Positions 1-64,000 of a DNA stretch of 64,000 bases are shown here, one piece after another. A program made the translations under genes and the position numbers. Source of the DNA: Streptomyces sp. NBC_00525 (GTDB lineage Bacteria; Actinomycetota; Actinomycetes; Streptomycetales; Streptomycetaceae); assembly GCF_036346595.1 (NCBI RefSeq), contig NZ_CP107834.1, positions 2,418,001 to 2,482,000 of the forward strand. The letters are read 5' to 3'. The first letter of the stretch is position 1. Each line of letters begins with the position of its first letter. Under the pieces are notes generated by a model, which saw only the letters and a program-made list of their open reading frames with translations, was not told the origin of the DNA and did not search any database.

Positions 1-1412
<1,412 letters not shown>

Positions 1413-1579
1413 ACGGGGCCCGCGGTGCGAGCGGTTCCGACCGTAATCACACCCAACCGTCATATTCAAAGACGGACATACCGGATAATCATCACGTAAG
1501 AGCATCCGAAGAACCCTCGTTTGCGCAGGTCGGAAGGGATGCGGCGGGACCTCCCGGACAAGGCGCGTGAGTTCACGCA

Positions 1580-1625
1580 AAGAGACCCATGTCTCACTCG
1601 GTCAAAAGTGGGACATAGGCCTCTT
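1580..1625 (-). terminator. Long imperfect hairpin downstream of the second rpf gene
   Basis: CCATGTCTCAC pairs with GTGGGACATAGG, with one bulge and one G-T pair, and flanking AAGAG pairs with CTCTT. The structure starts just after the stop codon of the second rpf gene and lies about 170 bases before the riboswitch core. It is the best candidate for the end of that transcript, but could also be a control element for the rpfA promoter. Confidence 0.5.
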
Positions 1626-1639
1626 AAACCACCCAGTTC

Positions 1640-2671
1640 TCAGCGGGCGCCGACCCCCAGATCGAGGCTCTGACCGGGCAGGATGAGGTCCGGGTCGGAG
1701 CCCACCTCGTCCTTGTTCGCCTCGTACAGCTCCGGCCAGCCGCCGGGCACGTCCTGCGCCTCGGCGATCGCCCAGAGGTTGTCGCCCGGCCGCACGGTGT
1801 ACGTGTCGCCGTCCGGCCGCGCACCGCCGTCGCGGCCGTCACCGTCGCCCCGCGAGGCGTGCCGGCCCGTGTCGCGCCCGCTGTCCGCCGGGGTGTCCTC
1901 GGCGGCCGGGGCACCCCGGTGCTTGCCGCCCCGCTCCCCCGCGGCGTCCGACGCGCCGGCCGCGGGGTCACTCGCGCCGGAGGGGTCCGCGGACGGGGTG
2001 CCGGAGGGGTCGGCGGACGGCGAGGCGGAGGCGTCGGCGGACGCGCCGTCCTCCGCGCTCCGGCCCGCGTGCTTGCCCTTGGCCTTGCCCGTGCTCGGGC
2101 TCGCGCTCTTGCCGGCGCTCCGGTCCGCGGCCGTACCGCCGGCCGAGGCGTCCGCAGACCCGTCCGACGCGGACCGGTCCGACGCGGTGGCGTCGTCCTC
2201 CGGGTCGGTGCCGAGTCCGGCGTCCAGGCCCGCGTCCGCGCTGCGGGCGGGCGCGTCGGCCGCCTCGTCGCCCGGGTCCACGTCCGCCGTACCGGTGCTC
2301 TTGGCGAGCCCGGAGATCACCGCGCAGCTGGGCCACGCCTTCGGGCCCTTGTCGGCCAGGACCTTCTCGGCCACCGCGATCTGCTGCGCGCGGCTGGCGA
2401 GGTCGGCGCGCTCGGCGTACGCCTCACCGCCGTACGCCTTCCACAGCTCCGGCGTGAACTGGAGGCCGCCGTACGAGCCGTTGCCGAGGTCGGCGCTCCA
2501 TGTGCCACCGCTCTCGCACTCGGCCACCCGGTCCCAGGTCGCGGCGTCGGCCGCGTGCGCCCCGGAGGCACCGAGCAGGGGGATGGCCAGGGCCGATCCC
2601 GTGACGCCCGCTGCGACGACGATGGCGGGTGCCTGACGAGGGCGGCGGTGTCTGCCGTTCGCGGAGCCCAT
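1640..2671 (-). CDS. rpfC: Second Rpf-domain secreted protein with LysM
   Basis: A paralogue of the neighbouring rpfA product: a secreted muralytic protein. From ATG 2671 (GGAAGG eight bases upstream) the product is 343 residues. The signal peptide ends at GAHA (about residue 40). The Rpf domain has CESGGTW with the predicted catalytic Glu at 53, and GGLQF. A roughly 150-residue Ala/Ser/Asp/Gly-rich linker follows, then a C-terminal LysM with YTVRPGDNLWAIAE. An in-frame ATG nine codons upstream lacks a ribosome binding site and would put charged residues before the signal. Tandem placement with rpfA near eno matches RpfC of S. coelicolor (SCO3098, from memory). It has no riboswitch of its own. 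Its upstream region has a repeated GACAAGCGACT at about 2695-2717. Confidence 0.88.
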   Translation of the reverse strand: MGSANGRHRRPRQAPAIVVAAGVTGSALAIPLLGASGAHAADAATWDRVAECESGGTWSADLGNGSYGGLQFTPELWKAYGGEAYAERADLASRAQQIAVAEKVLADKGPKAWPSCAVISGLAKSTGTADVDPGDEAADAPARSADAGLDAGLGTDPEDDATASDRSASDGSADASAGGTAADRSAGKSASPSTGKAKGKHAGRSAEDGASADASASPSADPSGTPSADPSGASDPAAGASDAAGERGGKHRGAPAAEDTPADSGRDTGRHASRGDGDGRDGGARPDGDTYTVRPGDNLWAIAEAQDVPGGWPELYEANKDEVGSDPDLILPGQSLDLGVGAR

Positions 2672-2791
2672 GGGAGATGCCTTCCGTGTGACTGACAAGC
2701 GACTACTGACAAGCGACTGGTGAGTCGAACGGTGAACCTAGCCGGAGTCGAACGTGAGTCACAAGTCGATGCAGCGCAGATCACGTGAAAG

Positions 2792-4057
2792 TCACAGAGT
2801 TGACAGAGTGTCACTTCCGGCGTCGCGCGCCTCCGGCGTGAACCGCACCGGGAGCGTGCGCAATCCCCGCATGATGAGCCCGCCGCGCCACCTCAAATCG
2901 CCAGGTTCCACCGCAAGTCGCAGGTCCGGAAGGCGCGTCAGAAGTGTGGCGAGCGCGGCCTGTCCCTCCAGCCGGGCGAGCGGTGCTCCCAGACAGTAAT
3001 GAATGCCGTGGCCGTAGCCGAGGTGCTGGTTGTCGCGCCGGGAGAGGTCCAGCGTGTCCGGCCCGCCGAACCGTTCGGGGTCGCGGTCGGCCGCCGCGAG
3101 CACCACCAGGACCGGGTCGCCCTCGGCGACGCGCTGCCCGCCGATGGTCAGCGGTTCGGTGGCGAACCGCCAGGTCGCCAGCTCCACCGGACCGTCGTAG
3201 CGCAGCAGCTCTTCGATCCCGGTGGCCAGCAGCTCGTTCTCCCCCGCCGCCAGCGACCGCTGGAGGCGTTCGCGCTCGGCGGGGTGGCCGAGCAGGGTGT
3301 GTACGCCGTTGCCGATGAGGTTCACCGTGGTCTCGAAGCCGGCAAAGAGCAGGATGAAGGCCATCGCGGCGGCCTCGTTCTCCGTCAGGTGCTCGCCGTG
3401 GTCGCTCGCCCGGATCAGCCCCGAAATCAGGTCGTCGCCCAGGTCCTCGCGCTTGCGGTGGATGAGTTCGAGCAGATAGGCCCGCATCTTCTTCACGGAC
3501 CTGGCGACGCCGCCGCGCGGGCCGCCGCCGTGCCGGATCATCATGCCCGCCCAGTCCCGGAAGTCGTCCTGGTCCTCGGCGGGGACGCCCAGCAGGTCGC
3601 AGATGGCGTAGATGGGGAGCGGGAAGGCGAACTCGTGGATGAGGTCGGCCTCGCCCTTCCGCGCGAACCCGTCGATGAGCCGGTCGGTCAGCTCCTGCAC
3701 GCGGGGCGCGAACCGGGCGATGCGCCGGGGCGTGAACGCCTGGGACACCAGGCGGCGCAGCCGGGTGTGGTCGGGCGGGTCGATGTTGAGGAGGTGCGTC
3801 ATCAGCTCCGCCTTGCGCTCGCCGGGGATGCCGGTCTTCCCCTTGGCGTGCGCGGGCTCGGCGTGGTGCGCCGGGTTCTTGGACAGCCGGGCGTCGGCGA
3901 GGGCCTGCCGGGCGTCCGCGTACCGGGTGACGAGCCATGCCTCGACCCCGCTGGGCAGCGTGGTGCGGTGCACGGGGCTGTGCTCGCGCAGCCAGGCGTA
4001 GGCGGGGTACGGGTCGGTGGCGAACTCCCAGGTGAAGAGTTCGGGGCAGTCGTTCAC
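2792..4057 (-). CDS. Cytochrome P450, CYP107-like
   Basis: A soluble heme monooxygenase of 421 residues, the normal length for the family. It has the I-helix oxygen-activation motif AGFETT, the K-helix EELLR (ExxR), and the heme loop HLGYGHGIHYCLGAPLAR with the Cys thiolate ligand. Substrate unknown; no ferredoxin gene is adjacent. Its location between the rpf genes and mazG matches CYP107P1 of S. coelicolor (SCO3099, from memory), so it is a conserved backbone P450. The GTG start lies ten bases after the mazG stop codon, so it is probably co-transcribed with mazG. Confidence 0.92.
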   Translation of the reverse strand: MNDCPELFTWEFATDPYPAYAWLREHSPVHRTTLPSGVEAWLVTRYADARQALADARLSKNPAHHAEPAHAKGKTGIPGERKAELMTHLLNIDPPDHTRLRRLVSQAFTPRRIARFAPRVQELTDRLIDGFARKGEADLIHEFAFPLPIYAICDLLGVPAEDQDDFRDWAGMMIRHGGGPRGGVARSVKKMRAYLLELIHRKREDLGDDLISGLIRASDHGEHLTENEAAAMAFILLFAGFETTVNLIGNGVHTLLGHPAERERLQRSLAAGENELLATGIEELLRYDGPVELATWRFATEPLTIGGQRVAEGDPVLVVLAAADRDPERFGGPDTLDLSRRDNQHLGYGHGIHYCLGAPLARLEGQAALATLLTRLPDLRLAVEPGDLRWRGGLIMRGLRTLPVRFTPEARDAGSDTLSTL

Positions 4058-4067
4058 CCGGCCGACG

Positions 4068-5054
4068 TTATCCCGTGCCCTCTGCTGTGCCCCCGGCCGT
4101 GCTCTCGGCCGTCCTGATCGCGTCCCGGTACGTCCGGCCGGCGGCCCGCAGGGCGGCCTCCGGGTCGATGCCGTCCTCCTGGGCGCGTACGGCGAGGGCG
4201 AGGAGCCGGTAGCCGATGTCGTCGCCGCCGGGGAGCGGCACGTCGAGCCCGGCGGTGCGGGCCCGGCCCGCGAGCTTCGCGGCGAGCGCCAGGGCGGGCT
4301 GGCCGAGCGGTACCCCGTCGGTGACCGATTCCCGCCGCTTCTCGATCGCCTTGGTGCGCAGCCAGTGGGCGTGGACGTCCTCCGGGGTCTCGGCGGTCTC
4401 GTCGCCGAAGACGTGCGGGTGGCGGTGGATCAGCTTCTCGATCAGTGTGCCGGCGACGTCGTCCACGGAGAACGGGTCCTGCTCGTCCTCCTCGGCGATG
4501 CGGGCGTGGAAGACGACCTGGAGCAGGACGTCGCCCAGTTCCTCGCGCAGTTCCTCGCGGTCGCCGGCCTCGATCGCCTCGACCAGCTCGTACGCCTCCT
4601 CGATGGCGTACTTGGCGAGGCCCTTGTGGGTCTTCCCCGAGGTCCAGGGGCACTCGATCCTGATGCGGTCCATGATCTGGACCAGGTCGAGCAGGCGGGC
4701 GCCCGGCAGGTCGTAGGAGCCGGGCAGCAGCTCCAGGTCGGGCATCCGGACCCGGCCGGAGCCGGCCAGCCGGGCCAGGCCGTCGGTGAGCGGCTGGTTG
4801 CCGTCGCCGCCGGTGAGAACGATCACGGTTCGGCCGCCCTCGCAGCTGTCCACGAGCTGCTGGGCGTCGGGCAGGCCGGGGGTGACGGTGACGCCGGCCT
4901 CGCGCAGATACGGGAGCTGCGGCTGCTCAGGCTCGCCGCAGCGGACCTCGTCGGCGGCGTGCAGGGCCTGCCAGGCGGGCCAGGACAGCAGTCCGGGCGC
5001 GACCCGGTGGCTGGCGGTGAGCAGGACGATGCGGCCGGGGTCTTCAGCGTTCAC
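4068..5054 (-). CDS. mazG: Nucleoside triphosphate pyrophosphohydrolase MazG
   Basis: A house-cleaning enzyme that hydrolyses (d)NTPs to NMP and pyrophosphate and so removes non-canonical nucleotides. It is 328 residues long. The first 120 or so look like the degenerate tetrapyrrole-methylase-type domain seen in long MazG proteins. The MazG all-alpha NTPase core follows, with the metal-binding EEAYE at 152-156 and EELGD at 171-175, and the conserved RHPHVFGDETA. The start is GTG with only a weak ribosome binding site. It lies between the SurA-like lipoprotein (33 bases upstream) and the P450 (ten bases downstream). Confidence 0.94.
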   Translation of the reverse strand: MNAEDPGRIVLLTASHRVAPGLLSWPAWQALHAADEVRCGEPEQPQLPYLREAGVTVTPGLPDAQQLVDSCEGGRTVIVLTGGDGNQPLTDGLARLAGSGRVRMPDLELLPGSYDLPGARLLDLVQIMDRIRIECPWTSGKTHKGLAKYAIEEAYELVEAIEAGDREELREELGDVLLQVVFHARIAEEDEQDPFSVDDVAGTLIEKLIHRHPHVFGDETAETPEDVHAHWLRTKAIEKRRESVTDGVPLGQPALALAAKLAGRARTAGLDVPLPGGDDIGYRLLALAVRAQEDGIDPEAALRAAGRTYRDAIRTAESTAGGTAEGTG

Positions 5055-5087
5055 ACGGCGAATCTACCCGGCCGCGGGCACAGGCTC

Positions 5088-5744
5088 TCAGGCCCCGGCG
5101 TTCGGGACCGTGCCCTCCTGCTTGGTGACCTGGCTGAGCCAGGGGGCCTTGTAGTCGCCGAGCTGGATCTGCTGGTGGTCCCAGGCGCCGTAGCGCGGGT
5201 TGACGTCGACGTTCAGCGCCTTGGACGCCTTGGTCAGGGCCTCGCCTACGGCCCGGCTGCCCTCGGGCGTGGCCAGGTCGGCGCCGAGTGCCTGGCCGAG
5301 CTTGGTGAGCTGGATCTGCTCGCGCAGGAAGCCGTCGATCTGGTCCGGTGCGAGCCAGCGCTCCTGGAGGACGGCCGCCCGGAGGCCCTCCTCACCGTTG
5401 TAGTTCGCGACGACCGACTTGCGCATCTGCTGGATCTCGGCGCTGGAGACGGTGATGCCCGCGTCCGCGGCCGCCCGGTCCAGGACGCGGTCCAGGATCA
5501 GCCCGTGCAGCTTGGCGCGGGCGAGCCGGCCGGTGCGGTCGGTGAGCTGGGCGGCCTGGGCGGAGGAGTTCTGCGCTTCGCGTACGTCCGCCACCTGGGC
5601 CTGCACGGTGGACACCGTGATCCGTTCGCCGCCGACGACGGCCGCGGCGCCGGGGTGGGCCTGGCTGCCGCAGGCGGTGAGGAGCGGCGCTGCGGCGAGC
5701 AGTGCCGCGGAGACGGTGAGCGCGGTGCGACGGCGGCGGTGCAA
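5088..5744 (-). CDS. SurA N-terminal-domain lipoprotein
   Basis: A predicted membrane-anchored extracytoplasmic lipoprotein resembling the SurA chaperone N-terminal region, which suggests a role in folding exported proteins; it has no parvulin PPIase domain. The lipobox LTAC places the modified Cys at residue 25 after a run of Arg residues and a hydrophobic stretch. The SurA-like helical part covers about 30-150. I chose the TTG at 5744 because GGGAGG lies five bases upstream and it gives a normal lipoprotein signal. A TTG twelve codons earlier keeps the frame open but adds odd residues. It is upstream of mazG in the same direction. Confidence 0.85.
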   Translation of the reverse strand: MHRRRRTALTVSAALLAAAPLLTACGSQAHPGAAAVVGGERITVSTVQAQVADVREAQNSSAQAAQLTDRTGRLARAKLHGLILDRVLDRAAADAGITVSSAEIQQMRKSVVANYNGEEGLRAAVLQERWLAPDQIDGFLREQIQLTKLGQALGADLATPEGSRAVGEALTKASKALNVDVNPRYGAWDHQQIQLGDYKAPWLSQVTKQEGTVPNAGA

Positions 5745-5863
5745 AGGAGCCTCCCGAGGAGATTGTGCGGCGGTGCACAAGGCCTTGCGATGATCGATGT
5801 TAGGCAGTGGAACAAGTCACGGCCACTGATTCGACCAACGATTCGGGAGCAGTTGGGGATGTG

Positions 5864-5877
5864 GCCCGCCTTCGGGC
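5864..5877. terminator. Small GC hairpin after the gtrA-like gene
   Basis: GCCCG and CGGGC flank the four-base loop CCTT, immediately downstream of the GtrA stop codon and ahead of the lipoprotein promoter region. No T run follows. Weak terminator candidate. Confidence 0.35.
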
Positions 5878-5880
5878 GGC

Positions 5881-6282
5881 TCAGCCGACTGGTTCGGCCG
5901 TTTTCTGCGGTGTGTCCGGTCGGAGCATGATCGTGCGGGAGAGCAGGAAGGTCACGGGGATCGCGGCGGCCGCCGCGACGGGCGGGGCGTAGCGGCTGCT
6001 GAACCCGGCCACGTCGACGAGGAGGTAGACCCCGCCGGTGGTGATGACGAAGTTCGCCGCGTTGGTGAGCGGGAAGAGCAGGAACTTCCGCCAGGTGGGC
6101 CGGGTGCGGTAGGTGACGTACGAGGTGAGGAAGAAGGAGCCGGTCATGCTGAGCGCGAAGGCGAGGGCGTGCGCGGCCAGATACGGCAGTACGTGCAGGA
6201 GCAGCAGGTAGCAGCCGTAGTACGTGGCCGTGTTCACCGCTCCGACGAGGACGAAACGTACGAGTTGGGCGGAGACCGTCAT
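5881..6282 (-). CDS. GtrA family membrane protein
   Basis: 133 residues with four hydrophobic segments (about 8-30, 35-55, 70-92 and 100-120), the GtrA architecture. GtrA proteins are thought to help flip polyprenyl-phosphate-linked sugars across the membrane. Motifs such as FVLVGAVNTATYYG and FFLTSYVTYR fit. The ATG overlaps the stop of the upstream glycosyltransferase by an ATGA, so the two are translationally coupled and probably one unit that moves sugar residues to the outer face. Confidence 0.9.
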   Translation of the reverse strand: MTVSAQLVRFVLVGAVNTATYYGCYLLLLHVLPYLAAHALAFALSMTGSFFLTSYVTYRTRPTWRKFLLFPLTNAANFVITTGGVYLLVDVAGFSSRYAPPVAAAAAIPVTFLLSRTIMLRPDTPQKTAEPVG

Positions 6283-7247
6283 CGGCGGGCGAACTCCTGC
6301 GGCTCCCGCTCGGGCGTGTTGCGGCGGGTCTGCGCGTTGGTGGCCTTGACGAGGAAGTGCGGGCGGCGCTTGACCTCGTAGTAGATGCGGCCGACGTATT
6401 CGCCGACGACCCCGGCGAGCACCATCTGGACGCCGGCGAGCGCGGTGACCACGACGAGCAGGGTGACGTAGCCGGGGGTCTCGACGCCGCGCACGAGGGC
6501 GACGCCGACGATCCAGGCGGCGTAGAGGAGGGCGAGCGAGGTCAGCAGCAGGCCGAGGTAGAGGGCGGCGCGCAGGGGTTTGTTGTTGAAGGAGAGCAGC
6601 CCGTCGAGGCCGTAGTTGAGGAGTTTGCCGAAGGTCCAGGCGGAGCGGCCCTGCTCGCGTACGGCGTTCTCGTAGCCGAACGTCGTGGTGGGGAAGCCGA
6701 CCCAGGCGAAGAGGCCCTTGGAGAAGCGGTTGTACTCGGTGAGGGAGAGCACGGCGTCGGCGGCGCGGCGCGACAGGAGCCGGAAGTCTCCGACGCCGTC
6801 CACGAGTTCGACGTCGATCAGGCGGTTGATCAGCCAGTAGTAGGCGCGTGCGGTGAGGGTGCGGGTGACGCGGTCGCCGGCGCGGGTGCGGCGGGCGATG
6901 ACCTGGTCGTAGCCGCGCGCGTGTTCCTGGAGCATGCGGCCGATCAGTTCGGGCGGGTGCTGGAGGTCGGCGTCCATGAGGACGACGGCGTCGCCGTCCG
7001 CGTGCTGGAGTCCGGCCAGCATGGCGGCCTCCTTGCCGAAGTTGCGGCTGAAGGAGACGTAGCGGACGCGGGGGTCGGTGGCGGCGAGTCGTTCGATGAG
7101 GGGCAGGGTCCGGTCGGCGCTGCCGTCGTCCACGTAGACGATCTCGAACGCGTGGCCTAGGCCTGGCATTTCGTCCGTGACGCGTGCGTGGAAGCGGTCG
7201 AGGACTTCTTCCTCGTTGTAGCAGGGCACCACCAGCGAGATCAGCAC
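6279..7247 (-). CDS. Family 2 glycosyltransferase, polyprenyl-phosphate sugar transferase type
   Basis: A membrane-associated GT-A transferase of the GtrB/DPM1 group, predicted to move a hexose from a nucleotide sugar to polyprenyl phosphate. It is 322 residues. The N-terminus has VVPCYNEEE, VDDGSADRT and FSRNFGKEAAMLAGL; the DADLQHPPE metal motif follows. Two C-terminal membrane helices lie at about 230-255 and 262-285. Next in the operon is gtrA, overlapping by four bases. The acceptor (wall polysaccharide, lipid or glycoprotein) cannot be told from here. Confidence 0.93.
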   Translation of the reverse strand: MLISLVVPCYNEEEVLDRFHARVTDEMPGLGHAFEIVYVDDGSADRTLPLIERLAATDPRVRYVSFSRNFGKEAAMLAGLQHADGDAVVLMDADLQHPPELIGRMLQEHARGYDQVIARRTRAGDRVTRTLTARAYYWLINRLIDVELVDGVGDFRLLSRRAADAVLSLTEYNRFSKGLFAWVGFPTTTFGYENAVREQGRSAWTFGKLLNYGLDGLLSFNNKPLRAALYLGLLLTSLALLYAAWIVGVALVRGVETPGYVTLLVVVTALAGVQMVLAGVVGEYVGRIYYEVKRRPHFLVKATNAQTRRNTPEREPQEFARR

Positions 7248-7351
7248 CCATGTACATCACCGGGTGCACGTGTCGTCCGCCGGAGCCCGGTGTGACGGCC
7301 GGGCGGCCATCGGGTGAACGGACTCGGACGCCCTTCCCGGCGTGCGGCCGC

Positions 7352-8884
7352 TCAGCCGCCCCGGACCTGCATGCGCCGTTCCAGTTGCCGGCGCAGGTCG
7401 GCGGGCAGCGGGTGGTGCGGTCCGTAGGCGCGCTCGGTGTCGTAGAGCAGCGCCTGGAGCTGGGCGATCGCCCCGGCGTGGTCGCCGAGGGCGAGGAGCA
7501 GTTCGCCGATGCGGTGGCGGATCTCGTAGGAGCGCGCCGGGTCGTTGCCCGTGGCGTACTGGTTCTCGTAGTAGGGCAGGACGGCGCGGTACTCGGCGAG
7601 CGCGGCGGCGGGTTCGCCGAGCTGTTCCAGGCACTGGGCGACGTCGCAGCGGTAGCCGAGGGTCTGCGGGTCGGCGGGGCCCGATTCGGCGGCCCGGTCG
7701 TCGGCGAGTCGGCGCAGTTCGGGCAGGGCGCGGCGGTACTGCCCGTCGTCCATGAGGGTCGCGGCGTACTGCTTGCGCAGGATGCGCACGACCGGGGAGC
7801 CGGGGCCGTGCTGTTCGGCGGCGACGGGGAGCAGGCCGCCGAGCATGTCCACGGCCTGGGTGATGCGGCCTTCGCCGAGGAGCCGCTTGACCTCGTCGAC
7901 GGCGGCGGCGACGTCCGGCCGGGCGGGCGCGGGGGCGGGTCTGGCCGGCGGCGGGACGGTGGCGCGGTCGGGCCAGGGGGCGTGCGGGCGCAGGAAGGGG
8001 CGGGTGGGGTCGAGGGGTCCGGAGGGGGGCCGGGAGCCGCGTGCGGGCAGCAGCGGGGCGAGCTGTTCGTACACCTCCTGGGCGCTGGCGGGGCGGTGCT
8101 GCGGGTCCTTGGCGAGCAGCCGCAGGACCAGTGTCTCCAGGGCCTCGGGGATGTCGGGCCTGATCTGCCGGACGGGCAGGGGCGGTTCGTAGAGGTGGCG
8201 GTGGAGCACGCCGAGGGCGGTGGAGCCGGCGAAGGGCACGTCGCCGCTGAGCAGTTCGTGCAGCAGGACGCCGAGGGCGTACAGGTCGGTGTACGGGCCG
8301 ACGGCGCCGCCCATGGCCTGTTCGGGGGCCATGTAGGCCGGGGAGCCGATGGGCGAGCCGGTGTTGGTGAGCCGGGTGGTGTCGGTGTCGAGGACGGAGG
8401 CGACGCCGAGGTCGAGGACGAGGACGGTGCCGTCCGGACGGACCATCACGTTGCGGGGCTTGAGGTCGCGGTGGACGATCGGCACGGCGTGCACGGCGCT
8501 GAGGACGGCGCACAGCTGGGCGGCGACCGCGACGGCCCACGGCCAGGGGTAGGGGTCGTGTTCGGCGAGGTGGTCGCCGAGGTCGGCGCCCTCCACGTAC
8601 TGCATGACGAGGAAGAGGTCGTCGCCGTCGCTGCCGGCGTCGTGGACGGTGACCAGGCCGGGGTGGTCCACCTGGGCGGTGACCCGGCACTCGCGGACGA
8701 AGCGGCGGCGCAGCTCCTCCGCCGCGTCGCTCCCGATGGGGCCGGTGACCCGGTCGGGGCGCAGCAGTTTGACGGCGACCCGGCGGTCCAGGCGCTGGTC
8801 GTAGGCCGTCCAGACCTGGCCCATGCCGCCCTGGCCGAGGATCGTGGCCAGTTCGTAGCGCCCGCCGACGAGGCGGCCGTTCAC
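7352..8884 (-). CDS. Ser/Thr protein kinase with C-terminal TPR region
   Basis: A Hanks-type kinase of 510 residues. The start is GTG 8884 behind GGAGGAGGG, overlapping the upstream stop codon as GTGA. The kinase domain covers about 10-270: glycine loop GQGGMG (18-23), catalytic Lys 39 in AVKLL, HRDLKPRN, DLG in place of DFG, and APEQ. There is no membrane helix, unlike PknB types. After a proline-rich linker, residues about 330-510 are helical repeats resembling TPRs that could bind substrates or partners. The coupled upstream gene encodes a membrane protein, which may anchor the kinase; that is inference. Confidence 0.92.
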   Translation of the reverse strand: MNGRLVGGRYELATILGQGGMGQVWTAYDQRLDRRVAVKLLRPDRVTGPIGSDAAEELRRRFVRECRVTAQVDHPGLVTVHDAGSDGDDLFLVMQYVEGADLGDHLAEHDPYPWPWAVAVAAQLCAVLSAVHAVPIVHRDLKPRNVMVRPDGTVLVLDLGVASVLDTDTTRLTNTGSPIGSPAYMAPEQAMGGAVGPYTDLYALGVLLHELLSGDVPFAGSTALGVLHRHLYEPPLPVRQIRPDIPEALETLVLRLLAKDPQHRPASAQEVYEQLAPLLPARGSRPPSGPLDPTRPFLRPHAPWPDRATVPPPARPAPAPARPDVAAAVDEVKRLLGEGRITQAVDMLGGLLPVAAEQHGPGSPVVRILRKQYAATLMDDGQYRRALPELRRLADDRAAESGPADPQTLGYRCDVAQCLEQLGEPAAALAEYRAVLPYYENQYATGNDPARSYEIRHRIGELLLALGDHAGAIAQLQALLYDTERAYGPHHPLPADLRRQLERRMQVRGG

Positions 8885-9480
8885 CGGCCCTCCTCCTTGC
8901 GGAGGTAGTCGCTCAGCTCGTCCAGTTCGGCGCGGACCTGGTCGATGCGGTGGGGTGGCGGGGGCGGGGTGTGGGGCCGGGGGGCGGGCTGCGGGCGGGG
9001 GGTCTGCGGCAGGTCGCCGGGCTGGGGGCAGCGGGTGGGGGGCAGGGGGTGGGGCGGTCCGTACGGCTGGGCGGTCAGCGGGACGGTGGTCGCGTAGGCG
9101 TAGGGGGAGTGCGGGAGGCCGGCGCCCTTGCCGGTGAGGCGCGCGTGGTGGCGGACGTCGGCCACGAGGTAGTACACGCAGGCGCCCGCCATCGCCAGGA
9201 GGAGCAGCGGGATGCACACGTAGTCGACGCCGTTCGGATCGGCTTCCGAGCCGTCGCGGCCGATGATCGGCAGCAGCACGCAGACGAGGACGAAGCCGGC
9301 GGCGGCCGTCCACCAGTCCGCGGCGCGGCGGCGGACGCACGCGAGGCGGACCAGCGGCGCCCACAGCAGCAGTCCCATCGAGCCGATCGCGAGCAGGGGG
9401 AACAGCACGCGCATCGACACGATCCAGACCGGGCTGGGGACTTTGCGCGGCGCCGCGGGCGCGGGACCCGACGCATACAT
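8881..9480 (-). CDS. Hypothetical membrane protein coupled to the kinase
   Basis: 199 residues from ATG 9480, which has AGGAG five bases upstream; the frame is open 42 codons further without a better start. Four hydrophobic segments occupy about 20-150. They are followed by a very proline-rich cytoplasmic tail (PHTPPPPPH region) and a charged C-terminal helix (RAELDELSDYLRKEEGR). Its stop overlaps the kinase start, so both are made together. I recognise no family. The tail could be a docking or phosphorylation site for the kinase; this is inference from position only. Confidence 0.8.
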   Translation of the reverse strand: MYASGPAPAAPRKVPSPVWIVSMRVLFPLLAIGSMGLLLWAPLVRLACVRRRAADWWTAAAGFVLVCVLLPIIGRDGSEADPNGVDYVCIPLLLLAMAGACVYYLVADVRHHARLTGKGAGLPHSPYAYATTVPLTAQPYGPPHPLPPTRCPQPGDLPQTPRPQPAPRPHTPPPPPHRIDQVRAELDELSDYLRKEEGR

Positions 9481-9649
9481 GGCTGCTCCTGGAATGCCTG
9501 GTCGTGGAAGGTACGCGCGCACGGGTGCGGGCGTACGGGATCGAGCGTAAGGGGCGACACCGACAGGGGCGCCGGGGTTGTGCGGAACCGTTGTGGTTCC
9601 GATCACTTCCGCGTGACCGCGCCCTTCGTCCGTCCCGCCGCCCCCGCTG

Positions 9650-11722
9650 TCATTCCGGGGTGACCGTACCGTCCGTCAGGCCGTCGTAGAGACCCTGGGC
9701 GAGCTGTCCGCCGAGGCGTCCGGCGAGCCGCAGCGCGTCCTCGAACGCGGCGAGCGCGCGGAAGCGTTCGCCGTAGCGGCGCTGTTCGGACAGGGGCAGG
9801 CGCGGCAGTTGGAGGCGGCGGGCGTCGAGCCGGGTCGCGGTGGAGGCGTGGCTGCTGGCCTGCCGGTTGTTGGTGGTGCCGCGCAGGAAGCCGGCGAGGA
9901 ACCAGGGGTCGAGCACGGCCGGGTCGGGGCGCAGCAGCTGGAGGTTGCGGCCGAGCGCGGCGCCGGCGGTGGCCTCGTCCACGACGCGGACGACGGTGAC
10001 GCCGCCGAGTACGGGGACGACGACGTCGCCGGCCGCGACGAGGACGGGTTCCTCGGGTGCCCCGTCGGCGGGCAGGCTGCCGGAGGGGCCGGTGCCCGCG
10101 AGGACGTCGTGTTCGGTGAGGACGGGGCCGGTTCCGGTGCCGGGGCCGCCGTGCCGGAGCTGGAGGGCGCCGGCACGGGCGAGTTCGCCGAGGGTGGTGA
10201 GCGGACGGTGCGCGGGGGTGGCGGGGGCGGGCGGCGGCGGGGTGAGCCCGGTGGCCAGGCCCAGGGTGCGGGTGAGCCGTTCGCGTACGCCGGCCAGCTC
10301 GGCGGGGCCGCGGGTGGCGGCGGGGGACGGCAGGTGGCGGGCGGGGGCGAGGTCCACGTCGTCGTCGAGGAGTTCGATGACGGGGACGGTGCGGGAGGCG
10401 CCGGAGCGCGGGTCGGCGGGCTGCGGGCGCCCGTCTTCGTACGCCTGCCAGGCATCGAGCACGGTGTGGCGCAGGGCGGCCGGGTCCAGGCGTTCGCGGC
10501 CGCCCCGCTCGGCGGTCTCGGCCGGGTCCGCGGTGTCGACCAGGAGGAGTTCGGGCGAGGGGTGCGGCTCGGCGCCCGGCCTGCGCAGCACCCACAGGTG
10601 CAGCGGGACGCCGTAGGGGGGCGCGGCGCCGGCCGGCAGGGCGACGACGGCGCGCAGGGCGCCCCGGCGCAGGAGGTCGGCGCGGATGCGGCGGCCGGAG
10701 CGGCGGGACGCGGCGGCGGGCGGCATCAGCAGGACGGCGGTGCCGCCGTCGCGCAGCCGGGCCAGCGCGTGCTGCACCCAGGCGAGTTCGGACTCGGTGC
10801 GGGCGGGCAGTCCGTACTCCCAGCGCGGGTCGTAGGCGAGTTCCTCGTGGCCCCAGTTGCGTTCGTTGAACGGGGGGTGGCAGAGGACGGCGTCGGCGGC
10901 CAGTTCGGGGAAGGCGTCGGCGCGCAGGGTGTCGCCGGTGCGCACGTCGGGCGCGCCGGCGCCGGGGGTGGTGCGCAGGGCGAGGCGGAGGGCGGTGACG
11001 GCGGCGAGGCCGGGGTCGCTCTCCTGCCCGTACCGGGCGGCCGGTCCGGGGACGGCGGCCAGCAGCGCGCCGGTGCCGGCCGCGGGGTCGAGGACGGTGC
11101 GTACGGCGGGGTCGCCGGCGCCGGCCAGTTCCGCCATGAGTTCGGCGAGGCCGGGCGGGGTGAGCGTGTACTGGCGCGGGTTGGCGTCGAGCTGGCGGCC
11201 GAGCAGGAACTCGTACGTCTCGCGGGTGCCGGTCCCGGCGGCGAGTTCGGCGGCGGAGCGCAGCAGCGGGACGGAGGGGAGGAGTTCGGCGCGGTCCGGG
11301 GTGTGGACGGCGCGTCCGTTGCCCGCGGGGCCGAAGCGGTCGGCGAGGACGTCGCCCAGGGCGAGGGTGAGCACGCCGGCCATCCGTTCGTCGCTCACGC
11401 CGGTGATCTCGCGCCAGGCGGCGGGGCTGCGGTCCAGCAGGAGGAGGGCGCAGCCGACGTGGACGAGGGCGGTGACGGCGCCGGCCGGGTGTCCGGCGAG
11501 TTGCTGCCAGAGGCGTTCGCGGAGCGGGACCTCGACGAGTTTGCCCTGGTCGCGGAGCCACCGCTCGACCTCGGACAGGGCGAAGGAGGGGCTGGTCTCG
11601 GTGCCGCCGACGGGCTGGGGGAAGTCGGCGTGCCGGCGGCGCCAGTTGCTGACGGCGGCGCGTCCCACCCCGGCCAGGCGGGCGATCCCGGCGGCGGTCA
11701 CCTCTGTCGCGTTCTCCGGCAC
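9650..11722 (-). CDS. N-6 adenine DNA methylase-like protein with N-terminal HTH; catalytic Asn replaced by His
   Basis: 690 residues from GTG 11722 (AGGGAGA upstream). An N-terminal helix-turn-helix (AAGIARLAGVGRAAVSNW) precedes an HsdM-type class I methylase fold with the SAM loop DPAAGTG at 212-218. Where motif IV should read NPPF/Y, the protein has CHPPF (281-285); the His codon is 10877-10879. The C-terminal 250 residues resemble a type I specificity or target-recognition region. No restriction subunit is nearby. The Asn normally contacts the target adenine amino group, so methyltransferase activity is doubtful; a DNA-binding role, or activity using His, are the alternatives. An in-frame start 35 codons upstream would include the palindrome at 11763. 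Confidence 0.85.
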   Translation of the reverse strand: MPENATEVTAAGIARLAGVGRAAVSNWRRRHADFPQPVGGTETSPSFALSEVERWLRDQGKLVEVPLRERLWQQLAGHPAGAVTALVHVGCALLLLDRSPAAWREITGVSDERMAGVLTLALGDVLADRFGPAGNGRAVHTPDRAELLPSVPLLRSAAELAAGTGTRETYEFLLGRQLDANPRQYTLTPPGLAELMAELAGAGDPAVRTVLDPAAGTGALLAAVPGPAARYGQESDPGLAAVTALRLALRTTPGAGAPDVRTGDTLRADAFPELAADAVLCHPPFNERNWGHEELAYDPRWEYGLPARTESELAWVQHALARLRDGGTAVLLMPPAAASRRSGRRIRADLLRRGALRAVVALPAGAAPPYGVPLHLWVLRRPGAEPHPSPELLLVDTADPAETAERGGRERLDPAALRHTVLDAWQAYEDGRPQPADPRSGASRTVPVIELLDDDVDLAPARHLPSPAATRGPAELAGVRERLTRTLGLATGLTPPPPAPATPAHRPLTTLGELARAGALQLRHGGPGTGTGPVLTEHDVLAGTGPSGSLPADGAPEEPVLVAAGDVVVPVLGGVTVVRVVDEATAGAALGRNLQLLRPDPAVLDPWFLAGFLRGTTNNRQASSHASTATRLDARRLQLPRLPLSEQRRYGERFRALAAFEDALRLAGRLGGQLAQGLYDGLTDGTVTPE

Positions 11723-11762
11723 TGCTGTCTCCCTGTCCCGCTGCCGGCCGATGCCTGGACAG

Positions 11763-11778
11763 CGCATCACGTGATGCG
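11763..11778. promoter_or_regulatory. Perfect 16-base palindrome upstream of the methylase-like gene
   Basis: CGCATCACGTGATGCG is perfectly self-complementary and lies 40 bases before the chosen GTG of the methylase-like gene. That gene product has its own N-terminal HTH, so autoregulation is possible. No second copy was noticed nearby. Confidence 0.5.
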
Positions 11779-11861
11779 TTGCGGCCGTGCGGGCGAGCAT
11801 ACCGACCCGTTCACAGAGCACGCCCACCCTCTTCGTTCACACCGAACGGCGAGCCATTTCC

Positions 11862-11887
11862 TGTGAACCATGTTGACTCGGTTCACA
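11862..11887 (+). promoter_or_regulatory. Inverted repeat and TTGACT element before the DUF4190 protein gene
   Basis: TGTGAACC and GGTTCACA form a perfect 8-base inverted repeat with a 10-base spacer. The spacer contains TTGACT, a good -35 candidate for the gene starting at 11974. A related GTTCAC half-site lies at about 11835. An activator or repressor site overlapping a promoter fits; the protein is unknown. Confidence 0.45.
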
Positions 11888-11973
11888 CATGATGGTGTCA
11901 TTGACTTGTCGCCGCACGACAGCGACAGCCGCAACCGCTCACGTTCACCCCGTACTTGCCGAAGGGCACATCC

Positions 11974-12852
11974 ATGTCCCAGTTCACGCAGCCGCCGCAG
12001 TCCCCGTACTCCCAGCCGCAGCAGCCGTACGGCCCCGGTCATGCGCCGGGCGTGCGCCCCGCGCGCAACGGGCTGGGCATCGCCGCCCTGATCCTCGGGC
12101 TCATCGGCGCGGTCTCCGGCCTGATCCCGTTCCTCTTCTGGCTGGCGGGCATCCTCGGCACCATCGCGCTGGTCCTGGGCCTGGTGGGCCGGGGCCGCGC
12201 CAAGCGGGGCGAGGCGACGAACAAGGGCATGGCGACGTTCGGCACGATCCTGGCGCTGATCGCGCTGATCATGTCGGTGGTCGGCGCGGTGATCACGTTC
12301 AAGGCGGTGGACGACGCGGTGGACGACCTGAACAAGGCGGTGTCGGACACGACGGCGTCCGCGAAGCCGAAGGCGGGCGGTGACGCGGCAAAGGCCAAGG
12401 ACAAGGACAAGGCCAAGGACAAGGGCGGCGACACGGCGAAGGGCGAGGAGAAGCCCCTCGACGAGGCGCTGGAGGCCGGTGACTCGGCGGTCTACGACGA
12501 CGACCTCACGGTCACGGTCGGCGACCCGGCGGCGTACTCCCCCAGCGAATACGCCGTGGGCCACACCAAGGGCAACAAGGCGTACAAGGTCACCGTCGTC
12601 ATCGAGAACGCCGGCAAGGAGAAGTTCGACGCCACGCTCGTCACCGCCGAGGCGCGGGCCGGCGCGGACGGGGTGAACGCCGAGGAGATCTTCGACGACA
12701 AGGTCGGCGAGGGTTTCACCGGCACGATCCTGCCGGGCAAGAAGGTCACGGTGACCTACGCCTTCGACGCGCCGGCCGACGCGAAGAACCTCACGGTGGA
12801 GATCAGCCCCGGCATCTCCTACGACGCCTCGCAGTGGGAGCTCAAGCTCTGA
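11974..12852 (+). CDS. DUF4190/DUF4352 membrane-anchored protein
   Basis: 292 residues from ATG 11974 (GAAGGG upstream); a TTG six codons earlier is in frame but less likely. It has a Pro/Gln-rich cytoplasmic N-terminus, then three or four closely spaced membrane helices at about 25-110 (DUF4190-like). A Lys/Asp-rich linker with repeated KDK units follows, and a C-terminal extracellular beta domain at about 165-292 of the DUF4352 type (YKVTVVIENAGKEKFDA). Function is unknown; DUF4352 domains are typical of exported immunoglobulin-like modules. It is monocistronic and ends in a strong hairpin. Confidence 0.88.
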   Translation: MSQFTQPPQSPYSQPQQPYGPGHAPGVRPARNGLGIAALILGLIGAVSGLIPFLFWLAGILGTIALVLGLVGRGRAKRGEATNKGMATFGTILALIALIMSVVGAVITFKAVDDAVDDLNKAVSDTTASAKPKAGGDAAKAKDKDKAKDKGGDTAKGEEKPLDEALEAGDSAVYDDDLTVTVGDPAAYSPSEYAVGHTKGNKAYKVTVVIENAGKEKFDATLVTAEARAGADGVNAEEIFDDKVGEGFTGTILPGKKVTVTYAFDAPADAKNLTVEISPGISYDASQWELKL

Positions 12853-12882
12853 CCCGCAGGGCCTCCGGCCCGTACGACCCGC

Positions 12883-12912
12883 GCACCACCCGTCCCCGGG
12901 GGCGGGTGGTGC
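12883..12912 (+). terminator. Strong hairpin terminator after the DUF4190 gene
   Basis: GCACCACCCG pairs perfectly with CGGGTGGTGC around a 10-base G/C loop, 31 bases past the stop codon. No T run follows, as is usual in Streptomyces. A further small inverted repeat, CAGGTG-GTG-CACCTG, sits at 12935-12949 in the upstream region of the cupin gene. Confidence 0.7.
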
Positions 12913-13038
12913 ACACGTGCTGTGCATCGTGCGTCAGGTGGTGCACCTGTGGCGTAGGAATCGGCATGTACGCGCCGTACGCTCACCGGCACCGGCAGGC
13001 GGCGACGAGCCCGTCGCCGTACCGAATGGGGGACGTCC

Positions 13039-13368
13039 ATGCTTCCGGGGTTCACGATCGCCTCGCCGCGCCACTGGCCGGAACCGGACGAGGCCGGTGA
13101 GGGGATCACGGCCTGGCGGATCAAGGAGGCGTCGGTGGCCGACCCGAGCGTGATGGTGGTGCTCCGCTTCGCGGGCGGCGCCGCCTTCGGCGAGGACCGG
13201 CACGGCGTACGGGAGATCGTGCACGTCATGGAGGGCGAGTTCGGCGACGGCCGGGACGTCTGGCCCGCCGGAACGGTCATCTGCGGCGAGCCGGGGTCGG
13301 TGCACCACCCCCAGTCGGCGACGGGCTGCACGCTGCTGGTCATCTACCCGGACGGCGAGGCCGCCTGA
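13039..13368 (+). CDS. Small cupin-domain protein
   Basis: 109 residues forming a single cupin barrel. It contains the GDGRDVWPAGTVICGEPGS and SVHHPQS patterns expected for motifs 1 and 2. The protein resembles ChrR-type or sugar-binding cupins, but the metal-binding set is incomplete to my reading, so no reaction can be given. GGGGGA lies five bases before the ATG. The gene stands alone between two terminator hairpins. Confidence 0.8.
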   Translation: MLPGFTIASPRHWPEPDEAGEGITAWRIKEASVADPSVMVVLRFAGGAAFGEDRHGVREIVHVMEGEFGDGRDVWPAGTVICGEPGSVHHPQSATGCTLLVIYPDGEAA

Positions 13369-13374
13369 AATCGT

Positions 13375-13409
13375 GGTGCGGCCGGCCCACGGGGGTGGTC
13401 GGCCGCACC
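13375..13409 (+). terminator. Hairpin terminator after the cupin gene
   Basis: GGTGCGGCCG pairs perfectly with CGGCCGCACC about 15 bases away, directly downstream of the cupin stop codon. It separates the cupin gene from the conservon. Confidence 0.7.
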
Positions 13410-13446
13410 GCCGCAGACGCACCGGCGAGGAAGCGGGGGGACAGAG

Positions 13447-14874
13447 GTGGCGTGGCTGTCGTATGCGGGCGGTGCCGCGGCCGTGATGGCGGCCGTGGCC
13501 TGTCTCGTGGGCTGGATACGGGAGAGCAGGCGGCGCGTCGCCGCCGAGCGGGACGGCGAGGACGCGCTGCGCCGGTACCGCGTGGCGGCATCGGACGCCG
13601 CCGCACAGGCGGAGGCCGTCCACCGGCTGGAGGGCCGCATCCGGTCCGAGGCGCTGGCGGTGGACTGGTGGCGCAGCCGCTACGGCGAACTGAGCGAGGC
13701 GCTCGGCCCCGCCGTACGGCGCCTGGAGCAGCAGACGTCCGCCGCGCGGCCGCCCGAGGAGGAACTGCCCGTCGACGCGCGGCGGTTCGAGACGCTGGTC
13801 CACGAGGTGCTCGAACAGGCCCGCCACGAGACCGTCCGCGCGCGGACGCGGGTGGAGCGGGCCACCGAGGAAGCCGAACGCGAAACGGCGTCCCTGCGCG
13901 CCTCGGCACTGGCCGGCGTCCGCACGACGGCCGAGCAGATGCACACCGCTCTGGCCACCGCGCAGGTGGCCGTCGACCAGGCGCTCGAACAGGTCGCGTC
14001 GGAGGTCGAGCAGGGTGTCCTGCACGAACTGGACCGGTGCGTGAGCCAGGCCGGACACGCGGTGCAGCGGCTGCGGCTGCTGAGCGACGCCTGGCCGGGC
14101 GTCCAGCGGGCGGACTGCACGGTCGAGGAGATCGTGGAGGGCGCACGGTCCCGCACCGTGCACTTCGACCTGGTCCGCTGGGTGCCCGCGGAGCCGGGCG
14201 ACGTGTGGATACAGGGCCGGGTGGCCGAACCGGTCGCCATGGTGCTGGCCGAACTCCTGGACAACGCGGCCACCTACTCGGGCCTCCCCGTACAGGTACG
14301 GGCCGAGTGGGCCGGCCCCAGCGGAGGGGTACGGATCACGGTCCGCGACCAGGGGCTCGGGATGACCCGCGGCGAGCTGGAGCGGGCCCGCGCGACGCTG
14401 GCCGCCGGCCGGACGCTGGACGCGACCCGGCTGGACGGGGCGCAGCAACTGGGGCTGCTCGTCGCCGGCCGGCTGTCCGACCTGTACGAGCTGCCGGTGC
14501 GTTTGGAGAGCACCGAGGGCGGCGGTGTGCTCGCCGTCCTCGACATCGGCCCGCACCACTTCGCCGAGGTCGAGGAGCCGGCGCTCCTGACGGCCGTACC
14601 CGCGCCGCCCCCGCCCCGGACGGCCGGGGAGGACACCGGCTCCGTCTGCCCGATTCCGCCGGCGCCCGCCCGGCAGGCGCCCTCCGGCCTCCCGCGGCGC
14701 CGCCCGGCGGCCCGCGCCGCGGCCCTTCCCGCCCTGCCGGAGACGACACCCGACGTGCTGCCGGACGCCGGAACGCGGGCGTTCTCCGCGCTGCAGGACG
14801 CCCTGACCGATCTTTTCGCCCCGGCGCCTGCGGGGCCGCGCAGAGAGGAGCTGCCACGTGGTGGACACGGATGA
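13447..14874 (+). CDS. cvnA: Conservon sensor-kinase-like ATPase, CvnA type
   Basis: First gene of a conservon, the Streptomyces cassette cvnA-B-C-D(-E) proposed to form a membrane-associated complex analogous to eukaryotic GPCR/G-protein signalling. 475 residues, with one N-terminal membrane helix (about 4-22) and a long coiled-coil (about 25-200). A HATPase domain follows, with N-box ELLDNAATYS and G1 box RDQGLGM, and then a proline-rich tail. No clear phospho-acceptor His box is visible, as usual for CvnA. The GTG start has GGGGGGA upstream. It overlaps cvnB by 17 bases. Confidence 0.9.
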   Translation: MAWLSYAGGAAAVMAAVACLVGWIRESRRRVAAERDGEDALRRYRVAASDAAAQAEAVHRLEGRIRSEALAVDWWRSRYGELSEALGPAVRRLEQQTSAARPPEEELPVDARRFETLVHEVLEQARHETVRARTRVERATEEAERETASLRASALAGVRTTAEQMHTALATAQVAVDQALEQVASEVEQGVLHELDRCVSQAGHAVQRLRLLSDAWPGVQRADCTVEEIVEGARSRTVHFDLVRWVPAEPGDVWIQGRVAEPVAMVLAELLDNAATYSGLPVQVRAEWAGPSGGVRITVRDQGLGMTRGELERARATLAAGRTLDATRLDGAQQLGLLVAGRLSDLYELPVRLESTEGGGVLAVLDIGPHHFAEVEEPALLTAVPAPPPPRTAGEDTGSVCPIPPAPARQAPSGLPRRRPAARAAALPALPETTPDVLPDAGTRAFSALQDALTDLFAPAPAGPRREELPRGGHG

Positions 14875-15292
14875 TCTCACGGCGGACCAGGTGGATCTGA
14901 GCCCGCAGCTCACCCGCCTCCTCCAGCACCGGGGGACGGTCGCCGCGGTGCTCTTCAGCGGCGACGGGCTGGCCCTGGCCCACTCCGACGGCACATCGCG
15001 GGAGACGGCCGAGCGGACCGCCGCCCTGTGCTCGGGGCTCGCGTCCCTCACCGGCGGGCTGGCCGAGTTCTGCGGAACCACACCGGACCGGGTCCCGCTG
15101 CGCTATCTGATGATCGACTGCCACAGCCACACCGTGCTGGTGCTCTCCGCCGGAGCGCGCACCGGACTGGCCCTCTCCGTCGCGGCGGACAGCCTCTCCG
15201 CACAGGTGCAGGAGGCGATCCGCGCGGCGGGCAAGACGATCCACGGTCTGCGGTCCGTCCTGGAAACGCGCGAGCGCGACGGCGTGGGGTGA
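14858..15292 (+). CDS. cvnB: Conservon roadblock/LC7 protein, CvnB type
   Basis: 144 residues of the roadblock/LC7 family, small alpha/beta proteins that act as GTPase-associated subunits (MglB-like). LFSGDGLALAHSDG and the Thr/Ala-rich helices after it fit the fold. In a conservon this protein is expected to bridge the ATPase and the GTPase. The GTG start has GAGAGGAG seven bases upstream. It overlaps cvnC by a GTGA. Its usual GTPase partner CvnD is missing here. Confidence 0.92.
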   Translation: MVDTDDLTADQVDLSPQLTRLLQHRGTVAAVLFSGDGLALAHSDGTSRETAERTAALCSGLASLTGGLAEFCGTTPDRVPLRYLMIDCHSHTVLVLSAGARTGLALSVAADSLSAQVQEAIRAAGKTIHGLRSVLETRERDGVG

Positions 15293-15654
15293 GCGGCGGC
15301 CACACCCGGCGCGGCCTGACGCGGTCCTTCGCGATGGCCGGGGACGCGGCGTACCTCGGTGTCCCGCTGGACCCGGCCACCCTGCTGCGCGTACCGGACG
15401 GCGCGGCCGATTCCGGGGCCGCCGCACGCCTGGGGCCCGGCCCGCTGCGCGTGCTGCGGCTGTGCCGGACCGGCGTGATGTCGGTCGTCGAGGTCTCCGC
15501 GCGTCTGCGGCTGCCCGGCGCGGTCACCCGCTCCCTGATCGCCGAGTTACTGGACCGGGATCTACTCCGCGCCGAGGCCGCCCCCGATCCGTCGTCGTCG
15601 GTGCCGGACACGGCCCTGCTGGAAAGAGTGCTGCGTGGACTGGAACGGCTCTAG
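15289..15654 (+). CDS. cvnC: Conservon DUF742 protein, CvnC type
   Basis: 121 residues of the DUF742 family, a winged-helix-like protein found only in conservon contexts. It shows the typical AARLGPGPLRVLRLCR-like start of the core and SARLRLPGAVTRSLIAELLDR. The GTG start forms GTGA with the cvnB stop. CvnC is normally followed within a few bases by cvnD; here the gene ends and only a remnant follows. Confidence 0.9.
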   Translation: MSGGHTRRGLTRSFAMAGDAAYLGVPLDPATLLRVPDGAADSGAAARLGPGPLRVLRLCRTGVMSVVEVSARLRLPGAVTRSLIAELLDRDLLRAEAAPDPSSSVPDTALLERVLRGLERL

Positions 15655-15842
15655 ATCCTGTCGTCCCGTTTCCCGTCGTCCGCCCGCCGGCGACTTCCCG
15701 GCCGCCCGCTGTTCCCGGCGGACGGGCTCCGCCGGGCCCCCGCCCCGACCGACCGCACACCGCCGGTCCACATCGACGCCCGCCGCCGCGACCCGGTACG
15801 GGCCCTGACCACCCTCGTCCGCTCCATCCTGGAGGCACGGTG
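15655..15842 (+). pseudogene. cvnD: Remnant of the conservon GTPase gene cvnD (C-terminal end only)
   Basis: A complete CvnD is about 190 residues with a GxxxxGKT P-loop, but only about 62 codons separate the cvnC stop from the P450 start. In one frame the sequence reads PVHIDARRRDPVRALTTLVR and then SILEAR before TGA. This resembles the C-terminal end of CvnD (DARDRASxxxxLITLVEHxL). The stop overlaps the P450 GTG start as GTGA, the usual cvnD-cvnE junction. There is no P-loop and no start codon with a ribosome binding site. I read this as a deletion that removed the G domain but left the coupling end. Confidence 0.6.
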
Positions 15843-16949
15843 ACCACCCCACCCCTCCCGCCCCCGCCCGGTGATCCGGGCAGCGGGACGCACGGCGACG
15901 GCCTGACCCTGCACGACGGGCCCACCGCCTGCCCGCACGCCGTCGTCACCGGCTATCCGCAGGCACGGCACGTCCTCGACCGGCCCGGCCTGTTCCCCCG
16001 GACGACGAGCGCGGGGCGGCCGCCCGGACTGCGGGACGCCGACGGGGAGACCCACGCACGGCTGCGCGCGGCCGTGGAGGAGGCGCTCGCCGGCCTCGAC
16101 CTCCACGCGCTGCGCCGCCATGCCCGCGCACAGGCACGGCGGTTGCTCGACCCGATCGCCGCGCGCGGCATCGGGGACCTGATGGGCGAGTACGCGGACA
16201 TCCTGCCGCTGCGCGCCCTGCTGACCACCCTGGGCACCGGCGACGACACCGCCCGGCAGCTGGAGTCGGTCTGGCACACCAGCGCCTGGCCGGAGCGCCC
16301 GGCCGCCCTGGTCCCCGCCCTCGACGCCGCCGTGGCGGCCGACCGCCGCGCGCCGGCCGGCGGGCTGATCACCCGGCTGCGCGCCGCGACCGGGCGGCCC
16401 GGTCACGACACCGATCGCACCCCGGCCCAGTTGCTGGCCGAGACGCTGGCCACCGGCGCGGCCGCCACCACCGCCTGGACCGCGCAGACACTGCTGGCCC
16501 TGCTGCACGAGCCGCAGACGCTGCGGGCCCTGGTGACCGGCACCCGCACCACCGCCCAGCTGCTGGAAGAGGTCGCGGCCCGGCAGGCGCCGCTCGCCCG
16601 GACGGGCGACCATGTCACGGCCACCGCAGTGGAGTTGGGCGGCATCACCCTGCCGGCCGGTACCCGCCTCCACGTCGACCTGCGGGCTGCGGCGGCCACC
16701 TCCCCCGGCCGGGGCCGCACACACGACCACTCCCATCTCGGCTGGGGAGCCGGAGCCCACCGCTGCCCGGCACCGGCGACGGCCCGGCTGATCGCCGAGG
16801 CGGCCGTGGAGAGCGTCATCGACCGGCTCTGGCAGATTGTTCCCGTCACCGGGCCGGCCGATCCGCACACCGGCACGGACGTCGTCGTCCCCGTCCACAT
16901 CGGCGTCACCTGCCGGCCCACCGACCGCGGCACACCGGTCCCCGACTGA
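15840..16949 (+). CDS. Conservon cytochrome P450 (CvnE, CYP157-like) without ExxR
   Basis: 369 residues from GTG 15840. The heme loop HLGWGAGAHRCPAPATARL has the Cys ligand, and the I-helix reads TGAAATT. The K-helix position reads LLEEVAARQAPLAR, which is ExxxR rather than ExxR. Conservon P450s of the CYP157 family are known to lack ExxR, so this fits CvnE. The protein is shorter than a usual P450 (about 400), with a compressed N-terminal part and long Ala/Arg-rich stretches. Whether it is an active oxygenase or a structural heme protein in the signalling complex is open. It is translationally coupled to the cvnD remnant. Confidence 0.85.
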   Translation: MTTPPLPPPPGDPGSGTHGDGLTLHDGPTACPHAVVTGYPQARHVLDRPGLFPRTTSAGRPPGLRDADGETHARLRAAVEEALAGLDLHALRRHARAQARRLLDPIAARGIGDLMGEYADILPLRALLTTLGTGDDTARQLESVWHTSAWPERPAALVPALDAAVAADRRAPAGGLITRLRAATGRPGHDTDRTPAQLLAETLATGAAATTAWTAQTLLALLHEPQTLRALVTGTRTTAQLLEEVAARQAPLARTGDHVTATAVELGGITLPAGTRLHVDLRAAAATSPGRGRTHDHSHLGWGAGAHRCPAPATARLIAEAAVESVIDRLWQIVPVTGPADPHTGTDVVVPVHIGVTCRPTDRGTPVPD

Positions 16950-17000
16950 CCGCAGCCCGCCCCGCCCCGCTCCCGTACCGCTCCGAGGAGACCACACCCC

Positions 17001-18914
17001 ATGCTCACGCTCGCGGCCCTGGCCCGCCGGTCCGAGTACGCCCTGCACCCTCCGGCCGGGCACGACCGGACCGGCGACGACTCCGTCACGGTCGACCGGG
17101 CCGCACTGCTGACCCGCGCCGACTGGCCCGGCGAGTCATTCGCCGGCACCCTCCTCGTCTGCGAACCCGACAGCATCGCTCCCGACCGGGCCGCCACCGT
17201 GCTCGGGCGCCTGGCCGACCGGCGCGCGGCCGGTCTGGTCGTCGCCGACGCCGAAGGACGCGCGCTGCCCCACGCCCTGGTCGCGGCGGCCCGGCAGGCG
17301 GCCCTTCCGCTGCTGCGCTCCACCGAGCCGGCGGCGGTCTGGCGGCACACCCTGATCCCCCGCGTCACCGAGCAGCGGCTGCTGAGCGCCGACCGGCACG
17401 CCCTGCTCCTGGGCCGACTCCTCGACCATCTCGCGCCCGCCACCCGGACCGCCCCGGCCGAGCTGATCGCCTGGCTGTCCGGCGAACTCGACGCCGACAT
17501 ACGCCTGGACGAGCCCCACGGCCAGCACGCGCCCGCCCCGGCCCCGCCCGGCGGCACGGCCCTCGTCCACCCGGTCGCCGCCACCGGCCAGGTCCTCACC
17601 GCCCACCGCTCGCTGCCCTGGAGCGCGCCCGAGGCGGAGCTGCTGCGCCGCACCGCGGCCGTCCTGGCACCGCCCCCGCAGGCACCCGCCGCCCCGCCCC
17701 CGCCGGCGCCCGTCGCAGCGGCCCGCGAGGGGCGCGCCGCCCGGCTCGCGACGAGCCTGCGGGCGGTCCGTCTCGCCGCGTTCCAGGCCCTGATGACCGG
17801 TCACATCGAGTCGGCGCAGCGCATCCTGGGCCCGCTGTCGCCCGGTCTGCTGGACACCGAGGACGCGCAGATCGCCATCATCGACTGCGCGGCCGGACCC
17901 CGTGACGAGGTCTTCGCCCGCGTCGAGTCGCGGCTCGACGACGAGGGCAACGGTCTGGCGGTGCGCTGCCCGGCGTTCGAGGGCCACATCATCGTCGTGG
18001 CTCCGCGCCCGGACCCCGGCGCGTCCGAGGCTCCCGCCGTCGCCCGGCTGCGGTCGCTCGTCGCCGGCAACGGGCTGCTCAGTCTGGGGATCAGCCCCGT
18101 GCTGCCGGTGGAGGAGATCGGCAACGGCTACAGCATGGCCTACGACGCCATCGCCACCGCCCGTATCAGTCCCACGCGGGCCGCCACCGCCACCGGGGCC
18201 CCCGGCCTGCTGGAGGCGCTCGATCCCGCCGGGGCGCGGCAGTGGGCCACGGCGCTGCTGTCCCCGGTCCTGGGCCGGCGCGGCGGCGATCAGCAGCTGT
18301 CGACCGTGGGGCTCGGCCTCGAATTCGAGGTCTCGGCCGCCAGCCGCATCCTGGGCATCCACCGCAACACGCTCTCGCGCAGGGTGCGCGGCATGCTCCA
18401 GGCCACCGGCCTGGACCCGGACCGCGCCCTGGACCGCATCAGCCTCTCCCTGGCCCTGCAGATCCACGCCCTGCACGGACCGGCGCCCCGGCCCGCCGCC
18501 GGCGCGGTTCCCGGGCTCGCCGGCCTCTTCGACCGGGAGCCGGTGACCACCTGGGCCGCCGCCGCCCTGGCCCCGCTCCGGCAGGACCACACGGACCGGC
18601 GGACCACCGACGGCGGAACCCTGCTGCGGACCCTGCGCGCCTGGGCCGCCCTCGACTTCCGGGTCGACGCCACCGCGCGGGAGACCGGCCTGTACGGCGC
18701 GACCGTACGCAGCCACATACGCACCGCCGAGGGGCAGCTCGACTGGATGCTCCTGTCGGCCCTGCCGAGCGGTCACCTCACCACCGACGAGGACGCCCCG
18801 CGCAAGCAGTCCGGGCTGCGGAACCTGGCGGTGGCCCTCCAGGCCACACCGGGCTCCCCGCCGCTCCGGCTGCCCGACCCGGTGCACGCGGGAGGCGAGG
18901 TGCCCCGGCCCTGA
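17001..18914 (+). CDS. PucR/CdaR-type transcriptional regulator with two C-terminal HTH units
   Basis: 637 residues from ATG (GAGGAG ten bases upstream), 51 bases after the conservon P450 and probably in its transcript. The N-terminal third resembles the ligand-sensing part of PucR-like regulators. A GGDEF-like or CdaR-type middle region follows at about 260-420. An HTH_30 unit at about 430-480 contains VSAASRILGIHRNTLSRRVR. A second, degenerate unit near 560-600 reads VDATARETGLYGATVRSHIR. The ligand is unknown. Linkage to the conservon suggests it is a local output regulator; that is inference. Confidence 0.85.
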   Translation: MLTLAALARRSEYALHPPAGHDRTGDDSVTVDRAALLTRADWPGESFAGTLLVCEPDSIAPDRAATVLGRLADRRAAGLVVADAEGRALPHALVAAARQAALPLLRSTEPAAVWRHTLIPRVTEQRLLSADRHALLLGRLLDHLAPATRTAPAELIAWLSGELDADIRLDEPHGQHAPAPAPPGGTALVHPVAATGQVLTAHRSLPWSAPEAELLRRTAAVLAPPPQAPAAPPPPAPVAAAREGRAARLATSLRAVRLAAFQALMTGHIESAQRILGPLSPGLLDTEDAQIAIIDCAAGPRDEVFARVESRLDDEGNGLAVRCPAFEGHIIVVAPRPDPGASEAPAVARLRSLVAGNGLLSLGISPVLPVEEIGNGYSMAYDAIATARISPTRAATATGAPGLLEALDPAGARQWATALLSPVLGRRGGDQQLSTVGLGLEFEVSAASRILGIHRNTLSRRVRGMLQATGLDPDRALDRISLSLALQIHALHGPAPRPAAGAVPGLAGLFDREPVTTWAAAALAPLRQDHTDRRTTDGGTLLRTLRAWAALDFRVDATARETGLYGATVRSHIRTAEGQLDWMLLSALPSGHLTTDEDAPRKQSGLRNLAVALQATPGSPPLRLPDPVHAGGEVPRP

Positions 18915-18960
18915 CGGCCGTCGGCGGGGCCCGTCAGCGGGGCCCGTCAGCCGGAAGCGG

Positions 18961-19740
18961 TCAGCCGCCGCACTGCTTCAGCATCATGTCCTTGTCGGCG
19001 GCCGTCACCGGCAGGGCGTACTTCAGGGAGACCTGGGCGAAGCGCAGCGCGTAGGCGCAGCGGATCGGCTTGTACGGGGGGAGCCAGGTGGCGGGGCCCG
19101 CGTCCCGTTTGGCGTTGTTGGCGGGGCCGTCGACCGGGAGGAGGTTGAGGGGGTCGTTGGCGATCTGCTGGCGCTTGGCCTCGTTCCAGTGGGCGGCGCC
19201 CATCTGCCAGTCGTACGAGAGCGGCATGACGTGGTCGATCTGGACCTTGGTCGCCTGCTGCTTGCGCCACTCGATGGTCTTGCCGGTGTACGGGTCCTTG
19301 AGGGTCATCGAGACGACCACGCAGTCCGAGCCGGAGCGGAGTTCGACGTTCTTGCCGTCGCGGGCGAGGAGGTCGTTGCGGGTGTCGCAGCCGTTGCGGG
19401 ACAGCGGTATGCCGTCCACCGAGTCCTTCCACGCGTAGCCGAACTTGTCCCGCTTGTAACCGGTCTTGGCACCGCGGCCCTTGGTGGCGACCCGCTCGAT
19501 GACCTTGCGGGCCGCCGCCTTGTCCGCGTCCGAGGTGAGGGGGGCGAGGCCGGGCTTCGTACCGTCCGCGTTCTCCAGCGGGCTGGCGCCGAAGCCGGTG
19601 GCGGCGGGGCCGCCGCCGTCCGCGCCGGAGGAGGGGCCGTTGGAGGAGGCGGCCTGCTCGGGGTCGCAGCCGGCGAGTGCCAGCACGGCCGTCGCGGCCA
19701 GGGCGGGCACCATCACTCGACACACGCGGGGAGATATCAC
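18961..19740 (-). CDS. Secreted HNH/DUF1524 (GmrSD C-terminal type) nuclease lipoprotein
   Basis: 259 residues. The lipobox LAGC (Cys 25) and a Ser/Gly-rich spacer indicate an outer-surface lipoprotein. The C-terminal half carries the HNH fold of the DUF1524/GmrSD-C family: VQIDHVMPLSYDWQMGA with DH, then ANDPLNLLPVDGPANNAKRD and WLPP. Such secreted Streptomyces proteins are probably nucleases that degrade external DNA or act in nutrient release. The start is GTG 19740 with AGGA about ten bases upstream. Two Cys in the mature part may form a disulphide. The gene converges with the PucR gene. Confidence 0.88.
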   Translation of the reverse strand: MISPRVCRVMVPALAATAVLALAGCDPEQAASSNGPSSGADGGGPAATGFGASPLENADGTKPGLAPLTSDADKAAARKVIERVATKGRGAKTGYKRDKFGYAWKDSVDGIPLSRNGCDTRNDLLARDGKNVELRSGSDCVVVSMTLKDPYTGKTIEWRKQQATKVQIDHVMPLSYDWQMGAAHWNEAKRQQIANDPLNLLPVDGPANNAKRDAGPATWLPPYKPIRCAYALRFAQVSLKYALPVTAADKDMMLKQCGG

Positions 19741-19858
19741 TCGTAGCCGTCCTGACGGGGAGAAAGCCGAACCAACCCTGGGAATCCTCTGAAGGTCTTC
19801 CCCGCCAGGAGGATTTCATGGACGCCCGCCGTTCCCGCGCGGGCCCCCTCCGACACGT

Positions 19859-20725
19859 TCACACCGTGCCGATGCCCAGGGTGTTCTCGGAGGGCAGCAG
19901 TCCGGACCCGACCGCCGCCACCCACAGCGGTCCGAGCAGGCCGACGAGCCGTTCCCGCTCCGCCTCCGTGAGCACCCGCCACGGGCCGGCCGCCGCCGCG
20001 TCCGTCCGCCGCTCCACCTCGGCGCGCAGGGCCCGTCCGGCCTCCGTCGCCGTGCCGTCGTCCGCCACCAGCCCCCGGCGCGCGAGCCGTTCGAGCCCCG
20101 CCCGCCACTCGTCCTGGTCCCAGCCCCGGCTGCCGAACACCTCGGGGCGGGCGGCCCCGATCGCCGCGAAGGACACCAGCGACTCGACCGGGTCCAGCTC
20201 CGCGTCCGCCAGCGCCGCGAGGTGGCCGTCGCCCCGGTGCTCACGCAGGACCGTCGCCGCGTGCCACAGGGCGAGGTGCGGGGCGTCCGGCCGGGGCAGC
20301 GCGGCGTTCGCGGCGGCGAGCGGCCGACCCGCCACCTCGGCCGCCTCCGCGACGCGCCCCAGCAGGGCCGCGGCCTCCGCGGTCCCGGACGCGCCGGTCT
20401 CCTCCCCCAGCAGCGCCCCGTACATGCGGTCCACGGCCCGGACCCGGGCGGCGAGCACCTCGTCCGGCGCGGCGACCGACCAGACGGCGGGGACGTACGC
20501 GCCGACCATGCGCGGGCTGAAGCTGTAGAACGCCTCCCCGACGGTGTCCGCCCCGGCCTCCCCGAGCGGCGCCGCGCGCCAGGCGAAGTAGCTCGGCCAC
20601 CGCTCGTCCACCGCGTACCCCAGGGCCGCGGCCTCCTCGAACGCCTCCGGCGCGTAGTACAGCACCGCGTGCAGCGGCTCCAGCAGGTGCCACAGCTGCC
20701 GTACGCGACCCGGCTCGTCGGTCAT
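19859..20725 (-). CDS. SCO6745-family protein
   Basis: 288 residues from ATG 20725 (GGAG five bases upstream). It matches the Streptomyces SCO6745 family: RQLWHLLEPLHAVLYYAPEA at the start, YFAWRAAPLG, and a C-terminal segment like a MarR/HTH fold (DEWRAGLERLARRGLVAD). No enzymatic motif is apparent; annotators sometimes call these HTH-domain proteins. It is divergent from the TetR regulator at 20842 and shares a promoter region with an inverted repeat, so it is the likely target of that regulator. Confidence 0.82.
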   Translation of the reverse strand: MTDEPGRVRQLWHLLEPLHAVLYYAPEAFEEAAALGYAVDERWPSYFAWRAAPLGEAGADTVGEAFYSFSPRMVGAYVPAVWSVAAPDEVLAARVRAVDRMYGALLGEETGASGTAEAAALLGRVAEAAEVAGRPLAAANAALPRPDAPHLALWHAATVLREHRGDGHLAALADAELDPVESLVSFAAIGAARPEVFGSRGWDQDEWRAGLERLARRGLVADDGTATEAGRALRAEVERRTDAAAAGPWRVLTEAERERLVGLLGPLWVAAVGSGLLPSENTLGIGTV

Positions 20726-20756
20726 GTCGTCTCCGCCCTTCCCCCGCGCGGCCGCC

Positions 20757-20775
20757 ATCTAGCCACCGCCTAGAT
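20757..20775. promoter_or_regulatory. Candidate TetR operator in the divergent promoter
   Basis: ATCTAG and CTAGAT flank a 7-base spacer, and CGCCTAGAT recurs at 20815-20823 next to the TetR start. The repeats sit between a SCO6745-family gene and a TetR gene transcribed apart, the standard layout for an autorepressed operator. Sequence-level symmetry is seen; binding is inferred. Confidence 0.6.
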
Positions 20776-20841
20776 TCAGGCTCCAGAGTGCGCCGGACCC
20801 CTCAAACTTGTCAACGCCTAGATCCCGCGTACCCTCGTCCC

Positions 20842-21423
20842 ATGACCAGCGACCGCGCCTATCACCACGGCGACCTGCGGCGGGCCGTCCTCGCCGCCGC
20901 GCTCGACGTCATCGGCGCCGAGGGCCCCGCCGCGCTCAGCCTGCGCGACCTCGCCCGCCGGGCCGGGGTCTCCCATGCCGCCCCCGCCCACCACTTCAAG
21001 GACCGCACCGGCCTGCTCACCGCCGTCGCCGCCGAGGGCTACGGCCTGTTCGCGGACGCGCTGACCGCCGAACCGGACCTGCGGGAGCGGGGCGTGGCGT
21101 ACGTACGGTTCGCGGCGACGCACCCCGCGCACTTCCAGGTGATGTTCCGGCCCGACCTGCTCCGGGCCGACGACCCGGACCTGCTGGCCGCCAAGGACCG
21201 CGCGACGGCCGCCCTGCGCTCGGGCGTCGCCGCCCTCACCCCCGCCGACCCGGCCGACGACCCCCGGCTCACCGGAGTGGCCGCCTGGTCCCTCGCCCAC
21301 GGCTTCGCCACCCTGCTGCTCAGCGGCAACCTCACCGACGCGGTGGGCGACCGCGACCCGGAGGACGTGTTCCGGATCATCGCCCGACTGCTGTTCACAC
21401 CGGACGGGCCGCACGGCCGGTAA
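20842..21423 (+). CDS. TetR/AcrR family transcriptional regulator
   Basis: 193 residues. The N-terminal TetR DNA-binding domain reads LRRAVLAAALDVIGAEGPAA followed by LSLRDLARRAGVSHAAPAHH, with the HFKDRTGLL helix. The C-terminal ligand domain is of the TetR_C_13-like type (RFAATHPAHFQVMFRPDLL). ATG 20842 has no clear ribosome binding site and may be leaderless; an upstream in-frame GTG would overlap the operator. It probably represses itself and the divergent SCO6745-family gene. Confidence 0.92.
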   Translation: MTSDRAYHHGDLRRAVLAAALDVIGAEGPAALSLRDLARRAGVSHAAPAHHFKDRTGLLTAVAAEGYGLFADALTAEPDLRERGVAYVRFAATHPAHFQVMFRPDLLRADDPDLLAAKDRATAALRSGVAALTPADPADDPRLTGVAAWSLAHGFATLLLSGNLTDAVGDRDPEDVFRIIARLLFTPDGPHGR

Positions 21424-21427
21424 GGCC

Positions 21428-22207
21428 CTACTCGGCCGTGAACTCGTACCGCACCTCGTACAGGTGCCCGGCCTTCACCATGACCGTCGCCTCGATGGGC
21501 CGCTCACCGTCGCTGTAGACGACGCGCAGCGTACGCAGCACCGGCAGCCCTCCGGGCAGGCGCAGCGCCTGGTACTGCTCCTGGGTGGGCACGCGCGCGG
21601 ACACACGGTCGACACTGAGCCGTGGCGGGTACCCCAGCCCCGCGAGCAGCGTCGGGGTCCCGCCCGGAATCTTGCGGCGAGCCGTCATCGCCGTACCGCT
21701 GACGATGTCCAGCGGGTAGTACGAGGCAACGAGCTCGGCGGGTTCGTCATCGATCACGAGCAACTGGCGCCGCAGCAGTGCCGGACCACCTCCCGGAAGC
21801 CTCAACGCCTCCGCGACATCCGCCGGCGGCTGGACCTCGGCCACTTCGAGCAGCGTGCTGTGGGCCCGAGAGCCGCCCTTCGCCGCTTCGGCCAGCCAGC
21901 GGTACGGCTCCCCGGCGCCCGCCGGAGCCATCGACGCGGCTGGGCGGACAGTCCGCTGGCGATGCTCGCGCACAGTCACCGACGCACCCGCCCTACCGAC
22001 CACCAGTTCCTCGTCCTTGAGCAGCTGCACCGCCTTCTGGATCGTCGCGTTCGAGGCGTCGAACCGCTGCTTGAGGTGGGCCGTCGAGGGCAGGTTCGCG
22101 CCGGGCGCGAGATCTCCGCCCATGATCTGGTCCCTGAGATCGGCCGCGATCCGCTCATGCAGCGAACGGCGGTCGGCGGCGTCGGCTTCGGGTCTGGGCA
22201 CGGTCAT
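21428..22207 (-). CDS. GntR family regulator with UTRA domain
   Basis: 259 residues. A winged helix at about 15-80 reads LRDQIMGGDLAPGANLPS and NATIQKAVQLLKDEELV; the UTRA effector domain follows at about 100-255 (RRQLLVIDDEPAELVASYYP). HutC-type regulators bind small molecules through UTRA. Its ATG overlaps the stop of an upstream UTRA-only gene by ATGA. No metabolic operon is beside it, so the regulon is unknown. The neighbours suggest the pair regulates itself or the divergent RsbW-like gene. Confidence 0.92.
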   Translation of the reverse strand: MTVPRPEADAADRRSLHERIAADLRDQIMGGDLAPGANLPSTAHLKQRFDASNATIQKAVQLLKDEELVVGRAGASVTVREHRQRTVRPAASMAPAGAGEPYRWLAEAAKGGSRAHSTLLEVAEVQPPADVAEALRLPGGGPALLRRQLLVIDDEPAELVASYYPLDIVSGTAMTARRKIPGGTPTLLAGLGYPPRLSVDRVSARVPTQEQYQALRLPGGLPVLRTLRVVYSDGERPIEATVMVKAGHLYEVRYEFTAE

Positions 22208-22746
22208 CCGATCCTGATCTCGTAGCGCAGCTTCTGGCGTTGCGGAGGCATGACCATGACGTCGACCTGAATGGGCCGGTCAGCCCCGTCCAGGGTGAGC
22301 CGTGTCAGCTGGAGGACGGGGTCGCCCTCCGCCAGCCCCAGCTGCTCGACCTCGGGCCCGGTCGCCCGCCGTGCGGTCACCTCTTCGCGTACGCGTACGC
22401 CGATGTGACCCAGCTCCGCCAGGAGCCTGACCGCCCCGCCGGGGATCTTGGCCGTTCCGGCGAGGCCGGTGCCGCCCGCGATGCCCAGCGGGTAGTAGGT
22501 GTCCGTCAACTCGCAAGGGACGGCGTCGAGGTACATGATCCTGCGCCGGGCGACGATGTTCTCCCCGGCCGCCACCCCGAGCAGTTCCGCGACCGATGCC
22601 GGGGCCGCCACCTCGCCCGCCTGGACAACGCGCTGGCTCCCCCGGCGCCCCTCGGCAGCGGCCTCGGCCGCCCAGGTGTCGCCCGGAGCGCCGGAGGACG
22701 CGGCGAGATAGGGCGTCGACGTACTGACCCATTCATTACCGCCCAT
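22204..22746 (-). CDS. UTRA-domain protein without a DNA-binding domain
   Basis: 180 residues from ATG 22746 (GGAGGAGAAGG upstream). It begins with GGNEWVSTSTPYL, a tag often seen just ahead of UTRA in Streptomyces GntR proteins. It contains only the UTRA fold (RRRIMYLDAVPCELTDTYYP, GLAGTAKIPGGAVRLLAELG). No winged helix is present or possible upstream. It is translationally coupled to the full GntR-UTRA gene. It may be a ligand-binding partner that forms mixed dimers with the coupled regulator; this is inference. Confidence 0.85.
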   Translation of the reverse strand: MGGNEWVSTSTPYLAASSGAPGDTWAAEAAAEGRRGSQRVVQAGEVAAPASVAELLGVAAGENIVARRRIMYLDAVPCELTDTYYPLGIAGGTGLAGTAKIPGGAVRLLAELGHIGVRVREEVTARRATGPEVEQLGLAEGDPVLQLTRLTLDGADRPIQVDVMVMPPQRQKLRYEIRIG

Positions 22747-22837
22747 GTCCTTCTCCTCCGCAGCTCCCACCGACACGACACCCAGCGTGCCTCATCCCCA
22801 GACGGGAGGCCCAGTCGCCTCCCCACCAGAGACCACC

Positions 22838-22866
22838 TTGCCGCCTTTCGCGAATAGCAGTAAGGT
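22838..22866 (+). promoter_or_regulatory. Vegetative-type promoter for the RsbW-like gene
   Basis: TTGCCG and TAAGGT are separated by exactly 17 bases, close to the HrdB consensus, about 41 bases before the GTG start of the ATPase gene. The 161-base gap is shared with the divergent UTRA gene. Confidence 0.6.
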
Positions 22867-22907
22867 CGTCGCCACGTTACAACCCGCAAGCAAGGCGGTG
22901 AACCACC

Positions 22908-23312
22908 GTGTCCCTGGTGCAGCAACGACGCTTCACCCGCAGGCGCACCTCTGTCGGTGCCTCACGCGCGTTCGTTACCGGCGTCCTCGCCGAGTGGCAG
23001 CTCCACACCTTGATCGAGGACATAAGGCTGTGCGTCTCGGAACTCGCCACCAACGCATTGCTGCACGGCGTTCCGCCCGGCCGGGAGTTCAGCGTCGTCC
23101 TCCACCGGGCCGAGGACCAGGTACGGCTGGAGGTCCGCGACAGCGGACCCGGTCAACCACGCGTCCAGCAGGCCGCTGAAGACGCCTGCTCCGGACGCGG
23201 CTTGCACCTCGTCCGGGCACTCGCCGACGACTTCGGAATCGATGACCACGTCGTCGGCAAGACCGTGTGGCTGATCTTCAAGACCGCGCCCGCCACGGCA
23301 GCGCTTCCGTGA
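22908..23312 (+). CDS. RsbW/SpoIIAB-like ATP-binding regulatory protein
   Basis: 134 residues of the HATPase_c anti-sigma/serine-kinase type. The N-box reads CVSELATNALLHG, the G1 box VRDSGPGQP, and the G2 region CSGRGLHLVRALADDFG. Streptomyces encodes dozens of such stand-alone ATPases. They may bind sigma factors or anti-sigma antagonists or act in other switches. No sigma factor or antagonist is adjacent. The start is GTG behind a weak GGCGG. Confidence 0.88.
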   Translation: MSLVQQRRFTRRRTSVGASRAFVTGVLAEWQLHTLIEDIRLCVSELATNALLHGVPPGREFSVVLHRAEDQVRLEVRDSGPGQPRVQQAAEDACSGRGLHLVRALADDFGIDDHVVGKTVWLIFKTAPATAALP

Positions 23313-23324
23313 TGCGGCCGCCGC

Positions 23325-24647
23325 TCACTCCTCGATCGACCGCATCCCGTCCCCCCGGTACGCCACCGCGCCCCCGTCCAGATCCCGTATGCGCGGGATC
23401 GGTGACGGCAGGAGCCAGAGCAGGGAGAGGCAGCCGCCCACTGCCGCCACCAGGAGGGTGGGACGCAGGCCGAGGAGGGTGGCCAGGGCACCTCCGGCTA
23501 CCGCGCCCACCGGGCGTACACCGTAGTTGACCGTGCCGAACGCGCCCGCCACACGGCTGCGCATCCCGTCCGGGATCACCGCCGCCTGGAGGGAGTTGAG
23601 GTTGACGTCGAACAGCATGACGCCGAAGCCGGAGAGGAATTCCGCACCGGCCAGCGCGGCCGCGCGGAGCCAGAGCGGCCCATTCGCGGCGGCGGCGAGA
23701 GCGATCGGGGCAGGGAAGAGGACCGCGCCCACGAGGATGCCCCGGCCCATGCCCAGGCGGCGGGAGATCGCCGGGGCGCACACCGCGCCGAGCAGGGCCC
23801 CGGTCGCGCCGATGCCCAGGGCGAGACCGATCGCACCGGCCGACAGACCGAGGTCGCGCGTCGCGAACAGGACGAGCAGGCCGCTGCCGCCGACGAAGGT
23901 GAAGAAGTTGACCGTCGTCGCGCAGCCCAGGGACGCCCGCAGCACCGGGTGGCGCACCACGAACGCCAGGCCCTCGCGGGCGCTGCGCAGCAACGGGGGT
24001 GCGGCCGGGCCGGTGGCGGGCGGCTCGTCGACCCGGATACGGCCGATCAGCGCTGCCGACGCCAGGAACGACAGCGCGTCCACCACGATCGCGACGGGCG
24101 CGGTCAGCGCCTGGACCAGTGCGCCACCGATCGCGGGGCCGGCCACGTAGGAGGCCGAACGGCTGGTGCTGATCCTGCTGTTGGCGTCCACGTACGACGC
24201 CCTCGGCACGAGCCGCACGAAGAACGACGGGTACGCGGTGTTGAACAGCAGCCCGCCCGCGCCCACCAGGACCGCGACCACGTACAGCTGGGTCAGCGTC
24301 ACCGAGCCCAGGACGTAGGCGACCGGGAGGCTCAGCAGGACCGCCGCGCGCACGATGTCGGCAAGGACCATCAGGCGGCGCTTGCGAGCACGCCGGTCCG
24401 CCCACGCGCCCACGAACAATCCGAGGAGGTTGGGCGCCCAGATCAGGGCGGTCAGCCAGGCGACCTGATTGGCGGAGGCGCCGAGAGTGCTGACGGCGAT
24501 CAGCGGCAGAGCCAGTTCGGTGATCCGGTCACCGAACTGGGAGACGGTGTTCCCCGCCCAGAAGCAGGCGAAGCGCCGGTCCCGCCACAACGACGGTGTC
24601 TTCGCCTGCGGGGATATGCCGGAGGGTGCACCGGATTCGGCGGTCAT
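23325..24647 (-). CDS. MFS efflux transporter
   Basis: 440 residues with about 12 membrane helices, of the EntS/MFS_3 group: WRDRRFACFWAGNTVSQFGD at the start, VGAWADRRARKR (motif A-like) and a repeat of the two six-helix halves. Such proteins export drugs or siderophores. The ATG overlaps the ArsR-type regulator stop by ATGA, so the two form one operon and the regulator probably controls this pump. The substrate is unknown. Confidence 0.92.
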   Translation of the reverse strand: MTAESGAPSGISPQAKTPSLWRDRRFACFWAGNTVSQFGDRITELALPLIAVSTLGASANQVAWLTALIWAPNLLGLFVGAWADRRARKRRLMVLADIVRAAVLLSLPVAYVLGSVTLTQLYVVAVLVGAGGLLFNTAYPSFFVRLVPRASYVDANSRISTSRSASYVAGPAIGGALVQALTAPVAIVVDALSFLASAALIGRIRVDEPPATGPAAPPLLRSAREGLAFVVRHPVLRASLGCATTVNFFTFVGGSGLLVLFATRDLGLSAGAIGLALGIGATGALLGAVCAPAISRRLGMGRGILVGAVLFPAPIALAAAANGPLWLRAAALAGAEFLSGFGVMLFDVNLNSLQAAVIPDGMRSRVAGAFGTVNYGVRPVGAVAGGALATLLGLRPTLLVAAVGGCLSLLWLLPSPIPRIRDLDGGAVAYRGDGMRSIEE

Positions 24648-25249
24648 GGGGCCGCCCCCTCGTCTCCCTCACCCTCCGGCAGCGTGTACCGCAGCAACGC
24701 CACGCCACGGCTTCCCTCGGGGCGGTCCGCCGCGTCGCGGGTGACGTACGGGGCCAGCACCTGCTCGATCGCGTCCTCGATCGCGGCGAGTTCGTCGGCG
24801 TTCACCGTGATCCGGGTGTGGGCCAGGCCTGCGGCGGACCGCCACTGCGGGTCGAGGCCGGGCTCGACCTCCGCAGCCCAACGGGCGGGGAGGCCGGCGG
24901 TCCGCAGGAACATCTGGCGCGACAGCTCCCGCGCGGCCGAGCGGCCCTCACCGTCCGCCGGGTCCTGCGGCGAGTCGAAGCGGAAGCCGCGCGCCACCGC
25001 CTCCCAGCGGCGACTGCGGCGGTCGGGGCCGGGCGCACTGTCCCGTACCAGCCCGAACGTCGCGAGGTGGCGCAGGTGCCAACTGGTCACCGAGGGGGTC
25101 GCTCCTACGTCCGGCGCCAGCTCGGTCGCGGTCGCCGGTCCGTCCCGGCCCAGCCGTTCGAGGATCGCGAGGCGCACAGGGTGCGCCAGGGCGCGCATCG
25201 TCTGCGGGTCGGTGATTTCGAGGTCACCCATGCGATTGACGGAGTCCAT
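24644..25249 (-). CDS. ArsR-type winged-helix regulator
   Basis: 201 residues from ATG 25249. The HTH lies at about 10-85: MRALAHPVRLAILERLG, ATELAPDVGATPSVTSWHLR, HLATFGLV. The C-terminal 110 residues are a longer extension, as in ArsR-like drug-pump regulators. There is no metal-binding Cys set, so the ligand is probably organic. Three in-frame ATGs exist (25270, 25249, 25231) and none has a good ribosome binding site. 25270 lies inside the operator palindrome, so a short-leader start at 25249 is preferred. Coupled to the MFS gene. Confidence 0.87.
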   Translation of the reverse strand: MDSVNRMGDLEITDPQTMRALAHPVRLAILERLGRDGPATATELAPDVGATPSVTSWHLRHLATFGLVRDSAPGPDRRSRRWEAVARGFRFDSPQDPADGEGRSAARELSRQMFLRTAGLPARWAAEVEPGLDPQWRSAAGLAHTRITVNADELAAIEDAIEQVLAPYVTRDAADRPEGSRGVALLRYTLPEGEGDEGAAP

Positions 25250-25263
25250 GACGTGAGAGAGTG

Positions 25264-25293
25264 CTCTCATATTTTATGAGAGTCAACTCTCAT
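25264..25293. promoter_or_regulatory. Candidate ArsR operator: CTCTCAT palindrome plus third half-site
   Basis: CTCTCAT and ATGAGAG flank ATTTT (25264-25282), and a further CTCTCAT lies at 25287-25293. The palindrome overlaps TAAAAT on the minus strand, a likely -10 of the arsR-MFS operon. The position immediately upstream of the regulator argues for autoregulation. Confidence 0.65.
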
Positions 25294-25429
25294 GTCGTGC
25301 CGGAGGTGCAGCCGATCCTGACCTCTTCTGTCGTTTTCGGCTCACAACTCCCTTGCTCAACTCATCCATTCGACTGCAAAGGCCGTCCCCTGCCTCACTC
25401 CACGCCGCCCTGCTGCCGACAACCAACGC

Positions 25430-26608
25430 ATGATCATTTCTCCCTCACGACGCTCAAAGGCCCTCGCCGCCGCAGCCGCCACCGTGTGTGCGCTCACCGT
25501 CTCGGGCGCACTGCCCGCCTCCGCCTCCGCCGCCCTGACCGCGCCGGCCGCCCCCGCCGAGGCGCCCCTGCTGGTGTCCGTGGGTGACAGCTTCATCTCC
25601 GGTGAGGCCGGACGCTGGGCAGGCAACAGCAACCGCAGCGCCGACGGTTACTCCGGCACCGACCGGGCCTGGGACCCGGCGACCGATGAGAGCGACCCCT
25701 ACCGGGTGTACGGGTCGTCCTACGACAGCGGCTGCAACCGCTCCGACGTGGCCGAGGTCCAGTCCGTCACGCTCGACGTCAGCCGCCTCAACCTCGCCTG
25801 CTCGGGGGCGACCTCGAAGGCGGTGCTCCTCCCCGAGAACGGCGGCGAGCCGTTCAAGGGCGAGCGCTCGCAGGCCAGGGAGCTGGAGGACGTGGCGATC
25901 GGCCGCGAGGTGCGCGCGGTCGTCGTGTCGATCGGCGGCAACGACCTCGGCTTCTCCGACATCATCACCGACTGCGCGACCCAGTTCGTCATCGGCGGCT
26001 CAGCGTGCGCACCGGACGCGGCCGAGCAGGTCGCCGAGCGGCTGCCCGACGTGCGGCAGGCGGCCGTGAACACCCTCGCCGACGTGCGGACCGCGCTCGA
26101 CCGGGCGGGCCACCCGGCCGGCTCGTACCGGCTGATCCTCCAGTCGTACCCCTCCCCGCTCCCGGACGCCGGCCGCATCCGCTACCCCGGCGAGAAGTAC
26201 GACCGGCTCCAGTCCGGCGGCTGCCCCTTCTACGACAAGGACCTCACCTGGGCGCACGACGAGCTGGTCCCGGAGATCAGTTCGGTCCTGGCGGACGCGG
26301 CCGACGAAGGCGGCGCGGAGTTCCTGGACCTGTCCCGGTCGTTCGAGGGCCGCGAAGTGTGCTCGACCAGCACCCGGCACGCCGACGCCACCCACGCCCC
26401 CTCCGGTGACACCAGCGAGTGGATCCGCTTCGTGACCTCCGGCTACGGGCAGGGCCAGAAGCAGGAGTCCCTGCACCCCAACAGCTACGGGCAGCAGGCC
26501 CTCGGCACCTGCCTGACCCTCCAGTTGCAGCAGCCGTCGGGCGACCGCCGCTGCACCAACACCGCCGGCCAGGGCCCCGCCGCGATGCGGCTGGACTCCA
26601 TCGGCTGA
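25430..26608 (+). CDS. Secreted SGNH/GDSL esterase
   Basis: 392 residues with an Ala-rich signal peptide (about 1-34). SGNH hydrolase blocks: VGDSFISGEA with nucleophile Ser 54, VSIGGNDLGFS, and the Asp/His block SLHPNSYGQQ near the C-terminus. This is the Streptomyces extracellular lipase/esterase subfamily, with several Cys that would form three disulphides. It probably hydrolyses short-chain esters or acyl groups outside the cell. It is monocistronic; the 160 bases upstream are shared with the arsR promoter. Confidence 0.93.
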   Translation: MIISPSRRSKALAAAAATVCALTVSGALPASASAALTAPAAPAEAPLLVSVGDSFISGEAGRWAGNSNRSADGYSGTDRAWDPATDESDPYRVYGSSYDSGCNRSDVAEVQSVTLDVSRLNLACSGATSKAVLLPENGGEPFKGERSQARELEDVAIGREVRAVVVSIGGNDLGFSDIITDCATQFVIGGSACAPDAAEQVAERLPDVRQAAVNTLADVRTALDRAGHPAGSYRLILQSYPSPLPDAGRIRYPGEKYDRLQSGGCPFYDKDLTWAHDELVPEISSVLADAADEGGAEFLDLSRSFEGREVCSTSTRHADATHAPSGDTSEWIRFVTSGYGQGQKQESLHPNSYGQQALGTCLTLQLQQPSGDRRCTNTAGQGPAAMRLDSIG

Positions 26609-26623
26609 CCCCTTCGCGGAAAC

Positions 26624-26659
26624 GGAAACGGGAACGGGTGCGGAAACGGGAACGGGTGC
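26624..26659. repeat. Tandem 18-base repeat between the esterase and mfd
   Basis: GGAAACGGGAACGGGTGC occurs twice in direct tandem, with shorter GGAAAC and GGGTGC units on both sides, filling the 100-base gap between two convergent genes. There is no hairpin, so it is a slippage repeat rather than a classic terminator. Confidence 0.7.
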
Positions 26660-26708
26660 GGGTGCGGTACGTCGTCGGCGTATCGCACCCGCGTCCGCGC
26701 TCAGACCC

Positions 26709-29700
26709 TCACGACCCCAGGATCGTCGTCAGGAACTCGCCCGTCCACGCCAGCAGTTCGCGGCCCACCACCGGCTTTCCGCCGATCCGCCCCGTCGTCG
26801 GGCGCGGGACCAGGATCTGGTGCACCGCCGGCTTGATGACCGTCTTCGGGTAGAGCCGCTTGAGGCGCAGCTCCTGCGACTCGCGCAGTTCGACCGGCGC
26901 GAAGCGGATGTTGGACCCCTGGAGCACGATGTCGCCGACGCCGCAGGCGCGGGCCAGCATCCGCAGACCGGCCACGAGCAGCAGGTTCTCGACCGGCTCC
27001 GGAAGCTTGCCGTAGCGGTCGGTCAGCTCCTCGCGGACCGCCTTGATGTCCTCCTCCGAGTTCGCCGAGGCGATCGCGCGGTACGCCTGGAGGCGCAGCC
27101 GCTCGCCGGGCGCGTAGTCGTGCGGGACGTGCGCGTCCACCGGCAGCTCGATCTTGACCTCCAGCGGCGGCTCCTCCTCCACCCCGCCTTCCAGGGAGGC
27201 CCGGTAGTCGGCGACCGCCTCGCCCACCATGCGTACGTACAGGTCGAAGCCGACGCCCGCGATGTGGCCGGACTGTTCGCCGCCGAGCAGGTTGCCCGCG
27301 CCGCGGATCTCCAGGTCCTTCATGGCGACGTACATGCCGGCGCCCATCTCGGTGTGCTGGGCGATCGTGGCCAGGCGCTCGTGCGCGGTCTCGGTGAGCG
27401 GCTTCTCGGGCGGGTAGAGGAAGTACGCGTACCCCCGGTCGCGGCCCCGGCCGACGCGGCCGCGCAGCTGGTGGAGCTGGGAGAGGCCGAAGTTGTCGCC
27501 GCGCTCCACGATGAGCGTGTTGGCGTTGGAGATGTCGATGCCGGACTCGACGATCGTGGTGGAGACCAGCACGTCGAACTTCTTCTCCCAGAAGTCCACG
27601 ACCACCTGCTCCAGGGCCTGTTCGGACATCTGGCCGTGCGCCGTGGCGATCCGCGCCTCGGGCACGATCTCGCGCAGCCGCGCAGCCGCCCGGTCGATCG
27701 ACTCGACCCGGTTGTGGATGTAGAACGCCTGGCCCTCGCGCAGCAGTTCACGCCGGATCGCGGCGCCGATCTGCTTCTCCTCGTAGGGGCCGACGAAGGT
27801 CAGGACGGGGTGGCGCTCCTCGGGCGGCGTGGTGATGGTGGACATCTCGCGGATGCCGGTGACCGCCATTTCGAGCGTACGGGGGATGGGCGTCGCGGAC
27901 ATGGTGAGCACGTCCACGTTGGCGCGGAGCTTCTTCAGCTGCTCCTTGTGCTCGACGCCGAACCGCTGCTCCTCGTCCACGATGACCAGGCCCAGGTCCT
28001 TGAACTTCGTCTCGGACGAGAACAGCCGGTGGGTGCCGATGACCAGGTCGACCGAGCCCTCGCGGAGCCCTTCGAGGGTGGCCTTGGACTCCGTCTCCGT
28101 CTGGAAGCGGCTCAGCGCGCGCACATTGACGGGGAACTGGGAGTAGCGCTCGGTGAACGTGCCGTAGTGCTGCTGCACAAGGAGCGTGGTGGGGACGAGG
28201 ACGGCGACCTGCTTCCCGTCCTGGACCGCCTTGAACGCGGCGCGGACCGCGATCTCCGTCTTGCCGTACCCGACGTCGCCGCAGATCAACCGGTCCATCG
28301 GGACCGACTTCTCCATGTCCGACTTGACCTCGGCGATCGTCGTCAGCTGGTCGGGCGTCTCCGCGTACGGGAAGGCGTCCTCCAGCTCGCGCTGCCAGGG
28401 CGTGTCCGGGCCGAAGGTGTGGCCGGGGGCCGCCATCCGGGCCGAGTAGAGCTTGATCAGGTCGGCGGCGATCTCCTTGACGGCCTTCTTGGCGCGCGCC
28501 TTGGTCTTCGTCCAGTCGGCGCCGCCGAGCCGGTGCAGGGTGGGGGCCTCGCCGCCGACGTACTTGGTGACCTGCTCCAGCTGGTCGGTCGGGATGTACA
28601 GCCGGTCGCCGGGCTGGCCGCGCTTGGCGGGCGCGTACTCGACGAGCAGGTACTCGCGGGTGGCGCCCTGCACCGTGCGCTGCACCATCTCGATGTAGCG
28701 GCCCACGCCGTGCTGCTCGTGGACGATGTAGTCGCCGGCCTCCAGGGTCAGCGGGTCGATGGTCTTGCGCCGCCGGACGGGCATCCGGCCCAGGTCCTTG
28801 GTGGCGGTGCGCTGACCCGTGAGGTCCGTCTCGGTCAGCACGGCGAGTTGGAGGCCGGGGTGGACGAAGCCGTGGTCGATGGCGCCGCAGGAGACGTGCA
28901 CCACGGACGGGGAGATCTCGCCCAGGTCCGGGTCGAGCCGGGCCGCGATCCCCTCGCCGCCCAGCATCTCGACAGTGCGCGAGGCGAGGCCCTGGCCCTC
29001 CGTGACGTACACCGTGCGCCAGCCGTCGGCCAGCCGGCCCTTGGTGTCGGCGAACGCCCGCGCGGTGTCCCCCCGGTACGCCTCCGGGGCCTGCATGCCG
29101 AGCGCCAGGGTGTCCCCGTCCGGCTCGGCGTCGGCGGCGAACGGGGAGATCGACCACCACATCATGTCCAGCTCACGGGCCCGCTCGCGCACGTCCGCGA
29201 TGCCGCGCAGCGAGGCCGCGCCGACGTCGATCGGGGCCTCGCCGCCGCCCGCCGACGCCGCCCAGGACGCCTGCAGGAACTCCTGGCTGGTCGCGACCAG
29301 GTCGGCGGCGCGGGTGCGCACCCGCTCGGGGTCGCAGACGACGGCCATCGCGCCCTTGGGCAGCACGTCGAGCAGCAGCTCCATGTCGTCCACGAGGACC
29401 GGGGCCAGGGACTCCATGCCCTCGACCGCGATGCCCTCGGCGATCTTGTCGAGGAGTTCGCCCAGCTCGGGGTGGGCCTCGGCGAGCGCGGCGGCCCGCT
29501 CCCTGACCTCGTCCGTCAGCAGCAGCTCCCGGCAGGGCGGCGCCCACAGCCCGTGCTCGGCGACCTCCAGGGAGCGCTGGTCGGCGATCTTGAAGTAGCG
29601 GATCTCCTCGACGTCGTCGCCCCAGAACTCCACCCGCAGCGGGTGCTCCTCGGTGGGCGGGAAGACGTCCAGGATGCCGCCGCGCACCGCGAACTCGCCG

Positions 29701-30239
29701 CGCTTCTCGACCAGTTCGACCCGTGCGTACGCGGCTGCCGCCAGCGCCTCCACGGTGGCGCCGAGGTCGGCGCTCTGCCCGGTGCGCAGCGCCACGGGCT
29801 CCAGGTCGGCGAGCCCCTTGACCTGCGGCTGGAGCACGGAGCGGATGGGGGCGACGACGACGGACACCGGCCCGGTCTCGGGGTCGTCCGCGCTCGGGTG
29901 CGCCAGGCGGCGCAGCACGGCGAGCCGGCGGCCCACGGTGTCGGAGCGGGGCGACAGGCGCTCGTGCGGCAGGGTCTCCCAGGACGGGAACTCCGCGATC
30001 GTGTCCGGCGGCAGCATGGTGCGCAGCGCGGCGGCCAGGTCCTCCGCCTCCCGGCCGGTCGCGGTGACCGCGAGGACGGTGCGCCCGGCGTCCCTGGCCA
30101 GCGCCGCCACCGCGAAGGGGCGGGCGGCGGGCGGGCCCACCAGGTCGATGTGCATCCGGTGGCCGTCACCGGCGGCCTTCACCGCTTCGTCGAGCGCCGG
30201 ATCACGTACGACGACATCCAGCAGACCGTTCAGGCTCAT
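26709..30239 (-). CDS. mfd: Transcription-repair coupling factor Mfd
   Basis: 1176 residues, the family length, from ATG 30239. This SF2 translocase displaces RNA polymerase stalled at DNA damage and recruits UvrA. Domains in order: N-terminal UvrB-like module (about 1-330), linker, CarD-like RNA polymerase interaction domain (about 480-560: LEAGDYIVHEQHGVGRY), helicase motifs (GDVGYGKTEIAV Walker A, DEEQRFGVEHKE, SATPIPRTLEMA, RGRVGRGRDRGYAY), and TRCF C-terminal domain (about 1010-1120). The frame stays open 68 codons upstream but only the chosen start fits the family. Roughly 280 bases separate it from the ABC permease. Confidence 0.97.
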   Translation of the reverse strand: MSLNGLLDVVVRDPALDEAVKAAGDGHRMHIDLVGPPAARPFAVAALARDAGRTVLAVTATGREAEDLAAALRTMLPPDTIAEFPSWETLPHERLSPRSDTVGRRLAVLRRLAHPSADDPETGPVSVVVAPIRSVLQPQVKGLADLEPVALRTGQSADLGATVEALAAAAYARVELVEKRGEFAVRGGILDVFPPTEEHPLRVEFWGDDVEEIRYFKIADQRSLEVAEHGLWAPPCRELLLTDEVRERAAALAEAHPELGELLDKIAEGIAVEGMESLAPVLVDDMELLLDVLPKGAMAVVCDPERVRTRAADLVATSQEFLQASWAASAGGGEAPIDVGAASLRGIADVRERARELDMMWWSISPFAADAEPDGDTLALGMQAPEAYRGDTARAFADTKGRLADGWRTVYVTEGQGLASRTVEMLGGEGIAARLDPDLGEISPSVVHVSCGAIDHGFVHPGLQLAVLTETDLTGQRTATKDLGRMPVRRRKTIDPLTLEAGDYIVHEQHGVGRYIEMVQRTVQGATREYLLVEYAPAKRGQPGDRLYIPTDQLEQVTKYVGGEAPTLHRLGGADWTKTKARAKKAVKEIAADLIKLYSARMAAPGHTFGPDTPWQRELEDAFPYAETPDQLTTIAEVKSDMEKSVPMDRLICGDVGYGKTEIAVRAAFKAVQDGKQVAVLVPTTLLVQQHYGTFTERYSQFPVNVRALSRFQTETESKATLEGLREGSVDLVIGTHRLFSSETKFKDLGLVIVDEEQRFGVEHKEQLKKLRANVDVLTMSATPIPRTLEMAVTGIREMSTITTPPEERHPVLTFVGPYEEKQIGAAIRRELLREGQAFYIHNRVESIDRAAARLREIVPEARIATAHGQMSEQALEQVVVDFWEKKFDVLVSTTIVESGIDISNANTLIVERGDNFGLSQLHQLRGRVGRGRDRGYAYFLYPPEKPLTETAHERLATIAQHTEMGAGMYVAMKDLEIRGAGNLLGGEQSGHIAGVGFDLYVRMVGEAVADYRASLEGGVEEEPPLEVKIELPVDAHVPHDYAPGERLRLQAYRAIASANSEEDIKAVREELTDRYGKLPEPVENLLLVAGLRMLARACGVGDIVLQGSNIRFAPVELRESQELRLKRLYPKTVIKPAVHQILVPRPTTGRIGGKPVVGRELLAWTGEFLTTILGS

Positions 30240-30516
30240 GAAGGGGGTTCCGTCCGGGTGGTGAGGGGTGGCCTGACGGCCGGCTGCCGCCAGGGCGCGC
30301 TGCACCGGGGGCAACGCGAAGGGCCCGACGCGTGGAACGAGCCGGGGGTTCCAGCGTACGGCCCGGAACCGACAGCCGCGCCCGCGGCGGGGGTCCGCGC
30401 ACCGTACCGTGCGCGCCCCACCGGCCCCTGTCGCCCCGCGCACCCCACACGCCCCGGCCCCGGCGCGTTCCGGGGAACGTGCCGGGGCCGGGGCCGTCAG
30501 GGCGTGACCTTTCTTC

Positions 30517-33099
30517 TCACCCGTCCGAGGCGATCGCGTTCAGGACGTTCATCCGGCCGGCCCGGAACGCGGGGACCAGGGCGGCGAACAGTCCGACGAA
30601 GGCGGAGGCGATGAACACCGTGATGATCGTCGGCCACGGGATGTCCAGGACGCCCAGGCCCTCCAGGGCCAGCAGCTTCTGGGCCGCGGTGCCCCAGCCC
30701 ATGCCCAGGCCGAGGCCGAGCAGGGCGCCGAACAGGGCGATGACCACGGACTCCAGCCGGATCATGCGGCGCAGCTGGCGGCGGGAGAGACCGATGGCGC
30801 GCATCAGGCCGATCTCGCGGGTCCGCTCGACGACCGACAGGGCCAGGGTGTTCACCACACCGAGCACCGCGACGATGATCGCCAGGGCGAGCAGCCCGTA
30901 CACGACGTTCAGGAGCTGGCCGACCTGGTCCTTCAGGTCCTCCTTGAAGTCGGCCTGGTTCTGCACCTTGTACTGCGGGTACTTCGCGAGCGAGTCCTTG
31001 AGCGCCGCGTAGGCCGCGTCCTCCTGGCCGTCCTTCGCCTTGGCGAACATGATCATGTTCTGGGGCATCTTGTCGGCGGGGACGTACCGCTGGGCGGTCT
31101 CGGTGCTCATGTACATCGCGCCCTGGTCGAGGGCGGTGTCGTCCGAGGTGATCGCGGCGACCTTGAGCTTCGCCCGCTCGCCGCCCTTGAACGCGACGGT
31201 GAGGGTGTCGCCGACCTTGACGCGGTGGGCGGTGGCGAACTCCTCGCCGACCGACATGGCGTCCTTGCCGTACGCGGCGTCCAGGTCGCCGGAGAGGACC
31301 TCGCGGCGTACGTCCTGGGCGTAGGTGGGGTCGGCGGCGGTGACGTGCTCGTCGGTCTTCTTGCCGTCCGGGCCGGTCAGCTCGGCGTTGATCACCTTGT
31401 AGTGCGTGAGGTGGTCGATGCCGGGCGCGGAGGCCAGGGCCTCGGCGGCCTGCGGGACGATCAGCTGCTCGGGGACGGAGGACTGCACGATGAAGTCCGC
31501 GCCGACCGACTTGTCGAGTTCGTCGGTGGCCGAGGCGACCATGGAGGAGCCGACCACGGACAGGCAGGCCACCAGGGCGAGGCCGATCATCAGGGCGGCG
31601 CCGGTGGCGCCGGTGCGGCGCGGGTTGCGCAGGGCGTTGCGTTCGGCGAGCCGGCCGACCGGTCCGAAGAACCGCAGCAGTACGGCGCTCAGTGCCCGTA
31701 CGACGACTCCGGCGAGCAGCGGGCCGATCACGACGAAGCCGACGAGGGTGAACAGGACGCCGAGGCCGAGGAAGGCGGAGCCGTCGCTCGCCTCGTCCAC
31801 CCGGGTGGTGTACCAGAGGGCGGCCGCGCCGGCGCCGGTCAGGACCAGGCCGAGGCCGGCCCGGACCCAGCCGGACTTGGCGTCCGCCGGGGTGCCGGCG
31901 TCGCGCAGGGCGGCCATCGGGGAGACCTTGCCGGCCCGGCGGGCCGGGACGTAGGCGGCGAGGACGGTGACGACGATGCCGAGCACGAGCCCGATGACGG
32001 GGGTGGTCCAGGCGATCGTGAGGTCCTCGGTGGACAGCTCCATGCCGACGGCGCCCATGACCTTCATCAGCCCGACGGCGAGCCCGACCCCGGCGCCGAC
32101 GCCGAGGACGGAGCCGAAGATGCCCAGGAGCACCGCTTCCAGCAGCACCGAGCGGTTGACCTGCTTGCGGCTGGAGCCGATGGCCCGCATCAGGCCGATC
32201 TCGCGGGTGCGCTGGGCGACCAGCATGGAGAAGGTGTTGACGATGAGGAAGATGCCGACGAGGAAGGCGATCCCGGCGAAGCCGAGCATGGCGTACTTCA
32301 TGACGTCGAGGAACGACCCCATGGAGTCCTTGTTGTCGGCGGCCGACTCCTCCTGCGTGCGGATCTTGTACGCGGTGGAGCCGGCGAGCTCCTTGGTCAC
32401 GTTCTGCTTCAACCGCTCGTCGCTGACGCCGGGTTCGGCGGTGACGGAGATGTGCGAGTAGACGTCGGGGGCGCCGAGGAGGTAGCGCTGGGCGGTGGTG
32501 GTGTCGAGGTAGACGATGGCCGCGCCGGGGTTGGTCACCTTGAAGGCGACGATGCCGCTGATCTTCCCCGTGACGTCGCCGGTGGCGGCGATGGTGCGCA
32601 GTTCGTCGCCGATCTTGAGATCGTGCTTCTCGGCGGTGTCGGCGTCCACCATGACGTCGGTGGGGCCGCGCGGGGCGTGGCCGGAGGTGATCTCCATGGA
32701 CCGCAGGTCGTTCTCGGTCCAGTTGGCGGCGATGGTCGGGGCTCCGGTGTCGGAGCCCATGTTCTCGTTCTCGCTGTTGACGACGGTGACGGCCGCGCTG
32801 GAGACGCCGCCCTCCGCCTTCTTGACGCCGTCCGCCTTCTCGACGCGGGCGAGGAGGGAGGCGGGCACCGATTCGGGCTTGCCGTTGCCCGGGATGTCGT
32901 CGACCTTGGCCTTCTTGGGGCTGACGGTGACGTCGGCGGAGGTGGCGGCGAAGAGCTTGTCGAACGTGGTGTTCATGGTGTCGGTGAACACGAGGGTGCC
33001 ACTGACGAACGCCACCGACAGCAGGACGGCGACGGCGGAGAGCGCCATGCGTCCCTTGTGCGCGAAGAAGTTGCGCATCGAGGTCTTCCACACGGTCAT
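30517..33099 (-). CDS. FtsX/MacB-type ABC transporter permease
   Basis: 860 residues with the duplicated permease plan of large actinobacterial exporters. An N-terminal helix (about 15-40) precedes a long extracytoplasmic domain. Three helices (about 265-385) form the first FtsX domain, with TREIGLMRAIGSSRKQV; a second helix cluster and extracytoplasmic domain follow. The C-terminal FtsX domain (about 735-850) has a second TREIGLMRAIGLSRRQLR. These systems act as mechanotransmitting exporters of lipids, lipoproteins or peptides. The ATG overlaps the ATPase gene stop by ATGA. Substrate unknown. Confidence 0.94.
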   Translation of the reverse strand: MTVWKTSMRNFFAHKGRMALSAVAVLLSVAFVSGTLVFTDTMNTTFDKLFAATSADVTVSPKKAKVDDIPGNGKPESVPASLLARVEKADGVKKAEGGVSSAAVTVVNSENENMGSDTGAPTIAANWTENDLRSMEITSGHAPRGPTDVMVDADTAEKHDLKIGDELRTIAATGDVTGKISGIVAFKVTNPGAAIVYLDTTTAQRYLLGAPDVYSHISVTAEPGVSDERLKQNVTKELAGSTAYKIRTQEESAADNKDSMGSFLDVMKYAMLGFAGIAFLVGIFLIVNTFSMLVAQRTREIGLMRAIGSSRKQVNRSVLLEAVLLGIFGSVLGVGAGVGLAVGLMKVMGAVGMELSTEDLTIAWTTPVIGLVLGIVVTVLAAYVPARRAGKVSPMAALRDAGTPADAKSGWVRAGLGLVLTGAGAAALWYTTRVDEASDGSAFLGLGVLFTLVGFVVIGPLLAGVVVRALSAVLLRFFGPVGRLAERNALRNPRRTGATGAALMIGLALVACLSVVGSSMVASATDELDKSVGADFIVQSSVPEQLIVPQAAEALASAPGIDHLTHYKVINAELTGPDGKKTDEHVTAADPTYAQDVRREVLSGDLDAAYGKDAMSVGEEFATAHRVKVGDTLTVAFKGGERAKLKVAAITSDDTALDQGAMYMSTETAQRYVPADKMPQNMIMFAKAKDGQEDAAYAALKDSLAKYPQYKVQNQADFKEDLKDQVGQLLNVVYGLLALAIIVAVLGVVNTLALSVVERTREIGLMRAIGLSRRQLRRMIRLESVVIALFGALLGLGLGMGWGTAAQKLLALEGLGVLDIPWPTIITVFIASAFVGLFAALVPAFRAGRMNVLNAIASDG

Positions 33100-33884
33100 G
33101 AGGTCCGCCCGCGCGCGTCGAAGTCCTTCATGCGGTCCAGCACCTGGTCGGCGGTGGGGTTGAGCATCTCGTCCACGATGCGGCCGTCCGCCAGGTAGAG
33201 CACCCGGTCCGCGTAGGAGGCGGCGACCGGGTCGTGGGTGACCATGACGATGGTCTGGCCCAGCTCGTCCACGGACTTGCGCAGGAAGCTCAGGACCTCG
33301 GCGCCGGCCCGCGAGTCCAGGTTGCCGGTGGGCTCGTCACCGAAGATGATCTCCGGCTTGGCGGCGAGGGCCCGCGCGACGGCGACGCGCTGCTGCTGGC
33401 CGCCGGAGAGTTGCGTGGGGCGGTGCTTGAGCCGGCCGGCGAGGCCCACGGTCTCCACGACCTGGTTGAGCCAGCCGGCGTCGGGCCTGCGGCCCGCGAT
33501 GTCCATCGGGAGCGTGATGTTCTCCAGCGCGTTGAGCGTCGGGAGCAGGTTGAACGCCTGGAAGATGAACCCGATGCGGTCGCGGCGGAGTTGGGTGAGC
33601 TTCTTGTCCTTGAGGCCGGTGATCTCGGTGTCGGCCAGGTGGATGTGACCGGACGTCACGGTGTCGAGGCCGGCCAGGCAGTGCATCAGCGTCGACTTGC
33701 CGGAGCCGGACGGGCCCATGATCGCCGTGAACTGCCCGCGGGCGATGTCCACATCGACGTGGTCCAGCGCGACGACCCGCGTCTCGCCGGTCCCGTACGC
33801 CTTGACGACCTGCCGCGCCCGCGCAGCCACGGCCGTACGCCCTCCAGTGCCCCCGTGCCTGGGAATGGTTACAGCCGTTGTCAC
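33096..33884 (-). CDS. ABC transporter ATPase, MacB/LolD type
   Basis: 262 residues from GTG 33884 (AGGAGATATACC directly upstream). Walker A GPSGSGKST, Q-loop FQAFNLLPTL, signature LSGGQQQRVAVARAL, Walker B IIFGDEPTG and the H-loop VTHDP are all present. Together with the coupled permease it forms a complete type VII exporter. The longer open frame upstream (39 codons) has no ribosome binding site and is not used. Confidence 0.96.
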   Translation of the reverse strand: MTTAVTIPRHGGTGGRTAVAARARQVVKAYGTGETRVVALDHVDVDIARGQFTAIMGPSGSGKSTLMHCLAGLDTVTSGHIHLADTEITGLKDKKLTQLRRDRIGFIFQAFNLLPTLNALENITLPMDIAGRRPDAGWLNQVVETVGLAGRLKHRPTQLSGGQQQRVAVARALAAKPEIIFGDEPTGNLDSRAGAEVLSFLRKSVDELGQTIVMVTHDPVAASYADRVLYLADGRIVDEMLNPTADQVLDRMKDFDARGRTS

Positions 33885-34195
33885 GGTATATCTCCTAAGT
33901 CGGTCGGCGACGGATTGTCGCCCTCTGCTGTGAAGTCTGCTGGCAGGAGGGGGTCCGGCGCGCTGGTGCGCAGCGCAGTCTTCGGGTGGGGTTTTCCCCA
34001 CCCCGCCCCCTGTGGTCCGCCCGTCCCCGGTACGTGGAACACGCTACGGAAGGGGGCCACCGCGCCACGTCCTCCAGCGGGAGGAACGGTCCCTGGCCCG
34101 ATCTAAGGAGCACCCCCTAGGGGACTGCGCCCCGAGTAGCACCCCCGGCTCAGGGGCTGCACCCAGGGGTCCACACCCCGGGGTGGGCACGGCAA
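33885..34195. other. Non-coding gap upstream of the ABC exporter
   Basis: This gap holds the promoter region of the ABC ATPase gene and nothing that looks like a gene. GC-rich runs such as GGGTGGGGTTTTCCCCACCCC (arms GGGTGGGG/CCCCACCC at about 33985-34005) form a small symmetric element that might be an operator. No regulator gene lies beside the exporter. Confidence 0.4.
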
Positions 34196-34231
34196 CGCCC
34201 CCGCCCCGGCGGGGAAGCCGGGACGGGGGCG
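34196..34231 (-). terminator. Strong hairpin terminator after the DHA2 efflux gene
   Basis: CGCCCCCGCCCCGGC pairs with GCCGGGACGGGGGCG (one mismatch) around GGGGAA, about 33 bases past the stop codon of the minus-strand efflux gene. Confidence 0.75.
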
Positions 34232-34263
34232 CGGGAGGGGCGGTGCGGCGGAGCGGCGGCGGC

Positions 34264-35793
34264 TCAGCTCTTGGCGGTGGCCGCCTCGGTGGCCGCCTCG
34301 GTGGCCGCCTCGGTGGCCGCCTCGGTGGCCGCCTCGGTGGCCGCCTCGGTGGCCGCCTCCGGGGTCGCCGGGGCCGGGGAGGTGTCCGGGGTGGCGGTGG
34401 TGGTGCGGGTCGCCGGGATGAAGGCGGCGACGGCCACCGCGATCAGGGCGACGCCGCAGCCGACGATCAGGCCCATGCGGAAGCCCGCCTCGGAGGTGAA
34501 GGTGTAGCCGCCCGTCTCGGTGGTCAGCTGGGCGAGGACGGCGCCGATGACGGCGGCGCCGACCGAGGTGCCGAGGGCGCGCATGAGGGTGTTGAAGCCG
34601 TTGGCCGCGGCGGTCTCGGAGGCCGGGACGGCGCTCATGATGAGGGCCGGCATCGCCCCGTAGGCCAGGCCCACGCCGCCGCTGCTGACCATGAGGAACA
34701 GCATCAGGCCCCAGGCGCTGCCCATCAGCAGCAGGCCGAGGCCGTAGGCGGCGGCGATGACCGCGACCCCGCAGATCAGGGTGAACTTGGGGCCGCGGGC
34801 GTCGGTGAGCTTCCCGCCCAGCGGGGAGACCAGCATCATCATGATGCCGCCGGGGGCCATCCACAGACCGGCCTGGAGCATCGACTGGCCGAGCCCGTAG
34901 CCGGTGGCCTCGGGGAACTGGAGCAGCTGAGGGGCGATCAGCATCCCGGCGTACATGCCGAATCCGACGAACAGCGACGCGATGTTGGTGATCAGCACCC
35001 GGGGGCGGGCCGTGGTGCGCAGGTCCACCAGCGGGTCGGTGGTGCGCAGTTCCCAGAAGCCCCAGGCGATGAGCACCACGACGGCGGTGGCGAACAGGCC
35101 CATGGTCGTCGTGGAGGTCCAGCCCCAGTCGGCGCCCTTGGAGACGGCGAGCAGCAGGGCGACCAGGCCGACCGCCAGGCCGAGCGCGCCGGGCACGTCG
35201 AAGCGCTGCCCCTTGGCGCCGGCCGGGACGTCCGGGATCAGGAACCAGATCAGCGCGCAGATGGCGGCGGCCAGCACGGCCGAGCCCCAGAACAGCACGC
35301 GCCAGCTGGCGTACTGGGCGACCGCCGACGCGATCGGCAGGCCGAGCGCGCCGCCGATGCCGAGCGAGGCGCTGACCAGGGCGATGGACGAGCTCATCTT
35401 CTCCGGCGGCACCACGTCGCGCAGCAGGGCGATGCCCAGCGGCACCATGCCCATGCCCATGCCCTGGAGCCCGCGCCCGACGATCATCGGGACGACGGTG
35501 GAGGAGAGCGCGCAGACCACCGAGCCGACGATCAGCGGCACCGAGCAGGCCAGCAGCATCCGCCGCTTGCCGAGCAGGTCGCCGAGCCGGCCGGAGACCG
35601 GCACGCACACCGCGGAGACCAGCAGGGTGACGGTGATGACCCAGGCCGCGTTGGAGGACGTGGTGTCCAGCATCCGGGGCAGTTCCGCGATGAGGGGCGT
35701 GACCAGCGTCTGCATGACCGCTGCCACGGTGCCGGCGAGGGCCAGGGTGGCGACGACGCCACCGGTCCTCGCCTGCGGCTGGGGGGCTTCCAT
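34264..35793 (-). CDS. DHA2 family MFS efflux pump (14 helices)
   Basis: 509 residues from ATG 35793 (GAGGAG nine bases upstream; an ATG 19 codons earlier overlaps the operator). It has about 14 membrane helices. Motif A reads SGRLGDLLGKRR, and the antiporter motif C region is GLPIASAVAQYASWR. This is EmrB/QacA-type proton-coupled drug export. The C-terminus ends in a Pro/Thr-rich tail with seven exact EAAT units. It is divergent from a MarR regulator with a palindrome between, so it is probably induced by the MarR ligand. Confidence 0.94.
   Translation of the reverse strand: MEAPQPQARTGGVVATLALAGTVAAVMQTLVTPLIAELPRMLDTTSSNAAWVITVTLLVSAVCVPVSGRLGDLLGKRRMLLACSVPLIVGSVVCALSSTVVPMIVGRGLQGMGMGMVPLGIALLRDVVPPEKMSSSIALVSASLGIGGALGLPIASAVAQYASWRVLFWGSAVLAAAICALIWFLIPDVPAGAKGQRFDVPGALGLAVGLVALLLAVSKGADWGWTSTTTMGLFATAVVVLIAWGFWELRTTDPLVDLRTTARPRVLITNIASLFVGFGMYAGMLIAPQLLQFPEATGYGLGQSMLQAGLWMAPGGIMMMLVSPLGGKLTDARGPKFTLICGVAVIAAAYGLGLLLMGSAWGLMLFLMVSSGGVGLAYGAMPALIMSAVPASETAAANGFNTLMRALGTSVGAAVIGAVLAQLTTETGGYTFTSEAGFRMGLIVGCGVALIAVAVAAFIPATRTTTATPDTSPAPATPEAATEAATEAATEAATEAATEAATEAATAKS
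34276..34359. repeat. Seven tandem copies of a 12-base unit inside the efflux gene
   Basis: GGTGGCCGCCTC is repeated seven times without mismatch, encoding seven EAAT units on the minus strand at the very C-terminus of the pump. The unit is a multiple of three, so copy number can vary without frameshift. A likely slippage site. Confidence 0.9.
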
Positions 35794-35862
35794 GAAGGGG
35801 GACTCCTCGGGGGTAGGGGTGGTCCCGCCTGCCGGGACAGCGACGTGCATCGTACATGCTCA

Positions 35863-35877
35863 ATGTGTCATACACAT
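35863..35877. promoter_or_regulatory. Candidate MarR operator between the efflux pump and marR
   Basis: ATGTGT and ACACAT flank CAT as a perfect palindrome, with further ATGTGT and CACAC half-sites up to 35898. It lies 70 bases from the pump ATG and about 73 from the marR ATG, in an AT-richer stretch. The arrangement is typical of a MarR repressor controlling both genes. Confidence 0.6.
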
Positions 35878-35949
35878 CATGTGTCTCATGCACACTGCAT
35901 GCGAGAATGAACCGCCGTCCCCACGCAGCAGAAGCAGGAGGCCGCAGAC

Positions 35950-36405
35950 ATGCCCAGGCCCACGGAAGAGGTGGAGTACGAGCAGATGCTGCTCGGCCGC
36001 CACAGCCTCGCCGACCACCGCGGCGGACGCCACAAGTACGCCCTCCTGGACCGCAGCGCCTACATCCTGCTGAGCCGGCTCCGCGTCCAGGGCCCCATGT
36101 CCAACGGCGAACTGAGCGACGCCTTCGGCCTCGACGCCTCCACCCTCAACCGGCAGACCGCCGCCGTGACCCGCGCCGGGCTCGCCGAACGCATCCCCGA
36201 CCCGGACGGCGGCATGGCCCGCAAGTTCCGCATCACCGACGAGGGCGCCCAACTCCTGGACGCGGAACGCGAACGCGTCGTGCGCTCCCTGGACCAGGTC
36301 ATGCACGACTGGCCGGACGACGACATCGCCGCCTTCGCCGGCTACCTCAAACGCTTCAACAGCAGCATCGAACAGCTCTCCCGGCGCCCCTGGCCCCGCC
36401 CCTGA
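35950..36405 (+). CDS. MarR family transcriptional regulator
   Basis: 151 residues. A winged helix at about 35-105 reads RSAYILLSRLRVQGPMSNGE, FGLDASTLNRQTAAVTRAGL and the wing RIPDPDGGMARKFRIT. Helices before and after it form the dimer interface. It is divergent from the DHA2 pump. ATG 35950 follows GGAGG about nine bases upstream. It probably represses both promoters until bound by a phenolic or drug ligand. Confidence 0.93.
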   Translation: MPRPTEEVEYEQMLLGRHSLADHRGGRHKYALLDRSAYILLSRLRVQGPMSNGELSDAFGLDASTLNRQTAAVTRAGLAERIPDPDGGMARKFRITDEGAQLLDAERERVVRSLDQVMHDWPDDDIAAFAGYLKRFNSSIEQLSRRPWPRP

Positions 36406-36449
36406 GAAGCCCCCGAGAGCCCTCCGCGCGCCCCCCGGGGGAAAGCCGG

Positions 36450-37343
36450 TCAGTCCCGCGCCGGGGCCACCCGCCCGGTCAGCGCCGCGAGCGAACTGCG
36501 TACGTGCGCCATGTGCGCCTGGACCTCCTCGCGGCCCTCCTCGTGCTCCCGCAGTATCCGCTCGGTCTCGCGCACCACCCGCTCCTCGCGCACCCGCGCA
36601 CGGGAGAGCAGCTCCGCCGCGCGCGCCTCGGCGTCCTCCCGGCCGTGCCGCGCGGCCTCCTCCGCCTCGGCCCGGACCCGCCGCGCCGCCGCCAGGTCCT
36701 CCTCCGCCCGCTCCAGCAGCGCGGCATGCTCGGCCGCCTGCGCCGCCTCCGCGTCCGCCAGCTCCCGCTCGGCCGCCTTCCACCGCTCGGCGTGCTCCTG
36801 CTCCTGGTGCGCCAGCACACTCGCGGTACGGGTGCGCGTCGCCTCCACCGCGGACGCCGCCTCCTCGCGCAGCCGCGCCGCCTCGGAACGCGCCGCCTCC
36901 AGCACCTCACCGGCCGCCGCCTCGGCGACCCCGACCACCTCGTCGGCCCGGCCCACCGCCGCCGCCCGCACCGCATCCGCGTCCGCCCGCGCCGCGTCCC
37001 GCAGGGCCAGCGCCGCCGCGTCCGCCTCGTCCCCCAGAGCCTGCGCCTCCTCGCGCGCGGCCGCCACGAGCGCCCCCGCCTCCTCGGCGGCCAGCGCGAG
37101 AATCCGCTGCGCCCGCTCCCCCAGCGACGCGTAGTCCTGGGGCTCCAGCCGCGCCACGACCTCGTCCAGCCGGGCGGACTCCGCCGCCAGCAGCTCCGCC
37201 CGCTCCATGAGCGCGGCCACCCGCGCCGCGGCCTCGTCCCGCTCGGCGGTGAGCGCCGCGACCGCGCGGTCCACCTGCTCCGGCCGGTAGCCACGCCCTC
37301 GTACACCGACGAACCCGTACGCGGACCCCGGTGCAGAACTCAT
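36450..37343 (-). CDS. DivIVA-like coiled-coil protein (cellulose-binding/FilP-Scy type)
   Basis: 297 residues from ATG 37343 (AGAGG upstream). The N-terminus FVGVRGRGYRPEQVDRAVAA is a DivIVA-type membrane-curvature head. Nearly all the rest (about 25-285) is an Ala/Glu/Arg-rich continuous coiled coil. Streptomyces proteins of this kind, often annotated as cellulose-binding, include cytoskeletal scaffolds related to FilP and Scy that act at hyphal tips. The specific role here is unknown. It converges with marR. Confidence 0.85.
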   Translation of the reverse strand: MSSAPGSAYGFVGVRGRGYRPEQVDRAVAALTAERDEAAARVAALMERAELLAAESARLDEVVARLEPQDYASLGERAQRILALAAEEAGALVAAAREEAQALGDEADAAALALRDAARADADAVRAAAVGRADEVVGVAEAAAGEVLEAARSEAARLREEAASAVEATRTRTASVLAHQEQEHAERWKAAERELADAEAAQAAEHAALLERAEEDLAAARRVRAEAEEAARHGREDAEARAAELLSRARVREERVVRETERILREHEEGREEVQAHMAHVRSSLAALTGRVAPARD

Positions 37344-37481
37344 CCCTGACGCCTCTTTCCGATCATCCCGAATCCGACACCCGCGCGGCGAGCGATACGT
37401 CAAGGATGCGGCAATTGGTGGGGGAGTCGGAATCGATGCGGCGCTTTCCGGACGGAAGCGACCGGCATCACACCCGGCGAA

Positions 37482-37524
37482 AGGCGTGGTGCCCGGCCCC
37501 TCGCAGGGTCCGGGCACCACGCCT
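37482..37524 (-). terminator. 15-base-pair hairpin after the SUKH-4 gene
   Basis: AGGCGTGGTGCCCGG pairs perfectly with CCGGGCACCACGCCT around a 13-base loop, 15 bases past the stop codon of the SUKH-4 protein. A strong terminator that closes the minus-strand half of the immunity cluster. Confidence 0.8.
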
Positions 37525-37538
37525 CGCGTACGGAACGG

Positions 37539-40001
37539 TCAGATCAGCCCGTCCCACATCTGTTCCAGCAGCACCGACCACCAGCTCTCCGGCGACGCCA
37601 GCGCCGCCGCGTCCAGCGCCACCAGCTGCGCCTGGAAATCCACCGTCCAGCGGCCCGCCTGCTCCGGGTTCAGCCCGTACCGCAGCCGCCACATCCGGCC
37701 CAGCAGCGCCATGCAGCGCACGAACTCCGGCAGCCCCGTGTTCACGAACTGCGGCGGCACCGGCGCACCGCCCGGACCCGACTCCACCGGCACCGCCACG
37801 ATGTGCGCGGTCCCGTACTGGACACAGATCGCCCGGCCGAAGTCCGAACCCATCACCAGGTACGACCCGGCGTCCGAGGCCGGCTGCACCTGCCGCTGCG
37901 CGGCCAGCTCCGCCAGCGTCGGCACCACCGGCTGACCCGGCTGCGCCCAGAAGAACGGCCCGAAGTCGGCGGGCAGCCCCGCCCACACCAGCGTCCGCGC
38001 CACGATCTCCGGCACGCCCTGACGGGACACCGCCCGCTGGTCGAAGCGGAGCACACCCTGCGGACCGAAGGTCTGCAGCATCTCCTCCGCCAGCGCCTCC
38101 GGCGGGACCGGCGGCGCCGGCTGCATCTGCGGCAGCGGGGCACGCACCGGCGCCGGCCGCGCGGGACCGTCCGCCACCTGGTGCAACTCGCCCTGATGCG
38201 TGAGCAGATGCTGCATGCCCTGCTGCCGGCTGGCGTGGTCCGTGCCGTACGGGGCGACGGAGGTGATCCGCACCTGCGGCCAGGTCTCCCGGATCATCCG
38301 GGCGCAGTAGCCGCCGGGCAGCTCACAGGACTCCAGCTCCGTGTGCAGCTCGATCACCTGCTGCGGCGGAACGTTCATCGCCCGCAGCTCGTGCAGCATC
38401 TGCCACTCCGGATGCGGGGTGCCCGGCGCCGAGCGGCGGATCAGCTGCTGCTCACTGCCGTCCGGCGCCCGGAAGCGCAGCACCGCCTGGTAGCCCGGAC
38501 CCACGGTCGGCTGACCGGGGGGCGCCTGCGGATAGCCGTACGCCGGCGGCGGAGCCTGCCCCGGTACGCCCATCGGCGGGCCGGGCGGCTGCGGCGCGCC
38601 CGGACCGACCTGGCCCGGACCGGCGAGCATCGTCGCCGCGTGGTGCACCCCGCCGGGGCCGGGCGGCGGCGTCGCACCCGGCGGCGGGGGCGGCGGCTGC
38701 TGCCCGGCGGGCGCGCCGGGAGCACCGGGCGGGCCGGGCGGCTGCGGGGCGTGCGGGCCGGCCGCCTGGGGGTCGGCGAACATCGTGGCGGCCTGGTGCA
38801 CCCCGCCACCGGGCGGCGGCGTCGGCGGACCGGGCGGCTGCGGGGCACCGGGCGGGCCCAGCTGCGAGACGAGCTGCGTCGGCACATAGCCGCCCGCCGG
38901 GGCGCCGGGCGCACCCGGCCCCGAGGGCGGCGGCGGCACCGGAGCACCCGGCCGGGCACCCGGAACACCGGGGGCACCGGGCGGCGGAGGCGTCCCGCCC
39001 CGCGGGGAGCGCGGCGGGACGGCCGCCTTGCTCGTCGCGGCGTCGGCGATGTCCCCCGCGCCACCGGGCGGCGGGGTGGGCCGGCCGGGAACCCCCGGCG
39101 CGGGCGGCGGACCGGGCACACCGGGAACGGGCGGGCCCGGCACCGCGGTACCGGGAACGGGCGGTCCGGGCACGGCCGTACCGGGCACCGGCGGACCCGG
39201 CACCGGCGGGGCGGAGTTCGCCGGGTGGCCGCCCAGGCTCGGCGCGATCGCGGTCTTCGGCAACTGGCTGCCACCCGACATCAGCGCCGTGGGAGCGTCC
39301 GCCGGCACGACCGGGGGCAGCTCCTCCTCGTCATCGGCGCCGGAGAGCGGCGGCGCGAACACGGTCGCCGGCAGCGCCACCTCCGCGTCGTCCGCGCCGG
39401 CGCCGGTGTTCGTGTCGGTCCCGGCCCAGGGCGTGGCGCCCACGGGCGGCTGGAGCGAGGACGCCGGCACACCGTCCGACGCGGTCGGCTCGTACGCCAC
39501 GGACCCGCCCTGCGAAGGCGTCGGGGACGACGGGACCGGGGACGACGGGATCGGAGCCGGCGGCGGAAAGGACGACGGGGCGGCCGGGGCGGGCGGCGGG
39601 GTGTCGTCCCGCTCGGCACGCCGGTCCGGGATGCCCAGCTTGTCCGCCGCCTCCTGCAACCACTCCGGCGGGCTCAGCAGGAACGACGTCTGATTCAGGT
39701 CCACCCGCTCGGGCGGCGCCGGAGCGTCCGGCTCGACGTCCTGCGAGCCGTACTCCTCCTCGTACCGGCGGATCACCTCACCCACCGGCAGTCCGGGCCA
39801 CAGCGTCGCCTCACCGCTGTCCCGCGCGATCACCAGCCGCTGACGGCCGCCGTCCGACACCGGCCCGTCCGGACGGTCCTCGGCCCACACCACGAATCCG
39901 AGTTCGAATTCACGGACCCGCACCTCGCGGTGCTGATACGCAGGAACGTCACCGTTCACCCATTCGTCCGCGCGCTCCTGCGCCTGTGCGAAGGTCACCA
40001 T
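37539..40001 (-). CDS. Multidomain YrhB-type / deaminase / SUKH-4 protein
   Basis: 820 residues from ATG 40001 (GGAGGGG eight bases upstream). Residues about 1-85 resemble the YrhB/Imm35 immunity fold. A roughly 400-residue Pro/Gly/Ala linker with VPGPPVPGTA-type repeats follows. Residues about 504-615 resemble the XOO_2897-type deaminase: LHTELESC and LPGGYC provide His 553, Glu 555, Cys 559 and Cys 566, a plausible zinc and catalytic set. Residues about 640-820 match SUKH-4. One chain thus joins two immunity-type folds and a deaminase. No signal peptide, so it acts in the cytoplasm. It lies five bases after the SMI1/SUKH gene and is coupled to it. The substrate and role are unknown. Confidence 0.85.
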   Translation of the reverse strand: MVTFAQAQERADEWVNGDVPAYQHREVRVREFELGFVVWAEDRPDGPVSDGGRQRLVIARDSGEATLWPGLPVGEVIRRYEEEYGSQDVEPDAPAPPERVDLNQTSFLLSPPEWLQEAADKLGIPDRRAERDDTPPPAPAAPSSFPPPAPIPSSPVPSSPTPSQGGSVAYEPTASDGVPASSLQPPVGATPWAGTDTNTGAGADDAEVALPATVFAPPLSGADDEEELPPVVPADAPTALMSGGSQLPKTAIAPSLGGHPANSAPPVPGPPVPGTAVPGPPVPGTAVPGPPVPGVPGPPPAPGVPGRPTPPPGGAGDIADAATSKAAVPPRSPRGGTPPPPGAPGVPGARPGAPVPPPPSGPGAPGAPAGGYVPTQLVSQLGPPGAPQPPGPPTPPPGGGVHQAATMFADPQAAGPHAPQPPGPPGAPGAPAGQQPPPPPPGATPPPGPGGVHHAATMLAGPGQVGPGAPQPPGPPMGVPGQAPPPAYGYPQAPPGQPTVGPGYQAVLRFRAPDGSEQQLIRRSAPGTPHPEWQMLHELRAMNVPPQQVIELHTELESCELPGGYCARMIRETWPQVRITSVAPYGTDHASRQQGMQHLLTHQGELHQVADGPARPAPVRAPLPQMQPAPPVPPEALAEEMLQTFGPQGVLRFDQRAVSRQGVPEIVARTLVWAGLPADFGPFFWAQPGQPVVPTLAELAAQRQVQPASDAGSYLVMGSDFGRAICVQYGTAHIVAVPVESGPGGAPVPPQFVNTGLPEFVRCMALLGRMWRLRYGLNPEQAGRWTVDFQAQLVALDAAALASPESWWSVLLEQMWDGLI

Positions 40002-40006
40002 CGCGC

Positions 40007-40984
40007 TCACCCCTCCACCGGGACGACGTGCGCGAAGCCGCCGTCCACCATCAGGTTCGCCACCGTCTCCAGCTCCGGCGGGTTGCCCGCGAGCCGCTGG
40101 AGGAACGCGTCGAAGTCCTCACCGCACGGCAGCAGCAGCCGGTCCACCCGGTCCTGCACCGTCCAGCCGTCCCGGTCGCGCGCGTCGTCGTAGGCGCAGA
40201 ACCACACCGAGCCCAGACCCTCGCCCCGCACCTTCACCGCGAGAATGCCGCCCTGCACGAAGGCCACACCGAGGTAGTCCTTCGTCAGATGGTCGCGCAG
40301 GCACTTGTTCACGTACACCAGGTCGTTCACGGCGGCCTCCTCGCGCACCGTGAAGAACGGCTGGTCGATCAGCAGCCCCAGCTCCGCGTCCAGCGCCGTA
40401 CCCACCGGAGCCGCGCCACCGGCCGCCTTGAGGAACGAGCGGTACGCACCCGGCAGCCGGTAGCCGAGGTCCTCCTCGACGCCCAGGATCTGCTGCTCGC
40501 TCACCGCGACCGACCCCTTGGGCAGCCGGAAGTGCGCGGGCCGGGTCTCCTGGAGCGGGCGCGTACCCCGCTTGTCCAGGTCCACCTCGGTCGACGCCAG
40601 CCCCGCGTGGTGGCGCAGCAGCGCCTTCACCTCGACCGGAACCAGCTCCATCCGCCGGCCGCCCGGCACGTGGTGCCAGGTCCAGCCGTGCGGGGTCGCC
40701 ACCGGCGGGATCGTGTCCCACAGCTCGTGGCCGGCCTCCGCCATCGCCGCGTTCGCCGACACGTAGTCCGTCAGCCGCAGCTCGTCCACGCCGAAACCCT
40801 GCGGAGGCTCCGCGATCTCCGCCGCCGCCCGCGCGTACGGCGAGAAGTCCGGGCAGCCGTTCTCGTCCATCCGCACCCCTCTGGGGTGGCGCGAGGCCCG
40901 GACCGGGTCCGGGAAGTGCACGAGCTGCCCGGCATAGGCCGCGTTCGGTGGCGCGGCTTCCTGCCCGAGCCGACCTGTCGTCAT
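40007..40984 (-). CDS. SMI1/KNR4 (SUKH) family protein
   Basis: 325 residues from ATG 40984 (AGGGGGC upstream). The C-terminal half carries the SUKH fold (VEEDLGYRLPGAYRSFLKAA, LVYVNKCLRDHL, FDAFLQRLAG). The N-terminal half (about 1-150) contains FGVDELRLTDYVSANAAMAE and ELWDTIPP and resembles an HNH-type or toxin-like region that I cannot identify. SUKH proteins are immunity proteins for nuclease and deaminase toxins. It is upstream partner of the deaminase/SUKH-4 gene. Confidence 0.87.
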   Translation of the reverse strand: MTTGRLGQEAAPPNAAYAGQLVHFPDPVRASRHPRGVRMDENGCPDFSPYARAAAEIAEPPQGFGVDELRLTDYVSANAAMAEAGHELWDTIPPVATPHGWTWHHVPGGRRMELVPVEVKALLRHHAGLASTEVDLDKRGTRPLQETRPAHFRLPKGSVAVSEQQILGVEEDLGYRLPGAYRSFLKAAGGAAPVGTALDAELGLLIDQPFFTVREEAAVNDLVYVNKCLRDHLTKDYLGVAFVQGGILAVKVRGEGLGSVWFCAYDDARDRDGWTVQDRVDRLLLPCGEDFDAFLQRLAGNPPELETVANLMVDGGFAHVVPVEG

Positions 40985-41108
40985 GGCGGTTGCCCCCTGC
41001 TGCGTCCGGCTGATGAGGACCGACCCAGGGGGTCGTCCAGGCACAGCCTAAGCGGTGACCCCCGTACGGGAACCGGCCCCGCCGCCTCCGGACCACTTCC
41101 GTCACCAA

Positions 41109-41128
41109 CCGTCACAACGGTGTGACGG
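41109..41128. promoter_or_regulatory. Perfect inverted repeat in the divergent promoter of the deaminase/SUKH cluster
   Basis: CCGTCACA and TGTGACGG flank ACGG in the 300-base region between the two divergent halves of the cluster, with extra GTCAC half-sites at 41101. A separate 14-base palindrome, GCAGCGGCCGCTGC, lies at 41248-41261 just before the YwqJ-type gene. Otherwise this gap holds no gene. A shared regulator for both halves is a reasonable inference. Confidence 0.5.
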
Positions 41129-41284
41129 ACGAGCGACGGGAAGGCCACCGAATCGCGACACGCGACCACGTTTCACCGACCCAGCTTTCACAGGACCCGA
41201 CACATTTGGCAGGCTGTCACCCGCATACACGGGGGCGTGCACATTCTGCAGCGGCCGCTGCGGGCACGGGAGGGACACAGCACC

Positions 41285-41818
41285 ATGCACACCGCACACT
41301 CTGCACAGACCGTCACCACCGGGGACCCACGACTCAGCTGGAGCAGCACCGATCAGGGCCTCGCCCCCCGGCTCGGCCAGCGCCGCGACGGCATCCTGCC
41401 CGCCGTCGCCGCCGCCCTGTCCGTACGCGGCGAGACCCTCACCTGCACCGCGGGCAAGGGCGACCAGCCACCCGTCCTGCACCACCTCGTACAGGACTTC
41501 CTCGACACCCTCCCCAGCGCGCAGCGCGAACGGTTCACCGGCCGCTGCCCCGAAGCCATACTGCTCTCCCGCCACCTCACCGCCACCGAGGCCGGACGCT
41601 CCAAGCGGGCCCAGCGCAAGCCCCTCACCAACGGGGAGGCGCGCCGCGCCCTCAAGCACTCCCGGCTCACCGCGCGCCGCATCCGCGAGGACGGCGACCC
41701 GCTGCACGGCAGCTACGCGGCACCCTGCCGCTCCTGCGCCGTGATGCTGGCCCACTTCGGCGTCCGCCCCGTGGACATCACCACGACCGGCGCGGCCACC
41801 ACCGCAGAGAAGGGCTGA
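41285..41818 (+). CDS. YwqJ-like nucleic acid/nucleotide deaminase
   Basis: 177 residues from ATG 41285 (GGGAGGG ten bases upstream). The deaminase signature is clear: GRCPEAILLSRHL with Cys 88 and Glu 90 (CxE), and AAPCRSCAVMLAHFGV with Cys 148 and Cys 151 (PCxxC). These are the zinc ligands and the proton shuttle of the cytidine-deaminase superfamily; the YwqJ branch is known from polymorphic toxin systems. Here there is no secretion or toxin-delivery domain. The SUKH-3 gene follows after eight bases, the layout of toxin and immunity pair. Confidence 0.9.
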   Translation: MHTAHSAQTVTTGDPRLSWSSTDQGLAPRLGQRRDGILPAVAAALSVRGETLTCTAGKGDQPPVLHHLVQDFLDTLPSAQRERFTGRCPEAILLSRHLTATEAGRSKRAQRKPLTNGEARRALKHSRLTARRIREDGDPLHGSYAAPCRSCAVMLAHFGVRPVDITTTGAATTAEKG

Positions 41819-41826
41819 CCGCGCCC

Positions 41827-42351
41827 ATGCACGACCGCACCGACCTGCCCGCGCAGTCCGGCCCTGAGCGGCCGGCCGCCCCCCGCTTCCCGGCCGCCGT
41901 GGACACCGCCCTGCGGGCCGCCGGCTGGCAGCCCGGCCGCTGGGACATCCGCCAGGCCGAGGAGTGGGCCGACGCGCTGCGCTCGTACGCCTCACCCGCC
42001 GGGCACCGGCACGCCGTCTTCCCGGCCGCCGTCGAGGCGTGGGCCGAGTTCGGCGGGCTGCGCGTCACCGCCACCGCGCCCGGCCGCCAGATCGCGCCGC
42101 CGGCCGTCCGCATCGACCCACTGAGCGGACTGCACCTGGCCCGCACCCTCGGCGACCTGGGCCGGGCGCTGGACACGGAGGTGGCGCCGCTCGGCGAGGA
42201 GGGGGAGGGCCAGGCGGTCTTGGCGATCGATCTGACCGGGCGGGTGTACTCCATCGACCACACCGGCGACTGGTATCTGGGCCGGGACATCGACACGGCC
42301 CTCGCGACGCTGGTCACGGGGCTCCAGCCGGAGCGGCTGGTCTCGGGCTAG
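41827..42351 (+). CDS. SUKH-3 domain immunity protein
   Basis: 174 residues of the SUKH-3 family: ALRAAGWQPGRWDIRQAEEW near the start, FPAAVEAWAEFGGL in the middle, and GRVYSIDHTGDWYLGRDIDTA at the end. It lies eight bases after the YwqJ-type deaminase gene and would be its cognate inhibitor. The start ATG 41827 has no strong ribosome binding site, so translation probably depends on the upstream gene. Confidence 0.9.
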   Translation: MHDRTDLPAQSGPERPAAPRFPAAVDTALRAAGWQPGRWDIRQAEEWADALRSYASPAGHRHAVFPAAVEAWAEFGGLRVTATAPGRQIAPPAVRIDPLSGLHLARTLGDLGRALDTEVAPLGEEGEGQAVLAIDLTGRVYSIDHTGDWYLGRDIDTALATLVTGLQPERLVSG

Positions 42352-42360
42352 TCCCCTGCC

Positions 42361-43689
42361 CTAGGCGGACGCCGCGGTGGCGCCGTCGGCGCCGGTGCCC
42401 TCGTCCGGCAGGACCGCCGAGACGCGGAAGCCGCCCTTGTCCGTGGGGCCCGAGACGAACACGCCGCCCAGGCCCAGCACCCGTTCGCGCATGCCGACCA
42501 GGCCGTTGCCCCCGCTGGGCAGCCCCGCGTCCGCCGTCGCCGCGTCGGACGGGCCGTTCTCCACCTGCATCGCGACCTCGGCGTCCCGGTGCGCCAGCCG
42601 CACCCACGTCCTCGCGCCGGCCGCGTGCTTGTGGACGTTGGTGAGGGCCTCCTGCACCACCCGGTACGCCGTCTGCTCGACCTCGGGCGCGTACGCCCGC
42701 GCGTCGCCCTCCACCGACAGCTCCACGGTCATCCCGGCGGCCCGCGACTGCCCGACCAGCGCCTCCACCTCGTCCAGGCGCGGCCCGTCCTCCGCCGCCG
42801 CCTGCGCCGCCCGGCCGACCGCGGCCAGCGGCACCTTGTCCACGCGGGTCATCATCGGGTCGCCGGTCCGCAGCACGCCCAGCATCTCGCGCAGCTCGGT
42901 GAGCGCCTGGCGGCCCATGTCGCCGACCAGCGCCGCGTTGCGCACGGCCTTGGCGGGGTCCTTGGGCGCCACCGCCTGGAGCGCCGCCGCGTGCACCACC
43001 ATCAGGCTCACCCGGTGGGCCACCACGTCGTGCATCTCGCGGGCGATCCGGGTGCGTTCCTCGGTGCGGGCCCACTCGGCGCGCTCCTCGGCCCGGTCGG
43101 CGAGCAGTGACAGCTCCCGCTCCAGCGAGTCGGCCCGCTCCCGCAGGCTCTCCATCAGCCGGCGCCTGGCCCCTATGTACAGGCCGAACAGCACGGGCGG
43201 GGCGGTCAGCCCGACGGCCATGAAGAGGGACAGCATCGGCACGTACCAGTCGCCGGGCCCGAAGTCCGCGTTCTCGTCGACGCCCTGGCGCAGCCGTACG
43301 TAGGTCACGATGAACGTCCCCACCAGGGACATGCTCATCAGCACGGCGGTGATCCGCCGGGGCACCTCGGACGCGGCCAGCGTGTAGAGCCCCACCAGGC
43401 CCATCAGGAAGCCCATCTCGGCGGGGGTCGTCGCGATCGAGACCAGCACCACCGCGATCGGCCAGCGCCGCCGCACCAGCAGCACGGCCCCGGCGAGCAG
43501 CCCGAACACCACCCCCAGGGGCACGGGCAGCCCCGCGTCCCCCGCGAACGCCACCCCTTCGAGTCCGCATTCCAGCGCCGACACCAGCGCCAGTCCCCCG
43601 TCGAGCGCGACACTCCGTCGCCGTTCCCACCACCAGTAGCCACGGGTGGTCGAACCCGCCGCTTCCCGGTCTGCCCCCGTTGCGGTCAT
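42361..43689 (-). CDS. NarL/DesK-type sensor histidine kinase (orphan)
   Basis: 442 residues from ATG 43689. About six membrane helices (about 25-190) precede a coiled coil. The HisKA_3 dimer domain contains REMHDVVAHRVSLM with the phospho-His, and a HATPase domain follows (VQEALTNVHKHA, GNGLVGMRERV). It belongs to the class that partners LuxR-type response regulators, but none is adjacent. Its partner may be one of the orphan NarL-type genes elsewhere, such as those at 58.3 or 63.0 kb; that is speculation. An upstream open frame of 49 codons overlaps the tRNA promoter region and is not used. Confidence 0.92.
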   Translation of the reverse strand: MTATGADREAAGSTTRGYWWWERRRSVALDGGLALVSALECGLEGVAFAGDAGLPVPLGVVFGLLAGAVLLVRRRWPIAVVLVSIATTPAEMGFLMGLVGLYTLAASEVPRRITAVLMSMSLVGTFIVTYVRLRQGVDENADFGPGDWYVPMLSLFMAVGLTAPPVLFGLYIGARRRLMESLRERADSLERELSLLADRAEERAEWARTEERTRIAREMHDVVAHRVSLMVVHAAALQAVAPKDPAKAVRNAALVGDMGRQALTELREMLGVLRTGDPMMTRVDKVPLAAVGRAAQAAAEDGPRLDEVEALVGQSRAAGMTVELSVEGDARAYAPEVEQTAYRVVQEALTNVHKHAAGARTWVRLAHRDAEVAMQVENGPSDAATADAGLPSGGNGLVGMRERVLGLGGVFVSGPTDKGGFRVSAVLPDEGTGADGATAASA

Positions 43690-43858
43690 GGCATCCAGCC
43701 TACGGGCGCCCGCATCCCATTTACGGAGTACCCGTCCAGCACGTCCCGCCGCCGGTTCCGGCGATCCGCATCCTCGTCGCGTACAAGGGGCTTGGTACGG
43801 CATAGTGTTGGGTGCCGATCGGGCAGACCGGAGCAATGTCCGGTATGAACCGATTCAG

Positions 43859-43930
43859 TCCCCCGTGGTGTAATTGGCAGCACTGTGGCTTTTGGTGCCA
43901 TCTGTCCGGGTTCGAGTCCTGGCGGGGGAG
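43859..43930 (+). tRNA. tRNA-Gln (anticodon TTG)
   Basis: A complete cloverleaf of 72 bases. Acceptor stem TCCCCCG/CGGGGGA. D stem GTGT/GCAC with loop AATTGGCA. Anticodon stem GTGGC/GCCAT with loop TTTTGGT, anticodon TTG. T arm CCGGG-TTCGAGT-CCTGG. CCA is not encoded, as usual in Streptomyces. Followed by a strong terminator. Confidence 0.95.
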
Positions 43931-43940
43931 CTTTCCTGTG

Positions 43941-43969
43941 CGGGCCCCGACCACTGCGGTCGGGGCCCG
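43941..43969 (+). terminator. Terminator after tRNA-Gln
   Basis: CGGGCCCCGACC pairs perfectly with GGTCGGGGCCCG around a 5-base loop, ten bases past the tRNA. It lies 70 bases before the glmU start. Confidence 0.85.
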
Positions 43970-44039
43970 CGCCCATGTCCGGGGACGGGCCCCCCGGTAT
44001 CCTGCAGATGTCCACCACCCGAAGCCGAAGGGCATATCC

Positions 44040-45488
44040 GTGAGCTCCGTACGCCCGGCAGCCGTCGTCGTCCTCGCAGCGGGTGAGGGCACCCGCATGA
44101 AGTCGAAGACACCCAAGGTTCTGCACCAGATCTCCGGGCGCTCGCTCGTCGGTCATGTCGTCGCCGCATCGCGCGAGCTGGACCCCGAGCACCTCGTCGT
44201 GGTGGTGGGCCACGCGCACGAGCAGGTCACCGCCCACCTCGCCGAGGCCGACGCGCAGGTGCGCACCGCCTACCAGGCCGAGCGCAAGGGCACCGGGAAC
44301 GCGGTGCGGGTCGCGCTCGACGAGCTGGGCGGGGCGGTCGAGGGCACCGTGGTCGTGGTGTGCGGGGACACCCCGCTGCTGTCCGGCGAGACGCTGGCGG
44401 CGCTCGCCGCGACGCACACCGCCGACGGCAACGCGGTCACCGTGCTCAGCGCCGAGGTCCCCGACGCCACCGGCTACGGGCGCATCGTGCGCGACGCGGC
44501 CAGCGGCGCGGTCACCGCGATCGTGGAGCACAAGGACGCGAGCGACGAGCAGCGGGCCGTCCGGGAGATCAACTCCGGGGTGTTCGCGTTCGACGGGAAG
44601 CTGCTCGCGACGGCGCTGGGCCAGGTGCGCACGGACAACAGCCAGGGCGAGGAGTACCTCACCGACGTGCTGTCCATCCTGCGCGAGGCCGGGCACCGGG
44701 TGGGCGCGTCGGTGGCGGCCGACCACCGCGAGATCCTGGGCATCAACAACCGGGTGCAGCTGGCGGAGGCCCGCCGGCTGCTGAACCAGCGGCTGCTGGA
44801 GCGCGCGATGACGGCCGGGGTGACCGTCGTCGACCCGGCGTCCACGCTGATCGACGTCACCGTGACGTACGAGCGCGACGCGATCGTGCACCCGGGCACC
44901 CAGCTGCTGGGCAGCACGCACCTCGCGGAGGACGCCGAGGTCGGCCCGAACTCGCGGCTGACGGACACCGTCGTGCACGCGGGCGCGCGGGTGGACAACA
45001 CCGTGGCGGACGGCGCCGAGGTCGGTCCGGGCGCGCTGGTGGGCCCGTACGCGTATCTGCGGCCCGGCACCACGCTCGGCCCGAAGGCGAAGGCCGGCAC
45101 CTACGTCGAGATGAAGAACGCGACGATCGGCGAGGGCACCAAGGTCCCGCACCTGTCGTACGTGGGCGACGCCACCATCGGCGACCACACCAACATCGGC
45201 GCCGCGAGCGTCTTCGTGAACTACGACGGTGTGGCCAAGCACCACACGACGATCGGGTCGCACTGCCGCACCGGGTCGGACAATATGTTTGTGGCGCCTG
45301 TCACGGTCGGAGACGGTGTCTACACCGCCGCCGGGTCGGTCATCACGAAGGACGTACCGTCCGGTTCGCTGGCCGTGGCACGGGGCCAGCAAAGGAATAT
45401 CGAGGGTTGGGTGGCGCGCAAGCGTCCCGGAAGCGCCGCCGCGCAGGCGGCCCAGGCGGCGGAGGAGAAGCCGGCCGGCGAAAGCTGA
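44040..45488 (+). CDS. glmU: Bifunctional UDP-GlcNAc pyrophosphorylase / GlcN-1-P acetyltransferase
   Basis: 482 residues. GlmU acetylates glucosamine-1-phosphate and then uridylates it, giving UDP-GlcNAc for peptidoglycan. The N-terminal transferase has VLAAGEGTRMKSKTPKVLH, GTGNAV and CGDTPLL. The left-handed beta helix starts at about 250 and shows hexapeptide repeats and VNYDGVAKH of the acetyltransferase site. The tail is Ala/Glu-rich. The start is GTG 44040 with GAAGGG seven bases upstream. It is followed by prs, 120 bases later, a conserved pair. Confidence 0.97.
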   Translation: MSSVRPAAVVVLAAGEGTRMKSKTPKVLHQISGRSLVGHVVAASRELDPEHLVVVVGHAHEQVTAHLAEADAQVRTAYQAERKGTGNAVRVALDELGGAVEGTVVVVCGDTPLLSGETLAALAATHTADGNAVTVLSAEVPDATGYGRIVRDAASGAVTAIVEHKDASDEQRAVREINSGVFAFDGKLLATALGQVRTDNSQGEEYLTDVLSILREAGHRVGASVAADHREILGINNRVQLAEARRLLNQRLLERAMTAGVTVVDPASTLIDVTVTYERDAIVHPGTQLLGSTHLAEDAEVGPNSRLTDTVVHAGARVDNTVADGAEVGPGALVGPYAYLRPGTTLGPKAKAGTYVEMKNATIGEGTKVPHLSYVGDATIGDHTNIGAASVFVNYDGVAKHHTTIGSHCRTGSDNMFVAPVTVGDGVYTAAGSVITKDVPSGSLAVARGQQRNIEGWVARKRPGSAAAQAAQAAEEKPAGES

Positions 45489-45608
45489 CCGGAAACAGGT
45501 GCGCCGCGCACGGCGTACCGTGATAGATGCTCACCCCATTTCGGCTGGCTCGTTGCACTTCGGGACATCTGTGTGCGGCGCCAGGAACACGTCTGAGGAG
45601 ACTGTGCT

Positions 45609-46583
45609 GTGACCGGGATCAAGACGACCGGCGAGAAGAAACTGATGCTCTTCTCCGGCCGCGCCCACCCCGAGCTGGCCGAGGAGGTCGCGCACCAGCT
45701 GGGTGTCGGCCTCGTGCCGACGAAGGCCTTCGATTTCGCCAACGGTGAGATCTACGTCCGCTTCCAGGAGTCGGCGCGCGGCGCGGACTGCTTCCTGATC
45801 CAGAGCCACACGGCTCCGATCAACAAGTGGATCATGGAGCAGCTGATCATGCTCGACGCGCTCAAGCGCGCGTCGGCCCGTTCGATCACGGTGATCGTGC
45901 CGTTCTACGGCTACGCCCGCCAGGACAAGAAGCACCGCGGTCGCGAGCCGATCTCGGCCCGGATGATCGCGGACCTGATGAAGACGGCGGGCGCGGACCG
46001 CATCCTCACCGTCGATCTGCACACCGACCAGATCCAGGGCTTCTTCGACGGCCCGGTGGACCACCTCTTCGCGCTGCCGATCCTGGCGGACTACGTGGGT
46101 GCCAAGGTGGACCGCTCCAAGCTGACGATCGTCTCCCCGGACGCCGGCCGCGTGCGCGTCGCGGACCGCTGGTGCGACCGGCTCGACGCCCCGCTGGCGA
46201 TCGTGCACAAGCGCCGTGACAAGGACGTCGCCAACCAGGTGACCGTCCACGAGGTCGTCGGCAATGTGAAGGGCCGGGTCTGTGTCCTGGTCGACGACAT
46301 GATCGACACCGGCGGCACCATCTGCGCCGCCGCCGACGCCCTGTTCGCGCACGGCGCGGAGGACGTGATAGTGACGGCGACGCACGGCGTCCTGTCCGGT
46401 CCGGCGGCGGACCGCCTCAAGAACTCGAAGGTCAGCGAGTTCGTGTTCACGGACACCCTGCCGACCCCGAATGAGCTGGAGCTCGACAAGATCAAGGTCC
46501 TGTCGATCGCCCCGACGATCGCCCGCGCGGTGCGCGAGGTCTTCGAGGACGGCTCGGTCACCAGCCTGTTCGAGGAGCAGTAG
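45609..46583 (+). CDS. prs: Ribose-phosphate pyrophosphokinase
   Basis: 324 residues. Makes PRPP from ribose-5-phosphate and ATP for nucleotides, His and Trp. Signatures: RQDKKHRGREPISAR flexible loop, DLHTDQIQGFFDGPVDH, and the PRPP-binding loop VDDMIDTGGTI. The start is GTG with GAGGAG eight bases upstream. It follows glmU in the same direction and ends in a small hairpin. Confidence 0.97.
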   Translation: MTGIKTTGEKKLMLFSGRAHPELAEEVAHQLGVGLVPTKAFDFANGEIYVRFQESARGADCFLIQSHTAPINKWIMEQLIMLDALKRASARSITVIVPFYGYARQDKKHRGREPISARMIADLMKTAGADRILTVDLHTDQIQGFFDGPVDHLFALPILADYVGAKVDRSKLTIVSPDAGRVRVADRWCDRLDAPLAIVHKRRDKDVANQVTVHEVVGNVKGRVCVLVDDMIDTGGTICAAADALFAHGAEDVIVTATHGVLSGPAADRLKNSKVSEFVFTDTLPTPNELELDKIKVLSIAPTIARAVREVFEDGSVTSLFEEQ

Positions 46584-46588
46584 GACCG

Positions 46589-46607
46589 GGCGGCGGCCAC
46601 CGCCGCC
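46589..46607 (+). terminator. Hairpin after prs
   Basis: GGCGGCGG pairs with CCGCCGCC around a 3-base loop, five bases past the prs stop. It is short and without a T run, so it may be leaky. Confidence 0.5.
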
Positions 46608-46618
46608 GTTGATCCACT

Positions 46619-46648
46619 TTGGGATGCGGCCTCCCCGCCGGGTAGACT
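46619..46648 (+). promoter_or_regulatory. Promoter candidate for rplY
   Basis: TTGGGA and TAGACT are spaced by 18 bases, about 130 bases before the rplY ATG. This would give a leader of about 120 bases, which has no clear attenuator in it. Confidence 0.45.
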
Positions 46649-46775
46649 CGACGAGTTGCTCGGCGAGGGAGGCCGTACCTGTGTACGGGGCTCCGTTATC
46701 GGCGCGCTCTTCGTAGCAGGCCAGTTTTGGCCGGGTGACCGTCCGTTCTTCCGTCACCTCACGAGGAGTGCCACC

Positions 46776-47357
46776 ATGGCCGAGATCAAGCTCGCCGCCC
46801 AGGTCCGTACCGAGTTCGGCAAGGGTGCCGCCCGCCGCGCGCGCCGTGCCCACCAGGTCCCCGCGGTCGTCTACGGCCACGGCGCCGAGCCGGTCCACAT
46901 CACCCTGCCGGGTCACGAGCTGCTGCTCGCGCTCCGCACCGCCAACGTGCTGATCGGTCTGGAGATCGACGGCAAGGACGCGCTGGTCATCCCGAAGGCC
47001 GTCCAGCGCAACCCGCTCAAGGGCGACATCGAGCACGTCGACCTGCTCACCGTGAAGCGCGGCGAGAAGGTCAACGTCGAGATCGCCGTGCACGTCGAGG
47101 GCGACCTGGCGCCGGGTGGCAACCTGCTCGAGTACGTGATGAACACGCTGCTCGTCGAGGCCGAGGCCACCAACATCCCCGAGTCCGTCACGGTCTCCGT
47201 GAAGGGCCTGGACGCCGGTGCGTCCATCCTCGCCAAGGACATCCCGCTGCCGGCCGGCTCGGTGCTGGCCGAGGGCGACCCGAACGCCATCGTGCTCCAG
47301 GTCGTCGCCGCGCAGGTCGAGGAGGCCCCGGCCGAGGAGGCCGGCGAGGAGGCCTGA
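46776..47357 (+). CDS. rplY: 50S ribosomal protein L25 / general stress protein Ctc
   Basis: 193 residues, the long Ctc form: N-terminal L25 5S-rRNA-binding domain (about 1-92: VRTEFGKGAARRARRAHQVP, VYGHG, HVDL) plus a C-terminal TL5 beta domain and acidic tail EEAPAEEAGEEA. Start ATG with GAGGAG. It lies between prs and pth, the usual actinobacterial order. Confidence 0.96.
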   Translation: MAEIKLAAQVRTEFGKGAARRARRAHQVPAVVYGHGAEPVHITLPGHELLLALRTANVLIGLEIDGKDALVIPKAVQRNPLKGDIEHVDLLTVKRGEKVNVEIAVHVEGDLAPGGNLLEYVMNTLLVEAEATNIPESVTVSVKGLDAGASILAKDIPLPAGSVLAEGDPNAIVLQVVAAQVEEAPAEEAGEEA

Positions 47358-47483
47358 GCCCTCGCCGCACCTGCTTGACTGACGGGGCGGTGGTCTCCCT
47401 TCACCGGGGAGCCGCCGCCCCGTCTTCCTGTCCGCGCCCGCCGTACGGGGGCACAACGTGTACGAACGAGGAGACCGCACGCG

Positions 47484-48077
47484 ATGTCCGAAGCCACCGA
47501 CCCCTGGCTGATCGTGGGGCTGGGCAACCCCGGCCCCGAGTACGCGGCGAACCGGCACAACGTCGGCTTCATGGTCGCCGACCTGCTCGCCGAGCGGATC
47601 GGCGGGAAGTTCAAGCGCGCCCCGAAGGCCCAGGCGCAGGTCCTGGAGGGGCGGATCGGTCCGCCGGGGCCGCTGAGCCGGCGGGTGGTGGTCGCCAAGC
47701 CGATGTCGTACATGAACCTGTCCGGCGGCCCGGTCGCGGCGCTGCGGGACTTCTACAAGGTGCCGCTGGACCATGTGGTGGCGGTCCACGACGAGCTGGA
47801 CATCGACTACGGGACGCTGCGGCTGAAGCTGGGCGGCGGCGACAACGGGCACAACGGGCTGAAGTCGATGACGAAGGCGATGGGTCCGGACTATCACCGG
47901 GTGCGGTTCGGGATCGGCCGGCCGCCGGGGCGGATGCAGGTGGCGGACTTCGTGCTGAAGGACTTCTCCTCCACGGAGCGCAAGGAGCTGGCGCTGGAGG
48001 TGGACCGGGCGGCGGACGCGGTGGAGTGTCTGCTGGCGGAGGGGCTGGAGCGCGCGCAGTCCGCGTACAACTCCTGA
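47484..48077 (+). CDS. pth: Peptidyl-tRNA hydrolase
   Basis: 197 residues. Cleaves peptidyl-tRNA released from stalled ribosomes. Motifs: [19 protein letters not shown] with the catalytic His, [10 protein letters not shown] with the binding Asn, HDELDIDYG, and [13 protein letters not shown]. The ATG has GAGGAG upstream. The gene follows rplY and ends before a strong bidirectional hairpin. Confidence 0.97.
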
Positions 48078-48099
48078 CCGGGTGCGTGCCGGTGGAGCG

Positions 48100-48135
48100 G
48101 GACGGGGCGCGGGGGGATTCCCCCGCGCCCCGTCC
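48100..48135. terminator. Bidirectional 16-base-pair terminator between pth and ppc
   Basis: GGACGGGGCGCGGGGG pairs perfectly with CCCCCGCGCCCCGTCC around GATT-type loop bases. It lies between the two convergent genes, 22 bases from pth and 17 from ppc. Confidence 0.85.
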
Positions 48136-48152
48136 GTGTGTGCGGGGCCGGC

Positions 48153-50882
<2,730 letters not shown>

Positions 50883-51161
50883 AGTGTGCGGCTCCTTGCA
50901 GTGGTTGTGCACGGGGTCCGGGGACCGCGGTCGGCGGATGCCGACGCCACCCCGGAAAGCAGGGTGCGGACCGCGCTGTCCGACCTCTCCAGGATAGGTG
51001 TCCGTGCTTTCGGCGCTGTTCGCGCCCCGGAGGGGCCGTCGGGGCTGCGGCGGCTCCGGCCGGGGTACGCGGTGTGTGTCTACCCGGTATTCGTGCGTCT
51101 GTGCGCGGTGTTTCGCCCTCTCGTGGGCGGGCCTGCGCGCTGACATACTTACGAAGCCGTA
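50883..51161. other. Non-coding divergent promoter region, ppc and desaturase
   Basis: About 335 bases separate the divergent ppc and desaturase genes. I see no convincing gene here. Promoter elements for ppc are not clear. CTGACA at about 51140 could be a -35 for the desaturase gene, close to the inverted repeat at 51162. Confidence 0.5.
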
Positions 51162-51179
51162 GGTTACGGATGCGTAACC
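51162..51179. promoter_or_regulatory. Inverted repeat before the desaturase-TetR operon
   Basis: GGTTACG and CGTAACC flank GATG, perfect over seven bases each, 40 bases before the desaturase ATG; related TTACG and CGTAGG units lie just upstream. The second gene of the operon encodes a TetR regulator, so this is the likely site of autorepression. Confidence 0.6.
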
Positions 51180-51218
51180 CCGGTTGTCCGTCTCGTTCTC
51201 ACCCCCAGGGGACTCCCC

Positions 51219-52202
51219 ATGAAGACCAGCCCCGATGTGATCGAGGCCGCCGCTCCGGCGGCCGGTGATCCTGCTCCTCCCTCCGCCACGCTCGGCGGGG
51301 ACAACAAGCGGTCGATCGAGCAGATCGCGCTCCTGCTGTTCATCGTCGTCCCGTTCGTGGCGCTGGTCGCGGCGGTGCCGCTGGCCTGGGGCCGCGGTGT
51401 GAGCTGGCTCGATCTGGGCCTGCTGGTGGCGATGTACTTCATCGGCTGCCATGGCATCACGATCGGTTTCCACCGCTATTTCACGCATGGTTCGTTCAAG
51501 GCGAAGCGTCCGCTCCGCATCGCTCTGGCGGTGGCCGGTTCGCTGGCGGTCGAGGGTCCCCTGGTGCGCTGGGTGGCCGATCACCGCAAGCATCACCGGT
51601 TCTCGGACGCGGACGGTGATCCGCACTCGCCGTGGCGGTTCGGTGAGACGCTGCCGGCGCTGCTGAAGGGCCTGTGGTGGGCCCACATCGCATGGATGTT
51701 CGACGAGGAGCAGACTCCGCAGCAGAAGTACGCCCCGGACCTCATCAAGGACCCGGCGATCCGCCGTGTCTCCCGTCACTTCATGACGTTCACGATCATC
51801 TCGCTGGCGATTCCCCCGCTGGTCGGCGGGCTGGTGACGATGTCGTGGTGGGGTGCGGCGACGGCGTTCTTCTGGGGCTCGCTGGTACGGGTGGCCCTGC
51901 TGCACCACGTGACGTGGTCGATCAACTCGATCTGCCACGCGGTGGGCAAGCGCCCCTTCAGGTCCCGTGACCGCTCGGGCAACGTGTGGTGGCTGGCGGT
52001 CCTGTCCTGCGGCGAGTCCTGGCACAACCTGCACCACGCGGACCCGACGAGCGCGCGGCACGGCGTGATGCGGGGTCAGGTCGATTCGAGTGCCCGGCTC
52101 ATCCGCTGGTTCGAGCGGGCCGGCTGGGCCTACGACGTGCGCTGGCCGGACTCCGCCCGGATCGAGTCCCGGCGCAACCCCGCGGCGGCCGACCCGGCAT
52201 GA
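51219..52202 (+). CDS. Acyl-CoA / fatty-acid delta-9 desaturase
   Basis: 327 residues of the membrane di-iron desaturase family. Three His boxes: HRYFTH at 85-90, HRKHH at 122-126 and HNLHH near 275, arranged around four membrane helices. The enzyme adds a cis double bond to acyl chains and so controls membrane fluidity. The ATG follows AGGGGA. The stop overlaps the start of the downstream TetR gene. Confidence 0.95.
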
Positions 52203-52885
52203 TGGACGACGTGGCGACCGACTCCAGCGCAGGCAGCGAGAACACCCGTGCACCCTCGTCCCGGCGGGCCCGCCGGGTGCGGATGACCGGGAAGGAACGC
52301 CGTGAGCAGTTGCTGGACATCGGTCGCACCCTGTTCGCGGACAAGGGCTTCGAGGGCACGTCGGTCGAGGAGATCGCGGCCCGCGCGGGGGTGTCGAAGC
52401 CGGTCGTCTACGAGCACTTCGGCGGCAAGGAGGGGCTGTACGCGGTCGTGGTGGACCGGGAGATGCGCAAGCTCCTGGACATGGTGACCGGTGCGCTGAC
52501 CGCGGGCCATCCGCGTGAGCTCCTGGAGCAGGCGGCCTTCGCTCTGCTGGACTACATCGAGACGTACACGGACGGCTTCCGCATTCTCGTCCGGGACTCT
52601 CCGGTGGCGCAGTCCACGGGTACCTTCGCCTCCCTGATCAGTGATATCGCCACCCAGGTGGAGGACATCCTGGGGCTGGAGTTCAAGGCCAGGGGATTCG
52701 ATCCGAAGCTGGCCCCGCTGTACGCGCAGGCGCTGGTGGGCATGGTGGCGCTGACGGGTCAGTGGTGGGTGAACGCGCGCAAGCCGAAGAAGGCGGAGGT
52801 CGCGGCGCATCTGGTGAATCTGGCCTGGCACGGTCTGGAGAATCTGGAGTCCAAGCCGCGGCTGATAGGGCACCGCAAGAGCTGA
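52199..52885 (+). CDS. TetR family regulator of the desaturase operon
   Basis: 228 residues. The HTH reads [20 protein letters not shown] and [20 protein letters not shown]. The C-terminal domain is of the TetR_C type found in actinobacterial lipid regulators. Two successive ATGs occur at 52199 and 52202; the first overlaps the desaturase stop. The pairing suggests it senses acyl chains and represses the desaturase through the repeat at 51162. The role is inference. Confidence 0.93.
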
Positions 52886-52988
52886 CGGGCCGTCCGGATT
52901 TCCGCGGCCGGGCGGTTTTCCGCGGCCGCGGTCGCGGATGTGTCCAAGCCGCAACCTTGATCCAGCGCTAAACCACTACAGTCCCGGT

Positions 52989-53013
52989 GGTCACAGTTGT
53001 AGAGTCTGTGACC
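52989..53013. promoter_or_regulatory. Inverted repeat upstream of the FG-GAP gene
   Basis: GGTCACAG and CTGTGACC flank a 9-base spacer, with outer CCCGG/CCGGG arms, in the 233-base gap after the TetR gene. It could be an operator for the FG-GAP gene or a terminator of the preceding operon. Confidence 0.45.
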
Positions 53014-53053
53014 ATTCCGGGAATGCGTCGCCTGCATGTAATGCACCTGTGAA

Positions 53054-53072
53054 CGGTGCACGTTTTGCACCG
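53054..53072. promoter_or_regulatory. Second inverted repeat upstream of the FG-GAP gene
   Basis: CGGTGCA and TGCACCG flank CGTTT, 47 bases before the chosen start codon. Together with the repeat at 52989 it makes this one of the more structured leaders in the window. Function unknown. Confidence 0.45.
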
Positions 53073-53118
53073 TGCGATCGCCTTTCTCCCGGTTCCACCA
53101 CTTACCCCTGGGGGGGCT

Positions 53119-54888
53119 TTGACTTCTGTGGAACCCGGCCGTTCTGTTACGCGCTCCAAGCGTGCGCGGCGGATCGCGGCCTGCACCGCACTCGTCCTTT
53201 CCGCCGGCATGCTGCTGGCGGCCCCGGCCTCGGCCGATGACTCGGCGACCGCTCCGAGCGGCGCCACCGCACAGAACACCCCGGAGCTCGGCGCGCAGCC
53301 GACGCTCACCCTGCCGAAGCGCTCGGCGAAGAAGAAGTCGGACGCGTCCGGCGCACCGAGCGCGCAGTCCCCGTCCGCGGTCGTTCCCGCGAAGCCGCGT
53401 GCCGACCTGGACGGCGACGGCTACAGCGACATGCTGTACCGGGGCCTGGACGGCAACCTGTACGCGATCACGGACTCCTCGGGCTCGCACGCGTACACGA
53501 TCTACAGCGACGACCAGTTCGAGACGCCGAAGGACATCATCACGCCGGGCGACCTGGACGGCGGCGGGATGGCCGAGGTGCTGACGCTGTCGGCGTCCGG
53601 CAAGCTCTCGCTCTACCAGAGCTGGGGCGCGGACAGCACCGGCTACGTCACCTGGTCGGGCAACGGCTGGCAGAAGTACAACAAGGTCGTCTCCCCCGGC
53701 GACCTGGACGGCGACGGCCGCGGCGACCTGATCGCGCGGACGCCCTCCGGCGACATCTACGTGTACGTCTCGACCGGCAATGTGAACAGCGCGCCCTTCA
53801 AGGCCGGTGTCAAGGTCGGCTACGGCTGGAACACGTACGACCAGATCGTCGGCGCCAACGACGTCAACGGCGACGGGCTGGGCGACATCATCGCCCGCAA
53901 GCCCAACGGCGACGTGTACTTCTACGCCGGTACCGGCGACGCGTCGAACCCGTTCAAGGCGCGCGTCAAGGTCGGCTACGGCTGGGACATCTACAACCAG
54001 CTGATCAGCTTCGACGACGTGGACGGCGACGGCCTGGGCGACATCGTCGCCCGCAAGGTGAACGGCACGCTGTACACGTACTACTCGAAGGGCGACGGCA
54101 CCTTCGAGAAGCGCGTCGAGGGCGGCACCGGCTGGAACGCGGCGGCGCTGTTCGTCGGCGCGGGCGGCAACCCGGACTTCGGCAAGCACGAGGTCCTGGG
54201 CCGTTCCAAGGGCGGCAGCCTGTACTGGTACCAGGCCCGCAACAACGGGAAGTTCTTCCCGCGTCAGGGCGACGGCTCGGACAGCGGCTGGAACAGCGTG
54301 AGCCTGTCGATGGCGTCGTCGCTCGACAACGACGGCTGGGGCGACCTGGTCCAGAACTACAAGGGCACGCTCTACGTCAACGGCGACTACATCGGCACCG
54401 GCTGGCAGGTCTACAACAGCCTCACCGGTCCGGGCGACCTGACCGGCGACGGCAAGGGCGACCTGCTGGCCCGCGACACCAAGGGCAACCTGTACCTGTA
54501 CAAGGGCAACGGGCTCGGCACCAAGTTCGCGGCCAAGGCCAAGGTCGGCTACGGCTACAACACGTACAACAAGATCGTCGGCGCCGGTGACCTCAGCGGC
54601 GACGGCATCGCGGACGTCGTGGCCCGCGACACCAAGGGCAACCTGTACCTGTACAAGGGCACGGGCAACGCCTCGAAGCCGCTCTCGGCCCGCGTGAAGC
54701 TCGGCTACGGCTACAACATCTACAAGCAGTTCGCCGCGCCGGGCGACATGGACGGCGACGGCCACGCGGACCTGGTCGGCATCGACGGCAAGGGCGACGT
54801 GTACCGCTACTCGTCGACCGGCACCGGCAAGCTGAACAAGCGCGCGAAGATCGGCTACGGCTGGGACATCTACAACGGCCTGTACTAG
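53119..54888 (+). CDS. Secreted FG-GAP/VCBS repeat protein
   Basis: 589 residues from TTG 53119, which sits just after CTGGGGGGG; GTG 53128 is an alternative, and the frame is open 21 codons upstream without a good site. Signal peptide ends near PASADDS (about residue 40). After a Ser/Ala/Pro linker, nine FG-GAP blades carry Ca-binding DxDxDG loops (DLDGDGYSD, DVNGDGLGD, DMDGDGHAD and others) and repeated VGYGWNxYxxIV strands: a beta propeller. No catalytic domain, so probably a ligand- or carbohydrate-binding surface protein. Lower GC third-position strictness than its neighbours is not evident. Confidence 0.9.
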   Translation: MTSVEPGRSVTRSKRARRIAACTALVLSAGMLLAAPASADDSATAPSGATAQNTPELGAQPTLTLPKRSAKKKSDASGAPSAQSPSAVVPAKPRADLDGDGYSDMLYRGLDGNLYAITDSSGSHAYTIYSDDQFETPKDIITPGDLDGGGMAEVLTLSASGKLSLYQSWGADSTGYVTWSGNGWQKYNKVVSPGDLDGDGRGDLIARTPSGDIYVYVSTGNVNSAPFKAGVKVGYGWNTYDQIVGANDVNGDGLGDIIARKPNGDVYFYAGTGDASNPFKARVKVGYGWDIYNQLISFDDVDGDGLGDIVARKVNGTLYTYYSKGDGTFEKRVEGGTGWNAAALFVGAGGNPDFGKHEVLGRSKGGSLYWYQARNNGKFFPRQGDGSDSGWNSVSLSMASSLDNDGWGDLVQNYKGTLYVNGDYIGTGWQVYNSLTGPGDLTGDGKGDLLARDTKGNLYLYKGNGLGTKFAAKAKVGYGYNTYNKIVGAGDLSGDGIADVVARDTKGNLYLYKGTGNASKPLSARVKLGYGYNIYKQFAAPGDMDGDGHADLVGIDGKGDVYRYSSTGTGKLNKRAKIGYGWDIYNGLY

Positions 54889-55165
54889 GCCGGTCCTCGA
54901 CGTCCGACGCCGAACGACGCGCCGTAGCTGATCTCCCGGTTCGGTGACCGTCGTACGCGTCAGCGGCCTTCGCCCGGATCATGTGCTCCGACCGAGGAGC
55001 GCACACGTCCGGTGCGAAGGCCGCGGGGACGAGTTCCACTCCTGCCCCACCACTCCCTCGTGTGTCCCGACCCGCGCCGCGCTGTGGCCGAACCTCGGCC
55101 AACCGGGCTTCCGCGGTGGGACACTTGCGACGAATCGATGCCGGGGCCGATCAGGGAGTGAGCCG

Positions 55166-56563
55166 GTGAACTCTGCCGTGGACGCGGGCAGCCGCCGTGG
55201 ACGTCATGTGGTGGTCGTGGGCGGGAGCCTCTCGGGGCTGCTCGCGGCGCATGTGCTCGCCGGGCACGCCGACCGGGTGACCGTCGTCGAGCGGGACCGG
55301 TTCCCGGACGGCGCCGAGTCGCGGCCCGGCGTACCGCAAGGGCGCCACCCCCATGTGCTGTTGGAGGGTGGACAGGTCGCCATGGAAGCGCTGCTGCCGG
55401 GCTTCCTCGCGGATTTACGGAAGGCGGGTGCGCCGTGGGTGGGCATGCCGTCGGACCTGGTGCTCCGGCAGGCCGGGCGCTGGTTCCGGCGAGTACGCCC
55501 CTCCGCACACATCTACACCGGCTCCCGTGCGCAACTGGAGGAACTGGTACGGCGGCGGGTTCTCGCCAATCCGCTGATCAGCACTGTGGAGGGCACCGAT
55601 GTCGTGGGGTTCCTCGGTGACACCTCGCGGGTGAGGGGCGTACTGCTGCGGGACCGTTCCGGGGACACCCGTGCGGAACCCCGGCCCCTGGCGGCCGACC
55701 TGGTCGTCGATGCCTCCGGCGCCGGTACGAAGGCCCCGCAGTGGCTCGCGTCGTGCGGCGCCCCGGCCCCGCACGAGGAGACCATCGACACGGGGCTCGC
55801 CTACGCCTCCCGCGTCTACCGCGGCCCGGAGGGGGTCCTCGACGGTCCGACCGTCGGGTACTACGTCTATCCGGGCCCCTCGCAGCCGCACGGCGGCGGT
55901 GCGCTGCCCCTGGAGGACGGCACCCACCTGGTGATCGTGTCCGGCCTGCGCGGCACCGAACCGCCCACGGACGAGGACGGGTTCACGTCGTACGTCAAGC
56001 GGCTGGACCATCCGCTCCTGGACCGCTGGCTGGAGAAGGCCGAACCGCTCTCCCCGCCATTCGGCTTCCGGCGCACCGCCAACGTCCGCCGCCGCTACGA
56101 CCTGCCCGGCACGCCGGCGGGGTTCCTCGCGACCGGCGACGCCCTGTGCACCTTCAACCCGGTCTACGGCCAGGGCATGGCCGTCGCCGCGATGAACGCG
56201 GTCGCCCTGCGTGACGCGCTTGCCGATCGGCGCCCTACGACCCGGCGCGTGCGGCGGGCACTGCTCGCGGCCTCCCGTCAGGCATGGGACATCTCCGCCG
56301 GGGCGGATCGCAAGATGCCGGGCGCCCTGGGCAACGCCCTCGACTGCGGGCCCGCGGACCGGGTCGCGGACTGGTACTTGAACCGCGTCCAGGAGAGGGC
56401 GACCGGCGACCCGGTCGTGGGTGACGCCTTCCGTGCCGTACTCATGCTCGCCCGGCCCGTCTCGGCGCTGTTCGCTCCGCCGGTCGCCCGGGCCGTTCTC
56501 TTCGCCCGGCCGGCGCCGACGCCGGCGGAGCCTCCTGCGACACCGGAGGAACCAGGAGCCTGA
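55166..56563 (+). CDS. FAD-dependent oxidoreductase (monooxygenase-like)
   Basis: 465 residues from GTG 55166 (GGGAG seven bases upstream). FAD-binding site VVVVGGSLSGLLAAHVL, ERDRFPD, and the second FAD motif GDALCTFNPVYGQGMAVA are those of the flavin hydroxylase/halogenase-related group. QGRHPHVLLEGG is typical of this Streptomyces subgroup. The substrate is unknown and no other biosynthetic gene is adjacent. It overlaps in antisense the open frame that continues from the VOC gene. The 277 bases before it hold no recognisable gene. Confidence 0.9.
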   Translation: MNSAVDAGSRRGRHVVVVGGSLSGLLAAHVLAGHADRVTVVERDRFPDGAESRPGVPQGRHPHVLLEGGQVAMEALLPGFLADLRKAGAPWVGMPSDLVLRQAGRWFRRVRPSAHIYTGSRAQLEELVRRRVLANPLISTVEGTDVVGFLGDTSRVRGVLLRDRSGDTRAEPRPLAADLVVDASGAGTKAPQWLASCGAPAPHEETIDTGLAYASRVYRGPEGVLDGPTVGYYVYPGPSQPHGGGALPLEDGTHLVIVSGLRGTEPPTDEDGFTSYVKRLDHPLLDRWLEKAEPLSPPFGFRRTANVRRRYDLPGTPAGFLATGDALCTFNPVYGQGMAVAAMNAVALRDALADRRPTTRRVRRALLAASRQAWDISAGADRKMPGALGNALDCGPADRVADWYLNRVQERATGDPVVGDAFRAVLMLARPVSALFAPPVARAVLFARPAPTPAEPPATPEEPGA

Positions 56564-56590
56564 GCGGGCGAGGCCCGGACCGGCGAAGGA

Positions 56591-56947
56591 CACGGGTTCG
56601 AGGAACTCCAGCCGGTTGCCGACCGGGTCGTGGCTGTAGAAGCGGCGGTGTCCCGGCAGGTTCCCGTCCCAGACCACCTCGGCACCGCGTGCGGCCAGCC
56701 GGGCCGCGTACGCCTCGATGTCCGTGACCCGCAGCCCCGGATGGGCCTTGCGGGCCGGCCGGAAGTCCGCCTCGGTGCCCAGATGCAGCTGAACGGCTCC
56801 GGCGGCGAACCAGCAGCCGCCCCGGGCGGCGAGCACGGGCGGCTTGCGGATCTCCGTCATGCCGAGGACGTCCGCGTAGTAGGCGCGCAGCGCCTCTTCG
56901 CTGCCCTCGGGGGCGGCCAGCTGGACATGGTCGACCGCGGCGATCAT
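56591..56947 (-). CDS. VOC/glyoxalase-family protein without its own stop codon
   Basis: The 119 codons from ATG 56947 form a complete VOC (glyoxalase-fold) protein: IAAVDHVQLAAP at the start (His 7), VQLHLGTE (His 55), VRVTDI-like middle, and FYSHDPVGNRLEFLEPV at the end (Glu 114). Related proteins stop just after this point. Here the frame stays open and runs to TAA at 55415, through 390 codons antisense to the oxidoreductase gene, which would give a 510-residue chain. The ATG overlaps the tam stop by ATGA. I annotate only the conserved part; the 3' end appears to have been rearranged. Confidence 0.7.
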
Positions 56948-57744
56948 CGCTTCCCCCGCCGGGCCACGGCGAAGATGCGGCGGAAGGGGAACACCGTGCC
57001 GTGCGGGCCCCGGGGGTAGGCCGTGCGGAGGCGGGCGCGGTATTCGGCGCGGAAGGCGTTCAGTGCCTCCTCGTCGTCGGCGAGGGCGGTGAGGACGGGG
57101 CGCAGGCCGGTGCCCTCGACCCAGTCCAGGACCGGGTCCTCGCCCGGCAGCAGGTGGAGGTACGTGGTCTCCCAGACGTCGGCGGTGAGGCCGGGGCCCG
57201 TCAGCGCGTCCAGGTAGCCGGCGGGGCTCAGCACGGCGTCCGCGTGGCGCAGCAGGCCGCCCAGGCGGGGGCGCCAGCGCGGGGATTCGGCGAGTTCGCG
57301 CATCAGGGTGTGCGAGGGCTGGTCGAAGTTGCCGGGGACCTGGAGGGCGAGGGTGCCGCCGGGCAGCAGGGCGTCCAGCCAGTCCGGGAAGCGGTCGGCG
57401 TGGCCGGGCACCCATTGGAGCAGGGCGTTGGAGATGATCAGGCCGTACGGCTCCGAGGGCGTCCAGGTGGCGGCGTCGGCCTCGGCGAAGTCCAGCAGGT
57501 CCGTGGTGTGGGCGCGGGCCCGTTTCAGCATCTGCGGCGAGTTGTCGTAGCCGGTGATCCGGGCGGCGGACCAGCGCTCGGCGAGCAGGGCGGTGACGTT
57601 GCCGGCGCCGCAGCCGAGGTCGGCGACGCGGGGCGCGGGGGCGCCGGGCGGGTCGGGTACGCGGGCCAGGAGGTCGTGGAAGGGCCGGGTGCGGTGGTCC
57701 GCGTGGCGCAGGTACTGCCGGGGGTCCCAGAGCGGTGCGGTCAT
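56944..57744 (-). CDS. tam: Trans-aconitate 2-methyltransferase
   Basis: 266 residues from ATG 57744. A class I SAM methyltransferase: SAM loop ADLGCGAGNVTALL, YDNSPQMLKRAR, and ISNALLQWVPGH typical of Tam. It methylates trans-aconitate, which otherwise inhibits aconitase. It is divergent from a MarR gene with operator-like palindromes between, and it is coupled to the VOC gene downstream. The upstream open frame into the promoter region is not coding. Confidence 0.92.
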   Translation of the reverse strand: MTAPLWDPRQYLRHADHRTRPFHDLLARVPDPPGAPAPRVADLGCGAGNVTALLAERWSAARITGYDNSPQMLKRARAHTTDLLDFAEADAATWTPSEPYGLIISNALLQWVPGHADRFPDWLDALLPGGTLALQVPGNFDQPSHTLMRELAESPRWRPRLGGLLRHADAVLSPAGYLDALTGPGLTADVWETTYLHLLPGEDPVLDWVEGTGLRPVLTALADDEEALNAFRAEYRARLRTAYPRGPHGTVFPFRRIFAVARRGKR

Positions 57745-57767
57745 GGTTCCAGGGTTGACCGAAAGTA

Positions 57768-57797
57768 TCTTGATGTCAAGACACTCGAATTCAAGAG
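57768..57797. promoter_or_regulatory. Candidate MarR operator between tam and marR
   Basis: TCTTGA-TG-TCAAGA is a perfect palindrome at 57768-57781, followed by the related CTCGAATTCAAGAG at 57784-57797. The centre resembles the TCTTGA-type sites bound by several actinobacterial MarR proteins. Position between divergent tam and marR argues for repression of both. Confidence 0.65.
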
Positions 57798-57831
57798 ACT
57801 TCATATCGACAGACCCTCTACACTGATCCAC

Positions 57832-58326
57832 ATGGAGGACGAGGTCGACCGACTGGTCGCTGCATGGCGCCGAGAGCGCCCCGACCTCGACGTGGAACCG
57901 CTCGAGGTCCTCAGCCGCGTCTCGCGCCTGGCCCGTCACCTCGACCGGGCCCGCCGCATCGCCTTCGCCGAGCACCAGCTGGAGCCGTGGGAGTTCGACG
58001 TCCTCACGTCGCTGCGCCGGGCCGGCGCCCCGTATCAGCTCTCCCCCGGCCAGCTGCTCACCCAGACCCTGGTCACCTCGGGCACGATGACCAACCGCAT
58101 CGACCGGCTGACCAAGAAGAACCTCGTCGAGCGGCTCCCCGACCCCAGCGACCGGCGCGGGGTCCTGGTCCGGCTCACCGCCGAGGGCCGCGACAAGGCC
58201 GATCAGTCGCTGGCCGGACTGCTGGCCCAGGAGCGCGCCATCCTCGGCGAGCTGTCCGCCCAGCAGCGCACCGAACTGGCCGGGCTGCTACGCCGGTTGA
58301 CCGCCCCGTTCGACAACATTCCCTGA
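57832..58326 (+). CDS. MarR family transcriptional regulator
   Basis: 164 residues. Winged helix at about 50-125: LEPWEFDVLTSLRRAGAPYQ, QTLVTSGTMTNRIDRLTKK and wing RLPDPSDRRGVLVRLTAEG, the conserved D-R-R of the MarR wing. The ATG is 35 bases after the second palindrome and has no strong ribosome binding site, so the message may be nearly leaderless. Probably represses tam and itself. Confidence 0.94.
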   Translation: MEDEVDRLVAAWRRERPDLDVEPLEVLSRVSRLARHLDRARRIAFAEHQLEPWEFDVLTSLRRAGAPYQLSPGQLLTQTLVTSGTMTNRIDRLTKKNLVERLPDPSDRRGVLVRLTAEGRDKADQSLAGLLAQERAILGELSAQQRTELAGLLRRLTAPFDNIP

Positions 58327-59127
58327 GAGCGTGTCGGCGGACCCCCGTCCGGGCGCGGGTCCGCCGACACGCTCTGAGCCCGCCGCCCCGTCCGGCGGCT
58401 CCTTCTCCGCCAGGTCGGCCGGGCCGACCCCCGCCCGGCGCGCCAGCGCCACCGCGGCCAGGGTGGAGTGGACGCCCAGCTTGCCCAGCACGTTCTGCAT
58501 GTGCGTACGCACGGTGTGCGGCGAGAGGAACAGCCGCTCCGCGACCGCCTTGCGGCCCAGCCCCGCCACCATGCACCGCAGCACCTCCCGCTCGCGCGGG
58601 GTCAGCGATGCCACCAGCTTCTCGCTCTCGGTGCGGTGCTTGCGCTCGGCCAGCAGCTCCCGCAGCACCCCCGTCAGCAGGGCGGCGGGCAGATGCGTCT
58701 CGTCCCGCAGCACCCCCCTGATCACCGCGAGCAGCCGTTGCAGCGAGCTGTCCTTGGCGACCCAGCCGCAGGCCCCCGCCTGGAGGGCGCGCGCGGCCCG
58801 GCCGGGCTCGTCCTTCTCGGCGAGCACCACCGTACGCACCGAGGGGCGGGCCGCCCGGACCGCGCCCACCAGCGCGATCCCGTCCACCGGGACCGGCGCG
58901 GCGGCCTGCGGGGCGAGGTGGCCGCCCAGCTCGGCGTCCACCAGCAGTACGTCGTACTCCCGGCCCTCCGCCGCCGCCCGCTCCAGGCAGCGCAGCGCGG
59001 CCGGGCCGCTGCCCGCCGCCGCGACCTCCACGTCCGGCTCGGCCGCGAGCGCGGCGGCGAGCGATTCGGCGAAGATCCGGTGGTCGTCCACCACGAGAAC
59101 CCGGATACGGGCCACAGGCACCCCCAT
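58288..59127 (-). CDS. NarL/LuxR-type response regulator (orphan)
   Basis: 279 residues from ATG 59127; a GTG three codons earlier and a GTG inside are alternatives. Receiver domain: VLVVDDHRIF with the acidic pair, phospho-acceptor Asp 64 in LLVDAELGG, and conserved Lys in LAEKDEPG. The LuxR HTH at about 190-250 reads LTPREREVLRCMVAGLGRKA and SPHTVRTHMQNVLGKLGVHS. No kinase adjoins it. Its last 39 bases run through a strong terminator hairpin and into the 3' end of the MarR gene, convergently. Confidence 0.9.
   Translation of the reverse strand: MGVPVARIRVLVVDDHRIFAESLAAALAAEPDVEVAAAGSGPAALRCLERAAAEGREYDVLLVDAELGGHLAPQAAAPVPVDGIALVGAVRAARPSVRTVVLAEKDEPGRAARALQAGACGWVAKDSSLQRLLAVIRGVLRDETHLPAALLTGVLRELLAERKHRTESEKLVASLTPREREVLRCMVAGLGRKAVAERLFLSPHTVRTHMQNVLGKLGVHSTLAAVALARRAGVGPADLAEKEPPDGAAGSERVGGPAPGRGSADTLSGNVVERGGQPA
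58326..58375. terminator. Bidirectional 19-base-pair hairpin between marR and the NarL-type regulator
   Basis: The left arm begins AGAGCGTGTCGGCGGACCC and is perfectly complementary to the right arm at 58357-58375, around a 12-base loop. It begins at the last base of the marR stop. It lies inside the 3' coding end of the regulator, so it ends marR transcription but must be crossed by the regulator transcript or shorten it. Confidence 0.8.
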
Positions 59128-59218
59128 GCTGTGCACTGTGCATCAGGGTACGGGCGAGGGGCCCGGCCGGAAGGAAATTGCCGGAAGTCGCGGCGGGGTT
59201 CGCCCTACGCTGGGGCGC

Positions 59219-59662
59219 ATGCTGCATCTTGAGACGGACGTGGACAAGGAGCGGCGGGCGCTGCTGCATCAGCGGCTGCGGGACGACAACACCGCGGCCT
59301 CACCGCATATGAGGGCCCTGCGCGACCCCGAGCTCGAAGCCGAAGTACCGCTGCACGTATGGGCGTTGGACGCCGAAGGCGAGCTGGTCGGGGGGCTGGC
59401 CGCGCGGACCTGGGCGCGCTGGCTCCATCTGGAACTGCTCTGGGTGGACACCGCGCACCGGGGCTCCGGCCTCGGCGCGCGGCTGCTCGCCGAGGCGGAA
59501 CGGCTGGCGCGGGAGGACCGGTCGTGCGCCCGCTCCCGCGTGGAGACCTGGGACTTCCAGGCCCCCGGCTTCTACCGCAAGCAGGGGTACGAGATCCGCG
59601 GCCAGGTCGAGGACTTCCCCCCGGGCGTCACGCAGTTCACCCTCACCAAGAACCTGGTCTGA
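59219..59662 (+). CDS. GNAT family acetyltransferase
   Basis: 147 residues. The acetyl-CoA-binding segment reads LLWVDTAHRGSGLGARLLAEAE (RxxGxG/A core), with LETDVDKERRALLHQRLRDDN and FYRKQGYEIRGQ at the two ends as in small-molecule N-acetyltransferases. The substrate is unknown. ATG 59219 has no clear ribosome binding site. It is divergent from the NarL-type gene and convergent with galK. Confidence 0.9.
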   Translation: MLHLETDVDKERRALLHQRLRDDNTAASPHMRALRDPELEAEVPLHVWALDAEGELVGGLAARTWARWLHLELLWVDTAHRGSGLGARLLAEAERLAREDRSCARSRVETWDFQAPGFYRKQGYEIRGQVEDFPPGVTQFTLTKNLV

Positions 59663-59701
59663 CCTCGCCCCGCCCCGCCGGAAGGGCCGCCGGCCCGGTC
59701 G

Positions 59702-60871
59702 TCAGACCAGCCGGCGCGCCCCCGCCGACGGCACCGCCGCAAAGACCCCCGGCGCACCGAACCCGGCGCCCGCGAACGCGTCGAGCACCGCCCCGGTGAC
59801 GGCCTCCGCCGCCGCCTCCTCGACGAGCACGATCGCCGAGCCGCCGAAGCCGCCCCCGGTCATGCGCGCGCCGAGCGCCCCGGCCGCGTTCGCCGCCTCG
59901 ACCACGAGGTCCAGCTCCGGGCAGGAGACGCGCAGGTCGTCGCGGAGCGAGACGTGCCCCGCCGTGAGGACCGGGCCCACCGCGCGCACGTCGCCGGCGT
60001 CCAGCAGGGCGATGACCCGCTCCACGCGCCGGTTGTCGCCGACCACATGGCGCACGTAGCGCACGACCGAATCGCCCGCCCCGGCCCCGGCCAGCCGGTC
60101 GAGGGCGGAATCCAGCTCCTCGTACGGCAGTTCGCGCAGGGTGCGCAGGCCGAGCAGGCGGGCGCCCTCCTCGCAGCCGGCCCGGCGCTCCGCGTACGCC
60201 CCGTCGCCGAGCGCGTGCTTGACGCGGGTGTCGACGACCAGGAGCCGCAGCCCGTGGGCGGCCAGGTCGAAGGGGACCTGGCGGCGGCCGAGGTCGCGGG
60301 TGTCCAGGTGCAGGGCGTGGCCCTCGGTGCAGCAGGCGGACGCCATCTGGTCCATGACCCCGCAGGGCACCCCGACGAACGCGTTCTCGGCGCGCTGGGC
60401 GAGGACCGCGAGGGCGGCGCGGTCGAGCCCGAGGCCGAAGAGGTCGTTCAGGGCGAGCGCGGTGACGACTTCGAGGGCGGCGGACGAGGAGAGCCCGGCG
60501 CCCGTGGGGACGGTGGAGGTCAGCTGGATGTCGGCGCCGGTGACCGGGTGGCCGGCCTCGCGCAGCGCCCAGACGACCCCGGCCGGGTAGGCGGCCCAGC
60601 CGTGGCCCTGGTGCGGGGCCAGTTCGTCCACCCGGAGGCTGACGACGCCGCCGGGCACATCGGTGGAGTGCAGCCGCAGCTCCCCGTCGGTGCGGCGGGC
60701 GACGGCGGCGCGCGCGGTGTGCGGGAGGGCGAGCGGCATGACGAAGCCGTCGTTGAAGTCGGTGTACTCGCCGATCAGGTTGACCCGGCCGGGCGCGGCC
60801 CAGACGCCCTCGGGCGCGTACCCGTACAGCTCGGTGAAGGAGGCGGTGGGCTCCGCGTGGTCCTCGGTCAT
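59702..60871 (-). CDS. galK: Galactokinase
   Basis: 389 residues. Phosphorylates galactose to galactose-1-phosphate with ATP. GHMP kinase motifs: [19 protein letters not shown] (usual GEHTDYN has Tyr and Phe here), [14 protein letters not shown], and [16 protein letters not shown] lies upstream. The ATG overlaps the galE stop by ATGA. Last gene of the galT-galE-galK operon. Confidence 0.97.
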
Positions 60872-61848
60872 GGCGCGGTGGGCTCCTCTCGGCGGGCGAA
60901 GGTCCAGGCGTCGGCGACGATGCCGGCCAGGTCGGTGCGGGAGGGCCGCCAGCCGAGCCGTTCCCTGGCGGTGGCGGCGGAGGCGACGAGGACGGCCGGG
61001 TCGCCGCCCCGGCGCGGGGCCGCGGTCTCGGGGACGGGGTGGCCGGTGACCTCGCGGACGGTCTCGATGACCTCGCGGACCGAGAAGCCGTTGCCGTTGC
61101 CGAGGTTGCAGATGAGGTGCTCGCCGGGGGCGGCGGCGTCCAGGGCCAGCAGATGGGCCTCGGCGAGGTCCGCGACGTGGATGTAGTCGCGGACGCAGGT
61201 GCCGTCCGGGGTCGGGTAGTCGTCGCCGTAGACGGAGATCGACGCGCGCCGGCCCAGGGCCACCTGGAGGACCAGCGGGATGAGGTGGGACTCGGGGCTG
61301 TGCCGCTCGCCGCAGGCGCCGTACGCCCCGGCCACGTTGAAGTAGCGCAGCGAGACGGCGGCCAGGCCGTGCGCGGCGGCCTCCCCGGTGATCATGTGGT
61401 CCACGGCGAGCTTGGTGGCGCCGTACGGGCTGGTCGGGGCGGTCGGGTCGGACTCCGTGATCGGGCCGGCGACCGGCTCGCCGTAGGTCGCGGCGGTGGA
61501 GGAGAACACCAGGGTGCGCACCCCGGCGTCGCGCATGGCGGCGAGCAGGGCGGTGGAGCCGCCGACGTTGTTGACCCAGTACTTCTCGGGGTCGGCGACG
61601 GACTCGCCGACCTGGGAGTACGCGGCGAAGTGCAGCACCCCGTCGTAGGAGGCGTCGAGCCACTTCGCGGCGTCCTGGACGCGGCCCTCGATGAACGCGG
61701 CACCGGCCGGGACGCCCTCCCGGAAGCCGGTGGAGAGGTCGTCGAGGACGGTGACGGTGTGCCCGGCTTCGAGCAGGTGCTGCGCGACGACGCCGCCTAC
61801 GTATCCGGCGCCGCCGGTGACCAGGTACTTCTTCGGGGTCTTGCTCAC
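60868..61848 (-). CDS. galE: UDP-glucose 4-epimerase
   Basis: 326 residues of the extended SDR family. NAD-binding [16 protein letters not shown], catalytic Ser/Tyr/Lys in SSTAATYG and [13 protein letters not shown], and the galE signature [14 protein letters not shown]. Interconverts UDP-glucose and UDP-galactose. The start GTG 61848 overlaps the galT stop as GTGA. Middle gene of the operon. Confidence 0.97.
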
Positions 61849-62888
61849 TGGCTCGCTACCTCTCGCAGTCGCTGGGCCGCGGTCTCCGGCGGCACGTCGT
61901 TGATGAACACGTTCATGCCGGATTCGGAACCCGCGAGGAACTTCAGCTTGCCGGAGGTCCGTCGGATGGTGAAAAGCTCGAGGTGGAGCCCGAACTCCTC
62001 GCGCCCGGGGGCCCCGAACGGCGCCTGGTGCCAGGCGGAGATGTACGGGGTCGGCGGCTCTCCGGGTCCGAAGATCCGGTCGAATCGCCTCAAGAGTTCC
62101 AGATAGACCTGTGGGAACTCCGTGCGTGCCGCCTCGTCGAGGTCCCGGAGGTCGGCGACGCGGCGGCGCGGGTGGAGGTGGACCTCGTACGGCCAGTGCG
62201 CCGCATACGGCACGAAGGCGGTCCAGTGCTCGGCGGCGAGCACGATCCGGGAGCCGTCCGCCTCCTCGCGGGCCACCACGTCCTCGAAGAGGTTGCGGCC
62301 GGTCTCCGCGCGGTGCGCGGCCGCCGAGCGCAGCATCAGCCCGGTGCGCGGGGTGACGAAGGGGTAGCCGTAGATCTGGCCGTGCGGGTGGCCGAGGGTG
62401 ACGCCGATCTCGGCGCCCCGGTTCTCGAAGCAGAAGACCTGCTCGACCTGCGGAAGCGCGGCCAGGGCCGCGGTGCGGTCGGTCCAGGCGTCCAGGACGA
62501 GGCGGGCGCGCTCCTCGGTGAGGTCGGCGAAGGAGGCGTCGTGGTCGGAGGTGAAGCAGACGACCTCGCAGCGGCCGGAGTCGCCGGCGAGGGAGGGGAA
62601 GCGGTTCTCGAAGACGGCGACGTCGTAGTCCGGTTCCGGGATCTCGCTGCGCCGGCCCTCGCGCGAGGGGCACAGGGGGCACTCGTCGGCGGGCGGGTGG
62701 TAGGTGCGGCCCTGGCGGTGCGAGGCGATGGCGACGCTGTCGCCGAGCAGGGGGTCGCGCCGGATCTCGGAGGAGGTGGAGACGGCGTCGAGCGGACGGG
62801 TGTCGACCGCGGCGCGCACGGCGTCCTCGCGGCGGTCGTAGTAGATCAGCTCCCGGCCGTCGGCGAGCGTCGTCACGGTCTTCTTCAC
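61845..62888 (-). CDS. galT: Galactose-1-phosphate uridylyltransferase
   Basis: 347 residues from GTG 62888 (GGAGG seven bases upstream); an upstream ATG eight codons earlier has no site. Catalytic HPH in [12 protein letters not shown], with [18 protein letters not shown] (zinc-binding Cys) and [13 protein letters not shown]. Transfers UMP between UDP-glucose and Gal-1-P. First gene of the gal operon, which is transcribed leftward. Confidence 0.97.
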
Positions 62889-63033
62889 CAGGCTCCCTCC
62901 ACCATCAAACATAACTCAACACAATGAACCACGAATCAACAACAGCGTCAATGAAGAACCCACCGAAGGACCCAGCGAAGAACCCCCACCACCCGTGCGG
63001 GCGATGGGGTCTGGGGGCGGGCGGCGGGCGCCG
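62889..63033 (-). promoter_or_regulatory. gal operon promoter region (AT-richer)
   Basis: This 145-base gap is far richer in A and T than its surroundings. On the minus strand it carries TTGTTGATTCG and TTGTGTTGAGTTATG, repeated TTGTTGA-like units near plausible -35 (TTGATT) and -10 (TTATGT) elements. Streptomyces gal operons have an inducible promoter just before galT; this is its likely position. No gene is present here. Confidence 0.5.
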
Positions 63034-63732
63034 TCAGCCGGTGGGCTCCGGGCCCCGGCGGAGCATCGCCGCCCGGTCCAGCAGCCCGGTGCGGGCGGCC
63101 AGCGCGGCGGCCTCCAGCCGGGAGCCGACCCCGAGCTTCATCAGGACGCGCTGGACATGGGTACGGGCGGTGCTCGGCGCGATCCGCATCCCGGCCGCGA
63201 TCAGCCGGGTGTCCTCGCCCTCCGCGACCCGGACCAGCACCTCCGCCTCGCGCGGGGTGAGCAGCCGCAGCAGCCGGCGGCCCTCGTCGTCGGGCCGGGC
63301 CGCCGGGGCGAGGAGTTCGGCGAAGGCGCCCTGGAGGAGCTGGGGCGCGATGGCCGCCTCGCCGGACCGGGCCTTGGCCATGGCGCGCTCCACGCCCTCG
63401 ATGCGCTCGTCGTGCCGGACGTACCCGGCGGCCCCGGCCGCGAACGCGGCGGCGATCCCGCGCGGGCTGGGCACCGGGCCGAGCACCACCACCGCGGTCT
63501 GCGGGCGCTCCCGTCTGATCCGGACCACCGGGTCGAAGGTGCCCGGCTCGGCGGGGGCGGCCGTGCCGAACAGGCAGACCTCGGGGGCCCGGCCGACCAC
63601 CAGTTCCGCCGCCCCGCTCGTCGGCGCGGCGGCGGCCAGCACCCGGTGGCCGCGCAGCTTCAGCGCGGAGGCGAGCGCCTCGGCGAGCAGTCGGTGGTCG
63701 TCGACCACCATGAGCCGGACACCCACACCCAT
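63034..63732 (-). CDS. Receiver-like LuxR regulator lacking the phospho-acceptor Asp
   Basis: 232 residues from ATG 63732 (GGGGGGA upstream). The receiver start VRLMVVDDHRLLAEALASAL keeps the acidic pair, but the expected phospho-Asp region reads APEVCLFGTAAPAEPG, with Gly or Thr at the Asp position (about 56). The LuxR HTH at about 160-215 is intact: LTPREAEVLVRVAEGEDTRL and STARTHVQRVLMKLGVGS. It is probably a phosphorylation-independent regulator. It lies upstream of and in the same direction as the gal operon, 145 bases away, with no kinase beside it. Confidence 0.85.
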   Translation of the reverse strand: MGVGVRLMVVDDHRLLAEALASALKLRGHRVLAAAAPTSGAAELVVGRAPEVCLFGTAAPAEPGTFDPVVRIRRERPQTAVVVLGPVPSPRGIAAAFAAGAAGYVRHDERIEGVERAMAKARSGEAAIAPQLLQGAFAELLAPAARPDDEGRRLLRLLTPREAEVLVRVAEGEDTRLIAAGMRIAPSTARTHVQRVLMKLGVGSRLEAAALAARTGLLDRAAMLRRGPEPTG

Positions 63733-63857
63733 CGCACGTTCCCCCCGTAGCACCGACACAGGCCCCCCGGCCCTCCAGGGCCGCAAGTTACACGCCCGGA
63801 AACGCGTGTGGGGGTGGAACCGGCCGGTTCCACCCCCTACGCGTCGGTGCCTCGCAC

Positions 63858-64000
63858 TCAGCCGGTGCGGAAGGACACCACCAGGTACTCGTCGTCGTCC
63901 AGGGAGCTCTTGCGGGGTGCGCTGACCATCGTCTCGGAGATGAAGAAGTGCCCCTGCTCGTAGCGGAACTCCGCGTAGTCCGAGGAGAAGCTGGTCTCCG
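63858..64000 (-). CDS. C-terminal end of an unidentified protein (gene runs off the window)
   Basis: The last 46 codons before TGA 63858 are open on the minus strand and read SSDYAEFRYEQGHFFISETM, then a Pro/Lys/Ser turn and DDDEYLVVSFRTG. The codon use is typical of the genome. I do not recognise the family. It is transcribed toward the receiver-like regulator, about 125 bases upstream of it. Confidence 0.6.
   Translation of the reverse strand, partial: ETSFSSDYAEFRYEQGHFFISETMVSAPRKSSLDDDEYLVVSFRTG

Follow-up and report, generated by a model that had tools for sequence, protein, structure and literature searches.

Delivery-less toxin-type and SUKH domains form a family-wide chromosomal gene cluster in Streptomycetaceae

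Polymorphic toxin domains are usually regarded as fast-changing weapons, and SUKH proteins as immunity against external toxins. What role is played, then, by four neighboring Streptomyces genes that encode both kinds of domain without any part for delivery? The genes (A–D, Table 1) lie in a 64,000-nucleotide stretch of the Streptomyces sp. NBC_00525 genome, which we call the window. The layout given by a first-pass annotation holds in full, i.e., the coordinates, two divergent gene pairs with 300 bp between the start codons of A and C, and a D gene that starts 8 bases past the stop of C. An alternative GTG start of B at 40010 gives a protein of 823 aa.

Table 1. Genes, domains and palindrome of the cluster (positions in the window)
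Feature	Position	Strand	Description	Basis
Gene A	40007–40984	(-)	325 aa; WHH nuclease and SUKH-1	Pfam
WHH nuclease region of A (residues 34–130)	40595–40885	(-)	W103-H104-H105, K120, H125	
SUKH-1 domain of A (residues 161–296)	40097–40504	(-)		Pfam
Gene B	37539–40001	(-)	820 aa; Imm35-like, Pro-rich linker, XOO_2897 deaminase, SUKH-4	Pfam; N-terminus by a weak transitive link
Candidate Imm35/YrhB-like domain of B (residues 1–128)	39618–40001	(-)		Homologue (L158) reaches Imm35 below cut-off
Proline-rich linker of B (residues 129–494)	38520–39617	(-)	Repeated T-x-[FLIMV] motifs	
XOO_2897 deaminase domain of B (residues 501–601)	38199–38501	(-)		Pfam, model, fold comparison
SUKH-4 domain of B (residues 638–814)	37560–38090	(-)		Pfam
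Gene C	41285–41818	(+)	177 aa; YwqJ-type deaminase	Pfam
Gene D	41827–42351	(+)	174 aa; SUKH-3	Pfam
Operator-like palindrome CCGTCAC-N6-GTGACGG	41109–41128	(.)	Between A and C	

The locus consists of three toxin/SUKH modules: A (WHH/SUKH-1), B (XOO_2897/SUKH-4), and C with D (YwqJ/SUKH-3), where enzyme and SUKH domain share one chain in A and B and are encoded by separate adjoining genes in C/D. WHH, XOO_2897-deam and YwqJ each score above the Pfam cut-off and are families known from polymorphic toxin systems; as in such systems, cognate immunity adjoins each of them (SUKH-1 and SUKH-4 in cis, SUKH-3 next door, all by Pfam). Immunity-type domains are also clustered as in polyimmunity loci (SUKH-1, SUKH-4, SUKH-3 and the Imm35-like part). 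Pfam confirmed what had been proposed for C (YwqJ-type), D (SUKH-3) and the C-terminal part of B (XOO_2897 and SUKH-4). The two deaminase-type domains counted earlier are both there, but the count was incomplete: given the WHH and Colicin-DNase matches in A, there are three toxin-type domains, and the description of A as an SMI1/SUKH protein captured its SUKH-1 domain while overlooking the nuclease half. The proposed lack of a signal peptide and of WXG/LXG or RHS parts was borne out, as A–D gave no Pfam match to these parts or to any delivery or trafficking domain, and contain no signal peptide or transmembrane segment (highest 19-residue hydropathy 0.82–1.16). Pfam found no delivered parent toxin at the cluster locus in the window, PADLOC returned no match for A, B, C or D at E 0.01, and the NCBIfam profile search no match above cut-off.

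Protein A matches WHH (residues 96–130, E 1.3e-11), Colicin-DNase (39–126, E 1.9e-9) and SUKH-1 (E 5.4e-11), and its predicted structure has an HNH/colicin-type fold. W103, H104, H105, K120 and H125 are present in 81/81 Streptomyces A sequences, and delivered or free WHH domains have a His where A has K120. The motif set of A is therefore incomplete, with WHH and H125 retained and Lys replacing the following His in every sequence, and the same His is missing in 5/5 other nuclease-SUKH-1 fusions examined. With one motif His missing, the WHH domain of A probably binds nucleic acid but cuts it weakly or not at all.

Protein B matches XOO_2897-deam (E 2.6e-36) and SUKH-4 (E 1.6e-46). A deaminase fold had been expected at residues 504–615, and Pfam, the structure model and a fold comparison agree on it; Foldseek gave no match for B under E 0.001, so the assignment rests on Pfam and the second structural comparison. 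Searching solved structures by sequence yielded nothing useful for the C-terminal part of B or for C. The zinc set H530, E532, C559 and C566 (HxE and two Cys) is kept in 60/60 sequences; an HTE at 553–555 was rejected as the zinc motif, as both spacing and model put the site at H530-x-E532. Across 59 loci, the deaminase has a mean identity of 94%, versus 88% for its SUKH-4 and 87% for GlmU. The deaminase is dead in four paralogues of B. The linker (31% identity among loci) carries 6.5 T-x-[FLIMV] motifs per sequence, versus 2.05 in shuffles. The start of B, annotated as YrhB-like, has no Pfam match of its own; a homologue with 35% identity to the N-terminal part reaches Imm35 at E 0.0013, which is below the curated cut-off, so the Imm35/YrhB-like identity is weakly supported. 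The joining of a deaminase with two immunity folds in one chain, which had been singled out, is present but not singular, since a wider protein family beyond B shares it.

C (YwqJ-deaminase, E 3.5e-27) precedes D (SUKH-3, E 7.6e-57). Residues C88, E90, C148 and C151 (CxE and PCxxC) are found in 79/79 C sequences and in the C proteins of five other family loci that were read; the catalytic sets of both deaminases are thus kept in the orthologues examined, as the first-pass annotation required of its deaminases. No second YwqJ domain was found in the NBC_00525 genome.

The suggested conservation check came out positive, with the set kept across Streptomyces and its family. Within Streptomycetaceae, C and D are present in 61/61 genomes (17/17 genera), and orthologue-level A and B in 54/61 (15/17 genera); two genera (g2 and g5) have C–D with core A–B absent, so the four genes are not one indivisible unit. 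A was found in 96/101 same-genus genomes and, outside the genus, in only 3/268 genomes of a class-wide sample. Among the five genomes without A, two (G014, G081) have the neighboring histidine kinase, presumably the SCO3119 kinase of the literature, close to a contig end, in one (G008) a contig end lies about 0.6 kb from C, and two (G033, G099) have no histidine kinase match at E 1e-60. A true cluster loss in some Streptomyces is possible but not established. Absence of B from two loci without a tblastn match (L041, L074) was ruled out, the start of B being evident on translation.

Synteny holds in 80 named Streptomyces loci. Orthologues throughout the genus have the same domains at 77–92% identity, close strains do not show the C-terminal diversity typical of polymorphic toxins, and no domain swapping was seen among the orthologues read. 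All domains, toxin and immunity alike, are under purifying selection (median dN/dS 0.13–0.24), and protein distances of the cluster correlate with those of GlmU at 0.72–0.86. Family-wide orthologues rule out a one-off curiosity. The cluster is a fixed chromosomal part in Streptomyces and its relatives, unlike a variable weapon locus; with the set fixed across the family, what once served bacterial warfare seems to be permanently built into the cell itself.

The repeat reported between the two halves was found as the inverted repeat CCGTCACA-ACGG-TGTGACGG. Allowing up to 2 mismatches in 14, CCGTCAC-N6-GTGACGG occurs in 52/78 homologous divergent regions (a count inflated by related sequences) versus 0.4% of dinucleotide shuffles, and is therefore more than chance. 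A wide regulon was rejected, as the relaxed pattern matches once elsewhere in the genome, inside an ORF. BldD and Crp are presumably not the binders, their consensus differing in spacing or orientation. A scan for sigma-70 promoters and terminators gave nothing useful.

Elsewhere, delivery-less relatives adjoin WXG100 (type VII) toxins as second copies (loci L149, L218, L219 and L223). The giant effector at L149 combines WXG100_2, Gln_amidase (papain-fold toxin 1) and WHH, and plasmid toxins join WXG100_2 with XOO_2897 or YwqJ. Plasmid records contain distant relatives only (6 for A, 1 for C and 4 for the C-terminal part of B, all <60% identity), and A, the sole protein searched against phages, had no match there. 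We rejected a mobile origin for the locus as it now stands, close copies being missing from plasmids and, for A, from phages.

With middling confidence, we favor domestication as the reading of the cluster: polymorphic-toxin/immunity modules without delivery parts would have become a core set, restrained by SUKH and acting in their own cell. The modules may descend from delivery-less second copies of the kind that accompany WXG100 toxins in the related loci. Their proteins would remain inside the producing cell, each SUKH domain holding its enzyme in check until a signal, perhaps acting via the linker of B with its repeated motifs or via the operator-like site common to both halves, brings release; the freed pair of deaminases would then modify nucleic acid within the cell. 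As to purpose, which is the least certain step, an internal effector system that kills part of the mycelium, recycles nucleotides or responds to infection seems likely.

The main rival, possible in our view though on the unlikely side, is a polyimmunity ("vaccination") locus whose four immunity-type domains shield against type VII toxins of kin or competitors with WHH, Tox-PL1, XOO_2897 and YwqJ warheads, the cis toxin domains being decoys, folding partners or stabilisers. Such warheads exist in the L149 effector and the plasmid toxins, and PMC3482391 lists SUKH as immunity for WHH, YwqJ, XOO_2897 and Tox-PL1, and Imm35 for Tox-PL1. The same paper describes polyimmunity loci as usually free of associated toxin genes or cassettes, whereas each module here has a toxin-type domain. 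A purely passive role needs neither invariant deaminase residues nor a deaminase more conserved than its immunity domain, SUKH evolves as slowly as the other domains, and the NBC_00525 genome lacks a second YwqJ domain, though toxins of kin would be found in other strains. Some observations do speak against domestication: the lost nuclease His and the dead B paralogues suit a non-toxic role and partly fit a non-catalytic one, SUKH is known from immunity to external toxins, A–B is missing from two genera, and the Imm35-like part is weakly supported. If polyimmunity is true, the cluster would be an old, near-universal Streptomyces shield against type VII toxins.

Anti-phage abortive infection, in which infection frees the deaminases or the nuclease from SUKH, would suit the enzyme types and their in-cis restraint; we consider it improbable, given the empty PADLOC result, close copies without mobile context, and a family-wide presence at a fixed chromosomal site that is unusual for defence genes. 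Export by another route (e.g. as cargo of a contractile injection system, or type VII in trans) is more improbable still: WXG100 toxins deliver relatives of all three warheads, and loading in the cytoplasm would need no signal peptide, but two enzymes of the three share a chain with their own inhibitor, WXG100, LXG and RHS parts are absent, and no delivery genes were noted among the nine window genes looked for in the syntenic block. An orphan cassette store, from which silent warheads would recombine into a toxin gene, is the least probable, since, although delivery-less copies adjoin full toxins in the four related loci, there is no delivered parent and no domain swapping here, the set is fixed family-wide, and a SUKH fusion would spoil a warhead.

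Returning to domestication, a bolder form of it, which we offer as speculative and as a whole unlikely, is a polymorphic-toxin arsenal permanently turned inward, a counterpart of AID/APOBEC/CIDE with intact deaminases and a non-cutting nucleic-acid binder, checked by SUKH and released upon infection or as the mycelium develops; A, through its altered nuclease, may even read the conserved GTCAC-N6-GTGAC operator, balancing the divergent halves. In this bacterial family, three toxin domains are a fixed chromosomal trait, and should the deaminases work inside the cell that makes them, the cluster offers a gene set for studying nucleic-acid damage or editing within the Streptomyces mycelium.

Among known systems, WXG100/type VII polymorphic toxin loci share the warhead and immunity families and their pairings (PMC3482391), and delivery-less second copies occur there too; unlike them, the cluster has no delivery part or delivered parent, is inherited vertically at a fixed site across the family, and has toxin and immunity in one chain in two modules. 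Protein A differs from the RhsP-WHH/RhsPI pair (PDB 8bd1) in having no Rhs part, a fused SUKH-1 and Lys in place of one motif His. Polyimmunity proteins and loci (PMC3482391) also bring several immunity-type domains together with SUKH prominent, whereas the cluster keeps toxin-type domains with invariant deaminase sites. Like type II toxin-antitoxin systems, C–D is a small enzyme gene followed by its partner, without an export part and with a palindrome in the promoter region; the families differ, however, the cluster is core chromosomal, and two modules are fused. The AID/APOBEC deaminases and CIDE nuclease of animals are described as domesticated toxin domains in PMC3482391, and the cluster may resemble them as a set of conflict-derived nucleic-acid enzymes turned resident; it is distinct from them in being bacterial and in retaining the inhibitor.

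With Pfam searches we resolved the domains of two divergent gene pairs, A-B and C-D (see the table), whose four positions the first-pass annotation had placed correctly. Its deaminases and immunity-type SUKH domains were recovered, while the nuclease domain of A had been overlooked; the start of B, described there as YrhB-like, resembles Imm35/YrhB only through a weak transitive link. The claim that a delivery part is missing held, as Pfam found no delivery domain in A-D and no strongly hydrophobic segment was seen either. The A-B gap is 5 to 8 bases (26 loci with a measurable gap) and the C-D gap 10 bases in 45 of 62 loci (start codons chosen by rule). Since these short gaps recur across loci, A-B is probably one transcription unit and C-D another.

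Coordinates of the cluster, its neighbors and related loci (L numbers denote compared loci; coordinates without one are in the window)
Feature	Coordinates	Strand	Content
A	40007-40984	-	WHH, Colicin-DNase, SUKH-1 (Pfam)
B	37539-40001	-	Imm35-like, Pro-rich linker, XOO_2897-deam (Pfam), SUKH-4 (Pfam)
Linker of B	38520-39617	-	Pro-rich
C	41285-41818	+	YwqJ-deaminase (Pfam)
D	41827-42351	+	SUKH-3 (Pfam)
Coiled-coil protein gene	36450-37343	-	downstream of B
Histidine kinase gene	42361-43836		between D and glmU
Genus g2 locus without A-B	L154:8628-14145		C-D
Plasmid fusions (Streptomyces)	L218:4467-9195, L223:3440-8191, L220:2497-6306		SUKH-4-deaminase (reversed domain order)
Paralogues of B	L176:7495-8844, L177:7087-8403, L178:7823-9139, L172:6804-8126		Imm35-like, degenerate deaminase, SUKH-4; ~440-450 aa
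YwqJ-type protein	L157:5379-7786		481 aa, PE-like start below threshold
Relaxed palindrome match	L217:4392		inside ORF (flavoprotein-like gene, named by eye)

Conservation of the gene set across Streptomyces was borne out. A is present in 96 of 101 genomes of the genus (own genome included) at 77-92% identity (own copy excluded), and two of the 101 have an extra A match, one being a 36% relative. Among 80 named Streptomyces loci located via A (the best 80 of 561), tblastn matched C and D in 79 loci each, B in 78, the histidine kinase gene in 76 and glmU in 74. Where C, D, the kinase or glmU lacks a match, the gap falls at the end of the fetched contig; in the two loci without a match to B (L041 and the rearranged L074) the start of B is visible on translation.

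In the family Streptomycetaceae, C and D have matches in 61 of 61 genomes and 17 of 17 genera, including one genome with the two on different contigs (G147) and one with them ~2.5 kb apart rather than adjacent (G114, genus g15, locus L214). A has matches in 57 of 61 genomes, three of which (genus g5) are relatives at ~40% identity; with these set aside, core (orthologue-level) A is found in 54 of 61 genomes and 15 of 17 genera. The C-terminal part of B has matches in 58 of 61, of which four g5 genomes match weakly and in the deaminase part only, leaving 54 of 61. Genera g2 and g5 thus hold C-D without core A-B. At the g2 locus L154, C-D lies on the other side of glmU, beside pth, an rplY-like gene and prs, and no A-like gene was seen upstream of it. 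A sample across the class comprised 296 genomes, 28 of them from the own genus; among the other 268, A has a match in 3 (35-49% identity) and the C-terminal part of B in 4 (36-39%).

Median pairwise dN/dS (at most 600 randomly drawn pairs for each domain; 444 for the Imm35-like domain) was 0.153 for the nuclease and 0.168 for SUKH-1 in A; 0.187, 0.125 and 0.180 for the Imm35-like domain, deaminase and SUKH-4 in B; 0.224 for YwqJ (C) and 0.238 for SUKH-3 (D). Within B, mean identity to the window (59 loci having all genes; 51 for the linker) was 94% (deaminase), 88% (SUKH-4), 87% (Imm35-like domain) and 31% (linker); it was 88% for each domain of A, 83% for C, 81% for D and 87% for GlmU. Pairwise distances correlate with the GlmU distances (51 loci) at 0.78 for A, 0.72 and 0.75 for B, 0.79 for C and 0.86 for D. 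By sequence comparison, the anatomy and conservation of the cluster and its inheritance along with the chromosome are well established; together, the dN/dS values, identities and GlmU-tracking distances make it look like a core gene set rather than an arms-race locus.

Allowing up to 2 mismatches in its 14 defined bases, a palindrome, CCGTCAC-N6-GTGACGG, occurs in 52 of 78 divergent regions vs 0.4% of shuffles; the 78 are those of the 79 loci with both genes, minus one region >700 bp. Its arms are kept while the loop differs among loci, and some loci have paired, symmetric changes in both arms; 26 of the 78 regions have at least three mismatches, so it is not universal. A relaxed form of the pattern matches at one other place in the own genome. 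The linker of B contains 6.5 T-x-[FLIMV] motifs per protein vs 2.05 in shuffles, and short repeated motifs (e.g. HHAATM[LF]A, APTALMSG, LPATVFAP) are seen there; the linker motifs are possible phosphorylation or docking sites.

The coiled-coil protein gene has a tblastn match in 62 of the best 80 loci, and the DivIVA match of its product is not significant (E 0.17). The histidine kinase may have its S. coelicolor counterpart in SCO3119, which passages of two papers describe as a possible AtrA target (PMC13170358) and as an orphan kinase (PMC9739842). None of the literature matches listed is a study of this cluster, which we provisionally regard as novel.

In C, the CxE/PCxxC set noted at first pass (C88, E90, C148, C151) is invariant in 79 of 79 sequences (79 loci minus one short row, plus the window), as are H530, E532, C559 and C566 of B in 60 of 60 (the window and 59 of 78 loci, those with the end present and a length of 700 residues or more); both deaminase sites are intact in these alignments. 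In A, W103, H104, H105, K120 and H125 are invariant in 81 of 81 sequences, and judged by its residues the nuclease site is altered: K120 takes the position of a His in free or delivered WHH domains (the L149 giant effector, the L159 domain, T6SS-linked L221, PDB 8bd1 and 8h8a). Five other nuclease-SUKH-1 fusions examined each lack one motif His, with Lys at the K120 position (L148, L149, L151), WAH for WHH (L152, whose chain ends within SUKH-1) or WTH for WHH (L153), so in this small sample SUKH-1 fusion and loss of one nuclease His appear to go together. In contrast, the three plasmid SUKH-4-deaminase fusions retain HPE and both Cys, with the zinc residues intact. These fusions sit one gene ahead of a WXG100 protein (in L220 a WXG100-like protein continuing past the end of the stretch). 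All four paralogues of B have lost both Cys, and three the His as well; those in L176-L178 adjoin a protein of 649-767 residues for which Pfam gives no confident match.

We propose that the SUKH domains would restrain the enzymes of the cluster, that its proteins would remain within the producing cell, and that release of the restrained enzymes would be regulated. The altered nuclease site of A and the paralogues with a dead deaminase speak for the main rival, a polyimmunity locus (polyimmunity is treated in passages of PMC3482391), but a purely passive role is disfavored by deaminase sites that are invariant and strongly constrained.

Relatives of the cluster occur beside delivered toxins, i.e. 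toxin domains on WXG100 (type VII) proteins. After the 2301-residue effector of L149 (genus g5), which combines WXG100_2, Gln_amidase and WHH, come SUKH-1, a nuclease-SUKH-1 fusion, YwqJ and SUKH-3; CxE was not found within the aligned part of the YwqJ copies of L149 and L151. One Streptomyces plasmid has the order WXG100_2-YwqJ, SUKH-3, lone YwqJ, SUKH-3, and on two plasmids a SUKH-4-deaminase fusion and then one further gene precede WXG100_2-deaminase and SUKH-4. At L157, a single open frame in which SUKH-3 precedes YwqJ comes after the YwqJ-type protein. A profile search of the own genome, with YwqJ as the one warhead sought, found no second YwqJ domain. From L149 and the plasmid loci, a delivery-less copy with its SUKH partner adjoins a delivered toxin for all three warheads; the window locus holds all three delivery-less kinds together without a delivered toxin, and may derive from delivery-less copies of such toxin loci.
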